Shown: in pieces, positions 1 to 64,000 of the stretch | How positions within the stretch are numbered: the first letter of the stretch is position 1 | Layout of the letters: the number at the start of each line of letters is the position of its first letter | NCBI GenBank assembly: GCA_944337235.1 | Contig: CALVLK010000004.1 | Coordinates: 48,937-112,936, forward strand | Length of the DNA stretch: 64,000 nt | Direction of reading: 5' to 3' | DNA from: an uncultured Clostridia bacterium | GTDB lineage: Bacteria > Bacillota > Clostridia > Christensenellales > Borkfalkiaceae | Notes under the pieces: generated by a model | What the model was told of the DNA's origin: nothing | Database searches by the model: none | The model's input: the letters and a program-made list of their open reading frames with translations, nothing else | Program-made: the position numbers and the translations under genes

Positions 1-94
1 AGAGCTGCGGCGTTGTGGGAGTCGTCCCCGTCGTGCAGCCGCCCAAGCCGATAATGCTTACCAAAAACATGGTACACATGATCAATCGTTTCAT
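1..94 (-). CDS. Lipoprotein, N-terminal fragment (runs off window)
   Basis: Only the first 31 codons lie in the window. They encode a lipoprotein signal peptide: MKRLI, a hydrophobic stretch, then a lipobox ending LGGC at residue 20, followed by a Thr/Pro-rich linker of the kind found after lipidated cysteines. A ribosome binding site (AAAAGGGG) precedes the ATG at 94. The gene lies 22 bp downstream of the GH31 gene on the same strand, so it is probably the next gene of the sugar-uptake operon. It could be another solute-binding protein or a surface glycan-binding lipoprotein; the mature domain is outside the window. Confidence 0.7.
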   Translation of the reverse strand, partial: MKRLIMCTMFLVSIIGLGGCTTGTTPTTPQL

Positions 95-116
95 TCTACA
101 CACCCCTTTTCCATAA

Positions 117-2087
117 TTAAAACAATTTATCCCGTTCGATCCTGAGAATGTTCACGGGCGTACCCGCGGCATTTTCTTTGATCTGCACCGCATCCTTCGT
201 CCAGATGAGCGCGATCCTGTTCCCAAGATCGTCGGTAAAGAGATATTCCCCCTCGCCGCTCAGAAGAAAGGTCAGTTCGGTGTACCCGTCAAGGGCATTC
301 CCGACGTCCGAGGCGAGCACGCCCCCCTTCAGGTTGAGCGGAACGCAGCTGTTGTCGCGCAGGAAGACGGGCTGATGCTCGTCTGTCAGCGCGATGCGCT
401 GCATGCCGGAGGGGACCTGCCTGCCTGTGTACAGATCGTACCAGCGGGCACCTGCGGGGAGATAGACCATCCGCTCCGAGACGTAGTCCTGCAGGACGGG
501 CGCAACCAAAAGCGCGCTGCCCAGCATGAACTCGTCGTCGATCGGGAAGGTATTCTCGTCGTCGGAAAATTCCAGTGCGAGATGGCGCATTGCGGGAAGC
601 CCCGTCTCTGCCGCCTCCTCCATAAGCGCATACTGATAGGGAATGAGATTATAATGCAAATAAAATTGCCGGCGCAGCAGGTCGAGCAGCCTTTCGTCCT
701 TATGGAATGCCGCGATGTTCCAGGGGCTTCTGTCGTTGATGTTCCAGGCGCCCGTAAAATCGCATCTGCCGTTGCTGACGGGATCGCTGTGCCACTGCAT
801 GACGGGCACAAACGCCGCCGCCTGTACGGCGCGCAGATACAGCTGCGCCGAAGGAAGATAGCCGGAAAATCCCGCGATGTCGAATCCCCAGCAATGTATG
901 CCCGAAAGCCCTGCCGAGAGCCCCGCCTTGATCACGGAGGCAAACTCCTGCCAGGTGGATTCCTGATCGCCCGCCCATATCACAGAGAACGCGGGGCTGT
1001 TCTGCCCGCCCGCGCGGGAGAATACGATCCTGTCCTTTCCGACAAAGTCGGCAAAGGCGCGGGTGTACTGCTCGCAATAGGCGTTCTGCCCCTCGAGGCC
1101 CGTCGTACCGTCGGCAAAGCGCACGCTGTGATCGTGGATGAACTCGCCGCCGTCCGTCTTGAAGCCGTCGATGCCCACCTCGTCGCACAGGTATGCAAAG
1201 CGCTTGAACCAGTACTCCGTCGCCTTGGGCGAGGTGAAGTCGGGCACCATGCTGTCGATGCACCAGGTGTGCGGGATCTCGTAGGTCGTGCCGTCGGCAT
1301 TCATCACGCAGAGGCGATCTGCCTTGACGCGTTCATTCTCGCGCAGGCAGTACTCCTTATGGCAATCCGTTTCGAGATCTCTGCCCTGCGCATACACGGG
1401 GACCACCCAAAGGAGAAGGCGGATGCCCGCCTCGTGCAGCTCCTTTGTCATGGCGGCGGGATTGCGCCAGCGCCCGTTTTCGGGAAACGTCATGTCCGAA
1501 TAATGATAGAAGGGTTCGTCGCGCGGGGGGATCTCGCAGCCGTACCAGACCGAACGCAGCGTAAGATCGCTCCAAGGTTCGATTACGAGCACGTTGTGCG
1601 GAAAGCCGAGGCGCTTTGTCGCGTCGAGCTGTTCCTCTACCTCTGCCTGCGTGTGCCAGCGGTTGGAGCTCATCCAGGCGCCGAGCACCCACTTGGGGAA
1701 GAGGCGGGGCATGCCCGCCATGGCGCGGAAGGAGGCCAATATCTCTTTGAGCGTGCCCTCCAGGAGCCATACGTCGGCGCATTCGCCCCTGCTGCCTGCG
1801 GGGAAGGAGATGAGAATCTCCCCCTCCCGCGTGAAGTCAAAATCCACTTCGACGTAGGTGTCGACATATACGCCGAAGCCGTCGGGCGTCGCAAAATAGG
1901 GCATGGAGAGATAGGTATATTCGCCCTGGCGGAAGCACTTCTCCAGCACGCAGGCGCGCACATATTTGCCCTTCTGATCGGCGCCGTCGAACTTTTCGCC
2001 CAAACCGAACACGGCGCGGTAGCTGCGCTCCAGCCGGACGAGATAGCTTCCGTCTTGTTGTAATTGCGGAGTAAGTTTACGTTTCAT
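117..2087 (-). CDS. Glycoside hydrolase family 31 (alpha-xylosidase/alpha-glucosidase-like)
   Basis: A 656-residue retaining alpha-glycosidase. The (beta/alpha)8 barrel carries the GH31 signatures: the expected nucleophile is D312 in FKTDGGE, and the acid/base is D374 in WAGDQEST. The KTDxGE form of the nucleophile motif, rather than WxDMNE, resembles the alpha-xylosidase (YicI) side of the family more than classic alpha-glucosidases. The N-terminal beta-sandwich is short. There is no signal peptide, so it should act in the cytoplasm on imported oligosaccharide. Its ATG overlaps the end of the upstream DUF4127 gene by 11 bp, showing translational coupling in the transporter operon. Exact substrate cannot be read from sequence. 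Confidence 0.9.
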   Translation of the reverse strand: MKRKLTPQLQQDGSYLVRLERSYRAVFGLGEKFDGADQKGKYVRACVLEKCFRQGEYTYLSMPYFATPDGFGVYVDTYVEVDFDFTREGEILISFPAGSRGECADVWLLEGTLKEILASFRAMAGMPRLFPKWVLGAWMSSNRWHTQAEVEEQLDATKRLGFPHNVLVIEPWSDLTLRSVWYGCEIPPRDEPFYHYSDMTFPENGRWRNPAAMTKELHEAGIRLLLWVVPVYAQGRDLETDCHKEYCLRENERVKADRLCVMNADGTTYEIPHTWCIDSMVPDFTSPKATEYWFKRFAYLCDEVGIDGFKTDGGEFIHDHSVRFADGTTGLEGQNAYCEQYTRAFADFVGKDRIVFSRAGGQNSPAFSVIWAGDQESTWQEFASVIKAGLSAGLSGIHCWGFDIAGFSGYLPSAQLYLRAVQAAAFVPVMQWHSDPVSNGRCDFTGAWNINDRSPWNIAAFHKDERLLDLLRRQFYLHYNLIPYQYALMEEAAETGLPAMRHLALEFSDDENTFPIDDEFMLGSALLVAPVLQDYVSERMVYLPAGARWYDLYTGRQVPSGMQRIALTDEHQPVFLRDNSCVPLNLKGGVLASDVGNALDGYTELTFLLSGEGEYLFTDDLGNRIALIWTKDAVQIKENAAGTPVNILRIERDKLF

Positions 2088-3597
2088 ATTTCGTGATCAG
2101 ATCAAATTGCATTTCAAAGGTTCTGTTCCAGGGGGAGCTGACGTCGATATCTATGACATATGCGGCAAGCTCGGGGTAGCGCTCGCGCATGAAGCGCAGC
2201 AGCTCTTCCTTTGCGGCCTGCACGCATGCGCCGCGCTCGCCGTCCAGCAAAAATACCGTACAGCCGTTCTGCGGCACGGCGTTCTCGTCGATGAAGGTGC
2301 GCGTGTGCGAACAATAGCCGACGTCGTCGTAATACCTGTGCAGCAGGAAATCTCTGTTCCCGCGCGCATCGCCGCCCGCAAGATACAGGCAGCTCTGGCA
2401 GAGCACAGTGCCGATGGTATTGCTCGAGGTGTTCCACCCCGCGTATGCATGCACGGAGAGCAGCAGCCCATATTCGTGCATGAGATCGATGAGTTCGAGA
2501 TCGCTGCCCGTCGGTATGGCGATATCCGCCACGGCAACCAGCTTTTTGCACGCAAGGGCATACTCGATCATATCGAGGTATTCGCTCAGACTGCGCTCGA
2601 CATCGTATGGGATGCGGCGTGCGTCCTCTTTGGGCAGGTACAGCATCTCCGACCCGATGTTGACCGCGAGCAGGATATCCGCCTCGGGCAGGGAATATAC
2701 CCTTCTGCAGCCCGCCGCGCGGATCTGATTTTTGATCGTCGCGTCTACCGTTCTGTCCTCGAAGGAGGGCGTGACAAGCGGTCCGCGCGCCGAAGCATAA
2801 TAGACGTAGACGAGGGGCGTTCTTCCCGTTTCCTCGTTGACGGCACGGGCAAGCATGGTCATGCCGGTATCGTCGGCGGCAGGATAGACGGGCACTTTGC
2901 GCTGCATGCGGTATTCCTTCAGCCGCTTGCAGACGCGCGTCTGATCGAGCGAGGTGAAGCCGTAGGGCGCGCTGTCGTCCTGCGGGACGATGAACGCCTC
3001 GAACAGTCCCTCGCGCACGAGCTCAAGCGTATACAGCAGCACGTTCAGATTGCAATCTCTGCGCGCGGTATAGTCCTCGAGCGCGGCCTGCGGGATCGCC
3101 GCCTTCACGCGTTCGAAATCCTTCCTCTCCTCCTCGGAGAGAATGCCGAGCTGTTCCTTGTGGGTGTATCTTCCGTAGAGGTGCAACTCTGCCCCGCACT
3201 GTGCATAGTAATCGGGCTCTTCATCGCTGAGCGAATACCACGGGCAGCGCATGATCGTCTGAAAGCCGTAGATCTTGAGCGCGGGATTGCGCTCTTTCAG
3301 CGTACGCACCAGATCGACGCGCGCACAGAGCGTCTCGTACGAGAGGTCGTGCAGCCGCGAAGGGATGAGTCCGCCGTACAGCAGCAGATCCATCGAGAGG
3401 ATGACGATGTCCGCCTTCTCTGCCCGCTCGAGCAGCCAGTCCGTGATCGCCTGTACGTCGGCGGGGCGTTTTTTCTTGCCCATCATCTCCATGGGCGGCA
3501 TTTCGATGCGGAATCCCGCCTTGGGCATGAGAATGGGAAATTGATAATTGCAGGGCCGCTCGTCAAGCGGCAGAAAGAGAATACGTTTTGCAGCCAT
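2077..3597 (-). CDS. DUF4127 family protein, copy 1
   Basis: A 506-residue protein opening with ILFLPLDERPCNYQFP, the PLDxRPxN signature of DUF4127. Other conserved stretches include YGGLIPSR, SDEEPDYY, VPQDDSAPYGFTSLDQ and YAGWNTSSNTIGT. No signal peptide or membrane segment is seen, so it is likely cytoplasmic. The biochemical role of the family is not established. Its position between the ABC permeases and a GH31, and a paralogue at 20216-21739 inside the second glycosidase operon, link it to glycan use. The gene starts 3 bp before the permease stop codon region and overlaps the GH31 start, so it is co-translated with its neighbours. Confidence 0.85.
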   Translation of the reverse strand: MAAKRILFLPLDERPCNYQFPILMPKAGFRIEMPPMEMMGKKKRPADVQAITDWLLERAEKADIVILSMDLLLYGGLIPSRLHDLSYETLCARVDLVRTLKERNPALKIYGFQTIMRCPWYSLSDEEPDYYAQCGAELHLYGRYTHKEQLGILSEEERKDFERVKAAIPQAALEDYTARRDCNLNVLLYTLELVREGLFEAFIVPQDDSAPYGFTSLDQTRVCKRLKEYRMQRKVPVYPAADDTGMTMLARAVNEETGRTPLVYVYYASARGPLVTPSFEDRTVDATIKNQIRAAGCRRVYSLPEADILLAVNIGSEMLYLPKEDARRIPYDVERSLSEYLDMIEYALACKKLVAVADIAIPTGSDLELIDLMHEYGLLLSVHAYAGWNTSSNTIGTVLCQSCLYLAGGDARGNRDFLLHRYYDDVGYCSHTRTFIDENAVPQNGCTVFLLDGERGACVQAAKEELLRFMRERYPELAAYVIDIDVSSPWNRTFEMQFDLITKYET

Positions 3598-3600
3598 AGA

Positions 3601-4512
3601 TCAACCTTTGACGGAGCCGAGCGTCAGACCGTTCTTGATGTACTTGATGACATAGGGATAGATGCAGAGGATGGGAATGATGCTCAGAAGCATTGCCGCT
3701 GACTGCAGGTTGCGGATGCCCGCGACGACGTCGGGGTCGTTCTTGACCGTCTCCAGTCTGCTCAGGAGCAGATAGATATAGTAGGCAAGCGGATGCTGCG
3801 TCGTGGCAGAAGCGTTGATGTAGAGCATTGCCGAGCCGTAAGAGTTCCAGGAGCCGACGATGGAGAAAAAGCAACAGCTGCCGATGACGGGAAGCGCCAT
3901 GGGAACGACGATCAGAAAGAACATCTGCAGTTCGTTCGCGCCGTCCAGCCGCGCCGCCTCTTCGATGTCCGAAGGGATCCCTTCGAAGAACGTCTTGAAG
4001 AAGAGCAGGTTGCTGACGTTGCTGATCGAAATGAGAATGACCGACCAGATATTATTCAGCAGACCCAGCTGATACATGAGAAGGTAGGAGGGGATGACAC
4101 CTGCCGAAAAGAGCATGGTGATGATAAAGTACATCATGATCCCGCCGCGGAAGGGACAGTCGGCCTTGGAGAGCGGGTATGCCGCCATCGCCTCGACCAG
4201 ATTGGAGACGATCGTGATGACCGCGGTGATGATCACCGAGTTCAAAAAGGAACGCCAGAAATAGGTCGCCTCTTCGCCCATCAGAATGTAGCGGTATGCC
4301 CAAAGCGTCCAGCCGCGCGGGTAGAGCACGACCTGCGAATTGAACGCGCTGTTTGAAAAGCCGAGCGAGAAGAAGCTGAGCAGCGGAAACAGGACGACCA
4401 CGCAAAAGAGCAGTAGCAGAACGACATTGAGTACAAGAAGGATCCTGTCGAACATGCTCTCGTGGATCTTGTTCGGGTTTTTCTTAAATGGATTTTTGAT
4501 GGTCTTTTCCAT
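3601..4512 (-). CDS. Carbohydrate ABC transporter permease (LplC/YtcP type)
   Basis: A 303-residue inner-membrane permease with about six hydrophobic segments. It has the EAA loop that contacts the ATPase: EAARLDGANELQMF near residues 195-210. The N-terminus (NPFKKNPNKIHESMFDRILL) is the cytoplasmic lead-in typical of the LplC/YtcP subgroup that pairs with LplB-type permeases in Firmicutes. An AGGAGGAAATGG ribosome site precedes the ATG. It forms the membrane channel with the next gene upstream (4523-5572). No ATPase is encoded in the locus, so a shared MsmX-like ATPase elsewhere in the genome is expected. Confidence 0.92.
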   Translation of the reverse strand: MEKTIKNPFKKNPNKIHESMFDRILLVLNVVLLLLFCVVVLFPLLSFFSLGFSNSAFNSQVVLYPRGWTLWAYRYILMGEEATYFWRSFLNSVIITAVITIVSNLVEAMAAYPLSKADCPFRGGIMMYFIITMLFSAGVIPSYLLMYQLGLLNNIWSVILISISNVSNLLFFKTFFEGIPSDIEEAARLDGANELQMFFLIVVPMALPVIGSCCFFSIVGSWNSYGSAMLYINASATTQHPLAYYIYLLLSRLETVKNDPDVVAGIRNLQSAAMLLSIIPILCIYPYVIKYIKNGLTLGSVKG

Positions 4513-4522
4513 TTCCTCCTCC

Positions 4523-5572
4523 TTACCACAGACTGCGGTGCAGCGTCTTGGTCGTAATGGCGTTGCCCACGAGCATGAGCAGAAGCGAGATCAGGCCGTT
4601 GAATACACCCAGCGCCGTCGCAAACGGGATGTTTGTTCTGTTCACGATCGAGATGGTATAGATATAGGTATCGAGCGTGATCTGCGTCTCTTCCAGCTCC
4701 TCGCTGACCTGCATCATCGTGTAGATCTGCTCGAAGCCGGCAGCCATGAAGCCGCTGATGTTGAGCACGAGCATGAGCGCGATCGTGGGCATGATCGCAG
4801 GGATGGTGAGGTACCATGTCTTCTGCAATCTGTTTGCGCCCTCGAGCGTTGCCGACTCGTAAAAGCTCTTGTCAATCGCCATGATCGCGGCATAGAACAT
4901 GATGCTGCCCCAGCCCGTTCCCTTCCACGCCGCAAGCAGAATGACGAAGAACTTGAACAGGTGATCCTTGCTCATCGTGAAATAATTGGGCTCGATGAAG
5001 TTGAGCATAACGAGCAGCTCGTTGAGCACGCCGCCCTGCGAGTCGAGAAGGCCCGACCAGGTACCAATGACGATCGCCCACGACAGGAAGTTCGGGATAC
5101 AGATGATGATAAGGATGATCTTGCTGAGCGTCTGGCTCTTCAGCTCTGACAGCTGCACCGCAACGATAATGGAGAGCGGGAAGCAGATGAGCAGCTTGAA
5201 GATGTTGATGATAAATGTGTTCAGGACCCCCTTCAGGAAGGAGATATCGACAAAGATGTCGAGATAGTTCTGAAAGGTCCATTCCCCTGTAAACAGGTTT
5301 TCGAGCACCCCGCCGCGCAGCAGGTTGAAGTCTCCGCCCTTGAACGAGAAGAGTACGCCGAGCATGGGGATGTACGAGAAGATGAGCGTAAAAAGGGCCG
5401 CAGGAATGATGAACCAGAGTACGCGCCGGTATTTTTTTACCCGTTTGAACTGCGTCTGCCAGTATCCATAGTCCTCCGGCCTCTTTACAGCGGTGGCTGC
5501 GGCGGGCGCCGTTTGCACGGGTTCCGCCGCATCTGCTGCAATGTCAGTTGATCGATATGTATGATCCTGCAT
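4523..5572 (-). CDS. Carbohydrate ABC transporter permease (LplB/YteP type)
   Basis: A 349-residue permease, the partner of the LplC-type gene 10 bp downstream. It has an Ala/Pro-rich cytoplasmic N-terminal tail of about 40 residues, then six hydrophobic segments beginning at VLWFIIPAALFTLIFSY. Its EAA loop is ESATLEGANRLQKTWYL. It follows the solute-binding protein gene by 21 bp. Together with that lipoprotein it makes a type I sugar importer for an oligosaccharide too large for the phosphotransferase system. The substrate is probably the one cut by the GH31, GH36 and GH20 enzymes nearby; that link is from context only. Confidence 0.92.
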   Translation of the reverse strand: MQDHTYRSTDIAADAAEPVQTAPAAATAVKRPEDYGYWQTQFKRVKKYRRVLWFIIPAALFTLIFSYIPMLGVLFSFKGGDFNLLRGGVLENLFTGEWTFQNYLDIFVDISFLKGVLNTFIINIFKLLICFPLSIIVAVQLSELKSQTLSKIILIIICIPNFLSWAIVIGTWSGLLDSQGGVLNELLVMLNFIEPNYFTMSKDHLFKFFVILLAAWKGTGWGSIMFYAAIMAIDKSFYESATLEGANRLQKTWYLTIPAIMPTIALMLVLNISGFMAAGFEQIYTMMQVSEELEETQITLDTYIYTISIVNRTNIPFATALGVFNGLISLLLMLVGNAITTKTLHRSLW

Positions 5573-5593
5573 ATAAAGCCTCCGATTCGGGGA

Positions 5594-7399
5594 TCATTCC
5601 CCCATCAGAATGGGAAGTTTGACATTTGTGTACCATTCCGTCATTTCATTGACGATATCATCCGACCAATAATAGAAGGTGACACCGTTTTGTTTGACCG
5701 AGGTCTCTCTGAGCGCCTGGCGCGTGATATTGAGCGCATCCACAGGATCGCCCGTCGTATCGATCGCGGTAGCGACGCCGCGCAACGCCCTCGTGCGCGA
5801 AAGGATGTTGACGACCGACCAGTTCTTCAGCGGCGGCGACATCGTCATAGGATTCTCTATGATCGTCTCATCCATGGGCACGGTGACCTGCCATGCGCCG
5901 AAGCCCGTCTCCCTCAGGTGGAAGAACACATCCGCCTCGATCCAGTTCGTGCCGTTGCAATATTGCGAGTTGTCGACGATATGTTCGATGTAGCGGTCGG
6001 TGAGCTGTACCCAGAATCCGCCGCCCGAGATCGTCTCGCCCTCCAATTGATACGAATACGGCCTGAGATAGACGATCTTTTCGTTATAGTCCTCGTAGGG
6101 GAGCATGCAGAAGGGATCGTCGGGATCATATTCGGGCGCACCCTCGGGCGCCTCCACACGGTTCCAATGTACGCCCTCCGTGCCGCCGTAGTATGCTGCA
6201 AAGTTTTCGAGCTTCTTGGCAAGGAAGTCGATGATATAAACAGCGTTCTCTGCCATGTACCAGGGGATGACGGTGTAGTACGAAACGCCGTTGTTGCCGC
6301 CGTGCAGGCGCGCCTTCTCCTGCTCGATCGAACCGCTCGTGCCGTCGCCGCGGACGCGCGTCGCCCAGGCGATAAGTTCGTCGTGCGCGTTGTCGAACGT
6401 GTTCTCTACTCCTGCCTCCTCGGCAAGCTGACCCTGCGCGACAATGGCATTGACAAGGGGAGTCACCCACCAATAGGTGAGGTAAATGCACGAGCTCATT
6501 CCCGTTGCAAACTTCGAGCAGATGTCGTTCGCCGAGCTGTTCTGCCAGGAGTCGGAGAGGATGCCCGACTCCTTGAAGGAATGCAGGTAGTTGACATAGT
6601 TGTTCACGTTCTCGCTGTAGATGTACAGCTGGATCTGACCGTTGTCGTCGACATAGAACTCAAGCGGCACTTCGAAGGCGGACATGATGGGCGTGATGCG
6701 CACATCGTTCGAGCCGCCAAGCCCGAAGGCGTGATAGTTCGTGTCGTTCGCGCCGAAATGCTCCTGCAGCTTGGTGAGCGCGTCGGTCAATTCCGCGATC
6801 GTCGAGGGAACCCTTGCCGAACCGTCATCATTGACGTATCCGATGGTCTTGAGGTGCTCCGTGTTCCAGATGAGCGCCGAGTCCTCCATGACGCAGTAGC
6901 CGAAGTCGGGAATGGCATAGATGCCCGTTTCGCCCTCGTCGTTGGTGTATTTCACGCTGTCCCAGCCGTTGGGCATAAGATCGATGATCTCGTACAGCCG
7001 TCTGCCCGATTCGGTCCTGGTGAGCAGTTCGGTAAGATCGAGGAAGGCGTCCTGTTCGAGATAGGGTGAGAACTGGGCGATGTCCAGCTTCATGATATGG
7101 TATTCCTCGCGCGTGGTGAGAATGCTGTTGATCTCGTTGTCCGCGCCCGAGGCCGTAAGCTCGGTATAATTGACGCGATACCCCGTCGTATCCTCTATGA
7201 TATCTGCCGTGTCGTTTCTGCCCTCCGAAAAACCGGTGATACCGGTCGCAGGATACAGTGCATTGATGTCGATTTTGTTGTTCAGGTCGACGTCCCAGTT
7301 AATCTCGACGTCGGATAAGCCGCCGTTACAGCCGGCGAGACCAAAGCATGCCGATGCGAGCATACAGCCCGCCATAGCAATGGCAAACTTCTTTTTCAT
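5594..7399 (-). CDS. Extracellular sugar-binding lipoprotein (ABC solute-binding, family 1)
   Basis: A 601-residue lipoprotein. The signal peptide MKKKFAIAMAGCML leads to a lipobox FGLAGC with the lipidated Cys at residue 24. The mature part has the layout of large Lpl-type solute-binding proteins: an N-terminal lobe, a middle with many aromatic residues (SCIYLTYWWVTP, WYMAENAVYII) and a C-terminal helix ending NEMTEWYTNVKLPILMG. Such proteins hold oligosaccharides at the outer face of the membrane and deliver them to the permeases encoded just downstream. A GGAGGTCAGG ribosome site supports the start. A strong stem-loop lies between this gene and the giant lipoprotein upstream. Confidence 0.88.
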   Translation of the reverse strand: MKKKFAIAMAGCMLASACFGLAGCNGGLSDVEINWDVDLNNKIDINALYPATGITGFSEGRNDTADIIEDTTGYRVNYTELTASGADNEINSILTTREEYHIMKLDIAQFSPYLEQDAFLDLTELLTRTESGRRLYEIIDLMPNGWDSVKYTNDEGETGIYAIPDFGYCVMEDSALIWNTEHLKTIGYVNDDGSARVPSTIAELTDALTKLQEHFGANDTNYHAFGLGGSNDVRITPIMSAFEVPLEFYVDDNGQIQLYIYSENVNNYVNYLHSFKESGILSDSWQNSSANDICSKFATGMSSCIYLTYWWVTPLVNAIVAQGQLAEEAGVENTFDNAHDELIAWATRVRGDGTSGSIEQEKARLHGGNNGVSYYTVIPWYMAENAVYIIDFLAKKLENFAAYYGGTEGVHWNRVEAPEGAPEYDPDDPFCMLPYEDYNEKIVYLRPYSYQLEGETISGGGFWVQLTDRYIEHIVDNSQYCNGTNWIEADVFFHLRETGFGAWQVTVPMDETIIENPMTMSPPLKNWSVVNILSRTRALRGVATAIDTTGDPVDALNITRQALRETSVKQNGVTFYYWSDDIVNEMTEWYTNVKLPILMGE

Positions 7400-7450
7400 T
7401 GTTCCTGACCTCCTGACAGTAGATTTTTATGATTTTTGAAAGATGTCTCC

Positions 7451-7486
7451 AACAGGCGGAAACAAGCATTGTCATTTCCGCCTGTT
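7451..7486 (-). terminator. Stem-loop between giant lipoprotein and solute-binding protein genes
   Basis: A perfect 12-bp inverted repeat, AACAGGCGGAAA (7451-7462) with TTTCCGCCTGTT (7475-7486), encloses a 12-base loop. On the minus strand it is followed only by a weak T-rich stretch. It lies downstream of the 1510-residue lipoprotein gene and 52 bp upstream of the solute-binding protein start. It may be a leaky terminator or an mRNA-stabilising hairpin that sets different levels of the two products. Confidence 0.6.
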
Positions 7487-7527
7487 CGAGACTTAGGGGG
7501 GATTTGGAACTTACATTCCGGTGTGGG

Positions 7528-10500
7528 TTAGGTTGTAGTTGCGGGCAGGCTGATCGCAGCCGTTACGCCCAGTCCGCTCGAAGTGAGGGTTGCGCCGCAT
7601 TCCGTTACGACAAGGTTGGTCACTGTCTGGATATATTCGATCAGGTTGACAGTACTATCCAGCCCAAAGAAGAGCTTGTAAGTCTTGCTGCGCCAACCGA
7701 AATCAGTTCCGGCGGGGGTGCTGGCGCTTGTGAACTGCCAGTGCAGTCCGCCTTCTGCGAAGCGTTCCATACCGACCATATAGTTGTTCACAACATCGAC
7801 GACTTCCTGCGTCACCGTGGTGATCTCACCACTCCGGATTTTTGCCGAAAGTGAAAGCACATGATACAGATACTCAAAGTCCTGCATGAAAGCAATGGAG
7901 TTATCCGAAGCGGTAACGCTTGCATAGGTCGTGGTGAGCAGCGTAGGAAGCCCGGTGATACCCGCCTCTTCCAGCTTCTCGTTGAAGAACAGGATGCGGA
8001 AACTGGGCATCCAGCTCTCATCTGCATTGAGGTCAGTTCTGGTCTTAGAAAGCTGATCGTTTTCGCCCTCGCCCCAGCTTGTGCCGTATGCAAGCCTCAG
8101 CGAATAATAGAGCATCTGCTGAATGACTTCGCCGCCCGTGTAGGTCACATTGGCAGCAGCGCTGGTAGCAGCCGCGTTGACGGGTGCAGACACGCTGAGC
8201 GAGGTAAATGCCGCATTCTGAAGCAGCGCGTTCATCTCCTGCGCGAGGAGCTGCCAGCCCTCGAAGTTCGATGTTCCCACGAATTCTCTCAGCGCCGCCT
8301 GATCGTCAGACGTGAGCGCGTTGTACGCGGGCAGAACCACATTGGTGAAGTGATCGATCTCGTTCTTGAGGTAACCCTTGATCTGCGCGGGATCGGTTTC
8401 GGTTGCAAGCGATTCCCAACCGATGTAAGAGTTGTAATCGTTGACGGCACCCATCTTCAGGAACTCGTCTGCAACGGCCTGTGCGTTCTCGCTGAGCACG
8501 ATCGCAGTGATCTCTTCCACGGTGACGCCCCAGCCGTTCTCGTTAATGGTGTAGCCAGCGTCTGCAAGCAGATTTGCGACCACTTCGAAGTACTGATAGG
8601 TCTTGTAAGCACCATCTGCATCCGTCAGCGTGCCGCCGGCGATCATGGCAATGCGCGCCACACGGCCGGAATAGTAAGATTCAAACTTGTTGCCGCTGTT
8701 CCAGTTCCAGGCGATCAGACCGCTGATCGTATAATCACTGACCCAGACCTCGTTGAGGAATGCAAACTCCTCCTCCGTGAGCATTGTGAGCGAAGTGATG
8801 TTCTCCGTCACGATGCGCTGTGCAAGCTGAATGGTGTTGACGAGAGGATAATACACACCGTTGTAGAACTCGTCGTACTGAATTGCAACGAGCAGATCTT
8901 CGACATAGCCGGGAAGTTCCAACCCAAGCCCTTCGAAATACTCTACGATCGAAATGATGCGCAGCGAAGGATAGGTCGAGCTGTCGAGATTCATATATCC
9001 CTGATAATCGGGATAGGTATTAGGATCGTCGTTCTCACCAAGCGCAGCGTCGAACGGGGTCTTATCTTTGATTCTGTTCGCCCAGTAGATGAGCTCGGTA
9101 AGCGCATAGGTGCTGTTCTGCGAAACCAGCGTGGTGGACATGGGCGTCTCGTAGATCGAGATCGTGCCATTGACAAATGCGTCCTCTGCCATGAGCGCCG
9201 TGAATTCGTTGTACATCTCCATCCATGCATTGTAATTGGTGCGATCTGCATTCAGCGCAACATATGCCTTCTCAGGTCCGGTGAGTGCATTGTACTGGTC
9301 GGAGACCGATTTGACATAGAGCATATAGCTGTACAGATAGCCCGTGATGTCCGTGGCGCCCTCGGGAGCCTCCCAACCTGCATACACGAACGCTGCAGGA
9401 TCGGTGATGGCTGCAACAAGCTCCGTTACCGCCTTCGCAGCATCGGAATCTTCTGCCTGGGCAGAGATGCTCTCTTCCTCGACGCCCCAACCATTCGCCT
9501 TGACGGTGTAGCCGTTGTCGGTAAGCAGGTTTGCAACGACATCAAAGTAGTCGCGTACACGATAAGCCGTGGTGACAGTCGTGCCATCTTCGTTCGTCGT
9601 CTCTCTCGTCAGCGTGCCGCCTGCCATCAGGGCAATACGCGCTACACGGCCGGAGTAGAAAGTCTCAAACTTGTTGCCGCTGTTCCAGTTCCAGGCGATT
9701 TGGCCGCTGAGCTCATAGTCTGCGCCCCATACATCGTTGAGGAACGCCATCTGCTCTTCGGTCAGTTCCGCAAGCGTCGTAACATTATTGGTAACAATGT
9801 ACTGTGCCAGCTGAACGGTGTGGAAGAGGGGATAATAAGCGCCCGTGTAGAAATCGTCATAGCCGATCGCCGTGAGCATTTCCTGTACAAGCTGAGGAAG
9901 CTCGACGCCCATCTCTTCGAACTGCGTTACAAACGTAACGATGTACAGCGACGGGAAGGTGGAATTGTCGAAGCACATCAGCGTGTTGCCGCCGTTGTTG
10001 GGGTCGTCGTTCTCGCCCGCCTCGGCATCGAACGGCGTGCCGTTCTTGAGACGGAATCCCCAGTAAAGCAGACGATCAAGCGCTTCCTGCGCCGTAAACT
10101 CTGTAATTTCGGTGGAGCTCATTACTTCGGCATATGCCTCGAACACGCCGTTCGTCCAGGTGTCGGTCGCCATGAGAGCTTCCATATCGGTAGAGAGCTG
10201 TGCCCATGCATCCCATGCCTGACGGGATACGCGGTAGAAGAACGCACTCTGATCCTCCGAAGAGAAGGCTGCATACGCCGCCGCCATTTCGCGATAGGCA
10301 AGCAATTCGGTATACAGGTAGCCCTGCGTGCTTTCAGCATCCTCCGGAGCCTCCCATCCGTTATAGGTATAGTTGACAATGTTGCCAAGGGCATTGAAGC
10401 GCTCTGCAACTGCAGCTGCCTCTTCGCTGAGGTCCGCAGCCTGCGAAAGCAGATCTCTTGCCGTAAGGTAAGGCGTGAAGTCGAGCACGTTGTAGATACG

Positions 10501-12060
10501 CTGGTGCAGCATGCTGCCCGTACCCTGATCGTCCTGCCCGTAGAGAAGTCCTACGGTTTCGATCGCCTCTTCATACTCGAATACATTCTCTACCGTGACG
10601 GCGCTGAGTACGTCGATCGCGTACTGATAAGGCCCTGCCGTACTGCCGTACATCTCGTCTGCAGCGGGAGAATTATCGTAAGAGAAGCTATACACATCCG
10701 TGCCGTTCTGCGCGGTATAGGTCACGCAGGCAGCGGTGTTGAGAATGGTATAGTCGTAAGCGTTTTCTTCCTTCTCGCCCTCCGATGCCATGAGGATGTC
10801 GTAGTCGCCGGGCTCCATGTTGATGGTGTAGCCGTACTGGACCTCGGTCATCTCGTCGGCAGAGGGAACGTGCGCCGTCGCCTTGGTGACGGTGAGATTT
10901 TCAAACTTTGCGCCGTTGAAGTAGTCGGTGCATTCAACGGTGACGCCGGAAACGACTTCGTTCTTGATGTCGAGCCCTGCAACGAAGATATATCCGTTCT
11001 CGGGGCCGAGCGGTCTGCTGAACAGATCGTTGGTAAGCGCGTCGTCGATCTCACGCCTGTAGGTCGTGCCGTCGCTGAAGTTGATGTTCAGGATGTTCAG
11101 CTGATACGTCCCCATATCATCCTCGTTGAGGGTGGTGCGGATATCCATCGTCAGCGAATCGCAGTCTGGCGTCCAATAGCCGCCCTCTTCGTTCCAAGTC
11201 GAGGTCATCAGCACTTCGCCGATGTTATACTGCGCGTCGGAGAAGCTGTCGTCGCGCGAGGTCGCTTCGAAGGCGTACCAGTCGCCCGTTCTCGTGTCGC
11301 AGGCGATACCGGTCACGACGACGTAATAGTCCTGCCAGGAATAGAAGCCCAGGAAGGCATAGACGGAATCAGCGCCGTCGTAGGGGGGCGTGATGCGGAC
11401 CTGCGAAAGGTCGATCTCGTAGTTGAGCCCCGTAACGCCCTGCAGGCGGCTCGTCATCTGCAGAACCGCAGCGTCCATCGTGCTCGAAAGCTCCCAGGAC
11501 TGCGCCGTCTGGGTAGCGACGTCGATCTCTTCGCCGTATGCGTCGAGCAGATCATAGCCGTTCCAGCTCTGCCGTGCGATGGTACCATAACGGGAGACCT
11601 CATATGTAATGAGATCGGAGTTCTGCAACAGCGCAATGCTGCCTGCAGCGTCCCAGCAGTCCATGCCGTCGAGCATGGTGCCGTTCTCATAGTACCAGAA
11701 CATGTCATCGTTCCCCGTACCGGTGCCTTCATAGCCCTGACGGTTGCGGAACATGACCCTCGTTTCGCCGATCTTGGTGACATAGCTGCCGAACGTCTCG
11801 CCGTTATCGGCATCCTCCGCGACGGCGGCATTGATCGCGTCGGCAAGCGTTTTGAAATTGCCGAGGCTTTCGCCCGTGCTCGAATACGCCGTATAGGCAT
11901 CTTGCCGCGTGTCTGCACGACCCGTAAACTCAGTGTCCGGATCCGGATCCGGACCGGGACCGGGACCGGGTGTCGGGTCGGTGCATGCGCTCAAGCCAAT
12001 ACTCGACAGCATTGCCATTGCCGCAAGCATCGACAGGATTGCTAACCTTTTCTTCTTCAT
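7528..12060 (-). CDS. Giant surface lipoprotein with three internal repeats, function unknown
   Basis: A 1510-residue exported lipoprotein. The start at 12060 is chosen because it has an AGGAGGAGTT ribosome site and begins the signal peptide MKKKRLAILSML; upstream extension would run through the promoter. The lipobox is GLSAC, followed by a Pro/Gly/Asp linker (PTPGPGPGPDPDPD). Residues about 50-530 form one beta-rich region (for example YAFLGFYSWQDYYVVVTG). Residues about 538-1510 contain three successive units of about 320 residues sharing YxGWE near the start, a TPFDA-x-GENDDPN segment, AWNWNSGNKFE-SGRVARIA and a closing NGWGV. I do not recognise the family. Its place at the head of the transporter operon suggests glycan capture or cell-surface scaffolding. 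Confidence 0.85.
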   Translation of the reverse strand: MKKKRLAILSMLAAMAMLSSIGLSACTDPTPGPGPGPDPDPDTEFTGRADTRQDAYTAYSSTGESLGNFKTLADAINAAVAEDADNGETFGSYVTKIGETRVMFRNRQGYEGTGTGNDDMFWYYENGTMLDGMDCWDAAGSIALLQNSDLITYEVSRYGTIARQSWNGYDLLDAYGEEIDVATQTAQSWELSSTMDAAVLQMTSRLQGVTGLNYEIDLSQVRITPPYDGADSVYAFLGFYSWQDYYVVVTGIACDTRTGDWYAFEATSRDDSFSDAQYNIGEVLMTSTWNEEGGYWTPDCDSLTMDIRTTLNEDDMGTYQLNILNINFSDGTTYRREIDDALTNDLFSRPLGPENGYIFVAGLDIKNEVVSGVTVECTDYFNGAKFENLTVTKATAHVPSADEMTEVQYGYTINMEPGDYDILMASEGEKEENAYDYTILNTAACVTYTAQNGTDVYSFSYDNSPAADEMYGSTAGPYQYAIDVLSAVTVENVFEYEEAIETVGLLYGQDDQGTGSMLHQRIYNVLDFTPYLTARDLLSQAADLSEEAAAVAERFNALGNIVNYTYNGWEAPEDAESTQGYLYTELLAYREMAAAYAAFSSEDQSAFFYRVSRQAWDAWAQLSTDMEALMATDTWTNGVFEAYAEVMSSTEITEFTAQEALDRLLYWGFRLKNGTPFDAEAGENDDPNNGGNTLMCFDNSTFPSLYIVTFVTQFEEMGVELPQLVQEMLTAIGYDDFYTGAYYPLFHTVQLAQYIVTNNVTTLAELTEEQMAFLNDVWGADYELSGQIAWNWNSGNKFETFYSGRVARIALMAGGTLTRETTNEDGTTVTTAYRVRDYFDVVANLLTDNGYTVKANGWGVEEESISAQAEDSDAAKAVTELVAAITDPAAFVYAGWEAPEGATDITGYLYSYMLYVKSVSDQYNALTGPEKAYVALNADRTNYNAWMEMYNEFTALMAEDAFVNGTISIYETPMSTTLVSQNSTYALTELIYWANRIKDKTPFDAALGENDDPNTYPDYQGYMNLDSSTYPSLRIISIVEYFEGLGLELPGYVEDLLVAIQYDEFYNGVYYPLVNTIQLAQRIVTENITSLTMLTEEEFAFLNEVWVSDYTISGLIAWNWNSGNKFESYYSGRVARIAMIAGGTLTDADGAYKTYQYFEVVANLLADAGYTINENGWGVTVEEITAIVLSENAQAVADEFLKMGAVNDYNSYIGWESLATETDPAQIKGYLKNEIDHFTNVVLPAYNALTSDDQAALREFVGTSNFEGWQLLAQEMNALLQNAAFTSLSVSAPVNAAATSAAANVTYTGGEVIQQMLYYSLRLAYGTSWGEGENDQLSKTRTDLNADESWMPSFRILFFNEKLEEAGITGLPTLLTTTYASVTASDNSIAFMQDFEYLYHVLSLSAKIRSGEITTVTQEVVDVVNNYMVGMERFAEGGLHWQFTSASTPAGTDFGWRSKTYKLFFGLDSTVNLIEYIQTVTNLVVTECGATLTSSGLGVTAAISLPATTT
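7531..10445 (-). repeat. Three tandem repeats of about 320 codons within the giant lipoprotein gene
   Basis: Approximate units are 10445-9490, 9489-8530 and 8529-7531. The anchors YNGWEAPED, YAGWEAPEG and YIGWESLAT recur about 985 and 960 bp apart. Units 1 and 2 share IAWNWNSGNKFE and SGRVARIA almost exactly; unit 3 is more diverged and lacks that segment. This is seen directly in the translation. The unit borders are estimates. Confidence 0.75.
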
Positions 12061-12121
12061 AACTCCTCCTATCATGGTTCCCCTTAATAATTTCTTTGGC
12101 CGGAGACCTCTAAGCATTCTT

Positions 12122-12150
12122 ATTGTATCCCACATTCCGTCATTTGTCAA
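12122..12150 (-). promoter_or_regulatory. Promoter of the transporter operon
   Basis: On the minus strand TTGACA (12145-12150) is followed after 17 bp by TACAAT (12122-12127). The predicted start of transcription is near 12115, giving a leader of about 55 nt before the ATG at 12060. The -35 box sits in the context CTATTGACAAA downstream of a run of Ts. The promoter of the second glycosidase operon at 24364-24392 has the same boxes, spacing and flanks. Confidence 0.8.
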
Positions 12151-12242
12151 TAGGTCTGTGAAAAAAATTTTTATTTTTTTCTGTGAAATTTTCCTTTTAC
12201 GACATTATTTGAGAAAATTCGTCCTGAATTTGCTTACATGTT

Positions 12243-12286
12243 TGCAAAAATATTTCATTCCTTACCATTTTTGAAAATCTTTTTCG
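12243..12286. promoter_or_regulatory. Two candidate operator half-palindromes in a 410-bp gene-free region
   Basis: The stretch 12061-12470 has no gene. It is AT-rich and holds the promoter above and the GH36 terminator. Two near-palindromes lie 93-141 bp upstream of the -35 box: TGCAA-N5-TTTCA (12243-12257) and TGAAA-N5-TTTCG (12272-12286). They resemble the perfect TGAAA-N5-TTTCA pair upstream of the other operon. The position suits an activator such as an AraC-type regulator. The base composition makes chance matches possible. Confidence 0.3.
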
Positions 12287-12425
12287 TTTTGTGGCGGCAA
12301 AATGCCCCGCCACGCATTATTTTGTCACCTTATTGTATGACCCCTCGTTTTTCCTCGCTTTTGCATACAGCGGCGGTCCTGCCCTCATGAGCGCGGCGGC
12401 AAAACAGCGCGCCTCTTTCTGGCAC

Positions 12426-12456
12426 AAAAAAAGCCCGCGCCTGCAAAGTGCGAGCC
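12426..12456 (-). terminator. Terminator of the GH36 operon
   Basis: On the minus strand an imperfect GC-rich stem (GCTCGCAC with GCGCGGGC, containing one G-U pair and one A-C mismatch; 12433-12455) encloses a 7-base loop. It is followed by seven Ts (12432-12426). It lies about 15 bp after the GH36 stop codon and closes the operon that begins at 24313. Confidence 0.75.
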
Positions 12457-12470
12457 GTTAATGTTATGAT

Positions 12471-14651
12471 TTATTGCTCTTCCGCCGCCCTGATGTGCCA
12501 GCACCAGCTGCCGAAGTCGCCAAGCAGCGGCAGATTCAGCCCCGCGTGCATGAGCGTGCTACCGTATGCCTCCAGCGAGAGTTCCTCGATATGATAGCGC
12601 GTCTCTGCCCTCAGCCCGGGAATGCGCACGCGCCGCAGCTGCCCGTCGGCACAGGCAAGGCGCTGCTGCCCCACCACGTACGCCTCGGCACCGTCCTTCG
12701 CCACGACTGCCATGCAAAAATAATTGTCTGCAAAGGGATCGCACAGGCGGTAGCAGTCGCCGCGCAAGATGAGCGGCTCTATGGCGCGGTATGCCCTGAT
12801 CTGCAACGCGATCTGTTCCCGCTCCTCTTTGGTGAGTTTGCTGGGATCCAGCTCGTACCCCGTCGCCCCCAGCGAGGCGACCAGCCCGCGCGAGGCGAGC
12901 GGCGTCACGCGCCCCGTCTGATGATTGGGGCAGGCGGAGACGTGGCAGCTCATCGCAGAGAGCGGATATGCGATCGAGGTGCCGTATTGGATGCGCGTGC
13001 GGTCATAGGCGTCGGTGTTGTCGCTCGTCCAGATCTGCGGGAAATAGTAGAGCATGCCCCCGTCGAAGCGCCCGCCGCCCCCTGCGCAGCCCTCGAAGAG
13101 CACGTTTGGGAACTCCTCCGTCAGCCGACGCGCAAACTCGTACACGCCGAGCACATAGCGATGCAAAAATTCCCCCTGCCCCTCGGCGGGAAGCCCCGCG
13201 CTGCAACACTCGGTGATGTGGCGGTTCATATCCCATTTGATATAGGAGATCTCATACGCGCGCAACAGGGCGGCAATGCGGGCAAAGATCTCGTCGCGCA
13301 CCTCGCTGCGCGAAAAGTCGAGCACATACTGGTGGCGGCTCTCGCAGCGCTCCCCCTCCCGCCCGACCGCCCAGTCGGGATGGGCGCAGAAGAGTGCGCT
13401 GTCGCGCGAGATCATCTCCGGCTCGATCCACAGCCCGAAGCGCATGCCATGCTCCTTGCAGCGGGAGATGAGCGCCCCCAGCCCGCCGGGGAGCTTCTCT
13501 TCGTTGACGAACCAGTCACCCAGCCCCGCGCGGTCGCTGTTGCGTGCGCCGAACCAGCCGTCGTCGAGCACGAAGGTATCTGCGCCCAGCTTTGCCGCCT
13601 CGTCGATGAAGGGCAGCAGGGTATCTGTTGTAAAATCGAAATAGGTCGCCTCCCAGTTGTTGATGACGATGGGGCGGCGGGCATAGGCATAGCGGCGGGG
13701 CAATACGCTTTCGCGGAAGAGGTCGGCAAAGGTGCGCGAAAGCGCGCCCAGCCCACGCTGCGACCAAGCAAGCACGGCCTGCGGCGTGACAAAACGCGCG
13801 CCCGGCTCCAGCCGCCAGCGAAAGTTTTCGTCGTTGATGCCGCCCAGCAGGCGCAACAGCCCCGTCTGCCCCTCCTCGACGGAGAGCGCGAAGCTGCCGC
13901 TGTACAGAAGCGTAACGCCCATGCACTCCCCCTCCTCCTCGGTACAGGAGGGCGAAAGAAGCGCCAGAAAGGGATTGTCCTGATGCGAAGACGCCCCCCG
14001 CGCGGAGGATACGGTATATCGACCTCGCGTGACGGCGCGGCGCACGGGCATACGCTCGCCGAGGTGCTGCCCGTGCAGGGTGAGAATGTCGCGGCGGGTA
14101 CCCGCAAGGTCGACAGAGAAGGAATACGCCCGCTCGAGCAGCACACGCTCCGCAGTGGGATTATAAAACTCCGCATGGCGCACGATGACGTCCAAGCCCT
14201 CGAACACGACGTAATACAGGAAGATCTCCACCCCCGATATGGCGTCGGCAAGCCGGACGGTCAGCGTTTCGGCACCCTCCGTCTGCCGGACGTGCGGAAG
14301 CCCCTCGCACGCGGGAACGCCGCGAAAGACTTCGTGGCTGCAATAGCGGAACCTGCTGTGCGACGTGCCGTCTTTGCGCCGGATCACGGCGGCGGGCGAA
14401 CGGAAATCGCCCTGCCCGAAATCGGGGTATTCGTTCGCCGTAAGATCGGGCGAAACGCCCTCGATGAGGATATCGGGGGGCGTGGGCGAGAAGGACTTGA
14501 ACTCCGTCTGCCCAAGATAGCGCACGTTGCCCGCGATTTTGCCGCCGAAATGCAGGCAGTGCAGGCACTTCCATTGATCGATCCAGAGCACATAGCTCGC
14601 CGATTTGGTGTTGAGAAAGATGAGATCCCCTCTTTCGTTCTGTACGATCAT
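12471..14651 (-). CDS. Alpha-galactosidase, GH36
   Basis: A 726-residue retaining alpha-galactosidase of the Firmicute GH36 group. It removes alpha-1,6-galactose from raffinose-type or galactomannan oligosaccharides. Residues 1-320 are the beta-supersandwich. The barrel follows with NNWEATYFDF and LDDGWFGAR. The expected nucleophile is D474 in YIKWDMNRHI, the acid/base is D544 in WTSDNTDAYDR, and GCAGGGGRFD forms the substrate loop. Length is normal for the family. There is no signal peptide, so it works inside the cell. It is the last gene of the second operon, 9 bp after the acyltransferase-like gene, and a terminator follows. Confidence 0.94.
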   Translation of the reverse strand: MIVQNERGDLIFLNTKSASYVLWIDQWKCLHCLHFGGKIAGNVRYLGQTEFKSFSPTPPDILIEGVSPDLTANEYPDFGQGDFRSPAAVIRRKDGTSHSRFRYCSHEVFRGVPACEGLPHVRQTEGAETLTVRLADAISGVEIFLYYVVFEGLDVIVRHAEFYNPTAERVLLERAYSFSVDLAGTRRDILTLHGQHLGERMPVRRAVTRGRYTVSSARGASSHQDNPFLALLSPSCTEEEGECMGVTLLYSGSFALSVEEGQTGLLRLLGGINDENFRWRLEPGARFVTPQAVLAWSQRGLGALSRTFADLFRESVLPRRYAYARRPIVINNWEATYFDFTTDTLLPFIDEAAKLGADTFVLDDGWFGARNSDRAGLGDWFVNEEKLPGGLGALISRCKEHGMRFGLWIEPEMISRDSALFCAHPDWAVGREGERCESRHQYVLDFSRSEVRDEIFARIAALLRAYEISYIKWDMNRHITECCSAGLPAEGQGEFLHRYVLGVYEFARRLTEEFPNVLFEGCAGGGGRFDGGMLYYFPQIWTSDNTDAYDRTRIQYGTSIAYPLSAMSCHVSACPNHQTGRVTPLASRGLVASLGATGYELDPSKLTKEEREQIALQIRAYRAIEPLILRGDCYRLCDPFADNYFCMAVVAKDGAEAYVVGQQRLACADGQLRRVRIPGLRAETRYHIEELSLEAYGSTLMHAGLNLPLLGDFGSWCWHIRAAEEQ

Positions 14652-14660
14652 AACCTCTCC

Positions 14661-15473
14661 TTATTGTATCTGCGAAGGATGGCGGCGCAGCACGCCGAAA
14701 CCTTCCCCGATGCTTCCGCCCGCCAAAATGAACGCCTTTGCGCTGCGCTGCAACGAGGTGTCCTCGGGGAAGTCCTGCGGGCGCAGGCGTGTATCCCCGA
14801 ACAGCCATTGTTTATAGCTCTCGTCCCCCTCGTCCGTGCGGACGAGGGCAAAGAGCGCCTGAAAGCGCAGGATGCGGGACTGCGGCCCGAGCAGCTGCCG
14901 CAGGGCGGGCGAGAGCAGCCAGGAGGAGCACACATAGGGGGCAAGGCGGTATCTGCCGCCCTCGAAGCGGGCAAAGAAATCATCCGCACGGCGCAGGGAA
15001 CGCTGCACGCTGTCCGCGCCGAGATCGGCGTCGGAGGGGATGTGCACGGAGATCTCCTCGCCGCGCTCCCCCTGCGCGCATTCGTATTCGAGCGCGCCCA
15101 GGCGAAAGAGGCGAAGCGAGAGCTGCCTGCCCGTCCACCACCATCTGTCAAAGCCGTACTCCCCGTAGGTGCGGCGGTATTCCCGCACAAAGCGCGAAAA
15201 GCAGCGCATGGTATCAAAAAAGATATCGTCGCCGATGCTGCACTCACGATAGCGCCGATGCGCAAGCAGGGCGCCCTCGAGCATGGCGGCAAGCACGACA
15301 AGGCCGTGCTGTTCCGAACCGAAGCGATCGGCAAGCTGCTGCGCCGCAGCGGGATAGTCCGCCGTACAGAGACGGCGGACGATATCGTCACACGCAGGAC
15401 GCTGCATGCCGGACAGCCGTTCGGTCACGGGCTGCGGCATATCGATGGCGCGGCAGAGCTCAAAAAGCGTCAT
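14661..15473 (-). CDS. Acyltransferase-like protein (probable NAT_N/GNAT_C family)
   Basis: A 270-residue protein starting MTLFELCRAIDMP. This start is preferred because its ATG overlaps the stop codon of the GH31 gene as ATGA. The first half is helical. The C-terminal half contains RQLSLRLFRLGALEYE and the segment EEISVHIPSDADL, which I associate with the two-domain acyltransferase-domain proteins of Clostridia (N-terminal NAT_N, C-terminal GNAT-like). The family assignment is from memory of that HIPS motif and needs a profile search. A sugar or peptide N-acylation or deacylation role within the glycan operon would fit, but no substrate can be inferred. Confidence 0.6.
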   Translation of the reverse strand: MTLFELCRAIDMPQPVTERLSGMQRPACDDIVRRLCTADYPAAAQQLADRFGSEQHGLVVLAAMLEGALLAHRRYRECSIGDDIFFDTMRCFSRFVREYRRTYGEYGFDRWWWTGRQLSLRLFRLGALEYECAQGERGEEISVHIPSDADLGADSVQRSLRRADDFFARFEGGRYRLAPYVCSSWLLSPALRQLLGPQSRILRFQALFALVRTDEGDESYKQWLFGDTRLRPQDFPEDTSLQRSAKAFILAGGSIGEGFGVLRRHPSQIQ

Positions 15474-17458
15474 TGCGGCTCCACCACGACGCGGCGCAGG
15501 CACTCCTCCCCGCGGATGGGGCTGATGCCGTCGTCCTCGCACAGTTCATAGGCGGTCGGCTGTTGAATGAATTGCAGCCAGCGCAGGGCGCCGTCCATCC
15601 TTTCGACGCAGTCGGCGGGCGCGGCGATGGGCATGACCTTGCCGGGGCGCAGGAAGAATACGACTTCGTCGACGGGGACTTCGATGAAGTGGTCCCCGCA
15701 GGACAAAATCTCCTCGGTATAGCTCCCGCCCTTCATGCGGATGAGCTTCATCTCCTCGGGCAGATATACATACCTTCCCATGGCGTTCTCTTCGTAGACG
15801 GGCGCGATCATTACGCTGTCGCCGAAGAGCAGCTGATCTTCGACATGGGCGGAGCGCTCGTCATCATATACAAAGGCAAGCGGGCGGAAGAGCATTTCGC
15901 CGCGCAGCGCACAGCGCACAAATTCGCTGTAGAGGTAGGGCAGAATGGTATAGCGCACGCCCAGCACGTTGCGGAACGCCTGCATATCCGTAAAGCGGTA
16001 GCACTCCTGCAGACGGGAGCCGTTCGTGGCATGATTGCGCATGAGGGGGGTAAATACGCCGAGCGCAAGCCAGCGCAGCAGCAGTTCCTCTGTGGTGTCT
16101 CCGCCAAAGCCGCCGAGATCTGCCCCGCAGTACAAAAATCCGCACATGTTCAGCGAGGGCAGCATCTTCAGATTGAGCAGGATATGCGACCACCAGGACG
16201 CATTGTCCCCCGTCCAGACGCCGCCATAGCGGTGCATGCCGATGTAGGAGGAGCGCGAAAAGAGCAGAAAGCGCTTTTCGGGCGCATATTCCTCGAAATA
16301 CTCCGCCGCGCTGCGCGTCATATAGTAGCCGTACAGGTTGTGCACGCGCTCGTGCACAATGCGCCCCTGTTCCGTCTCGTGATAGAATTCCTTATAGTCG
16401 AGCGGATTATTCTGCAATCCCGTAAACGAGGCGATCAGCCTGTTATAGTCGCCGAGCGCCAGGCTTTTGCCCTGCCAGGACGAGGCGTTGTCGATCGTGT
16501 GCTCCAGCCGCCTGCGGCTGTAGAAGATGGTCGGCTCGTTCATGTCGTTCCAAAACCCTTCGATGCCGCTGTCCAGCAGCACGCGGTACTGTTCGCCGAA
16601 CCAGCGGCGGGCGTCCTCGTTGAGCACATCGGGCAGGGCGCTGTCGCCCGGCCACACGCCCACGATAAAGGGATCGCCCGCGGCGTCCTTGCAGAAATAC
16701 CCACGCGCAACGCCCTCTTCAAATACCGAATACCCCGGCTCTGCCTTGACGGCGGCGTCGATGATGGGCACAAGGCGGATCCCGCGTGCCTTGAGCCGCG
16801 CCGCAAGCCCCTTCAGATCGGGGAAGCGGGTCCTGTCCACCGTGAAGTCCTTGAAGCGCTCCATGTAGTCGATGTCGAGATAGATCATATCGAGCGGAAG
16901 GTCGCTGTTCGCATACCCCTCCACGACCTCCATGATGTCCTCCTCGCTCTGATAGCCCCAGCGCGACTGCCCGTATCCGAACGCCCACCTGGGGGGAATA
17001 TAGCTCCTTCCGATCAGCGTGCGGAATTCATGGATGATGGCGTTGATATCCTCCCCTTCAATGAGGTAGACGTCGGCGTCCTCTGTTGTGACGGAGAGCG
17101 CATCGCGCCGCGTATAGCCGATATCGAACTGCACGCGCCCCGCGCAGTCGAAAAACACGCCGAAGGTGCGCGCGCCGCACACCACGATAAAATTATGCGA
17201 GGCATAGAGTGCCGTTCGCCCCTCGGTGATGATGGGATCGTCCGTGTTCCAGCCCTCGTACTTCCAGCCGCGCTTGTTGATGCCGCGCACCTGCTCGCCC
17301 AGCCCGTACACTCTGTCCTTTTCACCGAGCGCGCAGGAGAAGGAATATCTTTCCCCGCGCTCCACCGCAAATACGGCGGGATCGCCCCCTTCGGCCGCGA
17401 TCTCCATGACCGTCGCCCCCGTTTTGACGGGGCTCCCATAGACATACTTTTTGATCAT
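15470..17458 (-). CDS. Alpha-glucosidase-like glycoside hydrolase, GH31
   Basis: A 662-residue GH31 enzyme with the classic active-site motifs. The nucleophile is D305 in GFWNDMNEP and the acid/base is D418 in GGVWTGDNASW. RVYGLGEQVRGINKRG is the N-terminal beta-sandwich loop that lines the -1 site. It releases terminal alpha-glucosyl (or related) units with retention. Unlike the KTDGGE enzyme at 117-2087, this copy has the WxDMNE form, so the two GH31 enzymes probably cut different linkages. There is no signal peptide. It lies 18 bp after the GH20 gene and overlaps the acyltransferase-like gene by 4 bp. Confidence 0.93.
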   Translation of the reverse strand: MIKKYVYGSPVKTGATVMEIAAEGGDPAVFAVERGERYSFSCALGEKDRVYGLGEQVRGINKRGWKYEGWNTDDPIITEGRTALYASHNFIVVCGARTFGVFFDCAGRVQFDIGYTRRDALSVTTEDADVYLIEGEDINAIIHEFRTLIGRSYIPPRWAFGYGQSRWGYQSEEDIMEVVEGYANSDLPLDMIYLDIDYMERFKDFTVDRTRFPDLKGLAARLKARGIRLVPIIDAAVKAEPGYSVFEEGVARGYFCKDAAGDPFIVGVWPGDSALPDVLNEDARRWFGEQYRVLLDSGIEGFWNDMNEPTIFYSRRRLEHTIDNASSWQGKSLALGDYNRLIASFTGLQNNPLDYKEFYHETEQGRIVHERVHNLYGYYMTRSAAEYFEEYAPEKRFLLFSRSSYIGMHRYGGVWTGDNASWWSHILLNLKMLPSLNMCGFLYCGADLGGFGGDTTEELLLRWLALGVFTPLMRNHATNGSRLQECYRFTDMQAFRNVLGVRYTILPYLYSEFVRCALRGEMLFRPLAFVYDDERSAHVEDQLLFGDSVMIAPVYEENAMGRYVYLPEEMKLIRMKGGSYTEEILSCGDHFIEVPVDEVVFFLRPGKVMPIAAPADCVERMDGALRWLQFIQQPTAYELCEDDGISPIRGEECLRRVVVEPQ

Positions 17459-17476
17459 ACCGCTTTTCCTCTTCTT

Positions 17477-19336
17477 TTATTCGTTGACGTTGACGGAAGT
17501 CATGCGCCGCCAGCGCCATTCGCACTGATCGAAGTCCTTTTCAAATTCTTCGCCGTGCCCCATGAAGCAGAGCAATTTTTCGTCCAGTTCGGGCACGCGG
17601 TCACACCTGCCCGCAAGATAGTCGCCCACCTTGCGGATGGCGGTATCGACGCGCTGTCTGAGGGCGCCGATGCGCAGATCCTGCACGTCAAAGCCGTTGG
17701 GGCGGTTCTCCGCATCCCACTGCGCGCGCAGCAGCTCATAGAACGCTTCGATCGCCTGCGGCAGCGCCTTCAGCCGTTCGAATGCGGCGGCAAGGCCTGC
17801 CCTGTCCCCCGCCTGATAGCAGCGGCGCAGCACGACGCCGAGATCTGCCTTCAGCGCCAGAACGCGGCAGAGCGCCGCCTGCGTGCGGAAGAGATATGCC
17901 CACTTTCCCGCGCGCTCCGCCGCCTTGTCGAGCACGGCAACATGTTCGCCGTACAATTCGTCCAGTCCCTCGACGATGGTCGTATCCAGCGTGCCGAGCA
18001 ATATGTCGTTGAACAGAAGATACTTGTTGGCGCTGTTCTTCTCCTCCACGTCGTCGTGCCGCGTGATGCGGTTTCCGAGGTCGATGGTCATGAACGACTC
18101 GCAGGGCATGCCCGAAAGTGTTTCAAAGCTGTGGCGGAACGCCTCGTCCGTTTCGAAACTGCCGTATTTCATGCGCGCGGCATAGTGCAGCGCGGGCAGC
18201 GTGGCAAAGACGGAGCACTCCGCACCGTTGTCGCCCCACCCTGTGACGATATACCGTGTTACGCCCGTCTCGATGCATGCCTCGCCCGCCGCGCCGATGG
18301 AGGCAAGGGCGTAGCGGTTGTCCGGCGTATAGCCAAGCCACTTCCACGCGCCGCCCGCAAAGACGATCTCGTTGGGGAAGGCGCGGTGCTTTTTGATGAG
18401 CGCGGCATAGTGTTCGCGATCTATGCTGCAATAGTCCCAATAGACGAGCTCGATGTTCCGCGGCACGTTTTCCACGAGCGATGCGGGCAATTCGTCGCCG
18501 TACTGTGCAGACATCGCAAGCGAAAAGAACATGTCCGACCACATCATGGGCCGGAAATGATATTTTTCGCACAGCTCGTTGACGCGCGCCAGGTGGCGGG
18601 TCATGATGTCGAAGCGGCTCTTTGCGCCGTGTTTGTCCATATATCTGCCCCTGCCCAGCATATACGCCTCGTCCATGCCGATATGAATGCGGCGGGAGGT
18701 GAAATACTCCGCACAGGTGGAGATGAGGTCCTCCAGAAAGGCATAGGTGCTCTCCTCCTCGGCGAGCAGGATGTCGTTGACGTCGAAAAGGTAGTCCATT
18801 GCATAGTGGCGGATCAGGCTGTTGAAGTGCGCGAGCGTCTGAATGCAGGGAATGAGTTCGATCCCGAACAGCGCGCAATATGCGTCGATGGTACGGATAT
18901 CCTCCTTCGTGTAGGGGTTGCGCAGATAGCCGAAATAGGGCTGCTGCTTCACGACGAAGGTGTCCTCGGTATAGAGCATGAAGCTGTCGTAGCCGAGCAC
19001 GGCAAGGTGACGGATGAGCTCCTTGACCGTATCGACGTGCGCCACCGCATTGCGCGAGCAGTCGAGCATGTAGGTGAGCTCTTCAAATTTTGGTGTAAGC
19101 GTGCGCGAAAACTGCTCCTCGCCCGCATATTCGTCGGAGAAAAGTTTGAGCGCATAGAAGATCTGCGCGCGCTTCTGCACGCAGAGGGTGAGTTCTCCCC
19201 CCGCATAGTGCAAAGAGCACTCCGCCTCGCCTTCGCGGATGCGGACGGGAATGCCGCTTTCCGACAGGGAAAACCAGCTGTTCAGCTCGCGGGCGGCAGC
19301 AAGCACGTCATCCGCGGCAATGAGGTGATAGGTCAT
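17477..19336 (-). CDS. Beta-N-acetylhexosaminidase-like protein, GH20
   Basis: A 619-residue protein with a GH20 barrel. An N-terminal alpha/beta domain (about residues 1-85) precedes FEELTYMLDCSRNAV. The catalytic Asp-Glu pair is D222-E223 in RRIHIGMDEAYMLG, the H-x-G-x-D-E motif of retaining, substrate-assisted hexosaminidases. A long helical C-terminal region of about 200 residues follows. It should remove terminal GlcNAc or GalNAc. No signal peptide is seen, so the substrate must be imported. It shares an ATGA overlap with the ROK kinase gene upstream, which suits release and phosphorylation of an amino sugar in sequence. Confidence 0.88.
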   Translation of the reverse strand: MTYHLIAADDVLAAARELNSWFSLSESGIPVRIREGEAECSLHYAGGELTLCVQKRAQIFYALKLFSDEYAGEEQFSRTLTPKFEELTYMLDCSRNAVAHVDTVKELIRHLAVLGYDSFMLYTEDTFVVKQQPYFGYLRNPYTKEDIRTIDAYCALFGIELIPCIQTLAHFNSLIRHYAMDYLFDVNDILLAEEESTYAFLEDLISTCAEYFTSRRIHIGMDEAYMLGRGRYMDKHGAKSRFDIMTRHLARVNELCEKYHFRPMMWSDMFFSLAMSAQYGDELPASLVENVPRNIELVYWDYCSIDREHYAALIKKHRAFPNEIVFAGGAWKWLGYTPDNRYALASIGAAGEACIETGVTRYIVTGWGDNGAECSVFATLPALHYAARMKYGSFETDEAFRHSFETLSGMPCESFMTIDLGNRITRHDDVEEKNSANKYLLFNDILLGTLDTTIVEGLDELYGEHVAVLDKAAERAGKWAYLFRTQAALCRVLALKADLGVVLRRCYQAGDRAGLAAAFERLKALPQAIEAFYELLRAQWDAENRPNGFDVQDLRIGALRQRVDTAIRKVGDYLAGRCDRVPELDEKLLCFMGHGEEFEKDFDQCEWRWRRMTSVNVNE

Positions 19337-20214
19337 TGTTCGTTCTCCTTTGCGTTATCGTAATCGATCACCAGGGAGCGCGCGCCGTAGACGCCGGCGC
19401 GGCTTCCGAGCTGTGCCAAAAGAATATCGTCCTGCCGCTGCAACAGGGGCAGGAACAGAGGGGCGGACTGCGCCACGCCGCCGCCCAGAATGATGCGCTC
19501 GGGCGCGAGCACGGTACGGATGTCATCCAGCAGCAGATCGAGGTCGGCTGCGAACGCCTTGACGACGGCACAGGCCTCCGCCACGCCGCGCCCGGCAAGT
19601 TCAAAGAGCTCTTTGCACGAGGAGAGCGCGGGGATGCGCTCCCGTCCGCGCCGCAAGAGCGCCGTTGCGGAGAGATAGGCCTCTGCGCAGCCCCGTTTTC
19701 CGCAGCTGCAGCGCTCCCCTTGCGGGTGCAGACAGACGTGCCCCCAGCGTCCCGCGTCGAAGTTTTGCCCGCGCAGGATGCTGCCGTTGACAAGGCTTGC
19801 GCCCCCCACGCCCGTGCCGAAGGTGAGCATGGTGACGTCGCGCAGGCCGGGGCAAAGCGTCAGCTCGCCCATCAGCGCGCACACGGCGTCGTTGTCGGCG
19901 CGGCAGGGGACGCCGAAGCGGCGCTCCACCTCCCCTCTGATATCGGCGCCCGTCCAGCCCATGAGGTTGTCCGTCGCATACAGGCACACGCCCGACGCAG
20001 GATGGATGTTCCCGGCGGAGGAAATGCCGATCGCGGCAACCCCCTCCCCCGCATCTTCTGCAAGTCCGTCGATGAGGGCAAAGAGCGTCCGGAATATGGC
20101 GTCCCGCCCCTCCTGCCCGGGGGTGGGCAGCGCACGTTCCGCGGCGATGCGATCGCCGCAAAAGAGCGCACCCTTGACGGTCGTTCCGCCGATGTCGATG
20201 GCGATCAGGCTCAT
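19333..20214 (-). CDS. ROK family sugar kinase
   Basis: A 293-residue ROK kinase without a DNA-binding domain. The ATP-binding loop is AIDIGGTTVKGAL (residues 5-17). The catalytic Asp lies in ADNDAVCALMGE (about D107-D109). The phosphate-binding GTGVGG is at 133-138. The ROK zinc site is intact: GHVCLHP followed by CSCGKRGCAE. It should phosphorylate the hexose or N-acetylhexosamine released by the GH20, GH31 and GH36 enzymes. Sugar specificity cannot be read. It overlaps GH20 by 4 bp and follows DUF4127 by 1 bp, with a good AAAGGAG site. Confidence 0.9.
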   Translation of the reverse strand: MSLIAIDIGGTTVKGALFCGDRIAAERALPTPGQEGRDAIFRTLFALIDGLAEDAGEGVAAIGISSAGNIHPASGVCLYATDNLMGWTGADIRGEVERRFGVPCRADNDAVCALMGELTLCPGLRDVTMLTFGTGVGGASLVNGSILRGQNFDAGRWGHVCLHPQGERCSCGKRGCAEAYLSATALLRRGRERIPALSSCKELFELAGRGVAEACAVVKAFAADLDLLLDDIRTVLAPERIILGGGVAQSAPLFLPLLQRQDDILLAQLGSRAGVYGARSLVIDYDNAKENEQ

Positions 20215-20215
20215 T

Positions 20216-21739
20216 TTAGTCTCCTTTCTTATTCAAAGGGATGCAGTCGAGGCGGATATCCGCTTCGAACATCCTGCGCCAGGGCATGCGCACATGTACA
20301 CCCGCAACGTGCGCGGCGAGCGAGGGGAACTGTTCCGCCATCGCCTTGCTCAGGCGGCGCTCCACCTCTTTGGCGACCTCGCCGTCCTCTCCGTCCGTGC
20401 GGAAGCGGTCAAGCCCGCGGGGCGGTAAAAATTCCTCGGTGACGCCCGCGCGCACCAGCCCCATATAGCCCATATCCTCGTAATAGCGGTGCAGCAGGAA
20501 GCGGACATTGCCCTCTTCGTCGCCGCCGATCATGCGCAGCACCGCCTGACAGATCGCCGTGCCCAGCGTATTCGACGAGGTGTTCCACCCCGCGTAGGCA
20601 TCGAGCGAGAGGAGCAGCCCCTCGCGGTCGAGCAGATGAAGCAGTTCCCCGTCGCTCCCGTTGCAGGTGGCAACGTCGCCCACCGCAACGTACTTTCCGC
20701 GCTCCTTGGCATACTTGATATAGGCGACAAATTCGGCAAGGTTGCGTTCGATGTCATACGCCATAACGTACTCGCCCTGATATTCGTGCCACATGCCCGA
20801 ACTCATATTGACGGCGAGCAGGATATCCGCCTCGTCCAGCGAATAGACGCGCACGCCCCCCACCGAGAGGATATGATATTTGATGGTCTCGTCGAGCGGC
20901 CTGTCCTCGAACCAGGGGATGACGGCGCCCGCCTTGGAGGAGGCATAATGCACATAGATGCGGGGGCGGACGCCGTTGAGCTCGGCGATCGCCCGCCCGA
21001 GCAGCGTAAGCCCCGTGTCGTCGGCGGAGGGGTACATGGCGGTCTTTAAGTGCAGCACGTTTTCCTTCAAAAAGGTGCGCACACGCATCTGATCCATCGA
21101 GGTGAAGCCATAGACCGCCGCGTCGTCCTGCGGCACGATGAAATAGTCCGCCGTGCCGTTGCGGATGTATTCAAGGTCATGCAGCAGCACGCGGATGTTC
21201 TTGTCCCGCCGCGCCAAATAGTCGCTGAGCACCTCGGGCGGGATCGTCTGCTTGACGCGTTCAAAATCTGCCCTGTCCGCCTCGGTCAGCTTGCCGAGCT
21301 TTTCCAGGTGCGTGTACCTGCCGTAGAGGTGGATTTCCCTGCCGCAGAGGTCGTAATAGTCGGGCTCTTCGTCGCTGAGCGAATAGTCGGGGCAGCGCAT
21401 GATGAGCTGGAAGAGATAAAGCTTCATGGTCGGATTGAGTTCGCGCAGCCGGGCGACCGTGTCGGCGCGGGAGAGCAGCGTCTCTTCGCTCTCCTCGTGC
21501 AGGCGGGTGGGCACGATGCCCCCGTAGACAAGCGTATCCATAGAGATGATGCAGGCGTCTGCCTGCGCCACGTTTTCAAGCAGCCACGCGCGCAGCTTGT
21601 CGGTGTCGGCGGGGCGCTTTTTGTCGCCCATATATTCGCGCGGCGGCAGCAACAGCCGATAGTCCGCAGCGGGCATCATGGCGGGATAGTGATAATTGCA
21701 GGGCCGCTCGTCGAGCGGGATCATAACGATGGTGTACAT
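20216..21739 (-). CDS. DUF4127 family protein, copy 2
   Basis: A 507-residue paralogue of the protein at 2077-3597, nearly identical in length and layout. Shared landmarks are MIPLDERPCNYHYPAM, YGGIVPTRLHEE, DEEPDYYDLCGREIHLYGRYTH, VPQDDAAVYGFTSMDQ, PSADDTGLTLL, DAYAGWNTSSNTLGT and a C-terminal MPWRRMFEADI. No signal peptide or membrane segment is visible. The function of the family is unknown. It sits between an SGNH esterase and the ROK kinase. A copy in each of the two operons implies either two related substrates or two steps on one substrate. Confidence 0.85.
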   Translation of the reverse strand: MYTIVMIPLDERPCNYHYPAMMPAADYRLLLPPREYMGDKKRPADTDKLRAWLLENVAQADACIISMDTLVYGGIVPTRLHEESEETLLSRADTVARLRELNPTMKLYLFQLIMRCPDYSLSDEEPDYYDLCGREIHLYGRYTHLEKLGKLTEADRADFERVKQTIPPEVLSDYLARRDKNIRVLLHDLEYIRNGTADYFIVPQDDAAVYGFTSMDQMRVRTFLKENVLHLKTAMYPSADDTGLTLLGRAIAELNGVRPRIYVHYASSKAGAVIPWFEDRPLDETIKYHILSVGGVRVYSLDEADILLAVNMSSGMWHEYQGEYVMAYDIERNLAEFVAYIKYAKERGKYVAVGDVATCNGSDGELLHLLDREGLLLSLDAYAGWNTSSNTLGTAICQAVLRMIGGDEEGNVRFLLHRYYEDMGYMGLVRAGVTEEFLPPRGLDRFRTDGEDGEVAKEVERRLSKAMAEQFPSLAAHVAGVHVRMPWRRMFEADIRLDCIPLNKKGD

Positions 21740-21753
21740 GGTTTTCTCCTTGT

Positions 21754-22842
21754 TTATTTACTGATCTTGCCCATGACGCGGGCAATCTCTCTTTGGTAAG
21801 TGTTGGCAATGGCGATCATGCCGGCGTCCGACGGATGCACGCCGTCTGCCGTATATTCCGTATAGTTCCCGGGGAAGATGCGCCCGCCGTCCGCAAAATA
21901 TACTGCCGCGCCGCTGCGGCGCATGCGTGTGCACAGTTTGCGCAAAAAATCGCGGTAGAACGCACAGAGCTCCCGCCGCGCGCCGTCATAGCGGTCGAGC
22001 GCAAAGAGCACGCGCGAAAAGAGCAGCACGCGCGTGGTCGGGCTCCCGGCAAGAAAGGCGCGCAGAAAATCCTCTGCGCGGTCGCGGAGCCGTTCATCCA
22101 CGCCGGCGTTCGGCTCGGTATCCACGATCAGAAGATCGAGTTTGCGTTCGCCGAGCAACTCTGCCATTTCGCGCTCCATGAAGGCAACGCCGGAAAAGCC
22201 GAAATTGAGCACCTCGCAGCCCAGCCTGCGGCTGAGGATGTTGGTGTACGCCATGCCCGGGCGGGAGGCGCTGCACCCCTGCGTGATGCTTGTGCCGTAT
22301 ATCCCGATGCGCAGCGGCGCACAGGAAATGGGGCGCAGGCTGGCAGAGGGCTCCAGCCCGATCTCGCAGCGCTCCACGGCGCGATAGAGCGGGAAATAGA
22401 GCAGATATCTGCGCATCTTCCGCTCGGTAAAGTGCAGGAGCGGCACCGTATATTCGCGGTCGGGAAAGGGATAGCGCGCCACTTCATGCAGCACGTAATC
22501 GCCCATCTCCTCGTCATAGACGTACAGATCCATGCCGCACTGACCCGTCTGCGTCATATTCGTCATGTCGAAGGGGCCCGCAAGGCGCACGCGGACGTCG
22601 ATGCGAAGGGAATCCGTTTCAAACTGCGCGCGGATGCCCGACGGCTGTTCGCCAAACCACGCCTCGCCGTCATTGACGGGGCGGATATATGCCCGCTCCG
22701 CCTCGGTCAGGCGACAATAGCCCTCCTCAAAAAGGGCGTCCGAGCCGCACAGCCCGAAGCCCTCCTTTGCGCTGCGCCACAGGAGGGCGCCATCGCCCTC
22801 CCTGCGCAATGCCATATTCTGATCAAAATCGGATGCCTGCAC
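21754..22842 (-). CDS. SGNH/GDSL hydrolase with GxDLH-like N-terminal domain
   Basis: A 362-residue esterase of the SGNH superfamily. Residues 1-165 form a beta-sandwich carrying GQCGMDLYVYDEEM, similar to the GxDLH domain that precedes this lipase subgroup. The catalytic half begins IGIYGTSITQGCSASRPG (block I, Ser in GTSITQG). It continues with NFGFSG (block II) and ends with DGVHPSDAG, giving the Asp-His pair. It probably removes an acetyl or other acyl group from a sugar. The start is a GTG one base after the phosphodiester-glycosidase stop, with AGGAGAGAG upstream. There is no signal peptide. Confidence 0.83.
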   Translation of the reverse strand: MQASDFDQNMALRREGDGALLWRSAKEGFGLCGSDALFEEGYCRLTEAERAYIRPVNDGEAWFGEQPSGIRAQFETDSLRIDVRVRLAGPFDMTNMTQTGQCGMDLYVYDEEMGDYVLHEVARYPFPDREYTVPLLHFTERKMRRYLLYFPLYRAVERCEIGLEPSASLRPISCAPLRIGIYGTSITQGCSASRPGMAYTNILSRRLGCEVLNFGFSGVAFMEREMAELLGERKLDLLIVDTEPNAGVDERLRDRAEDFLRAFLAGSPTTRVLLFSRVLFALDRYDGARRELCAFYRDFLRKLCTRMRRSGAAVYFADGGRIFPGNYTEYTADGVHPSDAGMIAIANTYQREIARVMGKISK

Positions 22843-22843
22843 C

Positions 22844-24313
22844 TCAGTTCTCTCTCCTGTCCGTCACAAGAATGGCGTTCATGACGACGCGCGTCGAATT
22901 GACCTCGGTCGACCCGGTATCGCTCGAGCGGATGACGACGCGCCCGCTCTCCTCCCCGGCGCCGCGCACGACGAGCTGCGTCGAGCCGCCGCCGTCGAAG
23001 TTGGCTGCGTCGTCGCATCCGTAATAGTAGATAAATTCTGCAAGCTGAGGCAGGCTCATGCCGTGCGGATCGCCCTCCTCCGCGCGCCTTCCGTAGTACA
23101 TGGACTCCACGCCGAAGATGACGACGTTGCCGTTGGGCTTGATGCCGACCGCCGTGCGGGGAACGTCCGTGCTCTGCGCGCCGTTGGTATTTTCCAGCGT
23201 GACGGTGGAGGCGATCTCGCCGTCCGTCACAAGCGCCTGGCGGCAGCCGAGAATGGTCGTATAGTCGTTCCAAAGCCCGTCCTCCGACGTGACGGCGACG
23301 GAAATGGTGTCGCCCTCGCTGCTGCCGTTGACCGGGCCGAACGCAGGAGCGCTCATGGGCACGAAGATATAGCCCCTGCCCTCCGCCGCGGTAACCGTGG
23401 TTCTGACCATGGCAAGCGTGCGCTCTACGATGGTCATTGCCGCATAGCCCTGCGAAAGATCGACTTCGAGCAGTACGCCCGAAGAGAAGGTGGCGCTGCC
23501 CTCCGTGATGAACACGCTCTCCGTGCCCTCCTCGTCGACGGCAACGGGGAAGCGGTCCCCGTCGTACACAAGCGAGTAGGTCAGATGCGACTGGATGAGC
23601 GTGCGCTTGACCTCTGCGGAGGTGATATCCCCCTCGTAGGAGCGGATGGGCGCAATCTGCGCGCTTTCGCCCTTGATCCCGAAGAGCATGGGCGCGGAGG
23701 CGGGAACGTCAGAATTCGAATTGAGATAGTCATAGACGCCGTTGTCGTTATGCGAATCCTTGAGAATGACGCCGTCTTTCACGAACGCGTTGACACAGAC
23801 TGAGCCAAAGAAATCGGCGTTCATCGAGGCGTAGACATGGCCGCCCGTCGCCTCTTCCCACGCCTGTGCCTGCGCATAGGGCGCGGCCTTGCCCCAATCG
23901 TAGCCGGCCGTCTGGTTGTTCCTGGTCCCTGCAACGATATCGGCGCGGCTAAGATCGACCTCGACCGCATATACGACGACGGCGTCGCCGTTCGCCTTGG
24001 TGAGCGAATTTGCGACCAGATGCACGCCGTCGCCCAACTCCGTGATCTCGGTCTGCACCGATTCCGCGTCAAAGAGCGTGGGCGTATAGTCCGTGCGATA
24101 TTCGACGGTAAATTCCTCCGGCTCCTCGGGCGTCACGGGCGTTTCTGGCGTCTCAGGCTCCTCGGGCGTCACGGGCGTTTCCGGTGTTTCGGGTGTTTCG
24201 GGCTGCTCGGGCTCCGTAGGGGTGCATGCCCCCGCTACGGCGCACAGCGCCGCCGCGAACGCCATCACGAGCGCAAGGCAGCGCAGGGTCTTTTTCGCTT
24301 TCTTCTGTGTCAT
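22844..24313 (-). CDS. Secreted phosphodiester glycosidase (NAGPA-domain) lipoprotein
   Basis: A 489-residue lipoprotein. The signal peptide ends in a lipobox (VAGAC), followed by a 45-residue linker of repeated PETPETPVTPEE units that would lift the domain off the membrane. The rest is the NAGPA/DUF2233 fold. Landmarks are GYDWGKAAPYAQAQAW, YASMNADFF, TAVGIKPNGNVVIFGV and the signature AANFDGGGSTQLVVRG near the C-terminus. Family members cleave sugar-phosphodiester bonds such as GlcNAc-1-P-6-mannose in lysosomal targeting or glycans of cell walls. It is the first gene of the second operon and its only clearly exported enzyme. A GGAGAGGAAATT ribosome site supports the start. Confidence 0.88.
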   Translation of the reverse strand: MTQKKAKKTLRCLALVMAFAAALCAVAGACTPTEPEQPETPETPETPVTPEEPETPETPVTPEEPEEFTVEYRTDYTPTLFDAESVQTEITELGDGVHLVANSLTKANGDAVVVYAVEVDLSRADIVAGTRNNQTAGYDWGKAAPYAQAQAWEEATGGHVYASMNADFFGSVCVNAFVKDGVILKDSHNDNGVYDYLNSNSDVPASAPMLFGIKGESAQIAPIRSYEGDITSAEVKRTLIQSHLTYSLVYDGDRFPVAVDEEGTESVFITEGSATFSSGVLLEVDLSQGYAAMTIVERTLAMVRTTVTAAEGRGYIFVPMSAPAFGPVNGSSEGDTISVAVTSEDGLWNDYTTILGCRQALVTDGEIASTVTLENTNGAQSTDVPRTAVGIKPNGNVVIFGVESMYYGRRAEEGDPHGMSLPQLAEFIYYYGCDDAANFDGGGSTQLVVRGAGEESGRVVIRSSDTGSTEVNSTRVVMNAILVTDRREN

Positions 24314-24363
24314 AATTTCCTCTCCTTACCGATCGGAATCTCCGAGTATTTCGATACACCCGA

Positions 24364-24392
24364 ATTGTACACCCACGCGCGCGGTTTGTCAA
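24364..24392 (-). promoter_or_regulatory. Promoter of the glycosidase operon
   Basis: TTGACA (24387-24392) and TACAAT (24364-24369) are separated by 17 bp on the minus strand. The predicted transcription start is near 24357, about 43 nt before the lipoprotein ATG. The -35 context (run of Ts, then CTATTGACAAA) matches the promoter at 12122-12150. Confidence 0.8.
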
Positions 24393-24450
24393 TAGAAAAT
24401 GAAAAAAAATTTCTTGTATCACGCATTTTCTATGTCGGCAGCGAAGATTA

Positions 24451-24509
24451 TGAAAATTTGTTTCACATAATTCCGCCGCATGCCGTGAGATTGATGAAAA
24501 TATATTTCA
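24451..24509. promoter_or_regulatory. Pair of TGAAA-N5-TTTCA palindromes upstream of the glycosidase operon
   Basis: Two perfect palindromes with the same arms and spacer length lie at 24451-24465 and 24495-24509. Their centres are 44 bp apart, about four helical turns. They sit 59-117 bp upstream of the -35 box, a position suited to an activator. Degenerate versions occur upstream of the other operon at 12243-12286. No regulator gene is in the window. Confidence 0.4.
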
Positions 24510-24599
24510 TAAGACCTGAACAGAGGCAAACATAAGACCTGAACAGAGGCAAACATAAGACCTGAACAGAGGCAAACATAAGACCTGAACAGAGGCAAA
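24508..24599. repeat. Four perfect tandem copies of a 23-bp unit
   Basis: The 23-bp unit begins CATAAGACCTG and ends GAGGCAAA. Copies run 24508-24530, 24531-24553, 24554-24576 and 24577-24599 without a single difference. The array fills the gap between the lysC terminator and the palindrome upstream of the glycosidase operon; 24314-24646 otherwise has no gene. Perfect identity suggests recent slippage or active copy-number change. Confidence 0.95.
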
Positions 24600-24601
24600 A
24601 G

Positions 24602-24624
24602 AAAAAGGCACGGAAACCCGTGCC
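24602..24624 (-). terminator. Terminator of the cdaA-lysC operon
   Basis: On the minus strand a perfect 7-bp stem GGCACGG/CCGTGCC with a 4-base loop (24607-24624) is followed by five Ts (24606-24602). It lies 22 bp after the lysC stop codon. Confidence 0.9.
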
Positions 24625-24646
24625 CGAACGTGCCTGAAATTTATCG

Positions 24647-25966
24647 TTAATAGCGGAAAAATTCGTCGTAGACGGCGCGCAGCGTGCGCTCGTAATTTTC
24701 GTTGTCCACCCCGACGATGATGTTCAGCTCGGATGAGCCCTGATCGATCATACGCACATTGACGCCGGCACGCGCGATCGCCCCGAACAGGCGGGCGGAT
24801 GTGCCGATGTTGCGGCTCATGCCGTGCCCGACGATGGCGATGACGGCGACGTCGCTGAAGGTATGCATGTGATCGGGGCGGACCGCCTCGCCGATCTCTC
24901 GCAGCATCTCGTTCATCTCGCCGCGGTGCAGCTGTGTGCTGTCGATGACGAAGGACACGGTGTCGATCCCTGTGGGGATGTGCTCGATAGAGATATGGTG
25001 CCGCTCAAAGACGGAGAGAATCTTGCGCACAAAACCAATCTCGAGGTTCATGAGCGATTTTTCTACAAAAATGACCGTAAAGTTCTTTTTCCCTGCGATG
25101 CCCGTGATGACCTGATCGCCGAACCGGCACTTAGAGGTGGGCAGGATGTCCGTTCCGGGATCGTCCGGGCGGAAGGTATTCTTGATGCGGATGGGGATAT
25201 CCGCCTCGCGCACGGGGAAGATGGACTCGCTGTGCAGGACCCCCGCCCCCATATAGCTCAGCTCGCGCAGTTCCTTGTAGGAGAGCGTGCGGATGCGGGC
25301 AGGATTTTCGACGATACGCGGGTCACATACCATGAACCCGCTCACGTCCGTCCAGTTCTCGTAGAGGTCCGCCCCCACGGCACGCGCCACGATGGCGCCC
25401 GTGATGTCGCTCCCCCCGCGCGAAAAGGTATGTACCCTGCCCGCTTCGTCCGCGCCGTAGAAGCCCGCGATCACGGCGCGCTTATTGCCGCGAAGGACAT
25501 CGGCGAGCAGAAGGTAGCTCTTCGCAGCCTGCAATTTCCCCTCTGCGTCGAAGCGGATGACGTCGCGCGCGTCGACGAAGGGCGCCTTGAGGTACGCCGC
25601 CGTCAGGCGCGCCGCAAGATACTCCCCGCGCGAGGCGGTAAATTCCTCGCTGTGCTCCCGCTCGATCTCGCGCTGCGTCTCGTCGAGCAGCGCCGTCATA
25701 TCGAAGTCGATGCCCAGCTCGCACACGATGCCGAGAAAGCGCTCGCGCACCTTGCCGAACGCCGCGCCGCAGAGCCCCGTCTCCACCAGCGAACGATAGC
25801 TCTCCAAGAGAAGATCGGTCACCTTTGCGTCCGTACTGAAGCGCTTCCCGGGGGCAGAGACGACGACATACCGCCGCGCGATATCCGCATCGAGGATCTC
25901 TTTGATGCGGAGCATCGTCATGCCGCTCGCCATGGAAGTCCCGCCGAATTTGCAAACTTTAATCAT
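24647..25966 (-). CDS. lysC: Aspartate kinase
   Basis: A 439-residue aspartokinase that makes aspartyl phosphate, the first step toward lysine, threonine, methionine and diaminopimelate. The start MIKVCKFGGTSMASG is chosen for the N-terminal kinase motif KFGGTS and an AGGGAGATC ribosome site. SRGGSDITGAIVARA is the catalytic loop. Two ACT domains form the C-terminus (GKKNFTVIFVEKSLMNLE and VAIIVGHGMSRNIG-like segments), so feedback control by an end-product amino acid is expected. It overlaps the DUF1015 gene by 8 bp and is the last gene of the cdaA operon, followed by a terminator. Confidence 0.95.
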   Translation of the reverse strand: MIKVCKFGGTSMASGMTMLRIKEILDADIARRYVVVSAPGKRFSTDAKVTDLLLESYRSLVETGLCGAAFGKVRERFLGIVCELGIDFDMTALLDETQREIEREHSEEFTASRGEYLAARLTAAYLKAPFVDARDVIRFDAEGKLQAAKSYLLLADVLRGNKRAVIAGFYGADEAGRVHTFSRGGSDITGAIVARAVGADLYENWTDVSGFMVCDPRIVENPARIRTLSYKELRELSYMGAGVLHSESIFPVREADIPIRIKNTFRPDDPGTDILPTSKCRFGDQVITGIAGKKNFTVIFVEKSLMNLEIGFVRKILSVFERHHISIEHIPTGIDTVSFVIDSTQLHRGEMNEMLREIGEAVRPDHMHTFSDVAVIAIVGHGMSRNIGTSARLFGAIARAGVNVRMIDQGSSELNIIVGVDNENYERTLRAVYDEFFRY

Positions 25967-27098
25967 AGCTGATCTCCCTGCCCTCCAGGCAGTATCGTCT
26001 CTCTCTGTCCGTTCCGACCGTAAAAGTTCTTGCGGGGAACAGCTTCCCCGCCTTGACCGCCGCGAGCAGTTCGTCCGGCTTGGGCGCACACAGCTTTATG
26101 CCCGCGCCCTCGCCCCGCGCAAGCCGCGATGCAAACTCCTCCTCGCCGCAGCAGATCACCTCTCCGCCGCACTCCTGTACATAGCGCGCCAGAAGTGCGT
26201 CCGTCCGTGCGGGCAGGTGCATCGCGTCCGACTGGGGCACGATCGCGCCCTCCTCTCTCCGGCAGCGGAACTCGCGCGAGAAGAGCGCATAGAGCTCCTC
26301 GGCAGAGGCGCCCCGCACAAAGCGGTGCACGGGCTGCAGCGTGAGCAGCCCGTCGCAGAAGTTGATCATCTCCGCAAGCGCAAAGCGCGCGGGGTGGAAG
26401 CGGCGTTCCTCTTCGGGAAGCGTCGTCTTCAGCGCATCCCAATGCCGCCGTGCGGCAAGGATCCCTGCGTCGCCGCCCGCAAGAAAGAAGCAGGGGTCTG
26501 CCCGCGACATGAGCATATGCGTCAGCTCGACGGAAAGGTCCTCCGGAATATAATAGCCGCAGATGCGGCCGCCCTCCTGCATGAGGTCGAAATCGTACAC
26601 GCGCTCCAGCTCCTCCTCTGCCAGAAGCTGTGCGATCTTGTTACGTTTGTCGCGATAAAAGACGCGCGTCTGCGGAAACTCGAGCAGCGCGTTACGGCGA
26701 AGGGAGAGCGCAGCCTGCACCTCCTCCTCTGCGCTCTCCTGCGTGGGGCGCAGGCAGGCATCTTTGTCCGTGCCGTATGCCTCAAGGTCGAGCGCAAGCA
26801 CGATCCCCCTCAGCACGCCGCCGCGGCATTCCCGCTCGACAAGCACAAACCCGCGGTTGAGTTTGTGGATGCTGTCGTCGCGCAGAAGGCGCGCAAGATA
26901 GGCATTGCCCTTCTCTTCGCCCGTCTCCTCGCCCAGCCGCCCGGCGGCAAAGGCGTACAGCAAAGAGGGCGCGCTGCCGCATTTCGCCGCAACGCGCACC
27001 CAATCCGCCTCGTCCGTCATCGCGCAGGGATCAAAGGACCAGGCCTGAAAATCTTTCCACGGCAGATAGACCCGTGGGATCCTGATACAATTTTTCAT
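25959..27098 (-). CDS. DUF1015 family protein
   Basis: A 379-residue protein starting MKNCIRIPRVYLPWKDF. This start is supported by an ATGA overlap with the small membrane-peptide gene upstream. DUF1015 features include the opening in which a YLP segment leads to a short Trp-containing motif, DDSIHKLNRGFVLVERE, RGIVLALDLEAYG followed by an RPTQES-like phosphate-type segment, and RVFYRDKRNKIAQLL. The Trp motif here reads AWSFDPCAM instead of the more usual WSVIACDQ, so it is a diverged member. The function of the family is not established. Co-translation with cdaA and lysC suggests a housekeeping role; nothing shows a direct link to c-di-AMP. Confidence 0.75.
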   Translation of the reverse strand: MKNCIRIPRVYLPWKDFQAWSFDPCAMTDEADWVRVAAKCGSAPSLLYAFAAGRLGEETGEEKGNAYLARLLRDDSIHKLNRGFVLVERECRGGVLRGIVLALDLEAYGTDKDACLRPTQESAEEEVQAALSLRRNALLEFPQTRVFYRDKRNKIAQLLAEEELERVYDFDLMQEGGRICGYYIPEDLSVELTHMLMSRADPCFFLAGGDAGILAARRHWDALKTTLPEEERRFHPARFALAEMINFCDGLLTLQPVHRFVRGASAEELYALFSREFRCRREEGAIVPQSDAMHLPARTDALLARYVQECGGEVICCGEEEFASRLARGEGAGIKLCAPKPDELLAAVKAGKLFPARTFTVGTDRERRYCLEGREISYD

Positions 27099-27202
27099 AA
27101 AACGTGAATGAGGATGACCGTCACAAAGGCGAGCACGGCGGCGAGCAGTTTCAGCAGAATATTCTCGGTGAACAGCCGTTTGAGAAAGTTTGCAAACTTC
27201 AT
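27095..27202 (-). CDS. 35-residue membrane peptide resembling the CdaR (YbbR) N-terminal anchor
   Basis: A small ORF of 35 codons: MKFANFLKRLFTENILLKLL, then AAVLAFVTVILIHVL and stop. Its ATG overlaps the cdaA stop as ATGA, and its own stop overlaps the DUF1015 start as ATGA. This makes a translationally coupled three-gene chain and argues strongly that it is translated. A basic N-terminal helix is followed by one membrane span. In many Firmicutes the gene after cdaA is cdaR, whose N-terminus has the pattern ENxxLKLLALxLA before a membrane span and extracellular YbbR domains. Here the anchor-like segment exists without any YbbR domain. That homology is inference from pattern only. Confidence 0.82.
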   Translation of the reverse strand: MKFANFLKRLFTENILLKLLAAVLAFVTVILIHVL

Positions 27203-28005
27203 GACTTTTTGCCCTCCACATTAAATTCTTTCCAATAATATTCCTTCAGGAACTTCTTCAGCGTTTCGGAATCGGCATAGCGCGTGATCTCGCCGCGCTT
27301 GACAAGGGATACGATCCCCGTCTCCTCCGAGACGATGATGGCGACGACGTCCGCCACCTCTGTCACACCGATCCCCGCGCGGTGGCGCGTGCCGTAGTCC
27401 TTGGGAAATTCGCGCTGCGTCAGGGGCAGGAAGCACCCCGCCGCCTGGATCCTGTCGCCGTAGATGATCATGGCGCCGTCGTGCAGGGGTGCCTTGTTGA
27501 TGAAGATGCCCTCGATGAGCTGCGAGGAGATCTGCGCCCCCAGCGAGACGCCGCTCTCCACAATGTCCTTGGGCAGATTGCCGTTGGAGAGCACAATGAG
27601 CGCACCCGTATTGTTCTTGGAGAGGTTCTGCACCGCGCGCACAATGTTGGCGATGCACTCCTCCGCCTTGGCGCCCGTCGTGATATGTGCCGCCTCGGAA
27701 GCCGAGTTTGACATCAGCTTGCCCGACCAGATCTGCCGCTTGATCTCCGTGGCAAAGAGCAGCAGAAAGAACATGGAGGTGATCAGGACGAACACGAGAT
27801 AGGTCGTGTTGTCGTACCCCGAATCGGGCAGCACCATGACAATGCCGAATGCCACGAGCAGCACGGAATACAGCCCGATGAGAAATTTGGCGTTGTTGTC
27901 TTTGAGCGTCTTTAAGACGTAGTATATGAGCAGAAAGAACAGGATCCATTCCGCTACATAGGTAAAATCAAATTCCAGCAATGAATTCTTAAGTGCCTCT
28001 AACAT
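27199..28005 (-). CDS. cdaA: Diadenylate cyclase CdaA
   Basis: A 268-residue membrane enzyme that makes c-di-AMP from two ATP. Three hydrophobic segments at about 15-33, 41-60 and 65-86 precede the DAC domain. The catalytic motifs are intact: DGA at 176-178 (APLHDGAMIIYGDR) and RHR at 207-209 (YGTRHRAGIG). The start MLEALKNSLLEF is preferred over an in-frame ATG 20 codons upstream, because a GGTGGGGAG site precedes it and the promoter lies further upstream. It heads an operon with the small CdaR-like peptide, DUF1015 and lysC. The usual cdaR and glmM partners are absent here. Confidence 0.95.
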   Translation of the reverse strand: MLEALKNSLLEFDFTYVAEWILFFLLIYYVLKTLKDNNAKFLIGLYSVLLVAFGIVMVLPDSGYDNTTYLVFVLITSMFFLLLFATEIKRQIWSGKLMSNSASEAAHITTGAKAEECIANIVRAVQNLSKNNTGALIVLSNGNLPKDIVESGVSLGAQISSQLIEGIFINKAPLHDGAMIIYGDRIQAAGCFLPLTQREFPKDYGTRHRAGIGVTEVADVVAIIVSEETGIVSLVKRGEITRYADSETLKKFLKEYYWKEFNVEGKKS

Positions 28006-28036
28006 CTCCCCACCGGTATAAACGCTTCTTTCTCTT

Positions 28037-28065
28037 ATTATATCCGTTGCACGAAAAAAAAGCAA
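28037..28065 (-). promoter_or_regulatory. Promoter of the cdaA operon
   Basis: A consensus TATAAT (28037-28042) lies 17 bp downstream of TTGCTT (28060-28065) on the minus strand. The transcript would start near 28030, 25 nt before the cdaA ATG. The -35 box is weak. No terminator is visible between holA and this promoter, so some read-through is possible. Confidence 0.65.
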
Positions 28066-28097
28066 ATTATTTCATTCTTTCCGTATGTTTTTTTGCG

Positions 28098-29078
28098 CTA
28101 ACCGAAAAATATTTCCGTGACTGCGGCCTGCAGCGCGGCCTCCTTGCCGTAGAGCCCTGTGCGCATATCCGCGCTGAGCGCATACAGGCGCTGATAGATC
28201 TTTTCCGCGCGGCCGCCCAGCCGCCTTGCCGCCTCGCGGTTCTTTGCCACCGCATACGGCTTGACGCCGAGGAGCTTGGAGACCTCCGCATCCGTGCCGC
28301 GCATCCTGCCGATCTCCACCAGCGTGCGGTAATGCGAGGTAAGCGCCGCGAGCACGGCGTTCTCGTCCATGCCCTTGTTCATGAGCTCGCTCAGAATCTC
28401 GCAGAAGGCGGAATGGCTCCCGCGCGAGGCCGCCTGCGTAAGTTCGTAGACCTTGTATTCCACGTCCTTTGCGACGAAGGCGTCGACGGCGGCACGATCC
28501 ACCCTGCCCCCTTCGCCGAGCAGCAGTTTCAGCTTCTCCGCCTCGATGTGCAGGCGCGCGGCGTCGCAGGCGCAATAGCGCACCATCATGCCGGCCGCGT
28601 CGGCATCGGCCTGCAGCCCCATGCGCCGCAGCAGCGCAAACAGCCATCGGGAGAGTTTTTCTTCGCTCTCACGCGCGCAGTCGACGAGCACAACGCCCTT
28701 CTTTTTGGCAAGATCTGCCCCGCCCGCCCTCTTGCCGCTGTTGACGATGACGAGCACCGTCGAGGGCGACGGACGTTCCGCATAGCGAGCAAATACGCCC
28801 TCCCACTCCCGCTCGGTCGGATAGAACTCATACACGCGCACCAACCGCCGCTCGTCGAGAAAGGGCAGCACATACAGCCCGTCGCGGAAGGCGGCGAGCT
28901 TGTCGCCCTTCAGCGATTCGCCCTCGATGCGCACCTCGTTGAGCGCAGGCTGCTGCAGGGCGCACGCCGCGCGGATGGCGGCGACGGCGCGGTCGCGGAA
29001 ATATGCCTCCTCGCCGCGGAGGAAATAGATGGGCATAAGTCCCTCTTTGAGCGACTCTGCCAGATCAACAAATTTCAT
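28098..29078 (-). CDS. holA: DNA polymerase III delta subunit
   Basis: A 326-residue clamp-loader subunit that opens the sliding clamp. The N-terminus (LMPIYFLRGEEAYFRDRAVAAIR) carries the delta-subunit motif that replaces a functional Walker A. The middle has the family's AxxLxxE-type helices (CDAARLHIEAEKLKLL). The C-terminal helical domain includes GVKPYAVAKNREAARRL. Length is normal. The ATG overlaps the comEC stop by 4 bp, the usual comEC-holA adjacency in Firmicutes. Confidence 0.93.
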   Translation of the reverse strand: MKFVDLAESLKEGLMPIYFLRGEEAYFRDRAVAAIRAACALQQPALNEVRIEGESLKGDKLAAFRDGLYVLPFLDERRLVRVYEFYPTEREWEGVFARYAERPSPSTVLVIVNSGKRAGGADLAKKKGVVLVDCARESEEKLSRWLFALLRRMGLQADADAAGMMVRYCACDAARLHIEAEKLKLLLGEGGRVDRAAVDAFVAKDVEYKVYELTQAASRGSHSAFCEILSELMNKGMDENAVLAALTSHYRTLVEIGRMRGTDAEVSKLLGVKPYAVAKNREAARRLGGRAEKIYQRLYALSADMRTGLYGKEAALQAAVTEIFFG

Positions 29079-31075
29079 CTTGCTCTGATTATACCATCCC
29101 GGATGTAAAATTGCAAGTCCGTGCCCTCTCCGCCCACAAAAAGATCGGCAGAGAGCGCCTCTTTTCCCTCAAAATCGAATTCCACGGCGATATCTTCGGT
29201 GAAGAGCAGCAATTTACTCCCCTCATACACAAAGGAGAGCGTACCGTAAGAAAAGGCGTCGCCGAACAGCACGCGCGCGGTCTGCAAGCCCGTTTCACGG
29301 TCGTACAATGCACGCACCTCCTCGCCCGGGAGAAAGATCGCGCGGTTGATCGCCTCGACCTCGTCCTCGCACAACACGACGACGGCAGAGAGTGTTCCGC
29401 CGTACGAGCGGTCGAGAAAGGACGTGCAGTCGGAGAGCGTGATGTCGCCGTCGATGACGAGCACCGCCTCGTCCTTGGTCTGAATGAGCGCTGCGGCGCG
29501 CTCCTCGCTGCGATAGACAAGGATGCGGCAGCCCGTGAACACGGCGTTTTCATAGAGCAGGCAGCAGGCAAAGAGCACGCTCAGCCCGAGTGCGGCACAT
29601 GCGCGCACAGGGCGGGAAAGGCGCATCCGCTGGCAGAGCGCGCAGGCCCCCGCGATCCACACGACCGCCCCTGCCCCGAGCGTAAACCCGGACAGCACCG
29701 CCGTGATATCGACGACGGAGAGCAGAAAGAGCATGAGCGAGAGCAAACTTTCGGGAAAGATCAGAAAGAATGCGGCGGCGGGCGGAATGACGAGCGCAAG
29801 CGCCGTACAGATGAGCAGCCCGAAGAAGAGCGCCGTCACGAAGGGCACGACGAACACGTTGACGAGCACGCCCCAGACGGAGAGATAGCCGAACGCCTCG
29901 AGCATGACGGGCAGCGTGAACAGCTGCGCAGCGACGGTGGCACTCAGGCAGGAGCCGATGACGGCAGGGATCTTGCCCCGCGCGCACAGGCGGGAGAAGC
30001 TGCCCGAAAAGAGCGCAAGCCCCACGCACGCCCCGAACGAGAGGCGGAACCCGATTGAGTACCACTGCATGGGCGAGAATAAAAAGACGAGGATCGCGGC
30101 CAGTGACAGCGACTCGAGCATATCCGTCTTTCTCCCCCAAAAGCGGTTGAGGCCGAACACGGCGCACATGATGAGCGAACGCACGGAGGAGACGGTAAAG
30201 GCACACAGCGCGCAATAGCTCGCCGAAAAGATGATCGCAGGCAAAAACGCCCACCTGCGGCAGAAGGGCCTGCACAGCAGGTACATTGCCGAAAAGAGCA
30301 CGCCGATGTGCATGCCCGACACGGCGAAGATGTGCGCAATATTGCCGTATCGCACCACAGAGAGCAGGCTGTCGTCCATGCCACCCATGTTGCCAGTGAC
30401 AAGCGCATAGGCAAAGCTCGCCTCGTCCTCCTGCATGTGCGCATAATACAGATCGTAGAGGGCGGCGTTCAGCCGCAGGAAGGGATTGCCGCTCGTTCCC
30501 GTGATCTCCTCTTCAGAGGCGGCGGCGCGGTAGCGGATATCCGAGACGAACAGGTACTGCGCATAGCCGTGCATGACCTCGTCCTCGGCGACGCTTTCGA
30601 TGTCCGCCGAGAGCACGACGATATCGCCGGGGCGCACGCGCTCCGAGAGGATGACGCTGCATTTGCCCGCATACGCCGCGCCGTCCACAAAGAGGTCGGA
30701 GAGCACGACGTTGGTGTATCCGCGCTCGACGGTAACGGTGGACGCAGTGCCCATGACGCGGTGTTCCCCCGCCAGCGGCGCAGAGAAATAGTCCTGCGTC
30801 TTGAAGTGCATGACCGCCGCGCCGAGGGGCAGAAAGAGGACCAGGGCAAGCGCGACCGCCGCCGCGCGCCGGAGTGAAAAGGGAAAAAGCACGATGAGAA
30901 AGAACAGGACGGGAAAGACGAGCTGCGCGAAGGAAAAGGTATGAAAGCGCACACCTGTATAAAGCGAGATGCCCGCCGCCATGGCAAGTGCGCACACGAG
31001 CAGGGGCCGCAGGTTGATGTGCGGCAGACGGCGCTCCCCGTTCGCATTCCTCTTTTGTTCCTTCTCCCCATCCAT
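29075..31075 (-). CDS. comEC: ComEC/Rec2-family membrane protein with degenerate C-terminal domain
   Basis: A 666-residue multi-spanning protein of the DNA-uptake channel family. An N-terminal OB-like region (about 80-170, GTASTVTVERGY) precedes the competence domain. That domain carries the family signature NIAHIFAVSGMHIGVLF near residue 245 and FRLSFGACVGLALF. In typical ComEC proteins a metallo-beta-lactamase domain with an HxHxDH motif follows. Here the last roughly 170 residues (from LVYRSEERAAALIQ) keep a beta-rich pattern but show no HxHxDH. The protein may therefore be a channel without nuclease activity. The start has a GGGGGAGG site; it lies 15 bp after the helicase gene and overlaps holA. 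Confidence 0.85.
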   Translation of the reverse strand: MDGEKEQKRNANGERRLPHINLRPLLVCALAMAAGISLYTGVRFHTFSFAQLVFPVLFFLIVLFPFSLRRAAAVALALVLFLPLGAAVMHFKTQDYFSAPLAGEHRVMGTASTVTVERGYTNVVLSDLFVDGAAYAGKCSVILSERVRPGDIVVLSADIESVAEDEVMHGYAQYLFVSDIRYRAAASEEEITGTSGNPFLRLNAALYDLYYAHMQEDEASFAYALVTGNMGGMDDSLLSVVRYGNIAHIFAVSGMHIGVLFSAMYLLCRPFCRRWAFLPAIIFSASYCALCAFTVSSVRSLIMCAVFGLNRFWGRKTDMLESLSLAAILVFLFSPMQWYSIGFRLSFGACVGLALFSGSFSRLCARGKIPAVIGSCLSATVAAQLFTLPVMLEAFGYLSVWGVLVNVFVVPFVTALFFGLLICTALALVIPPAAAFFLIFPESLLSLMLFLLSVVDITAVLSGFTLGAGAVVWIAGACALCQRMRLSRPVRACAALGLSVLFACCLLYENAVFTGCRILVYRSEERAAALIQTKDEAVLVIDGDITLSDCTSFLDRSYGGTLSAVVVLCEDEVEAINRAIFLPGEEVRALYDRETGLQTARVLFGDAFSYGTLSFVYEGSKLLLFTEDIAVEFDFEGKEALSADLFVGGEGTDLQFYIRDGIIRAR

Positions 31076-31090
31076 TGCTTTCCTCCCCCG

Positions 31091-34000
31091 CTATGCGAGC
31101 GAGACGCGGTCGGAGACCGAGCGCACCAGTACGCCCTTCTCCTCCCCGTAGGCGATGCAGTCGCGCACGAACAGCGCGAATTTTTCGTTCGGCCGCGCAA
31201 GGGGCAGCGTGCCCGCAAGCAGCGAAAGGATCTCGTCGATATAGAGGCTCACCCGCTCTTCGAGCGCGCAGCGGATGAATGCCACGATCTCGAAGGGAGT
31301 AAAATCCGTCTCCGCCTTGCGCAGAACGGGCTCGCCCTCCGTGCGGAAGGCGTCGAGCGCGATCGCGCGGTCGTTCTTATAAAAATAGTCGCACCCCATC
31401 ACGCGCTCCCTGCGGAATGCGCAGCTGTCGATGAGCGCGTCCAGGCACGCCTCTACGCGCGCGCCCGATTTGAGGATGCCGAAGGTGGCAAGGCAGCGGC
31501 GGCGCAGGAAGGGGCGGGATATGGGCTCCTCCGTGGCGACGATCTGCTTCAGGCGGGCGGCGATCTCGGCGTCGTTGACGCCGCTCGTGACGAACGCGGC
31601 GACCTCCCCGCCCGTCTGTTTTACGCTGCGGTATGGTTTGGCGGCGCGCAGCAGCCAGGCGTTGCCCTTCTTTTCCGCCCCCGTGATCTTGTCGAGCAGA
31701 TCTTTGATGCGCTTGATCTCGCGCTTGGGATTGTTGTAATAGTTGACGCAGTTGACGCGGATGACGTTCCAGTTGCCGCGCTTGAGCGTCTGTACCTGCA
31801 GGATGGCGCGATCCTTGACGGAGAATTTGTCCGTCGCGTCGAAGAGCACAGCAAGGATGAACCGATGCGGGTCCTTTGGATCGATGACGGCGACGTCGAT
31901 CTTAAAGTCGCTCGTTCCCACATCGCAGCGGCATTCATAGCCGTAGACGGCAAGCTCCTCGGCGACAAATTTGCCGATGCCCGCGCCCCCCTTGACGGTA
32001 TCGGGGCGCACGGCGAGCGTCGTTCTGCCCTTCTCCGCAAACTCCAGAAACGCCTTCAGACCCTGAACGCCCCGCGACGAGGTCTTGCTGACGTCGATGG
32101 AGGCGGAGGTCATCGAGGCGAACACGAGCATCTCCTCCCGCGCACGGGAGACGGCGACGTTCAATCGGCGCCAGCCGCCCGCCTGGTTGAGCGGCCCGAA
32201 GTTGAGGGAGACGCGCCCCGTGGAGTCGGGCCCGTAACAGACGGAAAAGAGAATGACGTCGCGCTCGTCGCCCTGCACATTCTCAAGGTTTTTGACGAAC
32301 AGCGGTTCCTCGCGGTCGTAGGCGGCGCCCTCGAGCTTGCGTTTGAGGATCTCTTTTGAGAGCAGCCGCTCGATATCGCTCTGCTGCGCGCTTGAGAAGG
32401 TGACGATGCCCATGCTCGCGCGCGAGAGCACCGGATCGGCAAGGCGGCGCACGACCTCGCGCACGAGCGCCTCCGCCTCCTTGCGGTTGCGCTTGGTAAA
32501 GCCGCGGTCGTATGTGCCGTCCACAAGGCAGAGCTTCACCTTGCTCTCCATGGCGTCGGGCGAAGGGAAGGTACACAGGCGGTTGTCGTAATACATGCTG
32601 TTAGAGAAGGCAATGAGCGACTCGTGCTTGCTGCGGTAGTGCCAGAGCAGATGGCGCTCGGGCATGCCGAGGGCAAGGCAGTCGTCGAGCACGCTCTCCA
32701 GATCTTCGTTTTCGAGATTCTCCTCGTCGACGTAGGCCGAGCGGAAGAATGCCGTGGGCGGCAGCTGTTTGGGATCGCCCACGATGATCGCCGCTTTGGC
32801 GCGGGCGATGGAGCCGACCGCCTCCGCCGTACTCATCTGCGACGCCTCGTCGAAGATGACAAGGTCGAAGAGGTCGGCGCGCGGCTCCAGATACTGCGCC
32901 GCGGTGACGGGGCTCATCAGCATACAGGGCGCGATGCGGCGGATGAGTTCGGGGACCTCGGCAAACAGCGCCCTGAGCCCCATGCCGCGCAGGTTGCCCT
33001 TGGCAAGGCGGGTGAATGCAGCGAGCTCCACCGAGAGCGGCCCCTCGCCGTCCTGCGCGGGAATGCGCGCGATGAGATCGCTGCGTATCTTCGTGCGCGT
33101 CTGCAGGGTAAAATCCTCCCATACCGTGCGAAATTTATCGATCGTATCTTCGATCGAGCCCGCCGTCATGCGCGAAAGGTCGGGGTCGGCGGGGATGTTG
33201 ATCTCGAGAAAGTTCTTGCAGACATTCTTCTCAAAGCCGGAGAGCACGTTCTCCCCCGTCAGGCGGCCGCTCTCGAGCGCGTCGCTGATAAAGCTGCAGC
33301 CGATCTCCCTGAGCCGCTCGCCCGTTGCGCGGTACATGCACCAGTTGGGCAGCATGTCGATATTTTCGATGAGCGCGCCTGCCTTGGAGGAGAAATAATC
33401 CAGAATATCCTCGGAGGGGATCTTGTTCCGGTCGCCGCGCGTGACGGAGAGGAAGCTCTCCTCGGCGGCGCAAAAGGCGTCATATGCCTTCAGATATCCT
33501 TCAAGCACGGGGCGGGTATAGCCGTTCTGCGCACGGATGCACATGCCGTTGAAGGCGTCCGCGTTGTAGTCCATGAACGTCTTGGCGCACATCTCGTGCA
33601 GGTCGTACAGCTCGCGCAGAAATTCGGCCCGCCGTTTGAACACGATGTCGCCGCTGCGGTCGCAGAATGCCTGCGCAAGGGGGATGCTCTTCACGCGCGC
33701 CATCGCCTCGTGGATGTCGAGCAGCATATGCAGATATTCCGTCGCGTCGTCGCGCGGCAGATCGTGCAGACACACGCGCGAGAGCCGCTTGACCGCAGAG
33801 ACGACGGGCTTGCTGCCCATCCAGTCGCCGCCGCGCTCGAGCACGCGGCGCACCTCCGGCTCGTCCTTTTCCAGGAGCACGAGCGACTTGAAGTGACGAT
33901 AGTAGGCGTTCAGGCGCTCATCCAGCCGTCGGTTGGCATTGTAAAAGACGTAGAACTGCTCCTCCGTCACAGAGGAGAAGTATCTGTCGTACGCGCCCGC

Positions 34001-36694
34001 CGTCAGTCCGCGCGCAAGCGTGCAGAGGTTTTCCAGCTTACGGCGGGTGATCGTAGAGAGCTTCTGCCTGTAAAACTCCAAAAAGAGCGCGAGATAGGAT
34101 TTGAGATGCTTGATCTCGGTGAGGATGACCTCGCAGGCGCAGAACACCTTGTCGCGGAAGGCCTGCGAGTAGACCGCGACGTTGACGTTTTCAAAGGGAG
34201 AGCCGACCACGCCGCCGCACTCCTTGGCGGCGGAGGCGGCAGAGAGGATGCGGCTTCTGCATTCGGCGAGACTCTCCTTGGTGAGCGCGTCGTAAAAGGA
34301 GCTTTCGATATCGAGGATATCGGGCGCCTCGCGGTTATTGAGATAGGTGAGGATGGCGTCGTACACCGAGATCCCCAGCCTGCGCTTTTTGTGCAATGCG
34401 AGCATGGGGGCGCGCAGTTCGTCGCGCAAGGTTGCGATCTCGCGCGCCTGAGCGCTCAGATCGCATGCGGGCTGTGCGGCGGCGAGTGCCAGCGTCCCCT
34501 CCAGGCGGCGCAATACGTCTGACTTGTCCGTCTTGTTCGAGTGAAGTTCCAGGCAGAATTCCCCGATGCCGATGCCGTCGAGGCGCTTTTTGACGACGTC
34601 GAGTGCCGCCTTCTTTTCGGCGACAAAGAGCACGCGCTTGCCGTCCTCGAGCGCATTGGCAATGATGTTCGTGATCGTCTGGCTCTTGCCCGTTCCGGGC
34701 GGCCCGTGCAGGACAAAGCTCGTGCCCGTGCGCGAGAGCGCAATGGCGGAGTATTGCGAGCTGTCGGCGGGAAGCGGGATGAGCGTTCCGAGCGGATCGC
34801 CTTCATCCTCCTCCTGTACCTTGGGCAGCGGGGCGCGCTCGGCGCGGCCGTTCAGAAGCGCAGAGACGACGGCGTTCTGTTTGAGCGCGTCGAAATGATT
34901 GCGCAGATCGTTCCACATCAGATAGCGCTGGAAGGAGAAGGAGGCGAGGTAGACGTCCCGCTCCACCGTCCAGCCCTTGAGCGTGGCGACCTCGGCAAGC
35001 ACGGTGTTGATGAGTTCCGATATCTTATGCTTGGATACGTCGTCGCCGAGCAGGCGCATATCCACGTTGAATTCCTGTTTGAGGTATTCGAGCAGCGTCG
35101 TATTGACAAAATACTCGCCCTCGGTGTATTCCACGGCGTACTCTTCGTTGCCCTTGCCGCGCTTGAGCCCGACAGGGGCGAGCACGAGGGGCGCATATTT
35201 GGGCGAGGCGTCCTCTCTGCCCACATAGCGGAGAAAGCCGAAGGCGAGGTAGAGGATCCTGGTCCCCGTCTCCTCCGCCGCCTCGCGGTTGCGGCGCACC
35301 AGGCGCACCGCGGTTTCGGCAACGCTCTCCTCCCCCGGGAAGGCGCGCAGGATCCCCTTGCGCTGTTCCAGACGCAGAAGTTCGCGCTGCTGCGGCGTAT
35401 AGTCCGCACCAAAGGGCGGCGCAGGTTCGGCGCCCGCCTTCAGGCGCATGCTGCCCTTGGCGAGCAGCTGATCGTAAAGGTCGTTGACGTCTGCACAGTG
35501 CAGATGCAACGCGCGTTTGCCCGTAAAGTTGAGCAGCGCGTTTTTTGCGGTGAGATCGAGCAGACGCCGCTCCCACTGGCGGTTGCGCGCCTGCTTGCCC
35601 TCCAGCCCGAGCTTTCCGCTCTCGATGAGCGGCGCGGGGGCCTCCTCGCCCGAAAGCTCCTCCTCGCGGACGAGCTCCATGCCGTGCAGCCCCTTCCCGC
35701 GCACGGGCATGGGGGTAATGCCGGCCAGGCGGCAGCGGCGGATATCGACAAAATATTCAAAATAGCCCTGTCTGAGCTTCTGCGCAAAGTGCCCCTCGGC
35801 AGAGGTGAACCCGGCATTTTCCGACGCGAAGATATCTTCGACGTCGAAGAAGCTGAGGTTGTTGATGCCCTCCGTGATGTAGTTGCCCACCAAATCGCAG
35901 TCGTCCGTCACGCTATCGAGAAAGCAGGTGTCGTACAGCCATACGCCGACGCTCACGGCATGTTCACCGAGCGCCAGAACGGGGTGCAGCCGCGCCGATT
36001 CCAGGCAGGCGGCAAGAAAGACCGCCGCCTCGAGCGCGCCCGCCCGCCTTGTGCGCGAGGGCGCCTCCGCCCCTGCGGCGCGCGTGGGTCTGGTCAGGTC
36101 GCAATCCCCCTCCCGTTCAATGTTCATCCCCTTGAACGCGGCATAGAGCGCCGCCGACACCTGCCGCACGGCGTTCTTGTCCGCCCCCGTATAGCCGAGA
36201 AATTCCCTGTCTGCATTCCAGCGCTTGAGCCTTTTGCCCGTCTCCTCGAGCATGCGCGCGCAGTCTGCCACGCGGGGGCGCAGATAGGCTGCGAGGCGCT
36301 CGGGATTGCCCGAGAGCCCCTCCCATACGTCAAAGGGGAGCGCCGTGACCTCTGCATCGCAGCGCGCAAGCTCCGCCTCGCCGCTGAGGGCGCAGATGTG
36401 TACGGTGACCGCCCGTTCCGCGTCGTTCTCTGCAAGAAAGAGGGGCGAAAAGATCCCGTCGAGCGTCAGTTCGACCGTGCTCTCGAAGGGGATCTCGATC
36501 TGCGTCTCGTAGGGCAGCACGAGCCCGGCCTCGTCAAAGACGCGCACCGTGAGGGAGAGGGGTTCGGCGCCGCCGTTGCGGATCTGAACGGGGACCTCCG
36601 TCTTCAAAAAATGATCGGCATATCCCACATAGGCGGGAAAGCGATGCGCAATGCCGACCGCCTGCTTTTGTGCTTTTGCTCTGCTGTTTGCCAT
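31091..36694 (-). CDS. DUF4011-SF1 helicase-nuclease-DUF3320 protein (Hhe-like candidate defence protein)
   Basis: An 1867-residue multidomain protein. The start MANSRAKAQKQAV has an AGGAGG site and lies 35 nt from a predicted transcription start. Domains in order: an N-terminal beta-rich region; a DUF4011 segment (ERRLLDLTAKNALLNF, about residue 370); a superfamily 1 helicase with Walker A HGPPGTGKSQT (about 663), Walker B IFDEASQ (about 1281), GDPKQLPPT (about 1308) and RLNVAVSRARE (about 1517); a restriction-endonuclease-like fold (DFKIDVAVIDP and FILAVLFDA, about 1595-1660); and a C-terminal winged-helix/DUF3320-like region. To my knowledge this architecture matches the Hhe antiviral helicase. 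It could also be a housekeeping helicase, as it sits with comEC and holA. Confidence 0.85.
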   Translation of the reverse strand: MANSRAKAQKQAVGIAHRFPAYVGYADHFLKTEVPVQIRNGGAEPLSLTVRVFDEAGLVLPYETQIEIPFESTVELTLDGIFSPLFLAENDAERAVTVHICALSGEAELARCDAEVTALPFDVWEGLSGNPERLAAYLRPRVADCARMLEETGKRLKRWNADREFLGYTGADKNAVRQVSAALYAAFKGMNIEREGDCDLTRPTRAAGAEAPSRTRRAGALEAAVFLAACLESARLHPVLALGEHAVSVGVWLYDTCFLDSVTDDCDLVGNYITEGINNLSFFDVEDIFASENAGFTSAEGHFAQKLRQGYFEYFVDIRRCRLAGITPMPVRGKGLHGMELVREEELSGEEAPAPLIESGKLGLEGKQARNRQWERRLLDLTAKNALLNFTGKRALHLHCADVNDLYDQLLAKGSMRLKAGAEPAPPFGADYTPQQRELLRLEQRKGILRAFPGEESVAETAVRLVRRNREAAEETGTRILYLAFGFLRYVGREDASPKYAPLVLAPVGLKRGKGNEEYAVEYTEGEYFVNTTLLEYLKQEFNVDMRLLGDDVSKHKISELINTVLAEVATLKGWTVERDVYLASFSFQRYLMWNDLRNHFDALKQNAVVSALLNGRAERAPLPKVQEEDEGDPLGTLIPLPADSSQYSAIALSRTGTSFVLHGPPGTGKSQTITNIIANALEDGKRVLFVAEKKAALDVVKKRLDGIGIGEFCLELHSNKTDKSDVLRRLEGTLALAAAQPACDLSAQAREIATLRDELRAPMLALHKKRRLGISVYDAILTYLNNREAPDILDIESSFYDALTKESLAECRSRILSAASAAKECGGVVGSPFENVNVAVYSQAFRDKVFCACEVILTEIKHLKSYLALFLEFYRQKLSTITRRKLENLCTLARGLTAGAYDRYFSSVTEEQFYVFYNANRRLDERLNAYYRHFKSLVLLEKDEPEVRRVLERGGDWMGSKPVVSAVKRLSRVCLHDLPRDDATEYLHMLLDIHEAMARVKSIPLAQAFCDRSGDIVFKRRAEFLRELYDLHEMCAKTFMDYNADAFNGMCIRAQNGYTRPVLEGYLKAYDAFCAAEESFLSVTRGDRNKIPSEDILDYFSSKAGALIENIDMLPNWCMYRATGERLREIGCSFISDALESGRLTGENVLSGFEKNVCKNFLEINIPADPDLSRMTAGSIEDTIDKFRTVWEDFTLQTRTKIRSDLIARIPAQDGEGPLSVELAAFTRLAKGNLRGMGLRALFAEVPELIRRIAPCMLMSPVTAAQYLEPRADLFDLVIFDEASQMSTAEAVGSIARAKAAIIVGDPKQLPPTAFFRSAYVDEENLENEDLESVLDDCLALGMPERHLLWHYRSKHESLIAFSNSMYYDNRLCTFPSPDAMESKVKLCLVDGTYDRGFTKRNRKEAEALVREVVRRLADPVLSRASMGIVTFSSAQQSDIERLLSKEILKRKLEGAAYDREEPLFVKNLENVQGDERDVILFSVCYGPDSTGRVSLNFGPLNQAGGWRRLNVAVSRAREEMLVFASMTSASIDVSKTSSRGVQGLKAFLEFAEKGRTTLAVRPDTVKGGAGIGKFVAEELAVYGYECRCDVGTSDFKIDVAVIDPKDPHRFILAVLFDATDKFSVKDRAILQVQTLKRGNWNVIRVNCVNYYNNPKREIKRIKDLLDKITGAEKKGNAWLLRAAKPYRSVKQTGGEVAAFVTSGVNDAEIAARLKQIVATEEPISRPFLRRRCLATFGILKSGARVEACLDALIDSCAFRRERVMGCDYFYKNDRAIALDAFRTEGEPVLRKAETDFTPFEIVAFIRCALEERVSLYIDEILSLLAGTLPLARPNEKFALFVRDCIAYGEEKGVLVRSVSDRVSLA

Positions 36695-36734
36695 AGTCCT
36701 CCTGTACGAACGCTCATTCGCCCACCGTCGGCAT

Positions 36735-36763
36735 ATAATGATTGCATTTTTTTCTGCATTCAA
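36735..36763 (-). promoter_or_regulatory. Candidate promoter of the helicase-comEC-holA genes
   Basis: On the minus strand TTGAAT (36758-36763) and CATTAT (36735-36740) are spaced by 17 bp, with an A-rich spacer. The transcript would start near 36728, 34 nt before the helicase ATG. Each box matches consensus at four of six positions. Confidence 0.45.
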
Positions 36764-36813
36764 TACCCCGCGAAGGCGTTCGCTCTCCTGCGTGTTTCCG
36801 GAATATCATTCGC

Positions 36814-37173
36814 TCAAAAGGCGTTTTCGATGTATTCGATCTCTCCGCCGCGCACGGCAGCCACGTCGAAGCGGCATGCCGGTTCCTCGCCGATCGTGCT
36901 GCAAAAGAACAGCGCGATCGCCCGGTACCGCCTGCGCTTTTCCTCGGTCACCGCCTCGGTGGGATCGCCGAAGGCGTCGCTCTCGCGCGATTTGACCTCG
37001 ATAAAGCAATACGTCCCCTCTCGGCTGCGCGCCACGATGTCCGCCTCGCCGAAGGGCGTGGTGTAATTGCGCACGACGATGCGATAGCGCCGCTTCCGAA
37101 GAAATTTTACGACGAGCTCTTCCCCTTTTCTTCCAATATCCTGTTTAGAAAGCTCCTTCTGTGAATGGCGCAT
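36814..37173 (-). CDS. yraN: YraN/UPF0102 family endonuclease-like protein
   Basis: A 119-residue protein with the restriction-endonuclease-like fold of UPF0102. The family pattern is complete: DIGRKGEELVVKFL, NYTTPFGEADIVAR, CFIEVKSRES and a C-terminal RFDVAAV. The Asp of GEADIV and the Glu-x-Lys of FIEVKSR form the PD-ExK-like triad. The cellular role of the family is uncertain. The only usable ATG lies 67 bp inside the rnhB coding region, an unusually long overlap read in another frame. Adjacency to rnhB is common in bacteria. Confidence 0.9.
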   Translation of the reverse strand: MRHSQKELSKQDIGRKGEELVVKFLRKRRYRIVVRNYTTPFGEADIVARSREGTYCFIEVKSRESDAFGDPTEAVTEEKRRRYRAIALFFCSTIGEEPACRFDVAAVRGGEIEYIENAF

Positions 37174-37733
37174 ATCCCCCTCTCCCTGATCGCGCGGATG
37201 TGCTCCGCCGTGCCGTAACCGGCATTCCGTTCAAACCCGTAGCCCGGGTACTGCGCGGCGTACGACGCCATCAGGGCGTCGCGATACACCTTGGCAAGAA
37301 TGCTCGCCGCGCCGATGGACGCCACGAGGGCGTCCCCCTTGACGATGCTCCGCTGGGGAATATTGATCTCCAGCGTCATGTTGCCGTCCGTCAGCACAAA
37401 ATCGGGCGCGGGAGAGAGCAATTCGACCGCCCCCTTCATGCACCGCCTGGTGGCCTGCAGAATATTGATCTCGTCGATGAGCGCGGCGTCTGCCTCGCAG
37501 ACCGAAAAGGCGACCGCGCGATCGCGGATGAGCGCCGCAAGTTCCTCCCGCCGCCGTCTGCTCAGCCGTTTGCTGTCGTCGATGCCGCGGATGCGCAGCG
37601 CCTCCTCGAGGGGCAGAATGACCGCCGCACAGACGACGGGGCCGGCAAGCGGGCCCCTGCCCACCTCGTCCACGCCCGCAACGGCGCCGTAGCCGCGGGC
37701 GGCATAGTCCCGTTCGAGCGCAAGATCATCCAT
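37107..37733 (-). CDS. rnhB: Ribonuclease HII
   Basis: A 208-residue enzyme that removes ribonucleotides misincorporated in DNA and RNA from RNA-DNA hybrids. The N-terminal AGVDEVGRGPLAGPVV holds the first catalytic Asp-Glu pair; further acidic residues lie in LTDGNMTLEI and the KVYRDALM helix. The start MDDLALERDYA is chosen for the AGGGGGCGG site; an in-frame ATG 10 codons upstream has no better support. It overlaps the rbgA gene by 8 bp and yraN by 67 bp. Confidence 0.95.
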   Translation of the reverse strand: MDDLALERDYAARGYGAVAGVDEVGRGPLAGPVVCAAVILPLEEALRIRGIDDSKRLSRRRREELAALIRDRAVAFSVCEADAALIDEINILQATRRCMKGAVELLSPAPDFVLTDGNMTLEINIPQRSIVKGDALVASIGAASILAKVYRDALMASYAAQYPGYGFERNAGYGTAEHIRAIRERGICAIHRRSFLNRILEEKGKSSS

Positions 37734-38595
37734 TGCCGCCCCCTGCAAGGCCGACGGCAGCAAGATCTTCGGCGCTGTCGAAGCATATCCTGCCCAGCCT
37801 TCCCTTGCGGAAGTCGTCGATGACGGCGCGCTCGCCGCGCTCGTAGTCGTATTCGTTCCCCTTCAGAACAAATCCGCGCCGCATACAGACGGCGCCGAGC
37901 ATCTCCAAAGGCGTACCCCCCGTGATGCCGTAGCGCTCCTGCAGCGCCTCGGGGCGGCGCGCATACAGCTCCTCCAGAAGGGAGAGCGCGATCTCGTCCA
38001 TTTCAAGGATGTCGTCGTTCACGCAGCCGATATAGGCGAGCCTGCGGGCAAGCCGCTGATCGGAAAAGGAGGGCGGCATGGTGCCGGGCGTATCCATCAG
38101 TTCAAATGCGCCGCACCTGACCCACTGCTTTGCCCTGGTCACGCCCGCCCTGTCCCCCGTGACGGCGCGCCGCGCACCGCACAACAGGTTGATGACCGTG
38201 CTTTTGCCCGTATTGGGCACCCCCGCAACGAGGAAGCGCAGCGGGCGCTGTATCCCCTTTTCCTGCATACGTTGCACCTTTTGTGCGACAAGCGCCTGCA
38301 TGGCGGCCTGCAATTCGCGCGGTCTGCTTCCCGTCGCCGCAAGGCGCAGCACGGCAAGCCCGTGTTCGCGCATGCGCGCCGCGCACATGTCCGCGCCGCC
38401 GTCGGCAAGGTCGCCCTTGTTGAGCAGGTAGAGCACGGGCCTGTCTTTGACCAGCCCCTTTAATTTCGGATTATAGGTCGAGGCGGGCGCACGCGCGTCG
38501 AGCACGAACACCACGGCGTCGCACACCTTCAGGTTTTCCTCCATCATGCGCATGGCCTTGGCCATGTGCCCGGGAAACCACTGTATCGTCTTCAT
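37726..38595 (-). CDS. rbgA: Ribosome biogenesis GTPase RbgA (YlqF)
   Basis: A 289-residue circularly permuted GTPase needed for late assembly of the 50S subunit. It opens MKTIQWFPGHMAKAMRM, the YlqF signature. The G motifs come in permuted order: YLLNKGDL (G4) before GVPNTGKSTVINLL (G1) and MDTPGTMPP (G3). The C-terminal domain binds 23S rRNA. The ATG overlaps the trmD stop by 4 bp with an AAAGGGGAC site. The canonical neighbour rplS is missing between trmD and this gene. Confidence 0.95.
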   Translation of the reverse strand: MKTIQWFPGHMAKAMRMMEENLKVCDAVVFVLDARAPASTYNPKLKGLVKDRPVLYLLNKGDLADGGADMCAARMREHGLAVLRLAATGSRPRELQAAMQALVAQKVQRMQEKGIQRPLRFLVAGVPNTGKSTVINLLCGARRAVTGDRAGVTRAKQWVRCGAFELMDTPGTMPPSFSDQRLARRLAYIGCVNDDILEMDEIALSLLEELYARRPEALQERYGITGGTPLEMLGAVCMRRGFVLKGNEYDYERGERAVIDDFRKGRLGRICFDSAEDLAAVGLAGGGNG

Positions 38596-39278
38596 ACGTC
38601 CCCTTTGCCGCCGCCCTTGATCAGGTCGGGCCTGTTCTTCTTTGTTATGAGGATGGACTGTTCCCGCCGCCACTGATCGATGAGCGCATGATTGCCGCTG
38701 CGCAGCACTTCGGGCACGCGCAGGCCGCGATACTCGGCGGGGTGCGTGTATTGCGGATATTCCAGCAGATTTTCCGAAAAGCTCTCCTGTACGAGCGATT
38801 CGGGCGAGAGCACGCCGTCGACATAGCGCGCGATGCAGTCGGTGACGACCATGGCGGGCAGCTCGCCCCCCGTGAGCACATAGTCGCCGATGGAGATCTC
38901 CTCATCGATGAAGAGGTCGATGGCGCGCTGATCGACGCCCTCGTAATGCCCGCAGAGCAGCACGATGTGCTCGCACTCCACGAGCGAGAATACCATCTCC
39001 TGCTTGAACACCTTCCCCTTGGGGGAGAGATAGATGCGGCGCGCGCGGTGATCGGGGTCGACCGCCTCGATGGCGCTGCCCACGGGCTGCGCCGTCATGA
39101 CGAGCCCCGCCCCGCCGCCGAAGGGATAGTCATCGCACTTCTTCTGTTTGTTCTCTGTATAATCGCGGATATTCACGATCTCGATCTGAAGTTTTCCTTC
39201 GCGCACCCCCCTTCCCACAATGCTGGAAAAGAGGGGGGAAAAGATATCAGGAAAGAGGGTAAGAATGGTGATCTTCAT
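38592..39278 (-). CDS. trmD: tRNA (guanine37-N1)-methyltransferase
   Basis: A 228-residue SPOUT methyltransferase that puts m1G37 on tRNAs reading CNN codons, preventing frameshifts. The N-terminus ITILTLFPDIFSPLF and the knot segments YPFGGGAGLVM, LCGHYEGVDQRA and YVLTGGELPAMVV are intact. The tRNA-Pro at 61577 has G36-G37, the context this enzyme modifies. It lies 9 bp after rimM and overlaps rbgA. Confidence 0.96.
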   Translation of the reverse strand: MKITILTLFPDIFSPLFSSIVGRGVREGKLQIEIVNIRDYTENKQKKCDDYPFGGGAGLVMTAQPVGSAIEAVDPDHRARRIYLSPKGKVFKQEMVFSLVECEHIVLLCGHYEGVDQRAIDLFIDEEISIGDYVLTGGELPAMVVTDCIARYVDGVLSPESLVQESFSENLLEYPQYTHPAEYRGLRVPEVLRSGNHALIDQWRREQSILITKKNRPDLIKGGGKGDV

Positions 39279-39287
39279 GCCGCTCTC

Positions 39288-39791
39288 CTATACGACCGCC
39301 ACTTCACGGAAGCGTTTTTCGTCTACGGTGATGCGCTGTTCCGTAAGATCGATCGCAACGATGACGCCCCTGACGGCAGGGAATAAGATCTCTTTGCCGT
39401 CGTCCTGCCGCACAAAGTAGATGTCCGTTGCCGCCTGGCGGATGTCTGTCAGCGTGCCAAGGCGTGTCCCCTCCTGCGTGCACAGCGCGCAGCCGATGAG
39501 GTCGACGATATAGTACCTGCCCTCTTCGGGCGCGGGCGCGTCCTCGCGCCGCACGACCACCTCTTTGCCGCGCAGAAGCTCCGCCGCATTGCGGTCGGGA
39601 ACGCCCTTCAGCCCGAGGAACACGGCGCCATCCCCTACGCGGACGGAGAGCACTTTATATTCCTTTTCGTCGAGAAAGACGCGAGGAAAGGCGCGGAACT
39701 GTTCCGCCGAATCGGTGTAAGGCTTCACCTTGATCTCCCCGCGGATGCCCTGCGGTTTGAGAACGATCCCCACCGTCAACGTCTCATGCAT
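39288..39791 (-). CDS. rimM: 16S rRNA processing protein RimM
   Basis: A 167-residue 30S maturation factor. It opens MHETLTVGIVLKPQGIRGEI, the family's N-terminal domain signature. The C-terminal PRC-barrel begins near YYIVDLIGCALCTQEGTRLG and ends VVAIDLTEQRITVDEKRFREV. The start has a GGGAGGGAA site and overlaps tmk by 8 bp. Its usual upstream partners rpsP and khpA are absent and tmk takes their place. Confidence 0.93.
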   Translation of the reverse strand: MHETLTVGIVLKPQGIRGEIKVKPYTDSAEQFRAFPRVFLDEKEYKVLSVRVGDGAVFLGLKGVPDRNAAELLRGKEVVVRREDAPAPEEGRYYIVDLIGCALCTQEGTRLGTLTDIRQAATDIYFVRQDDGKEILFPAVRGVIVAIDLTEQRITVDEKRFREVAVV

Positions 39792-40428
39792 GTCCGTTCC
39801 CTCCCGACGCAAACAGTGCGTCTGCAAGCGCACGAAGCTGCGCCTGCGTATCCTCCTTGTTCTCCATGCTTGCAACGACGGAGACGTGCATTTCCGGCAT
39901 GGAATCGAACAGCTGAAAATAGCGGCTGCGGATGCGCGTCAGCTTTTCCGTCGTCTCGTACCGCTCCGTCTCGCCCCGCCGCAGCACGCGGCGCATGCAC
40001 TCCTCGGGCGAAGCGTCGATAAACAGCGTCAGATCGGGGCAGAGCGCGGCAAGGGCGGGCGCATTGAGCTGCCGCACCCACTCCTCGCGCACAAAGCCGC
40101 CGTTGTAGGCGAGCGAGGAGAGGATATAGCGGTCGCACAGCACGGTGACGCCGCGATTAAGCTTTGCGAGCAGCCCGTTCTCCTCCTGAAAGATATGATC
40201 CAGCCGATCGGCCGCGAACATGGCGGCGATGGTATGCTCGTCCGTGCGGATCCTGCCCGTAAGACAGCTGCGCAACGTCGCCCCGAAGGGGGACTCCGTC
40301 GGCTCGCGCGTGAGCAGGACCTCCCGCCCCTGCGCGGCAAGATATTTGCCGAGCATCTTCATCTGCGTGCTCTTGCCGCAGCCGTCGATGCCCTCAAAGA
40401 CGATGAATTTTCCCTTTGTAAGTCCCAT
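39784..40428 (-). CDS. tmk: Thymidylate kinase, probably translated from a leaderless mRNA
   Basis: A 214-residue dTMP kinase. The P-loop FEGIDGCGKST is at about 10-20, the DRY-like motif is CDRYILSSLAYNGG, and the lid region contains RRGETERYE. The start MGLTKGKFIVFEG is set by homology to family N-termini. No ribosome binding site precedes it. Instead a consensus -10 box ends seven positions upstream, so the A of the ATG falls on the predicted +1. Extending the ORF upstream to 40467 would run through the promoter. The gene heads the tmk-rimM-trmD-rbgA-rnhB-yraN cluster. Confidence 0.93.
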   Translation of the reverse strand: MGLTKGKFIVFEGIDGCGKSTQMKMLGKYLAAQGREVLLTREPTESPFGATLRSCLTGRIRTDEHTIAAMFAADRLDHIFQEENGLLAKLNRGVTVLCDRYILSSLAYNGGFVREEWVRQLNAPALAALCPDLTLFIDASPEECMRRVLRRGETERYETTEKLTRIRSRYFQLFDSMPEMHVSVVASMENKEDTQAQLRALADALFASGGNGHA

Positions 40429-40434
40429 ATTCCG

Positions 40435-40463
40435 ATTATAACAAAAGCCCGTGATTTTGTCAA
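40435..40463 (-). promoter_or_regulatory. Consensus promoter of tmk, producing a leaderless transcript
   Basis: TTGACA (40458-40463) and TATAAT (40435-40440) are both exact consensus with a 17-bp spacer. Six bases (CGGAAT) separate the -10 box from the tmk ATG. Transcription seven bases from the -10 end would begin exactly at the A of the start codon. The -35 box lies in the loop and arm of the degV terminator hairpin. Confidence 0.85.
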
Positions 40464-40471
40464 TCACGGGC
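40441..40471 (-). terminator. degV terminator overlapping the tmk promoter
   Basis: On the minus strand a perfect 10-bp stem GCCCGTGATT/AATCACGGGC (40471-40462 with 40456-40447) with a 5-base loop is followed by TTTTGTT. It lies 39 bp after the degV stop. The loop and the adjoining stem arm supply TTGACA of the next promoter, so one 35-bp stretch ends one transcript and starts the next. Confidence 0.85.
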
Positions 40472-40510
40472 TGTCGATTTCCTGAGTCCTGCCGAAAACT
40501 TTATCGTGCG

Positions 40511-41398
40511 TCACGCCTGCTTTGCGAGCGGAATGGGGCGCTTGTCCCCCACAAAGATGACGCCCAGCGTGCCGGGCCCGCAGTGCGATCCGATCACGGG
40601 GCCCACGATCTGGCGGATGATGTTGGCGTTGGGGCGCTTTGCGAGGATGAGATCCCTGAGCTTATCGCCCTCTTCGCCGCAGTCTGCGTCGACGACATAC
40701 ACGGGAAAGCGATCCTCGTCGCGCAGTTGCTCGATGACATTGTTCGCAAGCGTGGTGATGGCGCGTTTTCTGCCGCCGATCTTGGAGAGAACGGAAAGGC
40801 CCCCCTCCGCATTGAAGGTGAGCATGGGCTTCAGCCCGAGCAGCGTGCCCGCGATCGCGGCGAGATCGGAACACCTTCCGCCCCGCTTGAGGTGCATCAG
40901 ATCGTCTACGACAAAATACACGCACACCCGGTTTGTAAAATCGTTCAGGAAGGAGAGGATCTCCTCGTCAGACGCCCCCTGCTGCTTGAGAAGCGCCGCC
41001 TGCTCCACCTGGATGCCCGCCCCCAGCGAGATGCTGTTCGTATCGAACACACGGCATTGGCGCGCGGGGAAACGCTCATGCAGCTCGTCGAGCGCAAGTT
41101 TGAGCGACTGGAACGTCCCGCTCATGGCGTGCGAAAAGCTGATGTACAGAACATCCTCGCCCCGCTCGAAATAGGGCGTGAGAAAGTTTTTATAGTCCTC
41201 GGGGTTGAGCGCCTGCGTCTTGGGGATCTCGCCGCCGCGCACCGTATCGTAAAAGCTGCGGAAGTCCGTCTTTTCGCCCATGTCGTAGAAGTACTCCTTC
41301 CCGCCGATGAAATAGGGCATGGAAATATAGTCAAGGCCAAGCTCATTTACGCGCGTGTACCACAGTTCACAGTTGGAATCACAAATCAAAACACTCAT
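40511..41398 (-). CDS. DegV family fatty-acid-binding protein
   Basis: A 295-residue DegV protein that holds a fatty acid, often for a fatty-acid kinase (FakB-like). The lipid head-group loop FSHAMSGTFQSLKLAL corresponds to the SSxLSGTYQSA motif, here beginning with His rather than Thr/Ala. MHLKRGGRCSDLAAIAGTLLGLKPML and SHCGPGTLGVIF are the other conserved blocks. The N-terminus VLICDSNCELW replaces the usual TDSxxDL. It is monocistronic: its own promoter lies at 41428-41456 and a terminator follows at 40441-40471. AAAGGAGAA precedes the ATG. Confidence 0.88.
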   Translation of the reverse strand: MSVLICDSNCELWYTRVNELGLDYISMPYFIGGKEYFYDMGEKTDFRSFYDTVRGGEIPKTQALNPEDYKNFLTPYFERGEDVLYISFSHAMSGTFQSLKLALDELHERFPARQCRVFDTNSISLGAGIQVEQAALLKQQGASDEEILSFLNDFTNRVCVYFVVDDLMHLKRGGRCSDLAAIAGTLLGLKPMLTFNAEGGLSVLSKIGGRKRAITTLANNVIEQLRDEDRFPVYVVDADCGEEGDKLRDLILAKRPNANIIRQIVGPVIGSHCGPGTLGVIFVGDKRPIPLAKQA

Positions 41399-41427
41399 AA
41401 CCGTTCTCCTTTTTGTTTAGCGCCCTT

Positions 41428-41456
41428 ATTATACTACTTTTTTTGCACAATATCAA
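41428..41456 (-). promoter_or_regulatory. Promoter of degV
   Basis: TTGATA (41451-41456), a 17-bp A-rich spacer and consensus TATAAT (41428-41433) on the minus strand. The predicted start near 41421 gives a 23-nt leader containing AAAGGAGAA. Confidence 0.8.
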
Positions 41457-41541
41457 TCGTTTTTTATTTATTCACAAAGTGAACAAGCTATTTTTTCTTA
41501 TTTTTTACAATTTGGGCAGGACAAATCGGGTCGCTCGTACG

Positions 41542-41556
41542 TTCTATATTATAGAA
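41542..41556. promoter_or_regulatory. Palindrome upstream of the plus-strand ABC-like gene
   Basis: A 15-bp palindrome TTCTATA-T-TATAGAA lies 28 bp before the start codon at 41584. It overlaps the only -10-like sequences (TATATT, TATTAT) available to that gene. No convincing -35 box is seen. It looks like an operator where a repressor would block initiation. A smaller palindrome TTCAC-AAA-GTGAA lies at 41471-41483. Confidence 0.4.
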
Positions 41557-41583
41557 GGACATTTCCAAACAAGGAGGAACCCC

Positions 41584-42210
41584 ATGCAGGCATTCGCTTA
41601 TAACGACAATTCGTCCGTACGTCGCAGCGGCAGAGACCGCGTGCTCAACCAGGCAGCCGAAATCCTCATGCAGGGGCAGACAGTCGGCATCACGGGGCAC
41701 GGCTGCGCGCTTTCCGTCATGAAGTATCTTCCGCTCCTCAACGTACAGGATATCTATGTCTTCGGTGTGCACATCGGCAGCGGCAGGGAGCATTGTCTGG
41801 GCAAAGCGGGTTCGCTCATCGAGTACCCCGCCCTCTTTGCCGACTGTTCGCTGCGGGAGAACATCCGCATGTTCGGCGCATTCTTAAAAAAATTTACTCC
41901 CGAACGGCAGACCGAACTCATCGAAGCGCTGCGGCTGCGGCACTATGAAAACAGAAGGCTGAAAGACCTTCCCGCCGAAGAGGCGATGAAGGTACAGCTG
42001 CTCATTGCGCTTTTGAAGGGGCCGACGCTGCTCGTGCTCGACGAGCCGGAGGCGCTCTTCCCCTCCCTCGGTGGCGAAGATCTCAAGCAGCTGATCGCCG
42101 CGATCAGAAAGACGAGCGCGGTCATCGTCATGAGCGAGCGGCGCGAAAGCGCTGCTGCGCTGAGCGACAACTGTTTCCTGTTTGAGCGCGGCAGACTGCG
42201 TTCACTTTGA
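41584..42210 (+). CDS. Degenerate ABC-transporter ATPase-like protein (likely inactive)
   Basis: A 208-residue protein, the only plus-strand gene between 1 and 59.8 kb. An AGGAGGAAC site supports the ATG. It aligns by pattern to bacitracin/lantibiotic-type (BcrA-like) ATPases: SLIEYPALFADCSLRENI matches their IIExPALYPNLSAxEN stretch, and Walker B is intact (TLLVLDEPEALFPS). The Walker A position reads GITGHGCALSVMKY with no Gly-Lys-Ser/Thr. The ABC signature is eroded to DLPAEEAMKVQ, and the switch His is replaced (VMSERRES). It cannot bind ATP in the usual way. The clean frame and good translation signals argue for a pseudoenzyme rather than a dead gene. Confidence 0.75.
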   Translation: MQAFAYNDNSSVRRSGRDRVLNQAAEILMQGQTVGITGHGCALSVMKYLPLLNVQDIYVFGVHIGSGREHCLGKAGSLIEYPALFADCSLRENIRMFGAFLKKFTPERQTELIEALRLRHYENRRLKDLPAEEAMKVQLLIALLKGPTLLVLDEPEALFPSLGGEDLKQLIAAIRKTSAVIVMSERRESAAALSDNCFLFERGRLRSL

Positions 42211-42233
42211 TTCTCTTACCATTTTGTACCCAT

Positions 42234-42274
42234 AACAGACGAACGGAGGGCAATATGCCCTCCGTTCGTCTGTT
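42234..42274. terminator. Bidirectional terminator between the ABC-like gene and the purine operon
   Basis: A perfect 19-bp inverted repeat (42234-42252 with 42256-42274) has a 3-base loop. It lies 23 bp after the plus-strand stop and 1 bp after the mutY stop, so it serves both converging genes. The plus-strand side is followed by ATTATTTTG. Confidence 0.9.
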
Positions 42275-42275
42275 A

Positions 42276-43307
42276 TTATTTTGAAATATGCTGCCTATCC
42301 AGCCAGGGCATAAATGCTTTGAATGCCGCGGGCAGCGCATAGTGCGCTTTGATCTGAGCTGCCTCCGCCCAGACAAAATCATCGCTGCATGCCGCCGCGC
42401 GGATGAGATAGCCCGTCATATGCCACTCGATGTGCGTAAAGATGTGTTTTGCCCGTCTTTGGGCGATCACCTCGCCAAGGGCGGCAGGGTCTCCGCCCGC
42501 ACGCAGGGGGAACTGCCAGAGCCCTGCCAGAAGTCCCTGTGCGGGGCGCTGTTCCAGCGCAAACTTCCCCTCGTGTTCAAGGACGAACACGTTCAGCTGC
42601 TCGATCTTGCGCGCACGCTTTTCTGCACGGACGGGAAACTGCGCCTCGCGCCCCGTGGCATGTGCAAGGCAGATCCCCTCCCACGGGCATCCCGTACACA
42701 GCGGCGCACCGTTGGGAAGGCAGACGAGCGCGCCCAACTCCATCAGCGCCTGACAAAATTCGCCCGACGCTTGGGGATAGACGCGGCGCAGCCGCTCCGC
42801 GAACAGTTTTTTTGTCGCCGCGTCGTCGATATTGCTCCCGTCGGCGAGCAGCCGCGTGAGGATCCGCAACACATTTCCGTCCACGGCGGGACAGGGCAGA
42901 TCAAAGGCGATGGACGCGATCGCCCCCGCCGTATAATCTCCCACGCCGGGCAGCGCGCGGATCTCGCGCGGCGTACGGGGAAACCCCTGCGCCGCAATCT
43001 GCTTTGCGGCGCGGTGCAGGTTGCGCGCACGGGTATAATAGCCGAGCCCCTCCCACGCCTTCAGCACCTCCCCCTCCTCCGCCGCGGCGAGCGCCTCGGC
43101 CGTGGGAAACTGCTGCAAAAAGCGGAGATAGTACGCCTTCACCGCCTCGACCCGCGTCTGCTGCAGCATGATCTCGGAGACGAGGATGCAATAGGGGTCG
43201 CGCGTGTGCCGCCAGGGAAGATCGCGCTTTGCGCCGCGGTACCAGACAAGAAGGGGCGTCACCGCCCCCTCTAAAATATGGTCTTTCTCAAAAGTGATCT
43301 CATCCAT
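42276..43307 (-). CDS. mutY: A/G-specific adenine DNA glycosylase
   Basis: A 343-residue repair enzyme that removes adenine opposite 8-oxoguanine. The glycosylase domain contains SEIMLQQTRVEAV, the helix-hairpin-helix ALPGVGDYTAGAI and the catalytic Asp of PAVDGNVLRIL. Four cysteines for the iron-sulfur cluster lie in VCLPNGAPLCTGCPWEGIC, with seven rather than six residues between the first two. A NUDIX-like C-terminal domain (FALEQRPAQGLLAGLWQFPL) recognises the oxidised base. Its ATG overlaps the fhs stop by one base, so it is the last gene of the purine operon. Confidence 0.95.
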   Translation of the reverse strand: MDEITFEKDHILEGAVTPLLVWYRGAKRDLPWRHTRDPYCILVSEIMLQQTRVEAVKAYYLRFLQQFPTAEALAAAEEGEVLKAWEGLGYYTRARNLHRAAKQIAAQGFPRTPREIRALPGVGDYTAGAIASIAFDLPCPAVDGNVLRILTRLLADGSNIDDAATKKLFAERLRRVYPQASGEFCQALMELGALVCLPNGAPLCTGCPWEGICLAHATGREAQFPVRAEKRARKIEQLNVFVLEHEGKFALEQRPAQGLLAGLWQFPLRAGGDPAALGEVIAQRRAKHIFTHIEWHMTGYLIRAAACSDDFVWAEAAQIKAHYALPAAFKAFMPWLDRQHISK

Positions 43308-44971
43308 CAGAACAGCCCTGTGATGACGCCCGCCTCATTGACGTCAATCTTCTCCGCAGCGGGGACCTTGGGCAGCCCGGGCATGGTGAGGATGTTGCCC
43401 GTCAGCACGACGAGGAACCCTGCCCCCGCGCTCACGCGCACGTTCCGCACCGTGATGCGGAATCCCTCCGGCGCGCCGAGCTTTGTGCTGTCGTCTGAGA
43501 AGGAATACTGCGTCTTTGCAATGCAGACGGGAAGAGCCCCGAAGCCGAGCGCGGTGAGCGAGGCGATCTGCTCCTCCGCCTCGGGAGTATAATCTGCCCC
43601 GTCGCCGCCGTATACGCGCGTGACCACGGCGTCGATCTTCTCCTTGACGGACAGCGCCGTATCGTAACAGTAGCGGAAATCAGACGGCCGCTCGCAGAGG
43701 GCAATGATCTCGCGCGCCAGCGCTTCGCCCCCCTTTCCGCCCTCCGCCCAGACGGTGGAGAGCGCTACGTTCACGCCCAGTGCCCTGCATTTTTCCATGA
43801 TCAGCGCGATCTCCGCGTCTGTATCGGTGGGGAAACGGTTGACCGCCACCACGGCGGGCAGCCTGTACACGCCGGTCATCACCGAGATATGGCGGAGCAG
43901 ATTGGGCAGCCCCCGCTCGAGGGCGCCAAGGTCCTCCTGCGCGAGTTCGGTCTTTGCAAGGCCGCCGTGCATCTTGAGGGCGCGCACCGTCGCCACAATG
44001 ACGACGGCAGAGGGCCTGAGTCCCGCCGCACGGCATTTGATGTCGAGGAATTTTTCCGCGCCGAGGTCGGAGCCGAATCCCGCCTCCGTCACGGCATAAT
44101 CGCCCAGGCGCAGCGCCGTCCGCGTCGCCGCGACCGAATTGCAGCCATGCGCAATATTGGCAAACGGACCGCCGTGCACGATGGCGGGCGTTCCCTCCAG
44201 CGTCTGCACGAGATTGGGCTTGATGGCGTCTTTGAGCAGCGCGCACATGGCGCCCGCCGCCTTCAGATCGCCCGCCGTGACCGGCTTGCCTGCACGGGTA
44301 TAGCCCACGACGATGCGCGCAAGCCGCGCCTTGAGATCGGAAAGGGAGTCGGCAAGGCAGAGCACCGCCATCACCTCGCTTGCCACCGTGATATCGAAGC
44401 CGTCCTTCCGCGGCACGCCGTTCTTGCCGCCGCCCAGGCCGTCCTCGATGCAGCGCAGCTGCCGGTCGTTCATGTCGACGCAGCGGCGCAGCGTGATGCG
44501 TTCGGGATCGATATCGAGCGCGTTGCCCTGGAAGATGTGATTGTCGAGCATGGCGCACAGCAGATTGTTCGCCGCGCCGATGGCATGAAAGTCGCCCGTG
44601 AAATGCAGATTGATATCCTCCATGGGCACCACCTGCGCATAGCCCCCGCCCGCGGCGCCGCCCTTGATGCCGAACACCGGCCCGAGCGACGGCTCCCTGA
44701 GGGCGACGACGACCTTCTTGCCCAATCGGCGCAAGCCGTCTGCAAGGCCGATGGTCGTGGTCGTCTTGCCCTCCCCCGCAGGGGTGGGCGTGATCGCCGT
44801 GACGAGCACCAGCTTGCCGTACGGCTGCGCGGCGTGCTCGGGCGAAAGCGCGATTTTTGCCTTGTACTTTCCGTAGTATTCCAGCTCCTCTTCCGAAAGT
44901 CCGGCGCGCTCCGCCACGGTGCGGATGGGCAGGAGCTGCGCCTCCTGTGCGATCTCGATATCTGTTTTCAA
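43307..44971 (-). CDS. fhs: Formate-tetrahydrofolate ligase
   Basis: A 554-residue enzyme that makes 10-formyl-tetrahydrofolate from formate and ATP. The N-terminal [18 protein letters not shown], the ATP loop [22 protein letters not shown] and the [15 protein letters not shown] and [11 protein letters not shown] segments are standard. The likely start is TTG at 44971, 9 bases after a GGGAGG site. It lies downstream of purL. Its product is the formyl donor used by PurN and by the AICAR transformylase of the same operon, so pathway and cofactor supply are co-expressed. Confidence 0.95.
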
Positions 44972-45009
44972 CTGATTTTCCTCCCTCGGCGATCGCTCGC
45001 CCTCGTATC

Positions 45010-48000
45010 TTATTTGAAATATTTCACTGCGCTCTCAAAGAGCTTCATATCGTAGTTGCCGGGCACGTTGCGATAGAGCGCCCCGCCCTTGCGTTCGGCG
45101 TGCCCCATCTTGCCGAACACCCTGCCGTCCGGCGAAAGGATGCCCTCGACCGCCTGCATGCTGCCGTTGGGATTGAAGCGGATGTCCATCGTCGGCGCCC
45201 CGTCAAGGTCGACGTATTGCGTCATGATCTGGCCGTTTTCGGCAAGGCTGCGGATGAGCGACGCGGGCGCGACAAATTTGCCCTCGCCGTGCGAGATGGG
45301 AACGGAGAAGATCTCCCCCGCCTCCACGCCCGCAAGCCAGGGGGACCTGACGGACGCCACGCGCACGCGGACGATGCGCGACTGATGCCGCCCGATGTCG
45401 TTGTAGGTGAGCGTGGGGCAGTTCTCGTCGGTGTCGATGATCTTCCCGTACGGCACAAGCCCGAGCTTGATGAGCGCCTGGAATCCGTTGCAGATGCCGC
45501 CCATGAGCCCGTCGCGGCGGGAGAGAAGCTCCTCGACCGCGGTGCGGATCTCGCCGTTGCGGAAGAATGCCGTGATGAACTTGCCCGATCCGTCCGGCTC
45601 GTCGCCGCCCGAAAATCCGCCCGGGATAAAGATGATCTGACTGTTCCGGATGCCCGAGGCGAACGCCTCGACGGAGCGGGAGACCTCTTCCGCCGTACGG
45701 TTGCGGATAACGAAGATCTCTGCCTGTGCACCCGCGTCCTCGAAGGCCTTTGCGGTATCGTATTCGCAGTTCGTGCCGGGGAATACGGGAATGAGCACGC
45801 GCGGGCGCGCCGTCTTCTGTGCACAAGCCGCGCCGCTGCGCTGCGTGCAGGTGAACGCCTGCGCCTCGCCCGCGACAGGAATGTTCGCGGGATATACCCC
45901 CTCGAGCACGCCCTCGTACACGCTTTCAAGCTCTTCGAGCGAGACGCGCTCTTCGCCGCACGAGATCTCAGGCCCGGCCGTCGTATGGCCGATGAGTTCC
46001 CCCTCCTCCGCCGCGCCGCTCAGTTCCACGACGAATGCGCCGTAGTTGTAAGAGAAGAGGCGCTCCATCGCCTGCGGAAGCGCGGCAAAGCCGATGCGGT
46101 TGCCGAGCGACATCTTCATAATCGCCTCGGCGATCCCGCCGTAGCCGGGCGTATAGACCGAAAGCGCCTTCTTTGCGCGGATGAGCGCCGTCACCCTGGC
46201 AAAGACCGCAAGAAGCGACGCAGGGACGGGCAGGCCGTTCTGATCGTATTCGGGCGCGAGCAGCACAACGGGGTGACCTGCGCCCTTGAACTCGGGCGAG
46301 ACGACCTCGCCGGCATTGCCCGTCGTCACGGCAAAGGAGATGAACGTGGGCGGCACGTCGAGCTGTTCGAACGTCCCGCTCATGGAGTCCTTGCCGCCGA
46401 TCGCCGCGATCCCGAGGTCGAGCTGCGCGCGGTAGGCGCCCAACAGCGCCGCAAGCGGCTGCCCCCAGCGCCTGGGATCGTGCCCCGGCTTCAGGAAATA
46501 TTCCTGGAAGGAGAGGTATACGTCGCGGAAGGAGGCACCCGTCGCCACGAGTTTTGCCGCGCTCTCGACGACGGCGAGATATGCCCCGTGATAGGGGCTC
46601 TTTTCCATGATATAGGGATTTCCGCCCCATGCCATATACGACACGGTGTCCGTATGGCCGTGCTCGGTGGAGATGAGGTGCACCATCGCCTGGGGCGGGG
46701 TCATCTGATATCTTCCGCCGAAGGGCATGAGCACCGTCCCCGCGCCGATCGTACTGTCGAAGCGCTCGGAGAGCCCCCGCTTGGAGCAGACGTTCAGATC
46801 GCCCGCAAGCGCGAGCATGCCCGCGGAAAAGCGCTCGGGCAAGGGGCGTGCATATCCCTCGGGGCGCGCCAAAGCGATATCGATATGCTTCTCTGCGCCG
46901 TTGGAGTTGAGAAATTCGCGCGAGACATCTACGATCTTCTTCCCGCGCCAGGTCATGACAAGGCGGGGATCCTCCGTCACCTCGGCGACGATCGTCGCCT
47001 CCAGATTCTCCTCTGCGGCAAGGGCGATGAAGCGCTCGGCGCTCTCCGCCTCCACCACTACCGCCATGCGCTCCTGCGACTCGGAGATGGCAAGCTCCGT
47101 GCCGTCCAGCCCGTCGTATTTTTTGGGCACGCGGTCGAGATCGATATTCAATCCGTCTGCAAGTTCGCCGATGGCGACGGAGACGCCGCCCGCCCCGAAG
47201 TCGTTGCAGCGCTTGATGAGCAGCATCGCCTCGCGGTTGCGGAACAGCCGCTGCAGCTTGCGCTCCTCCGGCGCGTTGCCCTTCTGCACCTCTGCCCCGC
47301 AATGGGTGAGCGATTCCAGCGTGTGCGATTTGGAGGAGCCCGTTGCCCCGCCGCAGCCGTCGCGCCCCGTTCTGCCGCCGAGGAGAATGACCTTGTCCCC
47401 GGGCGCGGGCACTTCGCGCCGCACATTTGCCTGCGGCGTTGCGGCGATCACGGCGCCCACCTCCAGCCGCTTCGCGGCATAGCCCGCATGGTACAGCTCG
47501 TCTACCTGCCCCGTGGCAAGCCCGATCTGATTGCCGTAAGAGGAATATCCCGCCGCAGCCGTCGTGACGATCTTGCGCTGCGGGAGTTTGCCCTTCATCG
47601 TCTCTTCGATGGGCAGGCGGGGATCCGCCGCGCCCGTCACACGCATGGCGGCATACACATAGCTTCTGCCCGACAGCGGATCGCGGATCGCGCCGCCGAT
47701 GCAGGTGGCAGCCCCGCCGAAGGGCTCGATCTCGGTGGGGTGGTTGTGCGTCTCGTTCTTGAAGAGAAGCAGCCAGTCCTCCTCTCTGCCGTCTACCGTC
47801 ACCTTGATCTTGACCGTGCAGGCGTTGATCTCCTCCGATTCGTCCAGCTTCTCCAGCATGCCCCGCTTTTTAAGCACCTTGGCTGCAATGGTGCCGACGT
47901 CCATGAGGTTGACGGGCTTGCTGCGCCCGATCTCCTTGCGCGCCGCAAGATACTCCTCGTAGGTGCGCTGCAACAGTTTGTCCTCGAAGGTCACACCGTC

Positions 48001-48693
48001 GATGGTCGTAAGAAAGGTGGTGTGCCTGCAATGATCGGACCAATAGGTGTCGATCATGCGGATCTCGGTGAGCGTGGGATCGCGCCCCTCCCGCCTGAAA
48101 TAGTCGCGGCAGAAGCGGATATCGTCTTCATCCATGGCGAGCGCATATTGTCTGACGCATGCGGCAAGCCCCGCCTCGTCCAACTGCAAAAATCCCGTCA
48201 GCGTCTCTACGTCCGAGGGAACGGGATGCCGGATCGACAGCGTCTTTGGAAGGTCAAACGACGCCTCTCTGCTCTCGACAGGGTTGATGACGTAGCGCTT
48301 GATCGCCTCGAGCTGCGCCGCCGTCACGCCGCCGTAGACGGCGTACACCTTTGCCGTACGCACGAGCGGGCGGCGCCCCCTGGAGATGAGCTGGATGCAC
48401 TGCGCCGCCGAATCGGCGCGCTGATCGAACTGCCCCGGAAGATATTCCACGGCAAACACCGCCGCGCCCGCGCAGTCGATCGCCTCCGTCGCCTCATCCA
48501 TCTGCGGCTCGGAAAAGACCGTCCTGACCGCCGTGTGAAAGAGTTCCTCGCTGAGTTCCTCTGCGTCGTAGCGGTTGATGATGCGGACGCGCTCCGCCTG
48601 CGCAATGCCGAGAAATTCCCTGATCTCAAAGAGCAGCTGCCGCGCCTCGTGATCGAAGCCCGCCTTTTTTTCTACAAAGATCCTGTAAACCAT
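45010..48693 (-). CDS. purL: Phosphoribosylformylglycinamidine synthase, single-chain
   Basis: A 1227-residue large-type FGAM synthase that converts FGAR and glutamine to FGAM. The synthetase part contains [15 protein letters not shown] (about 240), [20 protein letters not shown] and the second half GGKDSMSG. The C-terminal class I glutaminase carries the nucleophile Cys in [17 protein letters not shown] and [11 protein letters not shown], then a His-containing PISHGEGKF. Many Firmicutes use separate PurS-PurQ-PurL subunits; here one polypeptide does all three. It starts 1 bp before the purD stop region with a GGAGGAATAG site. Confidence 0.96.
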
Positions 48694-49968
48694 CTATTCC
48701 TCCCCAAGTGCGGAAAGCGCGCGCTTTCCGATATCCCGCCGCATATAGGCGTTTTCAAATCTGATCTTGTCTGCGAGCGCATAGGCGCGCCCGACCGCCT
48801 CGCGCAGCGTGGGCGCCGTTGCAACGGCGCCGAGCACCCGCCCGCCCGAAGAGTACAGCTTGCCTTCGCGCAGCTGCGCACCTGCAATAAAGATATATTC
48901 ATTCTCCCCCGTGGAGGGAAGCGTGATCTCGTACCCCGTCTGATACTGTTTGGGGTAACCCGCCGAGGCGAGCACGACGCAGCATGCCGCGCCCGAAGAG
49001 AAGCGCACCATCTCTTCGGAGAGGCGCCCCTCGCGGGTGGCGAGCATGATCTCGAGCAGGTCGCTCTGCAAGAGGGGCAGCACCACCTGCGTCTCCGGAT
49101 CGCCGAAGCGGCAGTTGTACTCGATGACCTTCGGCCCCTTCGGCGTGAGCATGAGCCCGAAATACAGGCAGCCGCGGAAGGTCCTGCCCTCTGCGTTCAT
49201 GGCGCGGATGGTGGGCAGGAAGATGTGCTCCATGCACTCCTTTGCGATCTCCTCGGTATAGTAGGGATTGGGCGCCACGGTGCCCATGCCGCCCGTGTTC
49301 AGTCCGAGATCGCCGTCGAGCGCGCGCTTGTGGTCCATCGAGGACACCATGGGGATCACGACATTCCCGTCCGTAAACGAGAGGACGGAGACCTCAGGCC
49401 CCGTCAGGAATTCCTCCACAAGGATGCGGTCGCCGCTCGCGCCGAAGACGTGATCGACCATCATCTCTTTGACCGTCCGCTCCGCCTCCTCTGCGCTGTT
49501 TACGATGACCGCGCCCTTGCCGAGCGCAAGCCCGTCCGCCTTGATCACGACGGGATATTCCGCATCCCTTAAATAGGCAAGCGCCTCGTCCGCGCGGTCG
49601 AACGTCCTGCTCTCCGCCGTCGGAATGCCGTACTTTTGCATGAGCTGCTTGGAAAACACCTTGCTGCCCTCGATGATCGCGGCATCTTTCTTTGGCCCGA
49701 AACAGGGGATGCCCATGCCCTCGAGCAGGTCGACAAGCCCCAGCACGAGCGGATCGTCGGGCGTGACCACCGCAAAATCCACATGGTGTTCGCGCACGAA
49801 TGCCGCAATCCCCGCAAGATCGGTCGCCTTGACGGGATAGCATTCCGCGTCACGCGCGATGCCGCCGTTCCCGGGCAGCGCAAAGATCTTCTCCACGCGC
49901 GGGCTTTTCTTTAAGCACTGTATGACGGCGTGTTCCCTTCCGCCGCCGCCGATGACAAGAATGTTCAT
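48694..49968 (-). CDS. purD: Phosphoribosylamine-glycine ligase
   Basis: A 424-residue ATP-grasp enzyme that joins phosphoribosylamine and glycine. The start MNILVIGGGGREHAV has a GGAGGGTC site. The ATP-grasp region contains YPVVIKADGLALGKGAVI and VEEFLTGPEVSVLSF. The C-terminal half holds NTGGMGTVAPNPYY and YNCRFGDPETQVVLPLL. Length is normal. It follows the AICAR transformylase gene by 54 bp. Confidence 0.96.
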   Translation of the reverse strand: MNILVIGGGGREHAVIQCLKKSPRVEKIFALPGNGGIARDAECYPVKATDLAGIAAFVREHHVDFAVVTPDDPLVLGLVDLLEGMGIPCFGPKKDAAIIEGSKVFSKQLMQKYGIPTAESRTFDRADEALAYLRDAEYPVVIKADGLALGKGAVIVNSAEEAERTVKEMMVDHVFGASGDRILVEEFLTGPEVSVLSFTDGNVVIPMVSSMDHKRALDGDLGLNTGGMGTVAPNPYYTEEIAKECMEHIFLPTIRAMNAEGRTFRGCLYFGLMLTPKGPKVIEYNCRFGDPETQVVLPLLQSDLLEIMLATREGRLSEEMVRFSSGAACCVVLASAGYPKQYQTGYEITLPSTGENEYIFIAGAQLREGKLYSSGGRVLGAVATAPTLREAVGRAYALADKIRFENAYMRRDIGKRALSALGEE

Positions 49969-50022
49969 ATGACCCTCCGAATCAGAATACCGCAGGCTGC
50001 AGCCGTGCGGTATTTGCATATC

Positions 50023-51207
50023 TCAGTGATGGAAGAGGCGCATACCCGTGAACGCCATGACCATGTCGTGGCTGTCTGCCGCCTTGATGACAAGGTCGTC
50101 GCGCACGGAGCCGCCCGGCTGCGCCACATAGCTCACGCCGCTTCGGAATGCGCGCTCGATGTTGTCTGAAAACGGGAAGAAGGCGTCGCTGCCCAGCGAA
50201 ACGCCGCGGATGGAGGCAAGATATTCCGCCTTCTCCTCCCGGGTAAAGGGTTCGGGGCGCACGGCGAAGTTCTTCTGCCATACCCCGTCGCCGAGCACCT
50301 CTTCGGCTTCGTCCGAAAGGTACAGATCGATGATGTTGTTCTTCTCCGGCCGCCCGACGCCCTCGGCAAATTGCAGCGAGAGCACCTTCTCGTGCTGGCG
50401 CAGATGCCAGAGATCCGCCTTCTGCGCGGCGAGGCGGGTACAGTGGATACGCGACTGCTGCCCCGCACCGACGCCGATTGCCTGCCCGTCCGCGGCAAAG
50501 CAGACGGAATTGCTCTGCGTATATTTGAGGGTGATGAGCGCAATGACAAGGTCCTGCGCCTTCTCTTCGGGCAGCGTCTTGTTTTTGGTGACGATGTTCT
50601 GCAAGAGAGAGCAGTCGATCTTATAATTGTTGCGCCCCTGCTCGAACGTGACGCCGAATACCTGCTTGTGTTCGATCTCGGCAGGGACAAAGCCGGGATC
50701 GATGCGGACGATGTTATAGGCGCCCTTGCGCTTCGTTTTAAGAATTTCAAGCGCCTTGGAGGAATAGGCGGGCGCGATGATGCCGTCGGACACCTCGCGG
50801 GCGATGATGCGCGCCGTCACCTCGTCGCACTCATCCGAGAGCGCGATCCAGTCGCCGAAGGAGGACATCCTGTCCGTCCCGCGCGCACGCGCATAGGCGC
50901 AGGCGAGCGGAGAGTCGTCCAGCCCCTCGATATCGTCGACAAAACAGCTCTTTTTCAGCGCCGCGCTCAATGGCTTTCCGACGGCCGCCGAAGTGGGCGA
51001 GACGTGCTTGAAGCTGGTCGCGGCGACCATGCCCGTGCTCTCCTTGATCTCCTTGACGAGCTGCCAGGAATTGAGCGCGTCCAAAAAGTTTATGTACCCC
51101 GGGCGGCCGTTGAGGATGTCCAGGGGAAGATCCGCGCCGTCCTCCATGAAGATGCGCGCGGGCTTCTGATTGGGATTGCAGCCATATTTTAAGGAAAATT
51201 CTTTCAT
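50023..51207 (-). CDS. purH: AICAR transformylase, stand-alone (no IMP cyclohydrolase domain)
   Basis: A 394-residue protein that corresponds to the transformylase part of PurH and moves a formyl group from 10-formyl-THF to AICAR. Recognisable blocks are LKYGCNPNQKPARIF, SFKHVSPTSAAVG, RMSSFGDWIALSDECD, KYTQSNSVCFAADGQAIGVGAGQQSR, SDAFFPFSDNIERA and AQPGGSVRDDLVIKAADSH. The roughly 190-residue IMP cyclohydrolase domain that normally forms the N-terminus is missing. That activity is supplied by the PurO-type gene upstream, which overlaps it by 4 bp. Confidence 0.93.
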   Translation of the reverse strand: MKEFSLKYGCNPNQKPARIFMEDGADLPLDILNGRPGYINFLDALNSWQLVKEIKESTGMVAATSFKHVSPTSAAVGKPLSAALKKSCFVDDIEGLDDSPLACAYARARGTDRMSSFGDWIALSDECDEVTARIIAREVSDGIIAPAYSSKALEILKTKRKGAYNIVRIDPGFVPAEIEHKQVFGVTFEQGRNNYKIDCSLLQNIVTKNKTLPEEKAQDLVIALITLKYTQSNSVCFAADGQAIGVGAGQQSRIHCTRLAAQKADLWHLRQHEKVLSLQFAEGVGRPEKNNIIDLYLSDEAEEVLGDGVWQKNFAVRPEPFTREEKAEYLASIRGVSLGSDAFFPFSDNIERAFRSGVSYVAQPGGSVRDDLVIKAADSHDMVMAFTGMRLFHH

Positions 51208-51932
51208 ACGTTCACCTCTTTGCTGTATCGGTTGATCAGATAATCCTGCCGTACGTCCGACCCGATCTCATACGCGCCGCAGTAGAGCGAGATCCTGTTG
51301 TCCTCGTCCAGATTGTCCCAGATCTCATTGGCAAACGCCTCGATGTCGTCCGGAATGAACACGCGCTCCGGCTCGCCCGTGAAGGTGGGCAGCGGATCGC
51401 CGTCCGTCTCGTAGGTATGGATGAAGTGCCCAAGCCCCGCAAGGGGCTCATAGTCAAAGGTATAGCGATTGCAGGCAGAGCCCTTTTCGTCGGCGCTCTT
51501 TAAGATCGAGAGGGAATAACCCGCCCCGTCCCGCGAAAAAATTCCGCTGATGCGGGGGGTGAAGTTGGGCGCGTCCGGCTCGAAGGTGCGGCTCTTTAGC
51601 GCGTGGCGGAAGCACTTGCCCGCCTCCAGCGCCGCGGCGATCGTATCCGTCTGATCGCCGTTTGTCACGATGACCTTGTCCCCCACCCGTCTGACGGGGG
51701 AATAGATGATGAGCGAGGGATCCTTCACCTTGCTCTCGTCAAAGGGATAGATGGTGATCTCCCCATCTCCCTGCCGCACAAAGACGCGGTTGCGGCTGTT
51801 CTCGCTCCTGCCCATGATAAAATAGGCGAACATCATCTGTTTTCCGCTCTCCGTTTTGCCGATGACGATCCCGCGGCCCACATAGGGGTTGCCCGCAAGC
51901 ACGTCCTTCATATGCCTGACTTCGTAGCCCAT
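51204..51932 (-). CDS. purO: IMP cyclohydrolase, PurO type
   Basis: A 242-residue protein that should close the ring of FAICAR to give IMP. It opens with LAGNPYVGRGIVIGKTESGK and continues with YFIMGRSENSRNRVF and IVTNGDQTDTI, the N-terminal-hydrolase-like pattern of PurO (PF07826) first known from archaea. It is unrelated to the cyclohydrolase domain of PurH. An AGGAGGAATT site precedes the ATG at 51932. An ATGA overlap with the stand-alone transformylase gene couples the last two steps of IMP synthesis. Confidence 0.88.
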   Translation of the reverse strand: MGYEVRHMKDVLAGNPYVGRGIVIGKTESGKQMMFAYFIMGRSENSRNRVFVRQGDGEITIYPFDESKVKDPSLIIYSPVRRVGDKVIVTNGDQTDTIAAALEAGKCFRHALKSRTFEPDAPNFTPRISGIFSRDGAGYSLSILKSADEKGSACNRYTFDYEPLAGLGHFIHTYETDGDPLPTFTGEPERVFIPDDIEAFANEIWDNLDEDNRISLYCGAYEIGSDVRQDYLINRYSKEVNV

Positions 51933-51957
51933 AATTCCTCCTTCGGGATCGCCCCGT

Positions 51958-52563
51958 TTATTCCTTGGAAAGTTCGCGGCAGACCTTTTCTACCGCCTCG
52001 GGAAGGATCACCCATTCCGCCTCGCGCATGACGCGCTTTTGCAGCAGTTCGGGCGTGTCTCCCTCTCTGACCTCCACCGCCTTCTGGGCGATGATGGGTC
52101 CGCCGTCGCAGACCTGCGTCACATAGTGTACGGTCGCGCCCGTCACCTTGACGCCGTAGGCGAGCGCCGCTTCGTGCACATGCAGCCCGTAAAATCCCTT
52201 GCCGCAAAAGCTGGGGATGAGCGCGGGATGCACGTTGATCATGCGCTTGGGATAGTGCGATACAAATTCCTCGCTCAGAATGCCCATAAAGCCCGCAAGC
52301 ACGACCATGTCGATCGCGCGCGCCTGCAACAGGGCGAGCATCTCCCCCTCCCGCCGGGCGCGGTCGGGGATCTCCTTTCTGTCGATCACCGCGCATTCGA
52401 TGCCGTAGCGCGCCGCCCGCGTGAGCGCATATGCGCCCCTGTGGTCGCTGATGACGAGCACGACCTCGCCGTGCGGGATGAGCCCTGCCTCTTCGGCGTT
52501 GATGATCGCCTGCAGATTGGTGCCGCCGCCCGAAGTTAAGACGGCGATGCGCTGCCGCCTCAT
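51958..52563 (-). CDS. purN: Phosphoribosylglycinamide formyltransferase
   Basis: A 201-residue enzyme that formylates GAR with 10-formyl-THF. It has AVLTSGGGTNLQAII at the N-terminus. The catalytic Asn and His lie in RMINVHPALIPSF and the Asp in VTQVCDGGPIIAQ. Length is normal. Its ATG overlaps the purM stop by 4 bp. Confidence 0.96.
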   Translation of the reverse strand: MRRQRIAVLTSGGGTNLQAIINAEEAGLIPHGEVVLVISDHRGAYALTRAARYGIECAVIDRKEIPDRARREGEMLALLQARAIDMVVLAGFMGILSEEFVSHYPKRMINVHPALIPSFCGKGFYGLHVHEAALAYGVKVTGATVHYVTQVCDGGPIIAQKAVEVREGDTPELLQKRVMREAEWVILPEAVEKVCRELSKE

Positions 52564-53597
52564 ACGAGCAGCACGCCGTCCTCGCTCCCGACGATCTCGC
52601 CGAGGACGTACGCCTCCTCTCCCTCTGCGCGAAGCACAGAGATCGCCCGCTCGGCATCGGCCGCGCTTACGACGATGCCCATGCCCACGCCCATGTTAAA
52701 TGTGTTGAACATGTCATGCTCGCTGATATCGCCCCGCCTTTGAATGAGCGAAAAGACGGGCGGAATGCGCACGTCGCGCTTTGCGATGCGCACGCCCAGC
52801 CCCTTGGGAATGGAGCGCGGCATATTTTCGTAAAAGCCGCCGCCCGTGATGTGCGAAATGCCCTTGACCTGCACCGCCTGCAGCAGGGCGAGCACGGGCC
52901 TGACGTAGATCTTCGTCGGTTCGAGCAACACCTCCCCGAGCGATCTGCCCGCAAGCTCTTCCACGGGGGCCTTGAGGTCGCAGTGCTCCACGTCGAACAC
53001 CTTGCGCACAAGGGAAAATCCGTTGGAATGCACGCCCGACGAGGGGAGCGCAAGCATGACGTCCCCCGCCCGCATCCTGCTCTTGTCGATGATGGCGGAT
53101 CTGTCTACCACGCCCACGCTGAAGCCGGCAAGGTCATAGTCGCCCTCTGCCATGGTTCCGGGATGTTCCGCCGTCTCGCCGCCCACGAGCGCGCAGCCCG
53201 CGCGCACGCAGCCCTCTGCCACGCCGCCCACGATATCCGCGATCTTTTCGGGGATATTTCTTCCGCAGGCGATGTAGTCGAGAAAGAAGAGCGGCCTGGC
53301 GCCGCAGCAGATGATGTCGTTCACGCACATGGCGACGCAGTCGATGCCGATGGTATCGTGTTTGTCCATCAGCTGTGCGATGCGCAGTTTGGTCCCCACG
53401 CCGTCCGTCCCCGAGACGAGAACGGGCTCCTTCATGCCCGCAAGGGGCAGCGGGAACAGCCCGCCGAAGTCGCCGATGTCCGCCCTGCCGTCCGGCATGG
53501 TGCGGGCGACATGTTTTTTCATGAGCTCCACCGCGCGGTATCCCGCCACGATGTCTACGCCCGCCTTCTTGTAGCTGTCAGAATAGCTCTTGTCCAT
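52560..53597 (-). CDS. purM: Phosphoribosylformylglycinamidine cyclo-ligase (AIR synthetase)
   Basis: A 345-residue enzyme that cyclises FGAM to AIR. Signature segments are YKKAGVDIVAGYRAVELM, LVSGTDGVGTKLRIAQ, CVNDIICCGARPLFFLDY and ALVGGETAEHPG. The C-terminus GIVVSAADAERAISVL is standard. A CAGGAGTGAG site supports the start; it lies 6 bp after purF. Confidence 0.96.
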   Translation of the reverse strand: MDKSYSDSYKKAGVDIVAGYRAVELMKKHVARTMPDGRADIGDFGGLFPLPLAGMKEPVLVSGTDGVGTKLRIAQLMDKHDTIGIDCVAMCVNDIICCGARPLFFLDYIACGRNIPEKIADIVGGVAEGCVRAGCALVGGETAEHPGTMAEGDYDLAGFSVGVVDRSAIIDKSRMRAGDVMLALPSSGVHSNGFSLVRKVFDVEHCDLKAPVEELAGRSLGEVLLEPTKIYVRPVLALLQAVQVKGISHITGGGFYENMPRSIPKGLGVRIAKRDVRIPPVFSLIQRRGDISEHDMFNTFNMGVGMGIVVSAADAERAISVLRAEGEEAYVLGEIVGSEDGVLLV

Positions 53598-53603
53598 TTT
53601 CGC

Positions 53604-55052
53604 TCACTCCTGCGTCTTTTGAAATTTGGGATTTTGGCTGCGCGGGCGTTCAAAGCGGTTCTTGTGCCCCTCTTCGGGGATCTCGGTGGGATATTTCCCG
53701 TCGAAACAGGCGCAGCAATAGTCGTCGCGCTCCTCCCCCGTGAGGCAGCGCACATGGCGCACGTCGAGATAGCCGACGGAGTCCGCGCCGATGATGCGGG
53801 CGATCTCCTCCACCGAATGATGGCAGGCAATCAGATTTTCGCGCGAGTCGATGTCCGTGCCGTAATAGCAGGGATTGAGGAATGCGGGCGCCGAAGAGAG
53901 CATGTGCACCTCCTTTGCCCCCGCCTCGCGCAGAAGCCGTACGATCCTGCCGCAGGTCGTGCCGCGCACGATGCTGTCATCGATGAGGATGACGCGCTTA
54001 TTTTCGATCTCGGAACGCAGCACGTTGAGTTTGATGCGTACGCGATCCTCGCGCGCCTTCTGTCCGGGCGCGATGAAGGTCCTGCCGATATATTTGTTCT
54101 TGATGATCCCGATGCCGTAGGGGATGCCGGACTCCTGCGAATAGCCGAGCGCGGCGTCCAGCCCCGAATCGGGCACGCCCACGACGACGTCTGCGGGAAT
54201 GGGGAACTGGCGGGCGAGAAAGGCGCCCGCGCGCTTGCGCGCCTCGTGCACGGAGTTGCCGTCGATGACGGAATCGGGCCGCGCGGTATAGATATATTCG
54301 AACACGCACAGCCGCTTCGCCCTGCCGCAGCGGTCGCGATAGCTCTTTACCCCCTCCCGCGTGAACACGAGCATCTCGCCCGGGTCGACCTCGCGGATGA
54401 GTTTGGCGCCCACGGCGTCGAGCGCGCACGATTCCGAGGCGACGATATACGCCCCGTCGTCGCGCATGCCGTAGCAGAGCGGACGGAACCCGTGCGGATC
54501 GCGCGCGGCGATGAGCTTGCTCGGCGACATGACGACAAGGGAATATGCCCCCTTGATCTTGTCCATGGCGGCGAGTACGGCGAGCTCGATGGAGCTCACC
54601 TGCACGCGTTCCTTGGTGATGGTATAGGCGATGACCTCGGTATCCGAGGTGGTATGGAAGATGCTGCCCTCCCCCTCGAGGCGGGAACGCAGTTCGTATG
54701 CGTTGACGATATTGCCGTTGTGCGCCAGCGCCATGTTGCCCTTGAGGTGGTTGACGACGATGGGCTGCGCGTTCTCTCTGCCGCCCGAGCCCGTCGTGCT
54801 GTAACGCACATGCCCGATCGCCATCTCCCCCTCGCCCAGGCGGGAGAGGATGTCGGCGGTAAAGATATCGTTGACGAGTCCGGCGTCCTTATAGGCGTTG
54901 AACACGCCGTCGTTGTTGACGACGATGCCCGCGGACTCCTGCCCCCTGTGCTGCAGGGCGAAGAGCGCATAGTATGCGGTCGAGGCGACATCGGTCGCGG
55001 TGGGCGCAAAGATGCCGAACACGCCGCATTCTTCGTGGATGTGACCCGTCAT
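53604..55052 (-). CDS. purF: Amidophosphoribosyltransferase
   Basis: A 482-residue enzyme for the committed step, PRPP plus glutamine to phosphoribosylamine. The start MTGHIHEECGVFGIF is chosen by homology and a GGGGAGTGAT site. Cys9 would become the N-terminal nucleophile after removal of a short propeptide. The PRPP loop is VILIDDSIVRGTTCG. Several C-terminal cysteines (including the pair in DDYCCACFDGKYP) suit the iron-sulfur form found in Bacillus. The tail after YPTEIPEEGHKNRF is basic. Confidence 0.96.
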   Translation of the reverse strand: MTGHIHEECGVFGIFAPTATDVASTAYYALFALQHRGQESAGIVVNNDGVFNAYKDAGLVNDIFTADILSRLGEGEMAIGHVRYSTTGSGGRENAQPIVVNHLKGNMALAHNGNIVNAYELRSRLEGEGSIFHTTSDTEVIAYTITKERVQVSSIELAVLAAMDKIKGAYSLVVMSPSKLIAARDPHGFRPLCYGMRDDGAYIVASESCALDAVGAKLIREVDPGEMLVFTREGVKSYRDRCGRAKRLCVFEYIYTARPDSVIDGNSVHEARKRAGAFLARQFPIPADVVVGVPDSGLDAALGYSQESGIPYGIGIIKNKYIGRTFIAPGQKAREDRVRIKLNVLRSEIENKRVILIDDSIVRGTTCGRIVRLLREAGAKEVHMLSSAPAFLNPCYYGTDIDSRENLIACHHSVEEIARIIGADSVGYLDVRHVRCLTGEERDDYCCACFDGKYPTEIPEEGHKNRFERPRSQNPKFQKTQE

Positions 55053-55053
55053 A

Positions 55054-55767
55054 TCACTCCCCCGCGGTGACGCGTTTGAAGATCTCCCGGTAGGCGTCCT
55101 CGACGCCCCCCATGTCGCGGCGGAAGCGGTCTTTGTCCAGCTTTTCGCCCGTCTTGGCGTCCCAGAAGCGGCAGGTATCGGGTGAGATCTCGTCGGCGAG
55201 CACAATGGTGCCGTCGGGCAGTCTGCCGAACTCCAGCTTGAAGTCGATGAGGCGCACGCCAAGCTTTAAGAAGTATTCCTTGAGCACGTCATTGACCTTG
55301 AAGGCATACTTTTTGATGGTCTCGATCTCCTCCCTGGTTGCAAGCTTTAAGGCGAGCGCATGATAGGAATTGATGAGCGGGTCGTCGAGCGCGTCGCACT
55401 TATAGGAGAACTCGATGGTGGGTTCGTCGAACACGATGCCCTCCTCCACGCCGTAGCGCTTGGCGAAGGAACCCGCGGAGACGTTGCGGATGATGACCTC
55501 GAGCGGCACGATCGTGACGCGCTTGACGAGCGTATCGCGGTCGGAGAGCTCTTCGACAAAATGCGTCGGCACGCCCTGCTTCTCCAGAAGCTGCATGAGC
55601 ATGTTGGTCATGCGGTTGTTCACGACGCCCTTCCCGACGATCGTGCCCTTCTTGGCGCCGTTGAACGCCGTTGCGTCGTCCTTATACGACACGATGCAGA
55701 GCGCATCGTCCGTCGTTGCGTACACCTTCTTTGCCTTGCCCTCGTAGAGCTGAACGGTCTTTTCCAT
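55054..55767 (-). CDS. purC: SAICAR synthase
   Basis: A 237-residue ligase that joins CAIR and aspartate. It opens [18 protein letters not shown] and contains [20 protein letters not shown], the substrate loop, and [16 protein letters not shown]. Length is typical for the bacterial single-domain form. AAGGAGATAAAAGATC precedes the ATG. It lies 36 bp after purE and one base before purF. Confidence 0.96.
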
Positions 55768-55803
55768 GATCTTTTATCTCCTTGAAAATGTTTTTCTGAA
55801 TGA

Positions 55804-56304
55804 TTATTCGCGCACGGAATATTTTTCCGTAAGTTCACGGTCCTTTGCAAGCACCTTCTCGGCCGCCGCTCTGCGCGCGGCGGAAAGTTTCTGCGCAAGC
55901 TGCGGCTCGCCCACGGCGAGGATCTCTACAGCAAGCAATGCCGCATTGGCAGCGCCGTCGATGGCGACCGTCGCCACGGGGATGCCCGAGGGCATCTGCA
56001 CGGTGGAGAGCAATGCGTCCAGCCCGTCGAGCGTGGAGCTCTTGACGGGGATACCGATGACGGGGAGCGTGCTGTTTGCCGCGATCGCCCCCGCAAGGTG
56101 CGCCGCCTTGCCCGCGGCGGCGATGAGCACGCCGAAGCCCTTCTCCGCCGCAGCGGACGAGAAGGCGCGCGCCTCCTCGGGCGTTCTATGCGCCGAAAAT
56201 ACATGTACTTCGTAGGGGACGCCGTACTCCTGCAATACGGCAAACGCCTTTTCTACAACGGGCAGATCGGAATCGCTGCCCATGATGATCGCGACCTTCT
56301 TCAT
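55804..56304 (-). CDS. purE: N5-carboxyaminoimidazole ribonucleotide mutase
   Basis: A 166-residue class I PurE that converts N5-CAIR to CAIR. The N-terminus [18 protein letters not shown] and [12 protein letters not shown] carry the active-site Ser, Asp and His. [23 protein letters not shown] is the conserved core. Class I enzymes need PurK, which is not in this window. It is the first structural gene after a leader with a short ORF and a terminator-like hairpin. A GAGGT site precedes the ATG. Confidence 0.95.
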
Positions 56305-56323
56305 AATGACCTCATGACCTCCG

Positions 56324-56369
56324 AAAAAATACTAACGGGCAATCTGACCCCCTCGGGATCAGATTGCCC
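56324..56369 (-). terminator. Terminator-like hairpin in the purine operon leader
   Basis: On the minus strand a perfect 11-bp stem GGGCAATCTGA/TCAGATTGCCC (56369-56359 with 56347-56337) has an 11-base loop. After GTTAGT a run of six Ts follows (56329-56324). It lies 13 bp downstream of the leader ORF stop and 33 bp upstream of purE. The T-run begins seven bases after the stem, so termination strength is uncertain; it could be an attenuator. Confidence 0.65.
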
Positions 56370-56381
56370 ATGAACGCTTAT

Positions 56382-56444
56382 TTATCTTCTTTCGCACGCC
56401 GCCGCACGGCATGCCGCACCAACAATCCCTGCAACGCTTTTCAT
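56382..56444 (-). CDS. 20-residue leader peptide of the purine operon, possibly leaderless
   Basis: The ORF reads MKSVAGIVGAACRAAACERR and stop. Its ATG begins exactly seven positions after the -10 box of the operon promoter, the expected +1, so the mRNA would start with AUG and have no ribosome site. It ends 13 bp before a terminator-like hairpin. The peptide is rich in Ala and Arg with two Cys. I do not recognise it. The layout (short ORF, then hairpin, then first gene) is that of translation-coupled attenuation, though no codon bias points to a purine signal. It may instead be a chance ORF. Confidence 0.5.
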   Translation of the reverse strand: MKSVAGIVGAACRAAACERR

Positions 56445-56450
56445 ATCGAT

Positions 56451-56479
56451 ATTATAACAGACGCAAAAAGACAAGTCAA
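56451..56479 (-). promoter_or_regulatory. Promoter of the purine operon
   Basis: TTGACT (56474-56479), a 17-bp spacer and consensus TATAAT (56451-56456) on the minus strand. The predicted start is 56444, giving a 140-nt leader before purE. An inverted repeat TTCGCAT-N6-ATGCGAA (56483-56502) sits just upstream of the -35 box and partly overlaps the clpX terminator. Confidence 0.85.
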
Positions 56480-56500
56480 GCATTCGCATGGGAAAATGCG

Positions 56501-56526
56501 AAAAACGGACGCCTTCGTGGCGTCCG
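56501..56526 (-). terminator. Terminator of the tig-clpP-clpX operon
   Basis: On the minus strand a perfect 8-bp stem CGGACGCC/GGCGTCCG with a 5-base loop (56506-56526) is followed by five Ts (56505-56501). It begins 10 bp after the clpX stop. Confidence 0.92.
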
Positions 56527-56535
56527 CTGTCGCAT

Positions 56536-57768
56536 TTATGCCGATTTTTTGTACACCAGCCGGGGCTTTGCGCCGTTCTCGACGCACTCCTTGGTGATGA
56601 TGACCTCCTCCACGTCGGTAGTGGAGGGGATGTCGTACATGACGTCCGTCATGATGCCCTCGATGATGGTGCGCAGTCCGCGCGCGCCCGTCTTGAGGCG
56701 GATCGCCGTCTCTGCGATCTCGCGCACGGCGTCGTCCTCCACCGTGAGGCGCACGCCGTCCAGCCCCACAAGCTTCTGATACTGCTTGATGATGGCGTTC
56801 TTGGGCTTGGTGAGGATGCTGATGAGCGCGTCCTCGTCCAGCGCCTGCAGGCTGACGACGATGGGAATGCGCCCCACAAATTCGGGGATGAGCCCGAACT
56901 TGGTCAGATCCTGCGGCTTGACGTCGTCGAGCAGCGTGTAGTCCACCTCGTTCGAGCCAAGCTTGACCTTGCCGCCGAAGCCGAGGCCCGCGTCGTCCTT
57001 CCTCGCGCTGACGATCCTGTCCAGCCCGACAAAGGCGCCGCCGCAGATGAAGAGGATGTTCGTCGTATCGATGCGCATGCAGTCCTGCTGCGGGTGCTTT
57101 CTTCCCCCCTGCGGAGGGACGTTGGCGACCGTGCTCTCGATGATCTTCAGAAGCGCCTGCTGCACGCCCTCGCCCGACACGTCGCGCGTGATGGACACAT
57201 TCTCGCCCTTGCGCGCGATCTTGTCGATCTCGTCGATATAGATGATGCCGCGCTGCGCGCGCTCGATGTCGTAATCGGCGTTCTGAATGAGCTTGAGCAG
57301 GATATTTTCCACATCCTCGCCCACATAGCCCGCCTCGGTAAGCGTCGTCGCGTCGCAGGTGGCGAAGGGTACGTTCAGAATTTTAGCAAGCGTACGCGCC
57401 AGAAGCGTCTTTCCGCTCCCCGTGGGGCCGAGCAGCAGGATGTTGCTCTTCTCGATCTCGACGTCGTCGTCCTTCTTCCCCGCGAGCAGGGCGTTGATGC
57501 GCTTGTAATGGTTGTAGACGGCCACGGCAAGCACGCGCTTTGCCTTGTCCTGGCCCACGATATATTCGTCCAGCTCCGCCTTGATCTCGGCGGGCTTTTT
57601 GAGGGCGATCGCCTCCTGCGGTTCGGAGGAAGGAAGCTCCTCGAGCATATCCTTGCACAGCAGCACGCATTCGTCGCAGATATACACGCCGTCCGGCCCC
57701 GCAATGAGCTTTTTCACTTTGGATTTTGGTTTCTGGCAAAAGGAACAACAAGGTTCGTATTTACTCAT
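56536..57768 (-). CDS. clpX: ATP-dependent Clp protease ATP-binding subunit ClpX
   Basis: A 410-residue unfoldase that feeds substrates to ClpP. The zinc-binding N-domain has CSFC (8-11) and CDECV (31-34). Walker A is [10 protein letters not shown] (112-121), Walker B is [11 protein letters not shown], the pore loop is [11 protein letters not shown] and sensor motifs include VGRIPIVV and TGARGLR. Length is normal. An AGGAGGTTTG site precedes the ATG. It follows clpP by 19 bp. Confidence 0.97.
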
Positions 57769-57787
57769 TCAAACCTCCTGAGTCTGA

Positions 57788-58381
57788 TTATCTTTTTTCG
57801 TATACGCGGTCGATGAGTCCGTATTTGAGCGCCTCGTCTGCGGTGAGATAGTTATCCCTGTCCGTATCGCGCTCGATCTCCTCTACAGTCCTGCCCGTAT
57901 TGGCGGCAAGGATGCGGTTCATCTTCGCCTTGATGCGCAGAATGTGCTCCGCCTGGATGCGGATGTCGCTCGCCTGGCCCTGCGCGCCGCCGAGGGGCTG
58001 ATGGATCATGACCTCGCTGTTCTTCAGGGCATACCGCTTGCCGCGGGCGCCCGAAGAGAGCAGGAATGCCGCCATCGACGCCGCCATGCCGATGCAGATG
58101 GTCGACACGTCGCAGCGGATGTAGTTCATGGTATCGTAGATCGCAAGCCCTGCCGACACGGAGCCGCCCGGGCTGTTGATGTACAGGCTGATGTCTTTGG
58201 AGGGATCCTTGCCCTCGAGGTAGATGAGCTGCGCCACGACGGTGTTCGCCGTTGCGTCATCGATCTCCCCGCTCAGGAAGATGATCCTGTCCTCCAACAG
58301 ACGGGAATAGAGGTCATAACTCCGCTCCCCGCCCGACGTACGCTCTACGACATAGGGGATGAGCACATTTTTTTCGTTCAT
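57788..58381 (-). CDS. clpP: ATP-dependent Clp protease proteolytic subunit ClpP
   Basis: A 197-residue serine peptidase. The catalytic Ser102 is in [11 protein letters not shown], His127 in [11 protein letters not shown] and Asp176 in [13 protein letters not shown]. The N-terminus [22 protein letters not shown] is the mature form after a short propeptide. Its ATG overlaps the tig stop by 4 bp, the usual tig-clpP-clpX order. Confidence 0.97.
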
Positions 58382-59691
58382 GCCTGCGCCTCCGCTGCGA
58401 CCATTTCGTTATTTGCCTGCAAGAAATCGAAGAGCTTTGTGACCTTAATGTCGCTTTCGATGTACTCGAGCTGGCGGGGATCCATCGTCTTTCTGTACTC
58501 CTCCGCCTCCTTGCCCACGCTTGCCGCCTGCTCGGCGACCTTTGCGGCGATCTCCTCTTCGCTTGCGGTGATGTTCTCGTCCTTGATCAGCTTTTCGATG
58601 ATGAGCTGATTGAGCACCGTCTTTTTCGCCTCGTCCTCGAAGTTCTTCTTATATTCGTCGCGCGTGATGTTCAGATAGGCGAGGTAGTCGTCCATCTTGA
58701 TGCCCTGATACATGAGGTTATACTCCATTCTCTGCATCATGGCGTCCTCCTGCCGCTCGATCATGACGTCGGGGATCTCCGCCGTGGCGTTCTTGGAAAT
58801 TTCCGCAAGGATGGAATTTTCCGTCTCGTTGACGGAGCGCGTCTTTGCGTTGCGCTCGAGGCGCTCGCGCACCTTGGCGGTGTACGCCTCCACGCTGTCG
58901 CTGCCCATTCTCTTTGCAAAAGCCTCGTCGAGCGCGGGCACGTTCTTGCCCGTGATCTTGTTGAGCGTCACGTGGAACACGGCGGGCTTGCCCGCAAGAT
59001 CGTTTGCCTGATAGTCCTCGGGGAAGGTCACGTTGATGTCCTTCGTCTCGCCGAGGTTCATGCCGACGACGGCGTCCTCGAAGCCGGGGATGAACTGATT
59101 GGACCCGAGCGTGAGATCGAAGCCCTTGGCGGATCCGCCCTCAAATTCCTTGCCGTCCACCTCGCCCACGAAGTCGATGTTGACCACGTCGTCGAGCTGA
59201 GCGGCGCGATCGGTGACCTCGACGCTTTCCGCAACGCGCTTTCTGACGTTCTCGATCTCCTTTTCGACGTCGGCGTCCGTAACAGTATACTCATACTTGT
59301 TGATCTTTATACCCTTGTACGAAGAGATGGTCACGTCGGGCACGACGGGGACCATTGCAACGAGCGTCACCTTCTCGTCCGAGAGATCCTCTACGGACAG
59401 GGAGGGATCGCCGACGACGGTGAAGTTGTCCTTCTCCTCGTCGAGGATCTTGCCGTAATGTTCGCCGTAAAGCAGATTGAGCGCATCTTCATAGAAGAGG
59501 CCCTTGCCGTAATACATTTCAAGCACGTGCTTGGGCGCCTTGCCTTTGCGGAAGCCGTTCACGACATATTTTCCCCTGTTCTTCTGGTACGCCCTGTTGT
59601 TCGCGTCTGCCCATTCCTCCTGCGTGAAGGTGATGGTGATCTTCTTTGTGCTTTTTTCTGCAGCAGCCACTTCGTATTTCATAGTTGTCAC
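58378..59691 (-). CDS. tig: Trigger factor
   Basis: A 437-residue ribosome-bound chaperone and prolyl isomerase. The ribosome-docking loop is in [18 protein letters not shown]. The FKBP-type domain includes [21 protein letters not shown] and [15 protein letters not shown] helical C-terminal domain follows. A GGAGTGACAACT site supports the start. A palindrome surrounds a likely -10 element upstream. Confidence 0.96.
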
Positions 59692-59721
59692 TCCTCAATG
59701 GATGAATTTATTTCAAGTCCA

Positions 59722-59749
59722 TACGGCATCATTTTATCATATTGCCGTA
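59722..59749. promoter_or_regulatory. Inverted repeat upstream of tig
   Basis: TACGGCA (59722-59728) and TGCCGTA (59743-59749) are separated by 14 bp. On the minus strand the spacer holds a -10-like ATGATAAAAT. The layout suggests an operator overlapping the tig promoter. It does not match the CIRCE or CtsR operators I know. A clear -35 box was not found. Confidence 0.35.
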
Positions 59750-59768
59750 AGAAAAGAAAGCGTTTTTA

Positions 59769-59797
59769 TTTACAAATTTGGTTTTTTCCGCTATAAT
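59769..59797 (+). promoter_or_regulatory. Promoter of rqcH
   Basis: TTTACA (59769-59774), a 17-bp T-rich spacer and consensus TATAAT (59792-59797). The transcript would begin near 59804, 22 nt before the ATG, leaving room for the GGGAGGAC ribosome site. Confidence 0.8.
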
Positions 59798-59825
59798 AGG
59801 GGCAAAACCCCAAGCGGGAGGACGT

Positions 59826-61475
59826 ATGCCGCAAGACGCATTTACCCTTCGGCTCGTTGCAAAGGAACTCGATGATTCCCTGCGCGGCGGAAGGATCAAT
59901 AAGATCAATCAACCGGGCAGAGACGAATTGTCCCTTCTAATATACACCGGAAAGCGCACGCTTAAACTCATACTCAACGCAAATGCCTCCGATTGCGGCG
60001 CATATTTTTCGGAGGAGGAGCAGGAAAACCCGCTCGTGGCGCCCAATTTCTGCATGCTGCTGCGCAAACACCTTGCGGGGGCGGAGATCCTCGGCGTCGC
60101 GACGAACGGATTCGAGCGTATTCTGGTCATGCGCCTGATGTGCCGCTCCGACTTTTCGAGTGCGGAGCGGGAACTGCGCGCCGAGATCATGGGGAAGTAC
60201 TCCAACCTCATCCTCACGGAAAACGGCGTCATTCTGGGGGCGCTCAAGACCACGACGCTCGACGAGCACTGCAAGCGCGCCATCCTGCCCGGAGCGAGAT
60301 ACACCCTGCCCGAGCCGCAGCCCGAAAAGGTGAACCCGAGCGACCGTGCGGCGCTGCAACATCTGCTCTCCGCCAGGCCGCAGGGGGACATGGCGGACTT
60401 TCTCTTCCGGCATGTCTCCGGCCTTGCGCCCTGCACGGCGGAGGAGATCGCGGCAAGCTATGCGGGCGGCGATCTTGCCGCGCATGTGTACGACTATATC
60501 TTTTCCGACGAGATCTCGCCGCGCGTCACCAAGCGCGACGGCAACGTGGTCGACTTCTTTGCGCGCGCGCAGAGGGGGATCCCGTTTGCGAGCATCTCCG
60601 ATGCGCAGAGCTACTTCTACCGCAGACGGCGCGCAAAAAAGATGTTTGAAGCGGAGGCGCGGCGCCTGCACACCGCCCTCTCCTCTGCCGTCAAAAAGGA
60701 GGAAAAGCGCCTCGGGCAGATTATGGACAGAGCTCTGGAATGCCGTGGGGCCGAGCTCAACCGCATCAAGGGGGAGCTGATCACCGCCAACCTCTACCGC
60801 CTGAGCCGCGGCATGAAGTCGTGCGAGCTGGAAAATTATTACGACGGCAAGACGCTGCGCATCGTCCTGGACGAGACGCTCACCCCCGCGCAGAACGCAC
60901 AGAACTATTTCCGTCGCTACCGCAAACAGCAGCGCGCCCTGCAATATCTGCAGCCGCAGGAGGCGGAGGTGCGGGGGGAGCTGGACTATGCGCACAGCCT
61001 GCTCGCCGCGCTCATGTGCGCGGAGCGGGAGGAGGACTTGAAAAGCATCGAAGAGGAGATGACGTCCGCAGGATTTTTGCGCGCGCCGCAGGAACAGCGC
61101 ACGCGCAAGACGAAGGCAGAGATCCCCTTCCGCACCTTTGAAAAGGATGGGTTTCACATCTTTGCGGGCAGAAATAATCTACAGAACGACCGGCTGCTGC
61201 GCAGCGCCGCGCCCGAGGACATCTGGCTGCATGCGCAGCGCTATCATTCCTGCCATGTGATCATCAGGACGGAGGGAAGAACCGTCCCCGAAGCGGTCAT
61301 CGCCTATGCCGCCGCAATCTGCGCGCGCTATTCCGACGCGGGCGGCGACCGCGTACCCGTGGACTATTGCCCCGCAAAATTCGTCAGAAAGCCCCCGAAG
61401 GCAAAGGCGGGATTTGTCACCTATTCCTCCTTCCGCACGATTTACATCGATCCGCTCAAGGAGGGAGAACGCTGA
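59826..61475 (+). CDS. rqcH: Ribosome quality control protein RqcH (NFACT/FbpA family)
   Basis: A 549-residue NFACT protein. In bacteria RqcH binds stalled 50S subunits and adds alanine tails that mark nascent chains for degradation by ClpXP, whose genes are divergently encoded next door. The start MPQDAFTLRLVAKELDD has a GGGAGGAC site. Domains are NFACT-N (residues 1-200, with GRINKINQPGRDELSLLIY and NFCMLLRKHL), helix-hairpin-helix, a coiled coil (about 280-440) and NFACT-R (EDIWLHAQRYHSCHVII). Older annotation calls the family fibronectin-binding protein. Confidence 0.93.
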   Translation: MPQDAFTLRLVAKELDDSLRGGRINKINQPGRDELSLLIYTGKRTLKLILNANASDCGAYFSEEEQENPLVAPNFCMLLRKHLAGAEILGVATNGFERILVMRLMCRSDFSSAERELRAEIMGKYSNLILTENGVILGALKTTTLDEHCKRAILPGARYTLPEPQPEKVNPSDRAALQHLLSARPQGDMADFLFRHVSGLAPCTAEEIAASYAGGDLAAHVYDYIFSDEISPRVTKRDGNVVDFFARAQRGIPFASISDAQSYFYRRRRAKKMFEAEARRLHTALSSAVKKEEKRLGQIMDRALECRGAELNRIKGELITANLYRLSRGMKSCELENYYDGKTLRIVLDETLTPAQNAQNYFRRYRKQQRALQYLQPQEAEVRGELDYAHSLLAALMCAEREEDLKSIEEEMTSAGFLRAPQEQRTRKTKAEIPFRTFEKDGFHIFAGRNNLQNDRLLRSAAPEDIWLHAQRYHSCHVIIRTEGRTVPEAVIAYAAAICARYSDAGGDRVPVDYCPAKFVRKPPKAKAGFVTYSSFRTIYIDPLKEGER

Positions 61476-61533
61476 ACCTCCCTGCGCACGGGAGCGTCCT
61501 TCGGAAAAAATTTGCAAAACCGCGCAAAATTGC

Positions 61534-61561
61534 TTGACACTCCGCTTTTTTTTGATATAAT
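61534..61561 (+). promoter_or_regulatory. Promoter of tRNA-Pro
   Basis: Exact consensus TTGACA (61534-61539) and TATAAT (61556-61561) with a 16-bp T-rich spacer. The predicted start at 61568 lies 9 bases before the 5' end of the tRNA. Confidence 0.88.
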
Positions 61562-61576
61562 TAGGAGTGCATTTGC

Positions 61577-61653
61577 TGAGGTGTAGCGCAGTTTGGTAGC
61601 GCGTCTGGTTAGGGACCAGAAGGTCGTGGGTTCAAGTCCCGTCACCTCAACCA
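61577..61653 (+). tRNA. tRNA-Pro (anticodon AGG)
   Basis: A 77-nt cloverleaf with encoded CCA. The acceptor arm is TGAGGTG/CACCTCA, the D arm GCGC/GCGC, the anticodon arm TCTGG/CCAGA with loop TTAGGGA (anticodon AGG, 34-36), and the T arm has loop TTCAAGT. The body resembles bacterial tRNA-Pro(UGG), including GACCAG. A34 would need deamination to inosine to read CCC. The acceptor starts with U1-A72 instead of the usual C1-G72 of bacterial tRNA-Pro. The 3' end recurs twice downstream. Confidence 0.92.
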
Positions 61654-61690
61654 CGAAAAGGGCATGACAATTTATGTCATGCCTTTTTCG
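61654..61690 (+). terminator. Terminator of tRNA-Pro
   Basis: A 16-bp stem (61654-61669 with 61675-61690, one G-T pair) with loop ATTTA contains GGCATGACA/TGTCATGCC and five Ts. It starts at the base after CCA. A second version follows the next copy of the tRNA 3' end. Confidence 0.9.
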
Positions 61691-61860
61691 TGTGCTTGCG
61701 AAGTTGTGACGGGACTTGAAGGTGGGAGGTTTTTGCGGGAGCAAAGAGTTTGCGCGCGACATTGCTTGAAAACAAAAATCTCATGCGCAAACTGCACAGC
61801 CCACCGGGCTGTGCACCGGGGCGCGACGCTAAAAGCGCAAGTCCCGTCACCTCAACCACA

Positions 61861-61893
61861 AAAAAGACATGGCATTCCGTGCCATGTCTTTTT
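61861..61893 (+). terminator. Second terminator hairpin inside the tRNA-derived array
   Basis: A perfect 14-bp stem AAAAAGACATGGCA/TGCCATGTCTTTTT with loop TTCCG follows the second copy of the tRNA 3' end. It has the same placement as the tRNA terminator but a different stem sequence. After the third copy only the left arm survives (62098-62110). Confidence 0.8.
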
Positions 61894-62195
61894 ATCTTCC
61901 GCATTCGTGACGGGACTTAAGGGTGGGAGATTTTACTTCCCCGTTATTCCCAAAAAGATTTGCCCCGCAAAGATTTTTGGGAAAGAGGAGTGACAGGCAT
62001 CAGAGCAATGGGCTTTTCGCAAGAAAAGCCCATGCAAAAATTGCCTTGTCACGACGAGGCACGCCGCCAAAGGCGCAAGTCCCGTCACCTCAACCCCAAA
62101 AGACATGGCATTTATTACAATTCCGATAGGAAATTTACCACAAAACAATACGTACAACTCACGATACCGTGCAGGCAAGGCAATGCGTTATTTGT

Positions 62196-62224
62196 TTTAC
62201 TTTTCAGGTTTCTTGCGATATAAT
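62196..62224 (+). promoter_or_regulatory. Promoter of the P-loop kinase gene
   Basis: TTTACT (62196-62201), a 17-bp spacer and consensus TATAAT (62219-62224). The predicted start near 62231 gives a leader of about 78 nt with a small hairpin CCTG-CGG-CAGG before the AGAGGAG ribosome site. Confidence 0.65.
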
Positions 62225-62308
62225 GATAATAAAGTAAAGAGTAATTTAGCAGACTGACTCCACGAATCCCGACGAAGGAGCCTGCGGCAGGTCAGAGGAG
62301 AATCAACA

Positions 62309-62971
62309 TTGAAGATTGAGAACAACATCTTAAAGCATTATTTGAGGAACGTGTATTTTATTACGGGTACGGCTTATGCGGGAAAATCGACGACCGTAAA
62401 AATGCTTTCTGAAAAATTCGGCATGATTTTATGCGGGGAAAATTATCACAGCGCAATATCCGACATCGTTGCAACGCCCGAATTGCAGCCGGATATTTGC
62501 TATCTGAAAACGCTTACCGATTGGAGAGAATTTGTGATGCGTTCCCCCGAGGAATATGCGCGGTGGGTACACGGCGTGGCAAGAGAAGCGGCCGAATTTG
62601 AAGTTGCCGAACTGATTTCCATGCCCAAAGATAAGAAGATAATCGTTGATACCAACATTCCCATCGGCATTTTAAAAGAAATTTCCGACTATAATCGCGT
62701 TGCGGTCATGCTTTCTCCGCAATCCATGAGCGTGGAGCGGTTCTTTGAAAGAAGCGACCCTGAAAAGCAATTTATATTAAAACTGATTGAAGACTGTGAA
62801 CACCCCGAAATCGTTATGGAAAATTATCGGCGGGGGCTTGCCCTGATCAACAGCCCAAAAAATTATGATGAATTGGCAAGCAGCGGATTCTTCACAATTT
62901 TGAGGGAGGATGACGGGAAAGATACGAGAGAAGAAGTATGCGAAAAAATCGCAAGACATTTCGGTTTATGA
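62309..62971 (+). CDS. P-loop nucleoside-triphosphate kinase-like protein
   Basis: A 220-residue protein with a TTG start eight bases after AGAGGAG. The P-loop is FITGTAYAGKSTTVKML (about 18-34). A Walker B-like KKIIVDTNIP lies near residue 115 and an RFFERSDPEKQF segment may be a lid. It looks like a small-molecule kinase of the AAA_33/shikimate-kinase-like group seen in Clostridia; no substrate is evident. Its base composition is clearly more AT-rich than the genes left of the tRNA, as expected for an accessory gene inserted beside a tRNA. Confidence 0.7.
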   Translation: MKIENNILKHYLRNVYFITGTAYAGKSTTVKMLSEKFGMILCGENYHSAISDIVATPELQPDICYLKTLTDWREFVMRSPEEYARWVHGVAREAAEFEVAELISMPKDKKIIVDTNIPIGILKEISDYNRVAVMLSPQSMSVERFFERSDPEKQFILKLIEDCEHPEIVMENYRRGLALINSPKNYDELASSGFFTILREDDGKDTREEVCEKIARHFGL

Positions 62972-63038
62972 AGCCGATCTCCCTTAACACACAAAAACAC
63001 ACAAAAATCTTCGTCAGCGACCTATCCCATTCTGCCCC

Positions 63039-63368
63039 CTATCGTTCCACGACAACGGTGAGCAGGATCAGGTCGTCATCGCCCGTATTGACGATACTGT
63101 GCGACAAGCCCTTTTTGCAGACGTGGCAGACCCCCGCAGACAGCAATTCTTCTTCTCCGTCGCAGATCGCCCTGCCCGTTCCCGATATGACATAGTTGAT
63201 GTCGTCGCTCGTCGTATGCGTGTGCAGGCCGATCGAACTCCCCTTTGCCAATCTGCTCGGGATGATCTTACCGCCCCTGCCCACATACATCTTTGTGGCA
63301 ATTTCCCCCATGCCGCCATTCATGCCGACGACCGTGTATTCCTGCATTGCGTTGAAATCGATAATCAT
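63039..63368 (-). CDS. Small cupin-domain protein
   Basis: A 109-residue single-domain cupin. Motif 1 is GLHTHTTSDDINYVISGTG, with two His ligands, and motif 2 includes CHVCKKGLSHSIVNTGDDD. The second metal-binding acid is replaced by Asp-Asp, and extra cysteines are present. Such proteins act as metal-dependent isomerases, dioxygenases or sugar sensors; no specific role can be given. A CAGGAGGAATTT site precedes the ATG. It converges with the kinase gene, with no clear terminator between. Confidence 0.85.
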   Translation of the reverse strand: MIIDFNAMQEYTVVGMNGGMGEIATKMYVGRGGKIIPSRLAKGSSIGLHTHTTSDDINYVISGTGRAICDGEEELLSAGVCHVCKKGLSHSIVNTGDDDLILLTVVVER

Positions 63369-63498
63369 AAATTCCTCCTGAAAAACCGCGATCTGTTCCG
63401 CTCGCTTTCAAAAATAATATAATACTCAGCGGGCACGAATTCGCACCCGGGCTCGTTCCGCCGCAGAAGAGATGCGCTGCGCCGCCATGACGGCAGCG

Positions 63499-63891
63499 TT
63501 ACAGCAGCTGTACGATGGTCGAGATCATCACCGCCGCCACGATCACGAATATGACAATGCGCGAGATGAGATAGGGAATGACGGCGCGCCGCAGCGAAAG
63601 GCGACGGCTGCGCGGCTTGGAGAGCAGGCCAAAGACGACATACCCGATCAGTCCGACCAAGCCGAAAAGCGTAAGTACGGGCATAGCCAAAAAATATGCC
63701 AGCAACGCAAACAGCACCGTCATCCCCAGGCAGATCATGGCAATCACATACATGCGCCTTGCGGTCTGCCCTTCCCGTTCACGCTTGCGTTCGGCGGCCT
63801 CGTCAGAGACGAGATCGTCGAGACTGACAGCGAAGATCTGCGAGATGCGTTTGAGCGAATCGAGCTCGGGATACCCGCGGTCGGTATCACA
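63499..63891 (-). pseudogene. 5'-truncated HTH (Xre-type) regulator with membrane domain
   Basis: The open frame begins without a start codon. Its first recognisable residues, DRGYPELDSLKRISQIFAVSLDDLV, are the second half of an Xre-type HTH domain that normally follows W-x-x-GR. The DNA-recognition helices upstream are gone; a stop codon lies at 63895-63897. The rest has a basic linker and three membrane segments (MYVIAMICLGMTVLFALLAY, LTLFGLVGLIGYVVFGLL, YLISRIVIFVIVAAVMI). An internal ATG at 63753 could still express the membrane part. The break coincides with a drop in GC content, so recombination is likely. Confidence 0.75.
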
Positions 63892-63934
63892 TAGTTAAAG
63901 ATATTGGTAACTTGCAATTTATGGAGAGGATACA

Positions 63935-64000
63935 ATGATTGAAAATATGAAGTTGTTGGGCAAAGGAAATACGGCAGAAGTTTTTGCATACGGAAACGAA
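63935..64000 (+). CDS. Phosphotransferase (aminoglycoside/choline kinase-like), N-terminal fragment
   Basis: Twenty-two codons lie in the window: MIENMKLLGKGNTAEVFAYG and onward. The GKGNTAEVF segment is the glycine-rich ATP loop of the APH/choline kinase family. A GGAGAGGATACA site precedes the ATG. The gene runs off the right end. Confidence 0.65.
   Translation, partial: MIENMKLLGKGNTAEVFAYGNE

What the first reader, a model, noticed from the sequence alone, without database searches (positions are those of the whole stretch)
61633..62110. tRNA-Pro 3' end copied twice in an array of structured units
The last 20 nt of the tRNA recur at 61838 and 62076, spaced 205 and 238 bp. Each interval has a fixed order: terminator hairpin, inverted copy of the tRNA end, variable hairpin-rich segment, direct copy. 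Short direct repeats of a tRNA 3' end are what integrating elements leave, but these intervals are far too short for a prophage and hold no gene. They may be stacked remnants of integrations, or a non-autonomous element that uses the tRNA end as target and restores it. No integrase is in the window.
Basis: partly seen in the sequence, partly recalled or inferred. Interest (0 to 1): 0.75.

Follow-up and report, generated by a model that had tools for sequence, protein, structure and literature searches.

The report
Tiny cassettes that rebuild tRNA genes
Behind a tRNA gene of a gut bacterium sits a stack of roughly 200-letter, gene-free DNA units, part of a family found behind many different tRNA genes, with ends that usually match the tRNA they sit behind and a shared hairpin fold, which looks like a new kind of minimal mobile DNA whose mover is still unknown.

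Summary
Behind tRNA-Pro(AGG) (61577-61653) lie two tandem units: terminator, 13-nt inverted copy of tRNA positions 55-67 (R"), hairpin core, direct copy of the tRNA 3' end (R'). It is not local decay. BLAST finds the unit in 69 of 103 genomes of the genus; a covariance model hits 27 of 396 genomes of the order. Of 73 distinct near-complete units in hand, 43 start 48-64 nt behind a tRNA (13 anticodons, 6 amino acids); one other follows a tmRNA gene. R" usually fits its own tRNA: 30 of 43 perfect, mean 0.44 mismatches of 13, against 4.0 with tRNAs shuffled. The core tree follows tRNA identity weakly at best, so units seem to change targets and be rewritten. One filled/empty orthologous pair shows a precise 201-bp insertion at the T-arm. 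Paired columns show no G-U bias (12 GU, 14 AC; tRNA stems 72 and 2), pointing to DNA pairing rather than one RNA strand. Best reading: gene-less, integron-cassette-like mobile DNA with tRNA genes as landing sites, moved in trans by an unidentified recombinase.

The parts
61577..61653 (+). tRNA-Pro(AGG); its T-loop and 3' half (61631-61653) is the landing site and carries the newest copy of the tRNA 3' end
   Evidence: ARAGORN and Rfam RF00005
61652..61692 (+). terminator hairpin of unit 1, lying between the tRNA and the inverted copy
   Evidence: inverted repeat, 18-nt arms 94% complementary, with T run
61707..61719 (+). R" of unit 1: 13-nt inverted copy of tRNA nt 55-67
   Evidence: boundaries from the profile over 42 units
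61720..61837 (+). core of unit 1: hairpins P2-P5 inside the R"/R' stem
   Evidence: model R1 hit E 5.1e-29; covariation in alignment A1; folds
61838..61858 (+). R' of unit 1: direct copy of tRNA nt 56-76
61861..61893 (+). terminator hairpin of unit 2, different sequence from that of unit 1
   Evidence: inverted repeat, 14-nt arms 100% complementary
61908..61920 (+). R" of unit 2 (one mismatch to tRNA nt 55-67)
61921..62075 (+). core of unit 2, diverged or chimeric: type-1 ends with a hairpin module that resembles type-2 units
   Evidence: model hit E 5.1e-8; fold z -8.96; module resemblance judged by eye
62076..62096 (+). R' of unit 2: oldest displaced copy of the tRNA 3' end (CCA reads CCC)
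62098..62112 (+). left half of the oldest terminator, right arm missing
   Evidence: 15 nt identical to 61862-61876

Best explanation
The array is a stack of gene-less mobile cassettes ('type-1 units', about 200 bp) that insert site-specifically at the T-loop of tRNA and tmRNA genes. A free unit would carry a tRNA 3' end (nt 56-76), a terminator, the 13-nt inverted half-site R" and a conserved multi-hairpin core. On insertion the tRNA keeps its 5' part, takes its 3' end and terminator from the unit, and the old 3' end moves downstream as R'. The next unit enters again at the tRNA, so the newest lies nearest the tRNA. Shown by comparison: the anatomy, the fit of ends to the local tRNA, one precise insertion, newest-first order at one locus, and pairing kept on both strands. 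Supported but not proven: target switching. Inferred: that R" pairs with R' in single-stranded DNA to make the half-site for a tyrosine-type recombinase acting in trans, as in integron cassettes, and that repair or replication of this stem rewrites R" after a change of target. Candidate helpers are the tyrosine-integrase islands that use the same T-loop; one encodes a rolling-circle Rep, which would supply single strands.
For: 43 units start 48-64 nt behind 13 tRNA anticodons, and R" equals nt 55-67 with sharp edges: match 1.00 at 55, 0.98 at 67, 0.14 at 54, 0.45 at 68, 0.02 at 69; one unit is behind a tmRNA. Filled/empty pair L166/L167: 81.8% identity over 1580 bp upstream and 92.3% over 388 bp downstream, with 201 bp extra at the T-arm. 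L168 has a second-type unit nearer the tRNA, and its tRNA 3' half differs from the displaced one, as expected if that unit brought a 3' half. Cores: at least 21 changes of tRNA label on the tree, where 11 would do if each of the 12 had its own lineage (32 units). Pairing: 18 of 39 pairs change on both sides; 12 GU and 14 AC of 1716 cells, tRNA stems 72 and 2 of 768. Islands with tyrosine integrase at the same T-loop in front of a unit: L156, L164; PF01446 Rep_1 in L164, E 1.1e-13. Same plan in another family (L116, L120).
Against: No recombinase is tied to the units: presence of the L054-like integrase is unrelated to units (28 of 41 genomes with it, 41 of 62 without). The window's own genome (89% complete) shows one complete PF00589 protein, XerS-like but below every NCBIfam cut-off, and a fragment. 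No circle or single-stranded form was seen. Strict Watson-Crick pairing could also come from hairpin-templated correction without function, and P1 covaries because both sides copy the tRNA; the number of further pair types is not exceptional (70 of 500 shuffles reach it). There is one clean filled/empty pair; in L168 both the unit (99.2%) and its downstream flank (96.1%) are nearly identical to L166, so co-transfer or loss of a neighbour unit is possible. By amino acid the core tree shows a weak tendency to cluster (14 changes, shuffled mean 16.8, 57 of 1000 as low). 13 of 43 R" copies and 11 of 40 R' copies are imperfect. Integron att boxes are absent.
Confidence: 0.55

Rival explanations
1. 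Double-stranded, CIME-like elements: the unit moves as an ordinary small circle by Campbell recombination between T-loop sites, catalysed by the tyrosine integrases of islands at the same tRNAs. The hairpins are by-products of palindrome correction or serve only as terminator and integrase-arm sites.
For: Two islands with tyrosine integrases enter at the same T-loop and leave the same displaced 3' end; restoring the tRNA is standard behaviour of such islands (abstract start of PMC4383910).
Against: It does not explain the inverted 13-nt half-site, its fit to each tRNA, or the conserved four-hairpin plan in two families. A double-stranded circle of about 200 bp is stiff (general knowledge).
Confidence: 0.22
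2. Self-guided single-strand transposition: R" is a DNA guide that base-pairs with the T-arm of the target and of both element ends and positions a nuclease or transposase, as the short guides of IS608 do.
For: R" is complementary both to the left copy and to R' in most of the 43 units behind tRNAs and follows the target. That IS608 recognises its tetranucleotide target by base pairing and can be re-programmed is stated in the abstract start of PMC5934647 (listing).
Against: No Y1 transposase was looked for; the insertion site equals that of tyrosine integrases.
Confidence: 0.13
3. A structured RNA (regulatory or tRNA-processing related) encoded behind tRNA genes.
For: Strong predicted fold and covariation.
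Against: No GU excess over AC, unlike tRNA stems from the same loci; no Rfam family at gathering score; a terminator separates it from the tRNA promoter.
Confidence: 0.06
4. Decay plus slippage: one old integrated element shrank to its ends and was multiplied in tandem by replication slippage.
For: Tandem units with nearly identical terminators exist (L202), and truncated units occur.
Against: The same core is found behind many tRNAs with fitting ends; at the tRNA-Pro locus the stack grew at the tRNA side with a new terminator.
Confidence: 0.04

Closest known systems
Integron gene cassettes (attC sites)
   Same: Insertion next to a fixed landing site with newest first; hairpin formed by an inverted pair of half-sites; array of units
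   Different: No IntI seen in the genome searched, no gene cargo, no RYYYAAC/GTTRRRY boxes (recalled consensus); the landing site is any of many tRNA genes and the half-site varies with it
Cis-mobilizable elements (CIMEs) and tandem islands at tRNA/ssrA, e.g. Dehalococcoides ssrA islands (PMC3146451, abstract and passages read)
   Same: Flanked by copies of the tRNA/tmRNA 3' end, entry in the T-loop, stacked one behind another, target gene restored
   Different: Those islands carry genes; the Dehalococcoides integrase DsiB is a serine recombinase; no tailored inverted half-site and no conserved folded core appear in the passages read (the term 'inverted repeat' occurs 0 times in the text)
tDNA genomic islands with tyrosine integrases (Islander, PMC4383910, abstract start seen)
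   Same: Regenerated target and displaced fragment mark the ends; same kind of T-loop site
   Different: Units encode nothing recognisable
MITEs and IS200/IS605 elements such as IS608
   Same: Short, non-coding (MITE), inverted ends; in IS608 a base-pairing recognition of the target
   Different: Ends of MITEs are fixed (recalled); here the inverted ends take the sequence of the target, 13 nt long
CTX phage integration of a single-stranded genome by the host dimer-resolution system (abstract start of PMC3089051; hairpin detail recalled)
   Same: Idea of a folded single-stranded attachment site used by a tyrosine recombinase
   Different: Uses Xer/dif, is a phage with genes; no tRNA

Membership tests
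Integron cassette (attI x attC) | Integron integrase (IntI) | tested here: not met
   Own genome (89% complete): one complete PF00589 protein, XerS-like, TIGR02249 46.3 bits against a cut-off of 265, plus a fragment without that match; L054 and L164 integrases list no TIGR02249 match at E 0.001. Other genomes were not scanned for IntI
Integron cassette (attI x attC) | attC boxes RYYYAAC / GTTRRRY (recalled) | tested here: not met
   R" and R' are tRNA nt 55-67 and 56-67, read in alignment A1
Integron cassette (attI x attC) | Site is a folded single-stranded hairpin with an inverted half-site pair | tested here: inconclusive
   Fold predicted on both strands and covarying without GU bias; the single-stranded form itself was not observed
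Integron cassette (attI x attC) | Newest cassette nearest the landing site | tested here: met
   One locus: L167, L166, L168 comparison
CIME | attL and attR without own integrase | tested here: met
   Units have tRNA 3'-end copies at both ends in most cases and no recognisable gene
CIME | Moves in cis by accretion with a neighbouring element | not testable with these tools
   Would need strains or assays; two islands do sit beside units
MITE | Fixed terminal inverted repeats shared with a parent transposon (recalled definition) | tested here: not met
   The inverted ends vary with the target tRNA
Known structured RNA (Rfam 15) | Match to a family at gathering score | tested here: not met
   Window: tRNA only. 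With E-value thresholds the window stretch and 7 loci gave tRNA, tmRNA and RNase P plus matches far below gathering score
IS200/IS605 | Y1 HUH transposase in cis or trans | not tested
   No search made for it

The most novel reading that the evidence does not exclude
R" is a rewritable 13-nt DNA guide: the units are self-addressed single-stranded elements that find tRNA genes by base pairing, are cut at both ends at the sequence the guide specifies, and overwrite the guide after landing, which would make them among the smallest programmable mobile DNAs.
Probability: 0.15. Interest if true: 0.95.

Novelty: categorically new. Interest (0 to 1): 0.85.

Why it matters
A mobile element of about 200 bp with no gene that fits itself to at least 13 tRNA anticodons and a tmRNA would lower the known size limit of mobile DNA. 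It would suggest folded-DNA cassette recombination outside classical integrons and show how tRNA 3' halves and terminators can be replaced by invaders while the tRNA stays intact. It also makes a testable case for how a recombinase can be retargeted by a short inverted copy.

Tried and rejected
Exact scans of viral contigs for three unit patterns gave nothing. One exact pattern scan of genome contigs gave 6 contigs, two named Candidatus Gallimonas. Cargo inside units was looked for among half-only hits: of 20 regions fetched, 13 had both halves near each other; 8 loci were read in sequence (7 of the 20 regions and L005) and none showed a gene between the halves, a few being truncated. An integrase regular expression missed the real integrases and its hits were discarded. 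Association of one integrase family with units: none. Among 68 units only 2 cross-genome pairs had cores of at least 94% identity. More empty sites at tRNA-Ser were sought with one flank (40 of 103 genomes, 30 loci held): of the 14 loci I examined 2 had the tRNA, one with one unit and one with a unit plus a truncated second. A class-wide model search hit 3 of 391 genomes, all of the own genus. In the order-wide search the two hits of genus g19 (L118, L122) have no tRNA on the same strand in the fetched stretch and may be false, so '7 genera' may be 6. Judged unlikely: local decay, RNA gene, MITE. A sequence search of solved structures with the L054 integrase gave six weak integrase matches (best E 3.2e-6, a phage integrase fragment) and did not help.

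Rows dropped: alignment A1 uses 44 of the 51 extracted units (7 dropped by eye as truncated or misjoined). R' counted in 40 of 43 (two without a recognised P5, one cut by a contig end); 32 of 43. Of the 73 near-complete units 30 had no same-strand tRNA within 160 nt, allowing one mismatch within 130 nt, 14 of these show a left copy, 9 a right copy only, 4 neither, and 3 had no recognised R". Of 30 tRNA-Pro(AGG) loci held (94 genomes matched), 7 have a type-1 and 7 a type-2 unit next to the tRNA and 2 an integrase; L069 has a truncated type-1 unit and L081 is unclear (read by me from the printed rows).

Full report
WHAT IS THERE. Behind tRNA-Pro(AGG) (61577-61653) lie two tandem units (61652-62112). 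Each has a terminator hairpin, an inverted copy of part of the tRNA end (R"), a hairpin-rich core and a direct copy of the tRNA 3' end (R'). The stretch 61706-61850 closes into a multibranch structure by R"/R' pairing on either strand (as RNA with flanks).

A FAMILY, NOT A LOCAL ACCIDENT. A relative of unit 1 (L004, reverse strand, 1-135) used as BLAST query gave matches in 69 of 103 genomes of the genus at E 0.01. A covariance model from 44 units hit 27 of 396 genomes drawn from the order: 25 in the own family and 2 in another, 7 genera in all; the two hits of one genus (g19) have no same-strand tRNA nearby and may be false. In 391 genomes drawn from the class it hit 3, all of the own genus. 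The two hits outside the family keep the plan (R", four hairpins, R') with different hairpin sequences, behind tRNA-Arg(CCT) and tRNA-Gly(CCC) (hairpins read by eye). The own genome has a third copy behind tRNA-Ser(GCT).

ENDS FIT THE LOCAL tRNA. Among the fetched loci a profile search gave 73 distinct near-complete units; 43 have a tRNA on the same strand, with the hit starting 48-64 nt (median 54) behind its end, at 13 anticodons of Ser, Pro, Leu, Gly, Arg and Thr. One further unit follows a tmRNA gene (L019). R" is the reverse complement of tRNA nt 55-67: 30 of 43 are perfect, 10 have one mismatch, 3 have two to five; the mean is 0.44 of 13, against 4.0 when tRNAs are shuffled (lowest of 2000 shuffles 3.1). 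Its edges are sharp (match 0.14 at nt 54, 1.00 at 55, 0.98 at 67, 0.45 at 68, 0.02 at 69; 42 units). R' matches over 21 nt without error in 29 of 40 (mean 1.4 mismatches, shuffled 7.1); the rest have 1 to 16. Where left and right copies differ (7 cases) R" is nearer the left copy in all 7, but decay of the right copy would give the same. Of the 30 units without a nearby tRNA, 14 still show a left copy of a tRNA 3' end, 9 only a right copy, 4 neither, and 3 have no recognised R"; some lie at contig ends.

TARGET SWITCHING. On a tree of 32 of the 43 cores the tRNA label (12 anticodons) needs at least 21 changes, against 22.8 for shuffled labels (121 of 1000 shuffles reach 21 or fewer) and 11 if each tRNA had its own lineage. 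By amino acid it needs 14, shuffled mean 16.8, 57 of 1000 as low: a weak tendency to cluster. The window's unit and the tRNA-Ser unit of the same genome are neighbours on it. The tree rests on about 115 nt and I did not use support values, so single branches are weak.

INSERTION SHOWN BY COMPARISON. At the tRNA-Pro(AGG) locus, L166 (G043) and L167 (G001) align upstream (81.8% over 1580 bp) and downstream (92.3% over 388 bp), but L166 has 201 bp more, the length of one unit, at the T-arm. Its new terminator stands next to the tRNA and the terminator of L167 is behind the unit. L168 (G064) has the same unit (99.2% over 253 bp; upstream flank 76.0% over 1590 bp) placed directly before the oldest terminator (flank 96.1% over 129 bp), and a second-type unit nearer the tRNA. 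Because that downstream flank is also very similar, I cannot separate an independent insertion in L168 from co-transfer or from loss of a neighbouring unit. In L168 the tRNA 3' half (CAAATCCCGTCG) differs from the displaced one (CAAGTCCCGTCA), which fits a unit that brings a 3' half; later mutation is not excluded. L076 (G013) has the tRNA followed by a related terminator and no unit. At tRNA-Ser(GGA) L201 has one unit and L202 one plus a truncated second.

DNA RATHER THAN RNA. On A1, 96.3% of cells pair, 18 of 39 pairs change on both sides and the covariation score is 0.301 against 0.094 shuffled; the number of further pair types is not exceptional (39 against 36.2, reached by 70 of 500 shuffles). 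P1 covaries because both its sides copy the tRNA; P2 and P4 covary without that reason, P3 has one such pair and P5 none. In a structured RNA, G-U pairs should outnumber A-C. Acceptor and T stems of 64 tRNAs from the same loci give 72 GU and 2 AC of 768 cells; the units give 12 and 14 of 1716 (14 and 14 of 1628 in an earlier count). Pairing is therefore kept equally on both strands. Palindrome correction without function would give the same sign.

SECOND TYPE AND HELPERS. Some tRNA-Pro loci carry units whose inverted copy covers the anticodon arm and whose direct copy starts in the anticodon loop; these are described only. Two gene-bearing islands use the same T-loop: L156 (G098), tRNA-Gly, about 16 kb with a 346-aa tyrosine integrase, a T-arm copy, then a unit; L164 (G349), tRNA-Pro, a 332-aa integrase-like protein, about 14 kb, T-arm copy, unit. 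L164 encodes a PF01446 rolling-circle replication protein (E 1.1e-13). Integrases like that of L156 occur in 41 of 103 genomes (E 1e-40) without association with units (28 of 41 against 41 of 62, Fisher p 1.0). The own genome has one complete PF00589 protein, XerS-like but below the NCBIfam cut-offs, and a fragment. Which enzyme moves the units is open.

MECHANISM. [quoted passage not shown] Insertion restores the tRNA because the unit carries its 3' end and a terminator. The single-stranded step, the enzyme and the rewriting of R" are inferred.

KNOWN OR NEW. Rfam has no such family at gathering score. Ten text searches of open PMC papers listed no description that I recognised from titles and abstract starts; this covers only that library and those terms. 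The nearest published parallel found, Dehalococcoides ssrA islands (PMC3146451, abstract and passages), shares T-loop entry and stacking but carries genes and a serine recombinase.

Noticed in passing
L071, L079, L087, L088, L089, L092, L095, about 60-270 nt behind tRNA-Pro: A second unit type with a long inverted copy of the anticodon arm and a direct copy starting in the anticodon loop; insertion would replace the larger 3' part of the tRNA
   Followed up: partly
L164:2273-16716 and L156:685-16880: Integrated islands of about 14 and 16 kb with tyrosine integrases at tRNA T-loops, in front of older units; one encodes a Rep_1 rolling-circle protein
   Followed up: partly
L232:1200-1731: In the own genome, CRISPR-like repeats (by eye) directly followed by a truncated tyrosine-integrase C-terminus
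   Followed up: no
L005 (oriented), just before the unit: A serine recombinase gene (PF07508) ends next to CTCAACCA + terminator + left part of a unit, suggesting another element class that enters the acceptor end of the same tRNA
   Followed up: no
units in A1, hairpin P2: P2 alternates between a Watson-Crick stem and one with tandem G-A/A-G mismatches (about a third of the 44 units)
   Followed up: no
62 non-redundant units, 4-9 nt upstream of R": Weak shared motif near ACGAAT between terminator and R"
   Followed up: no
window 61442-61762, minus strand: Spurious ORF reading VTGLEPTTFWSLTRR across the tRNA, of a kind that, as I recall, is often mis-annotated as a protein
   Followed up: no
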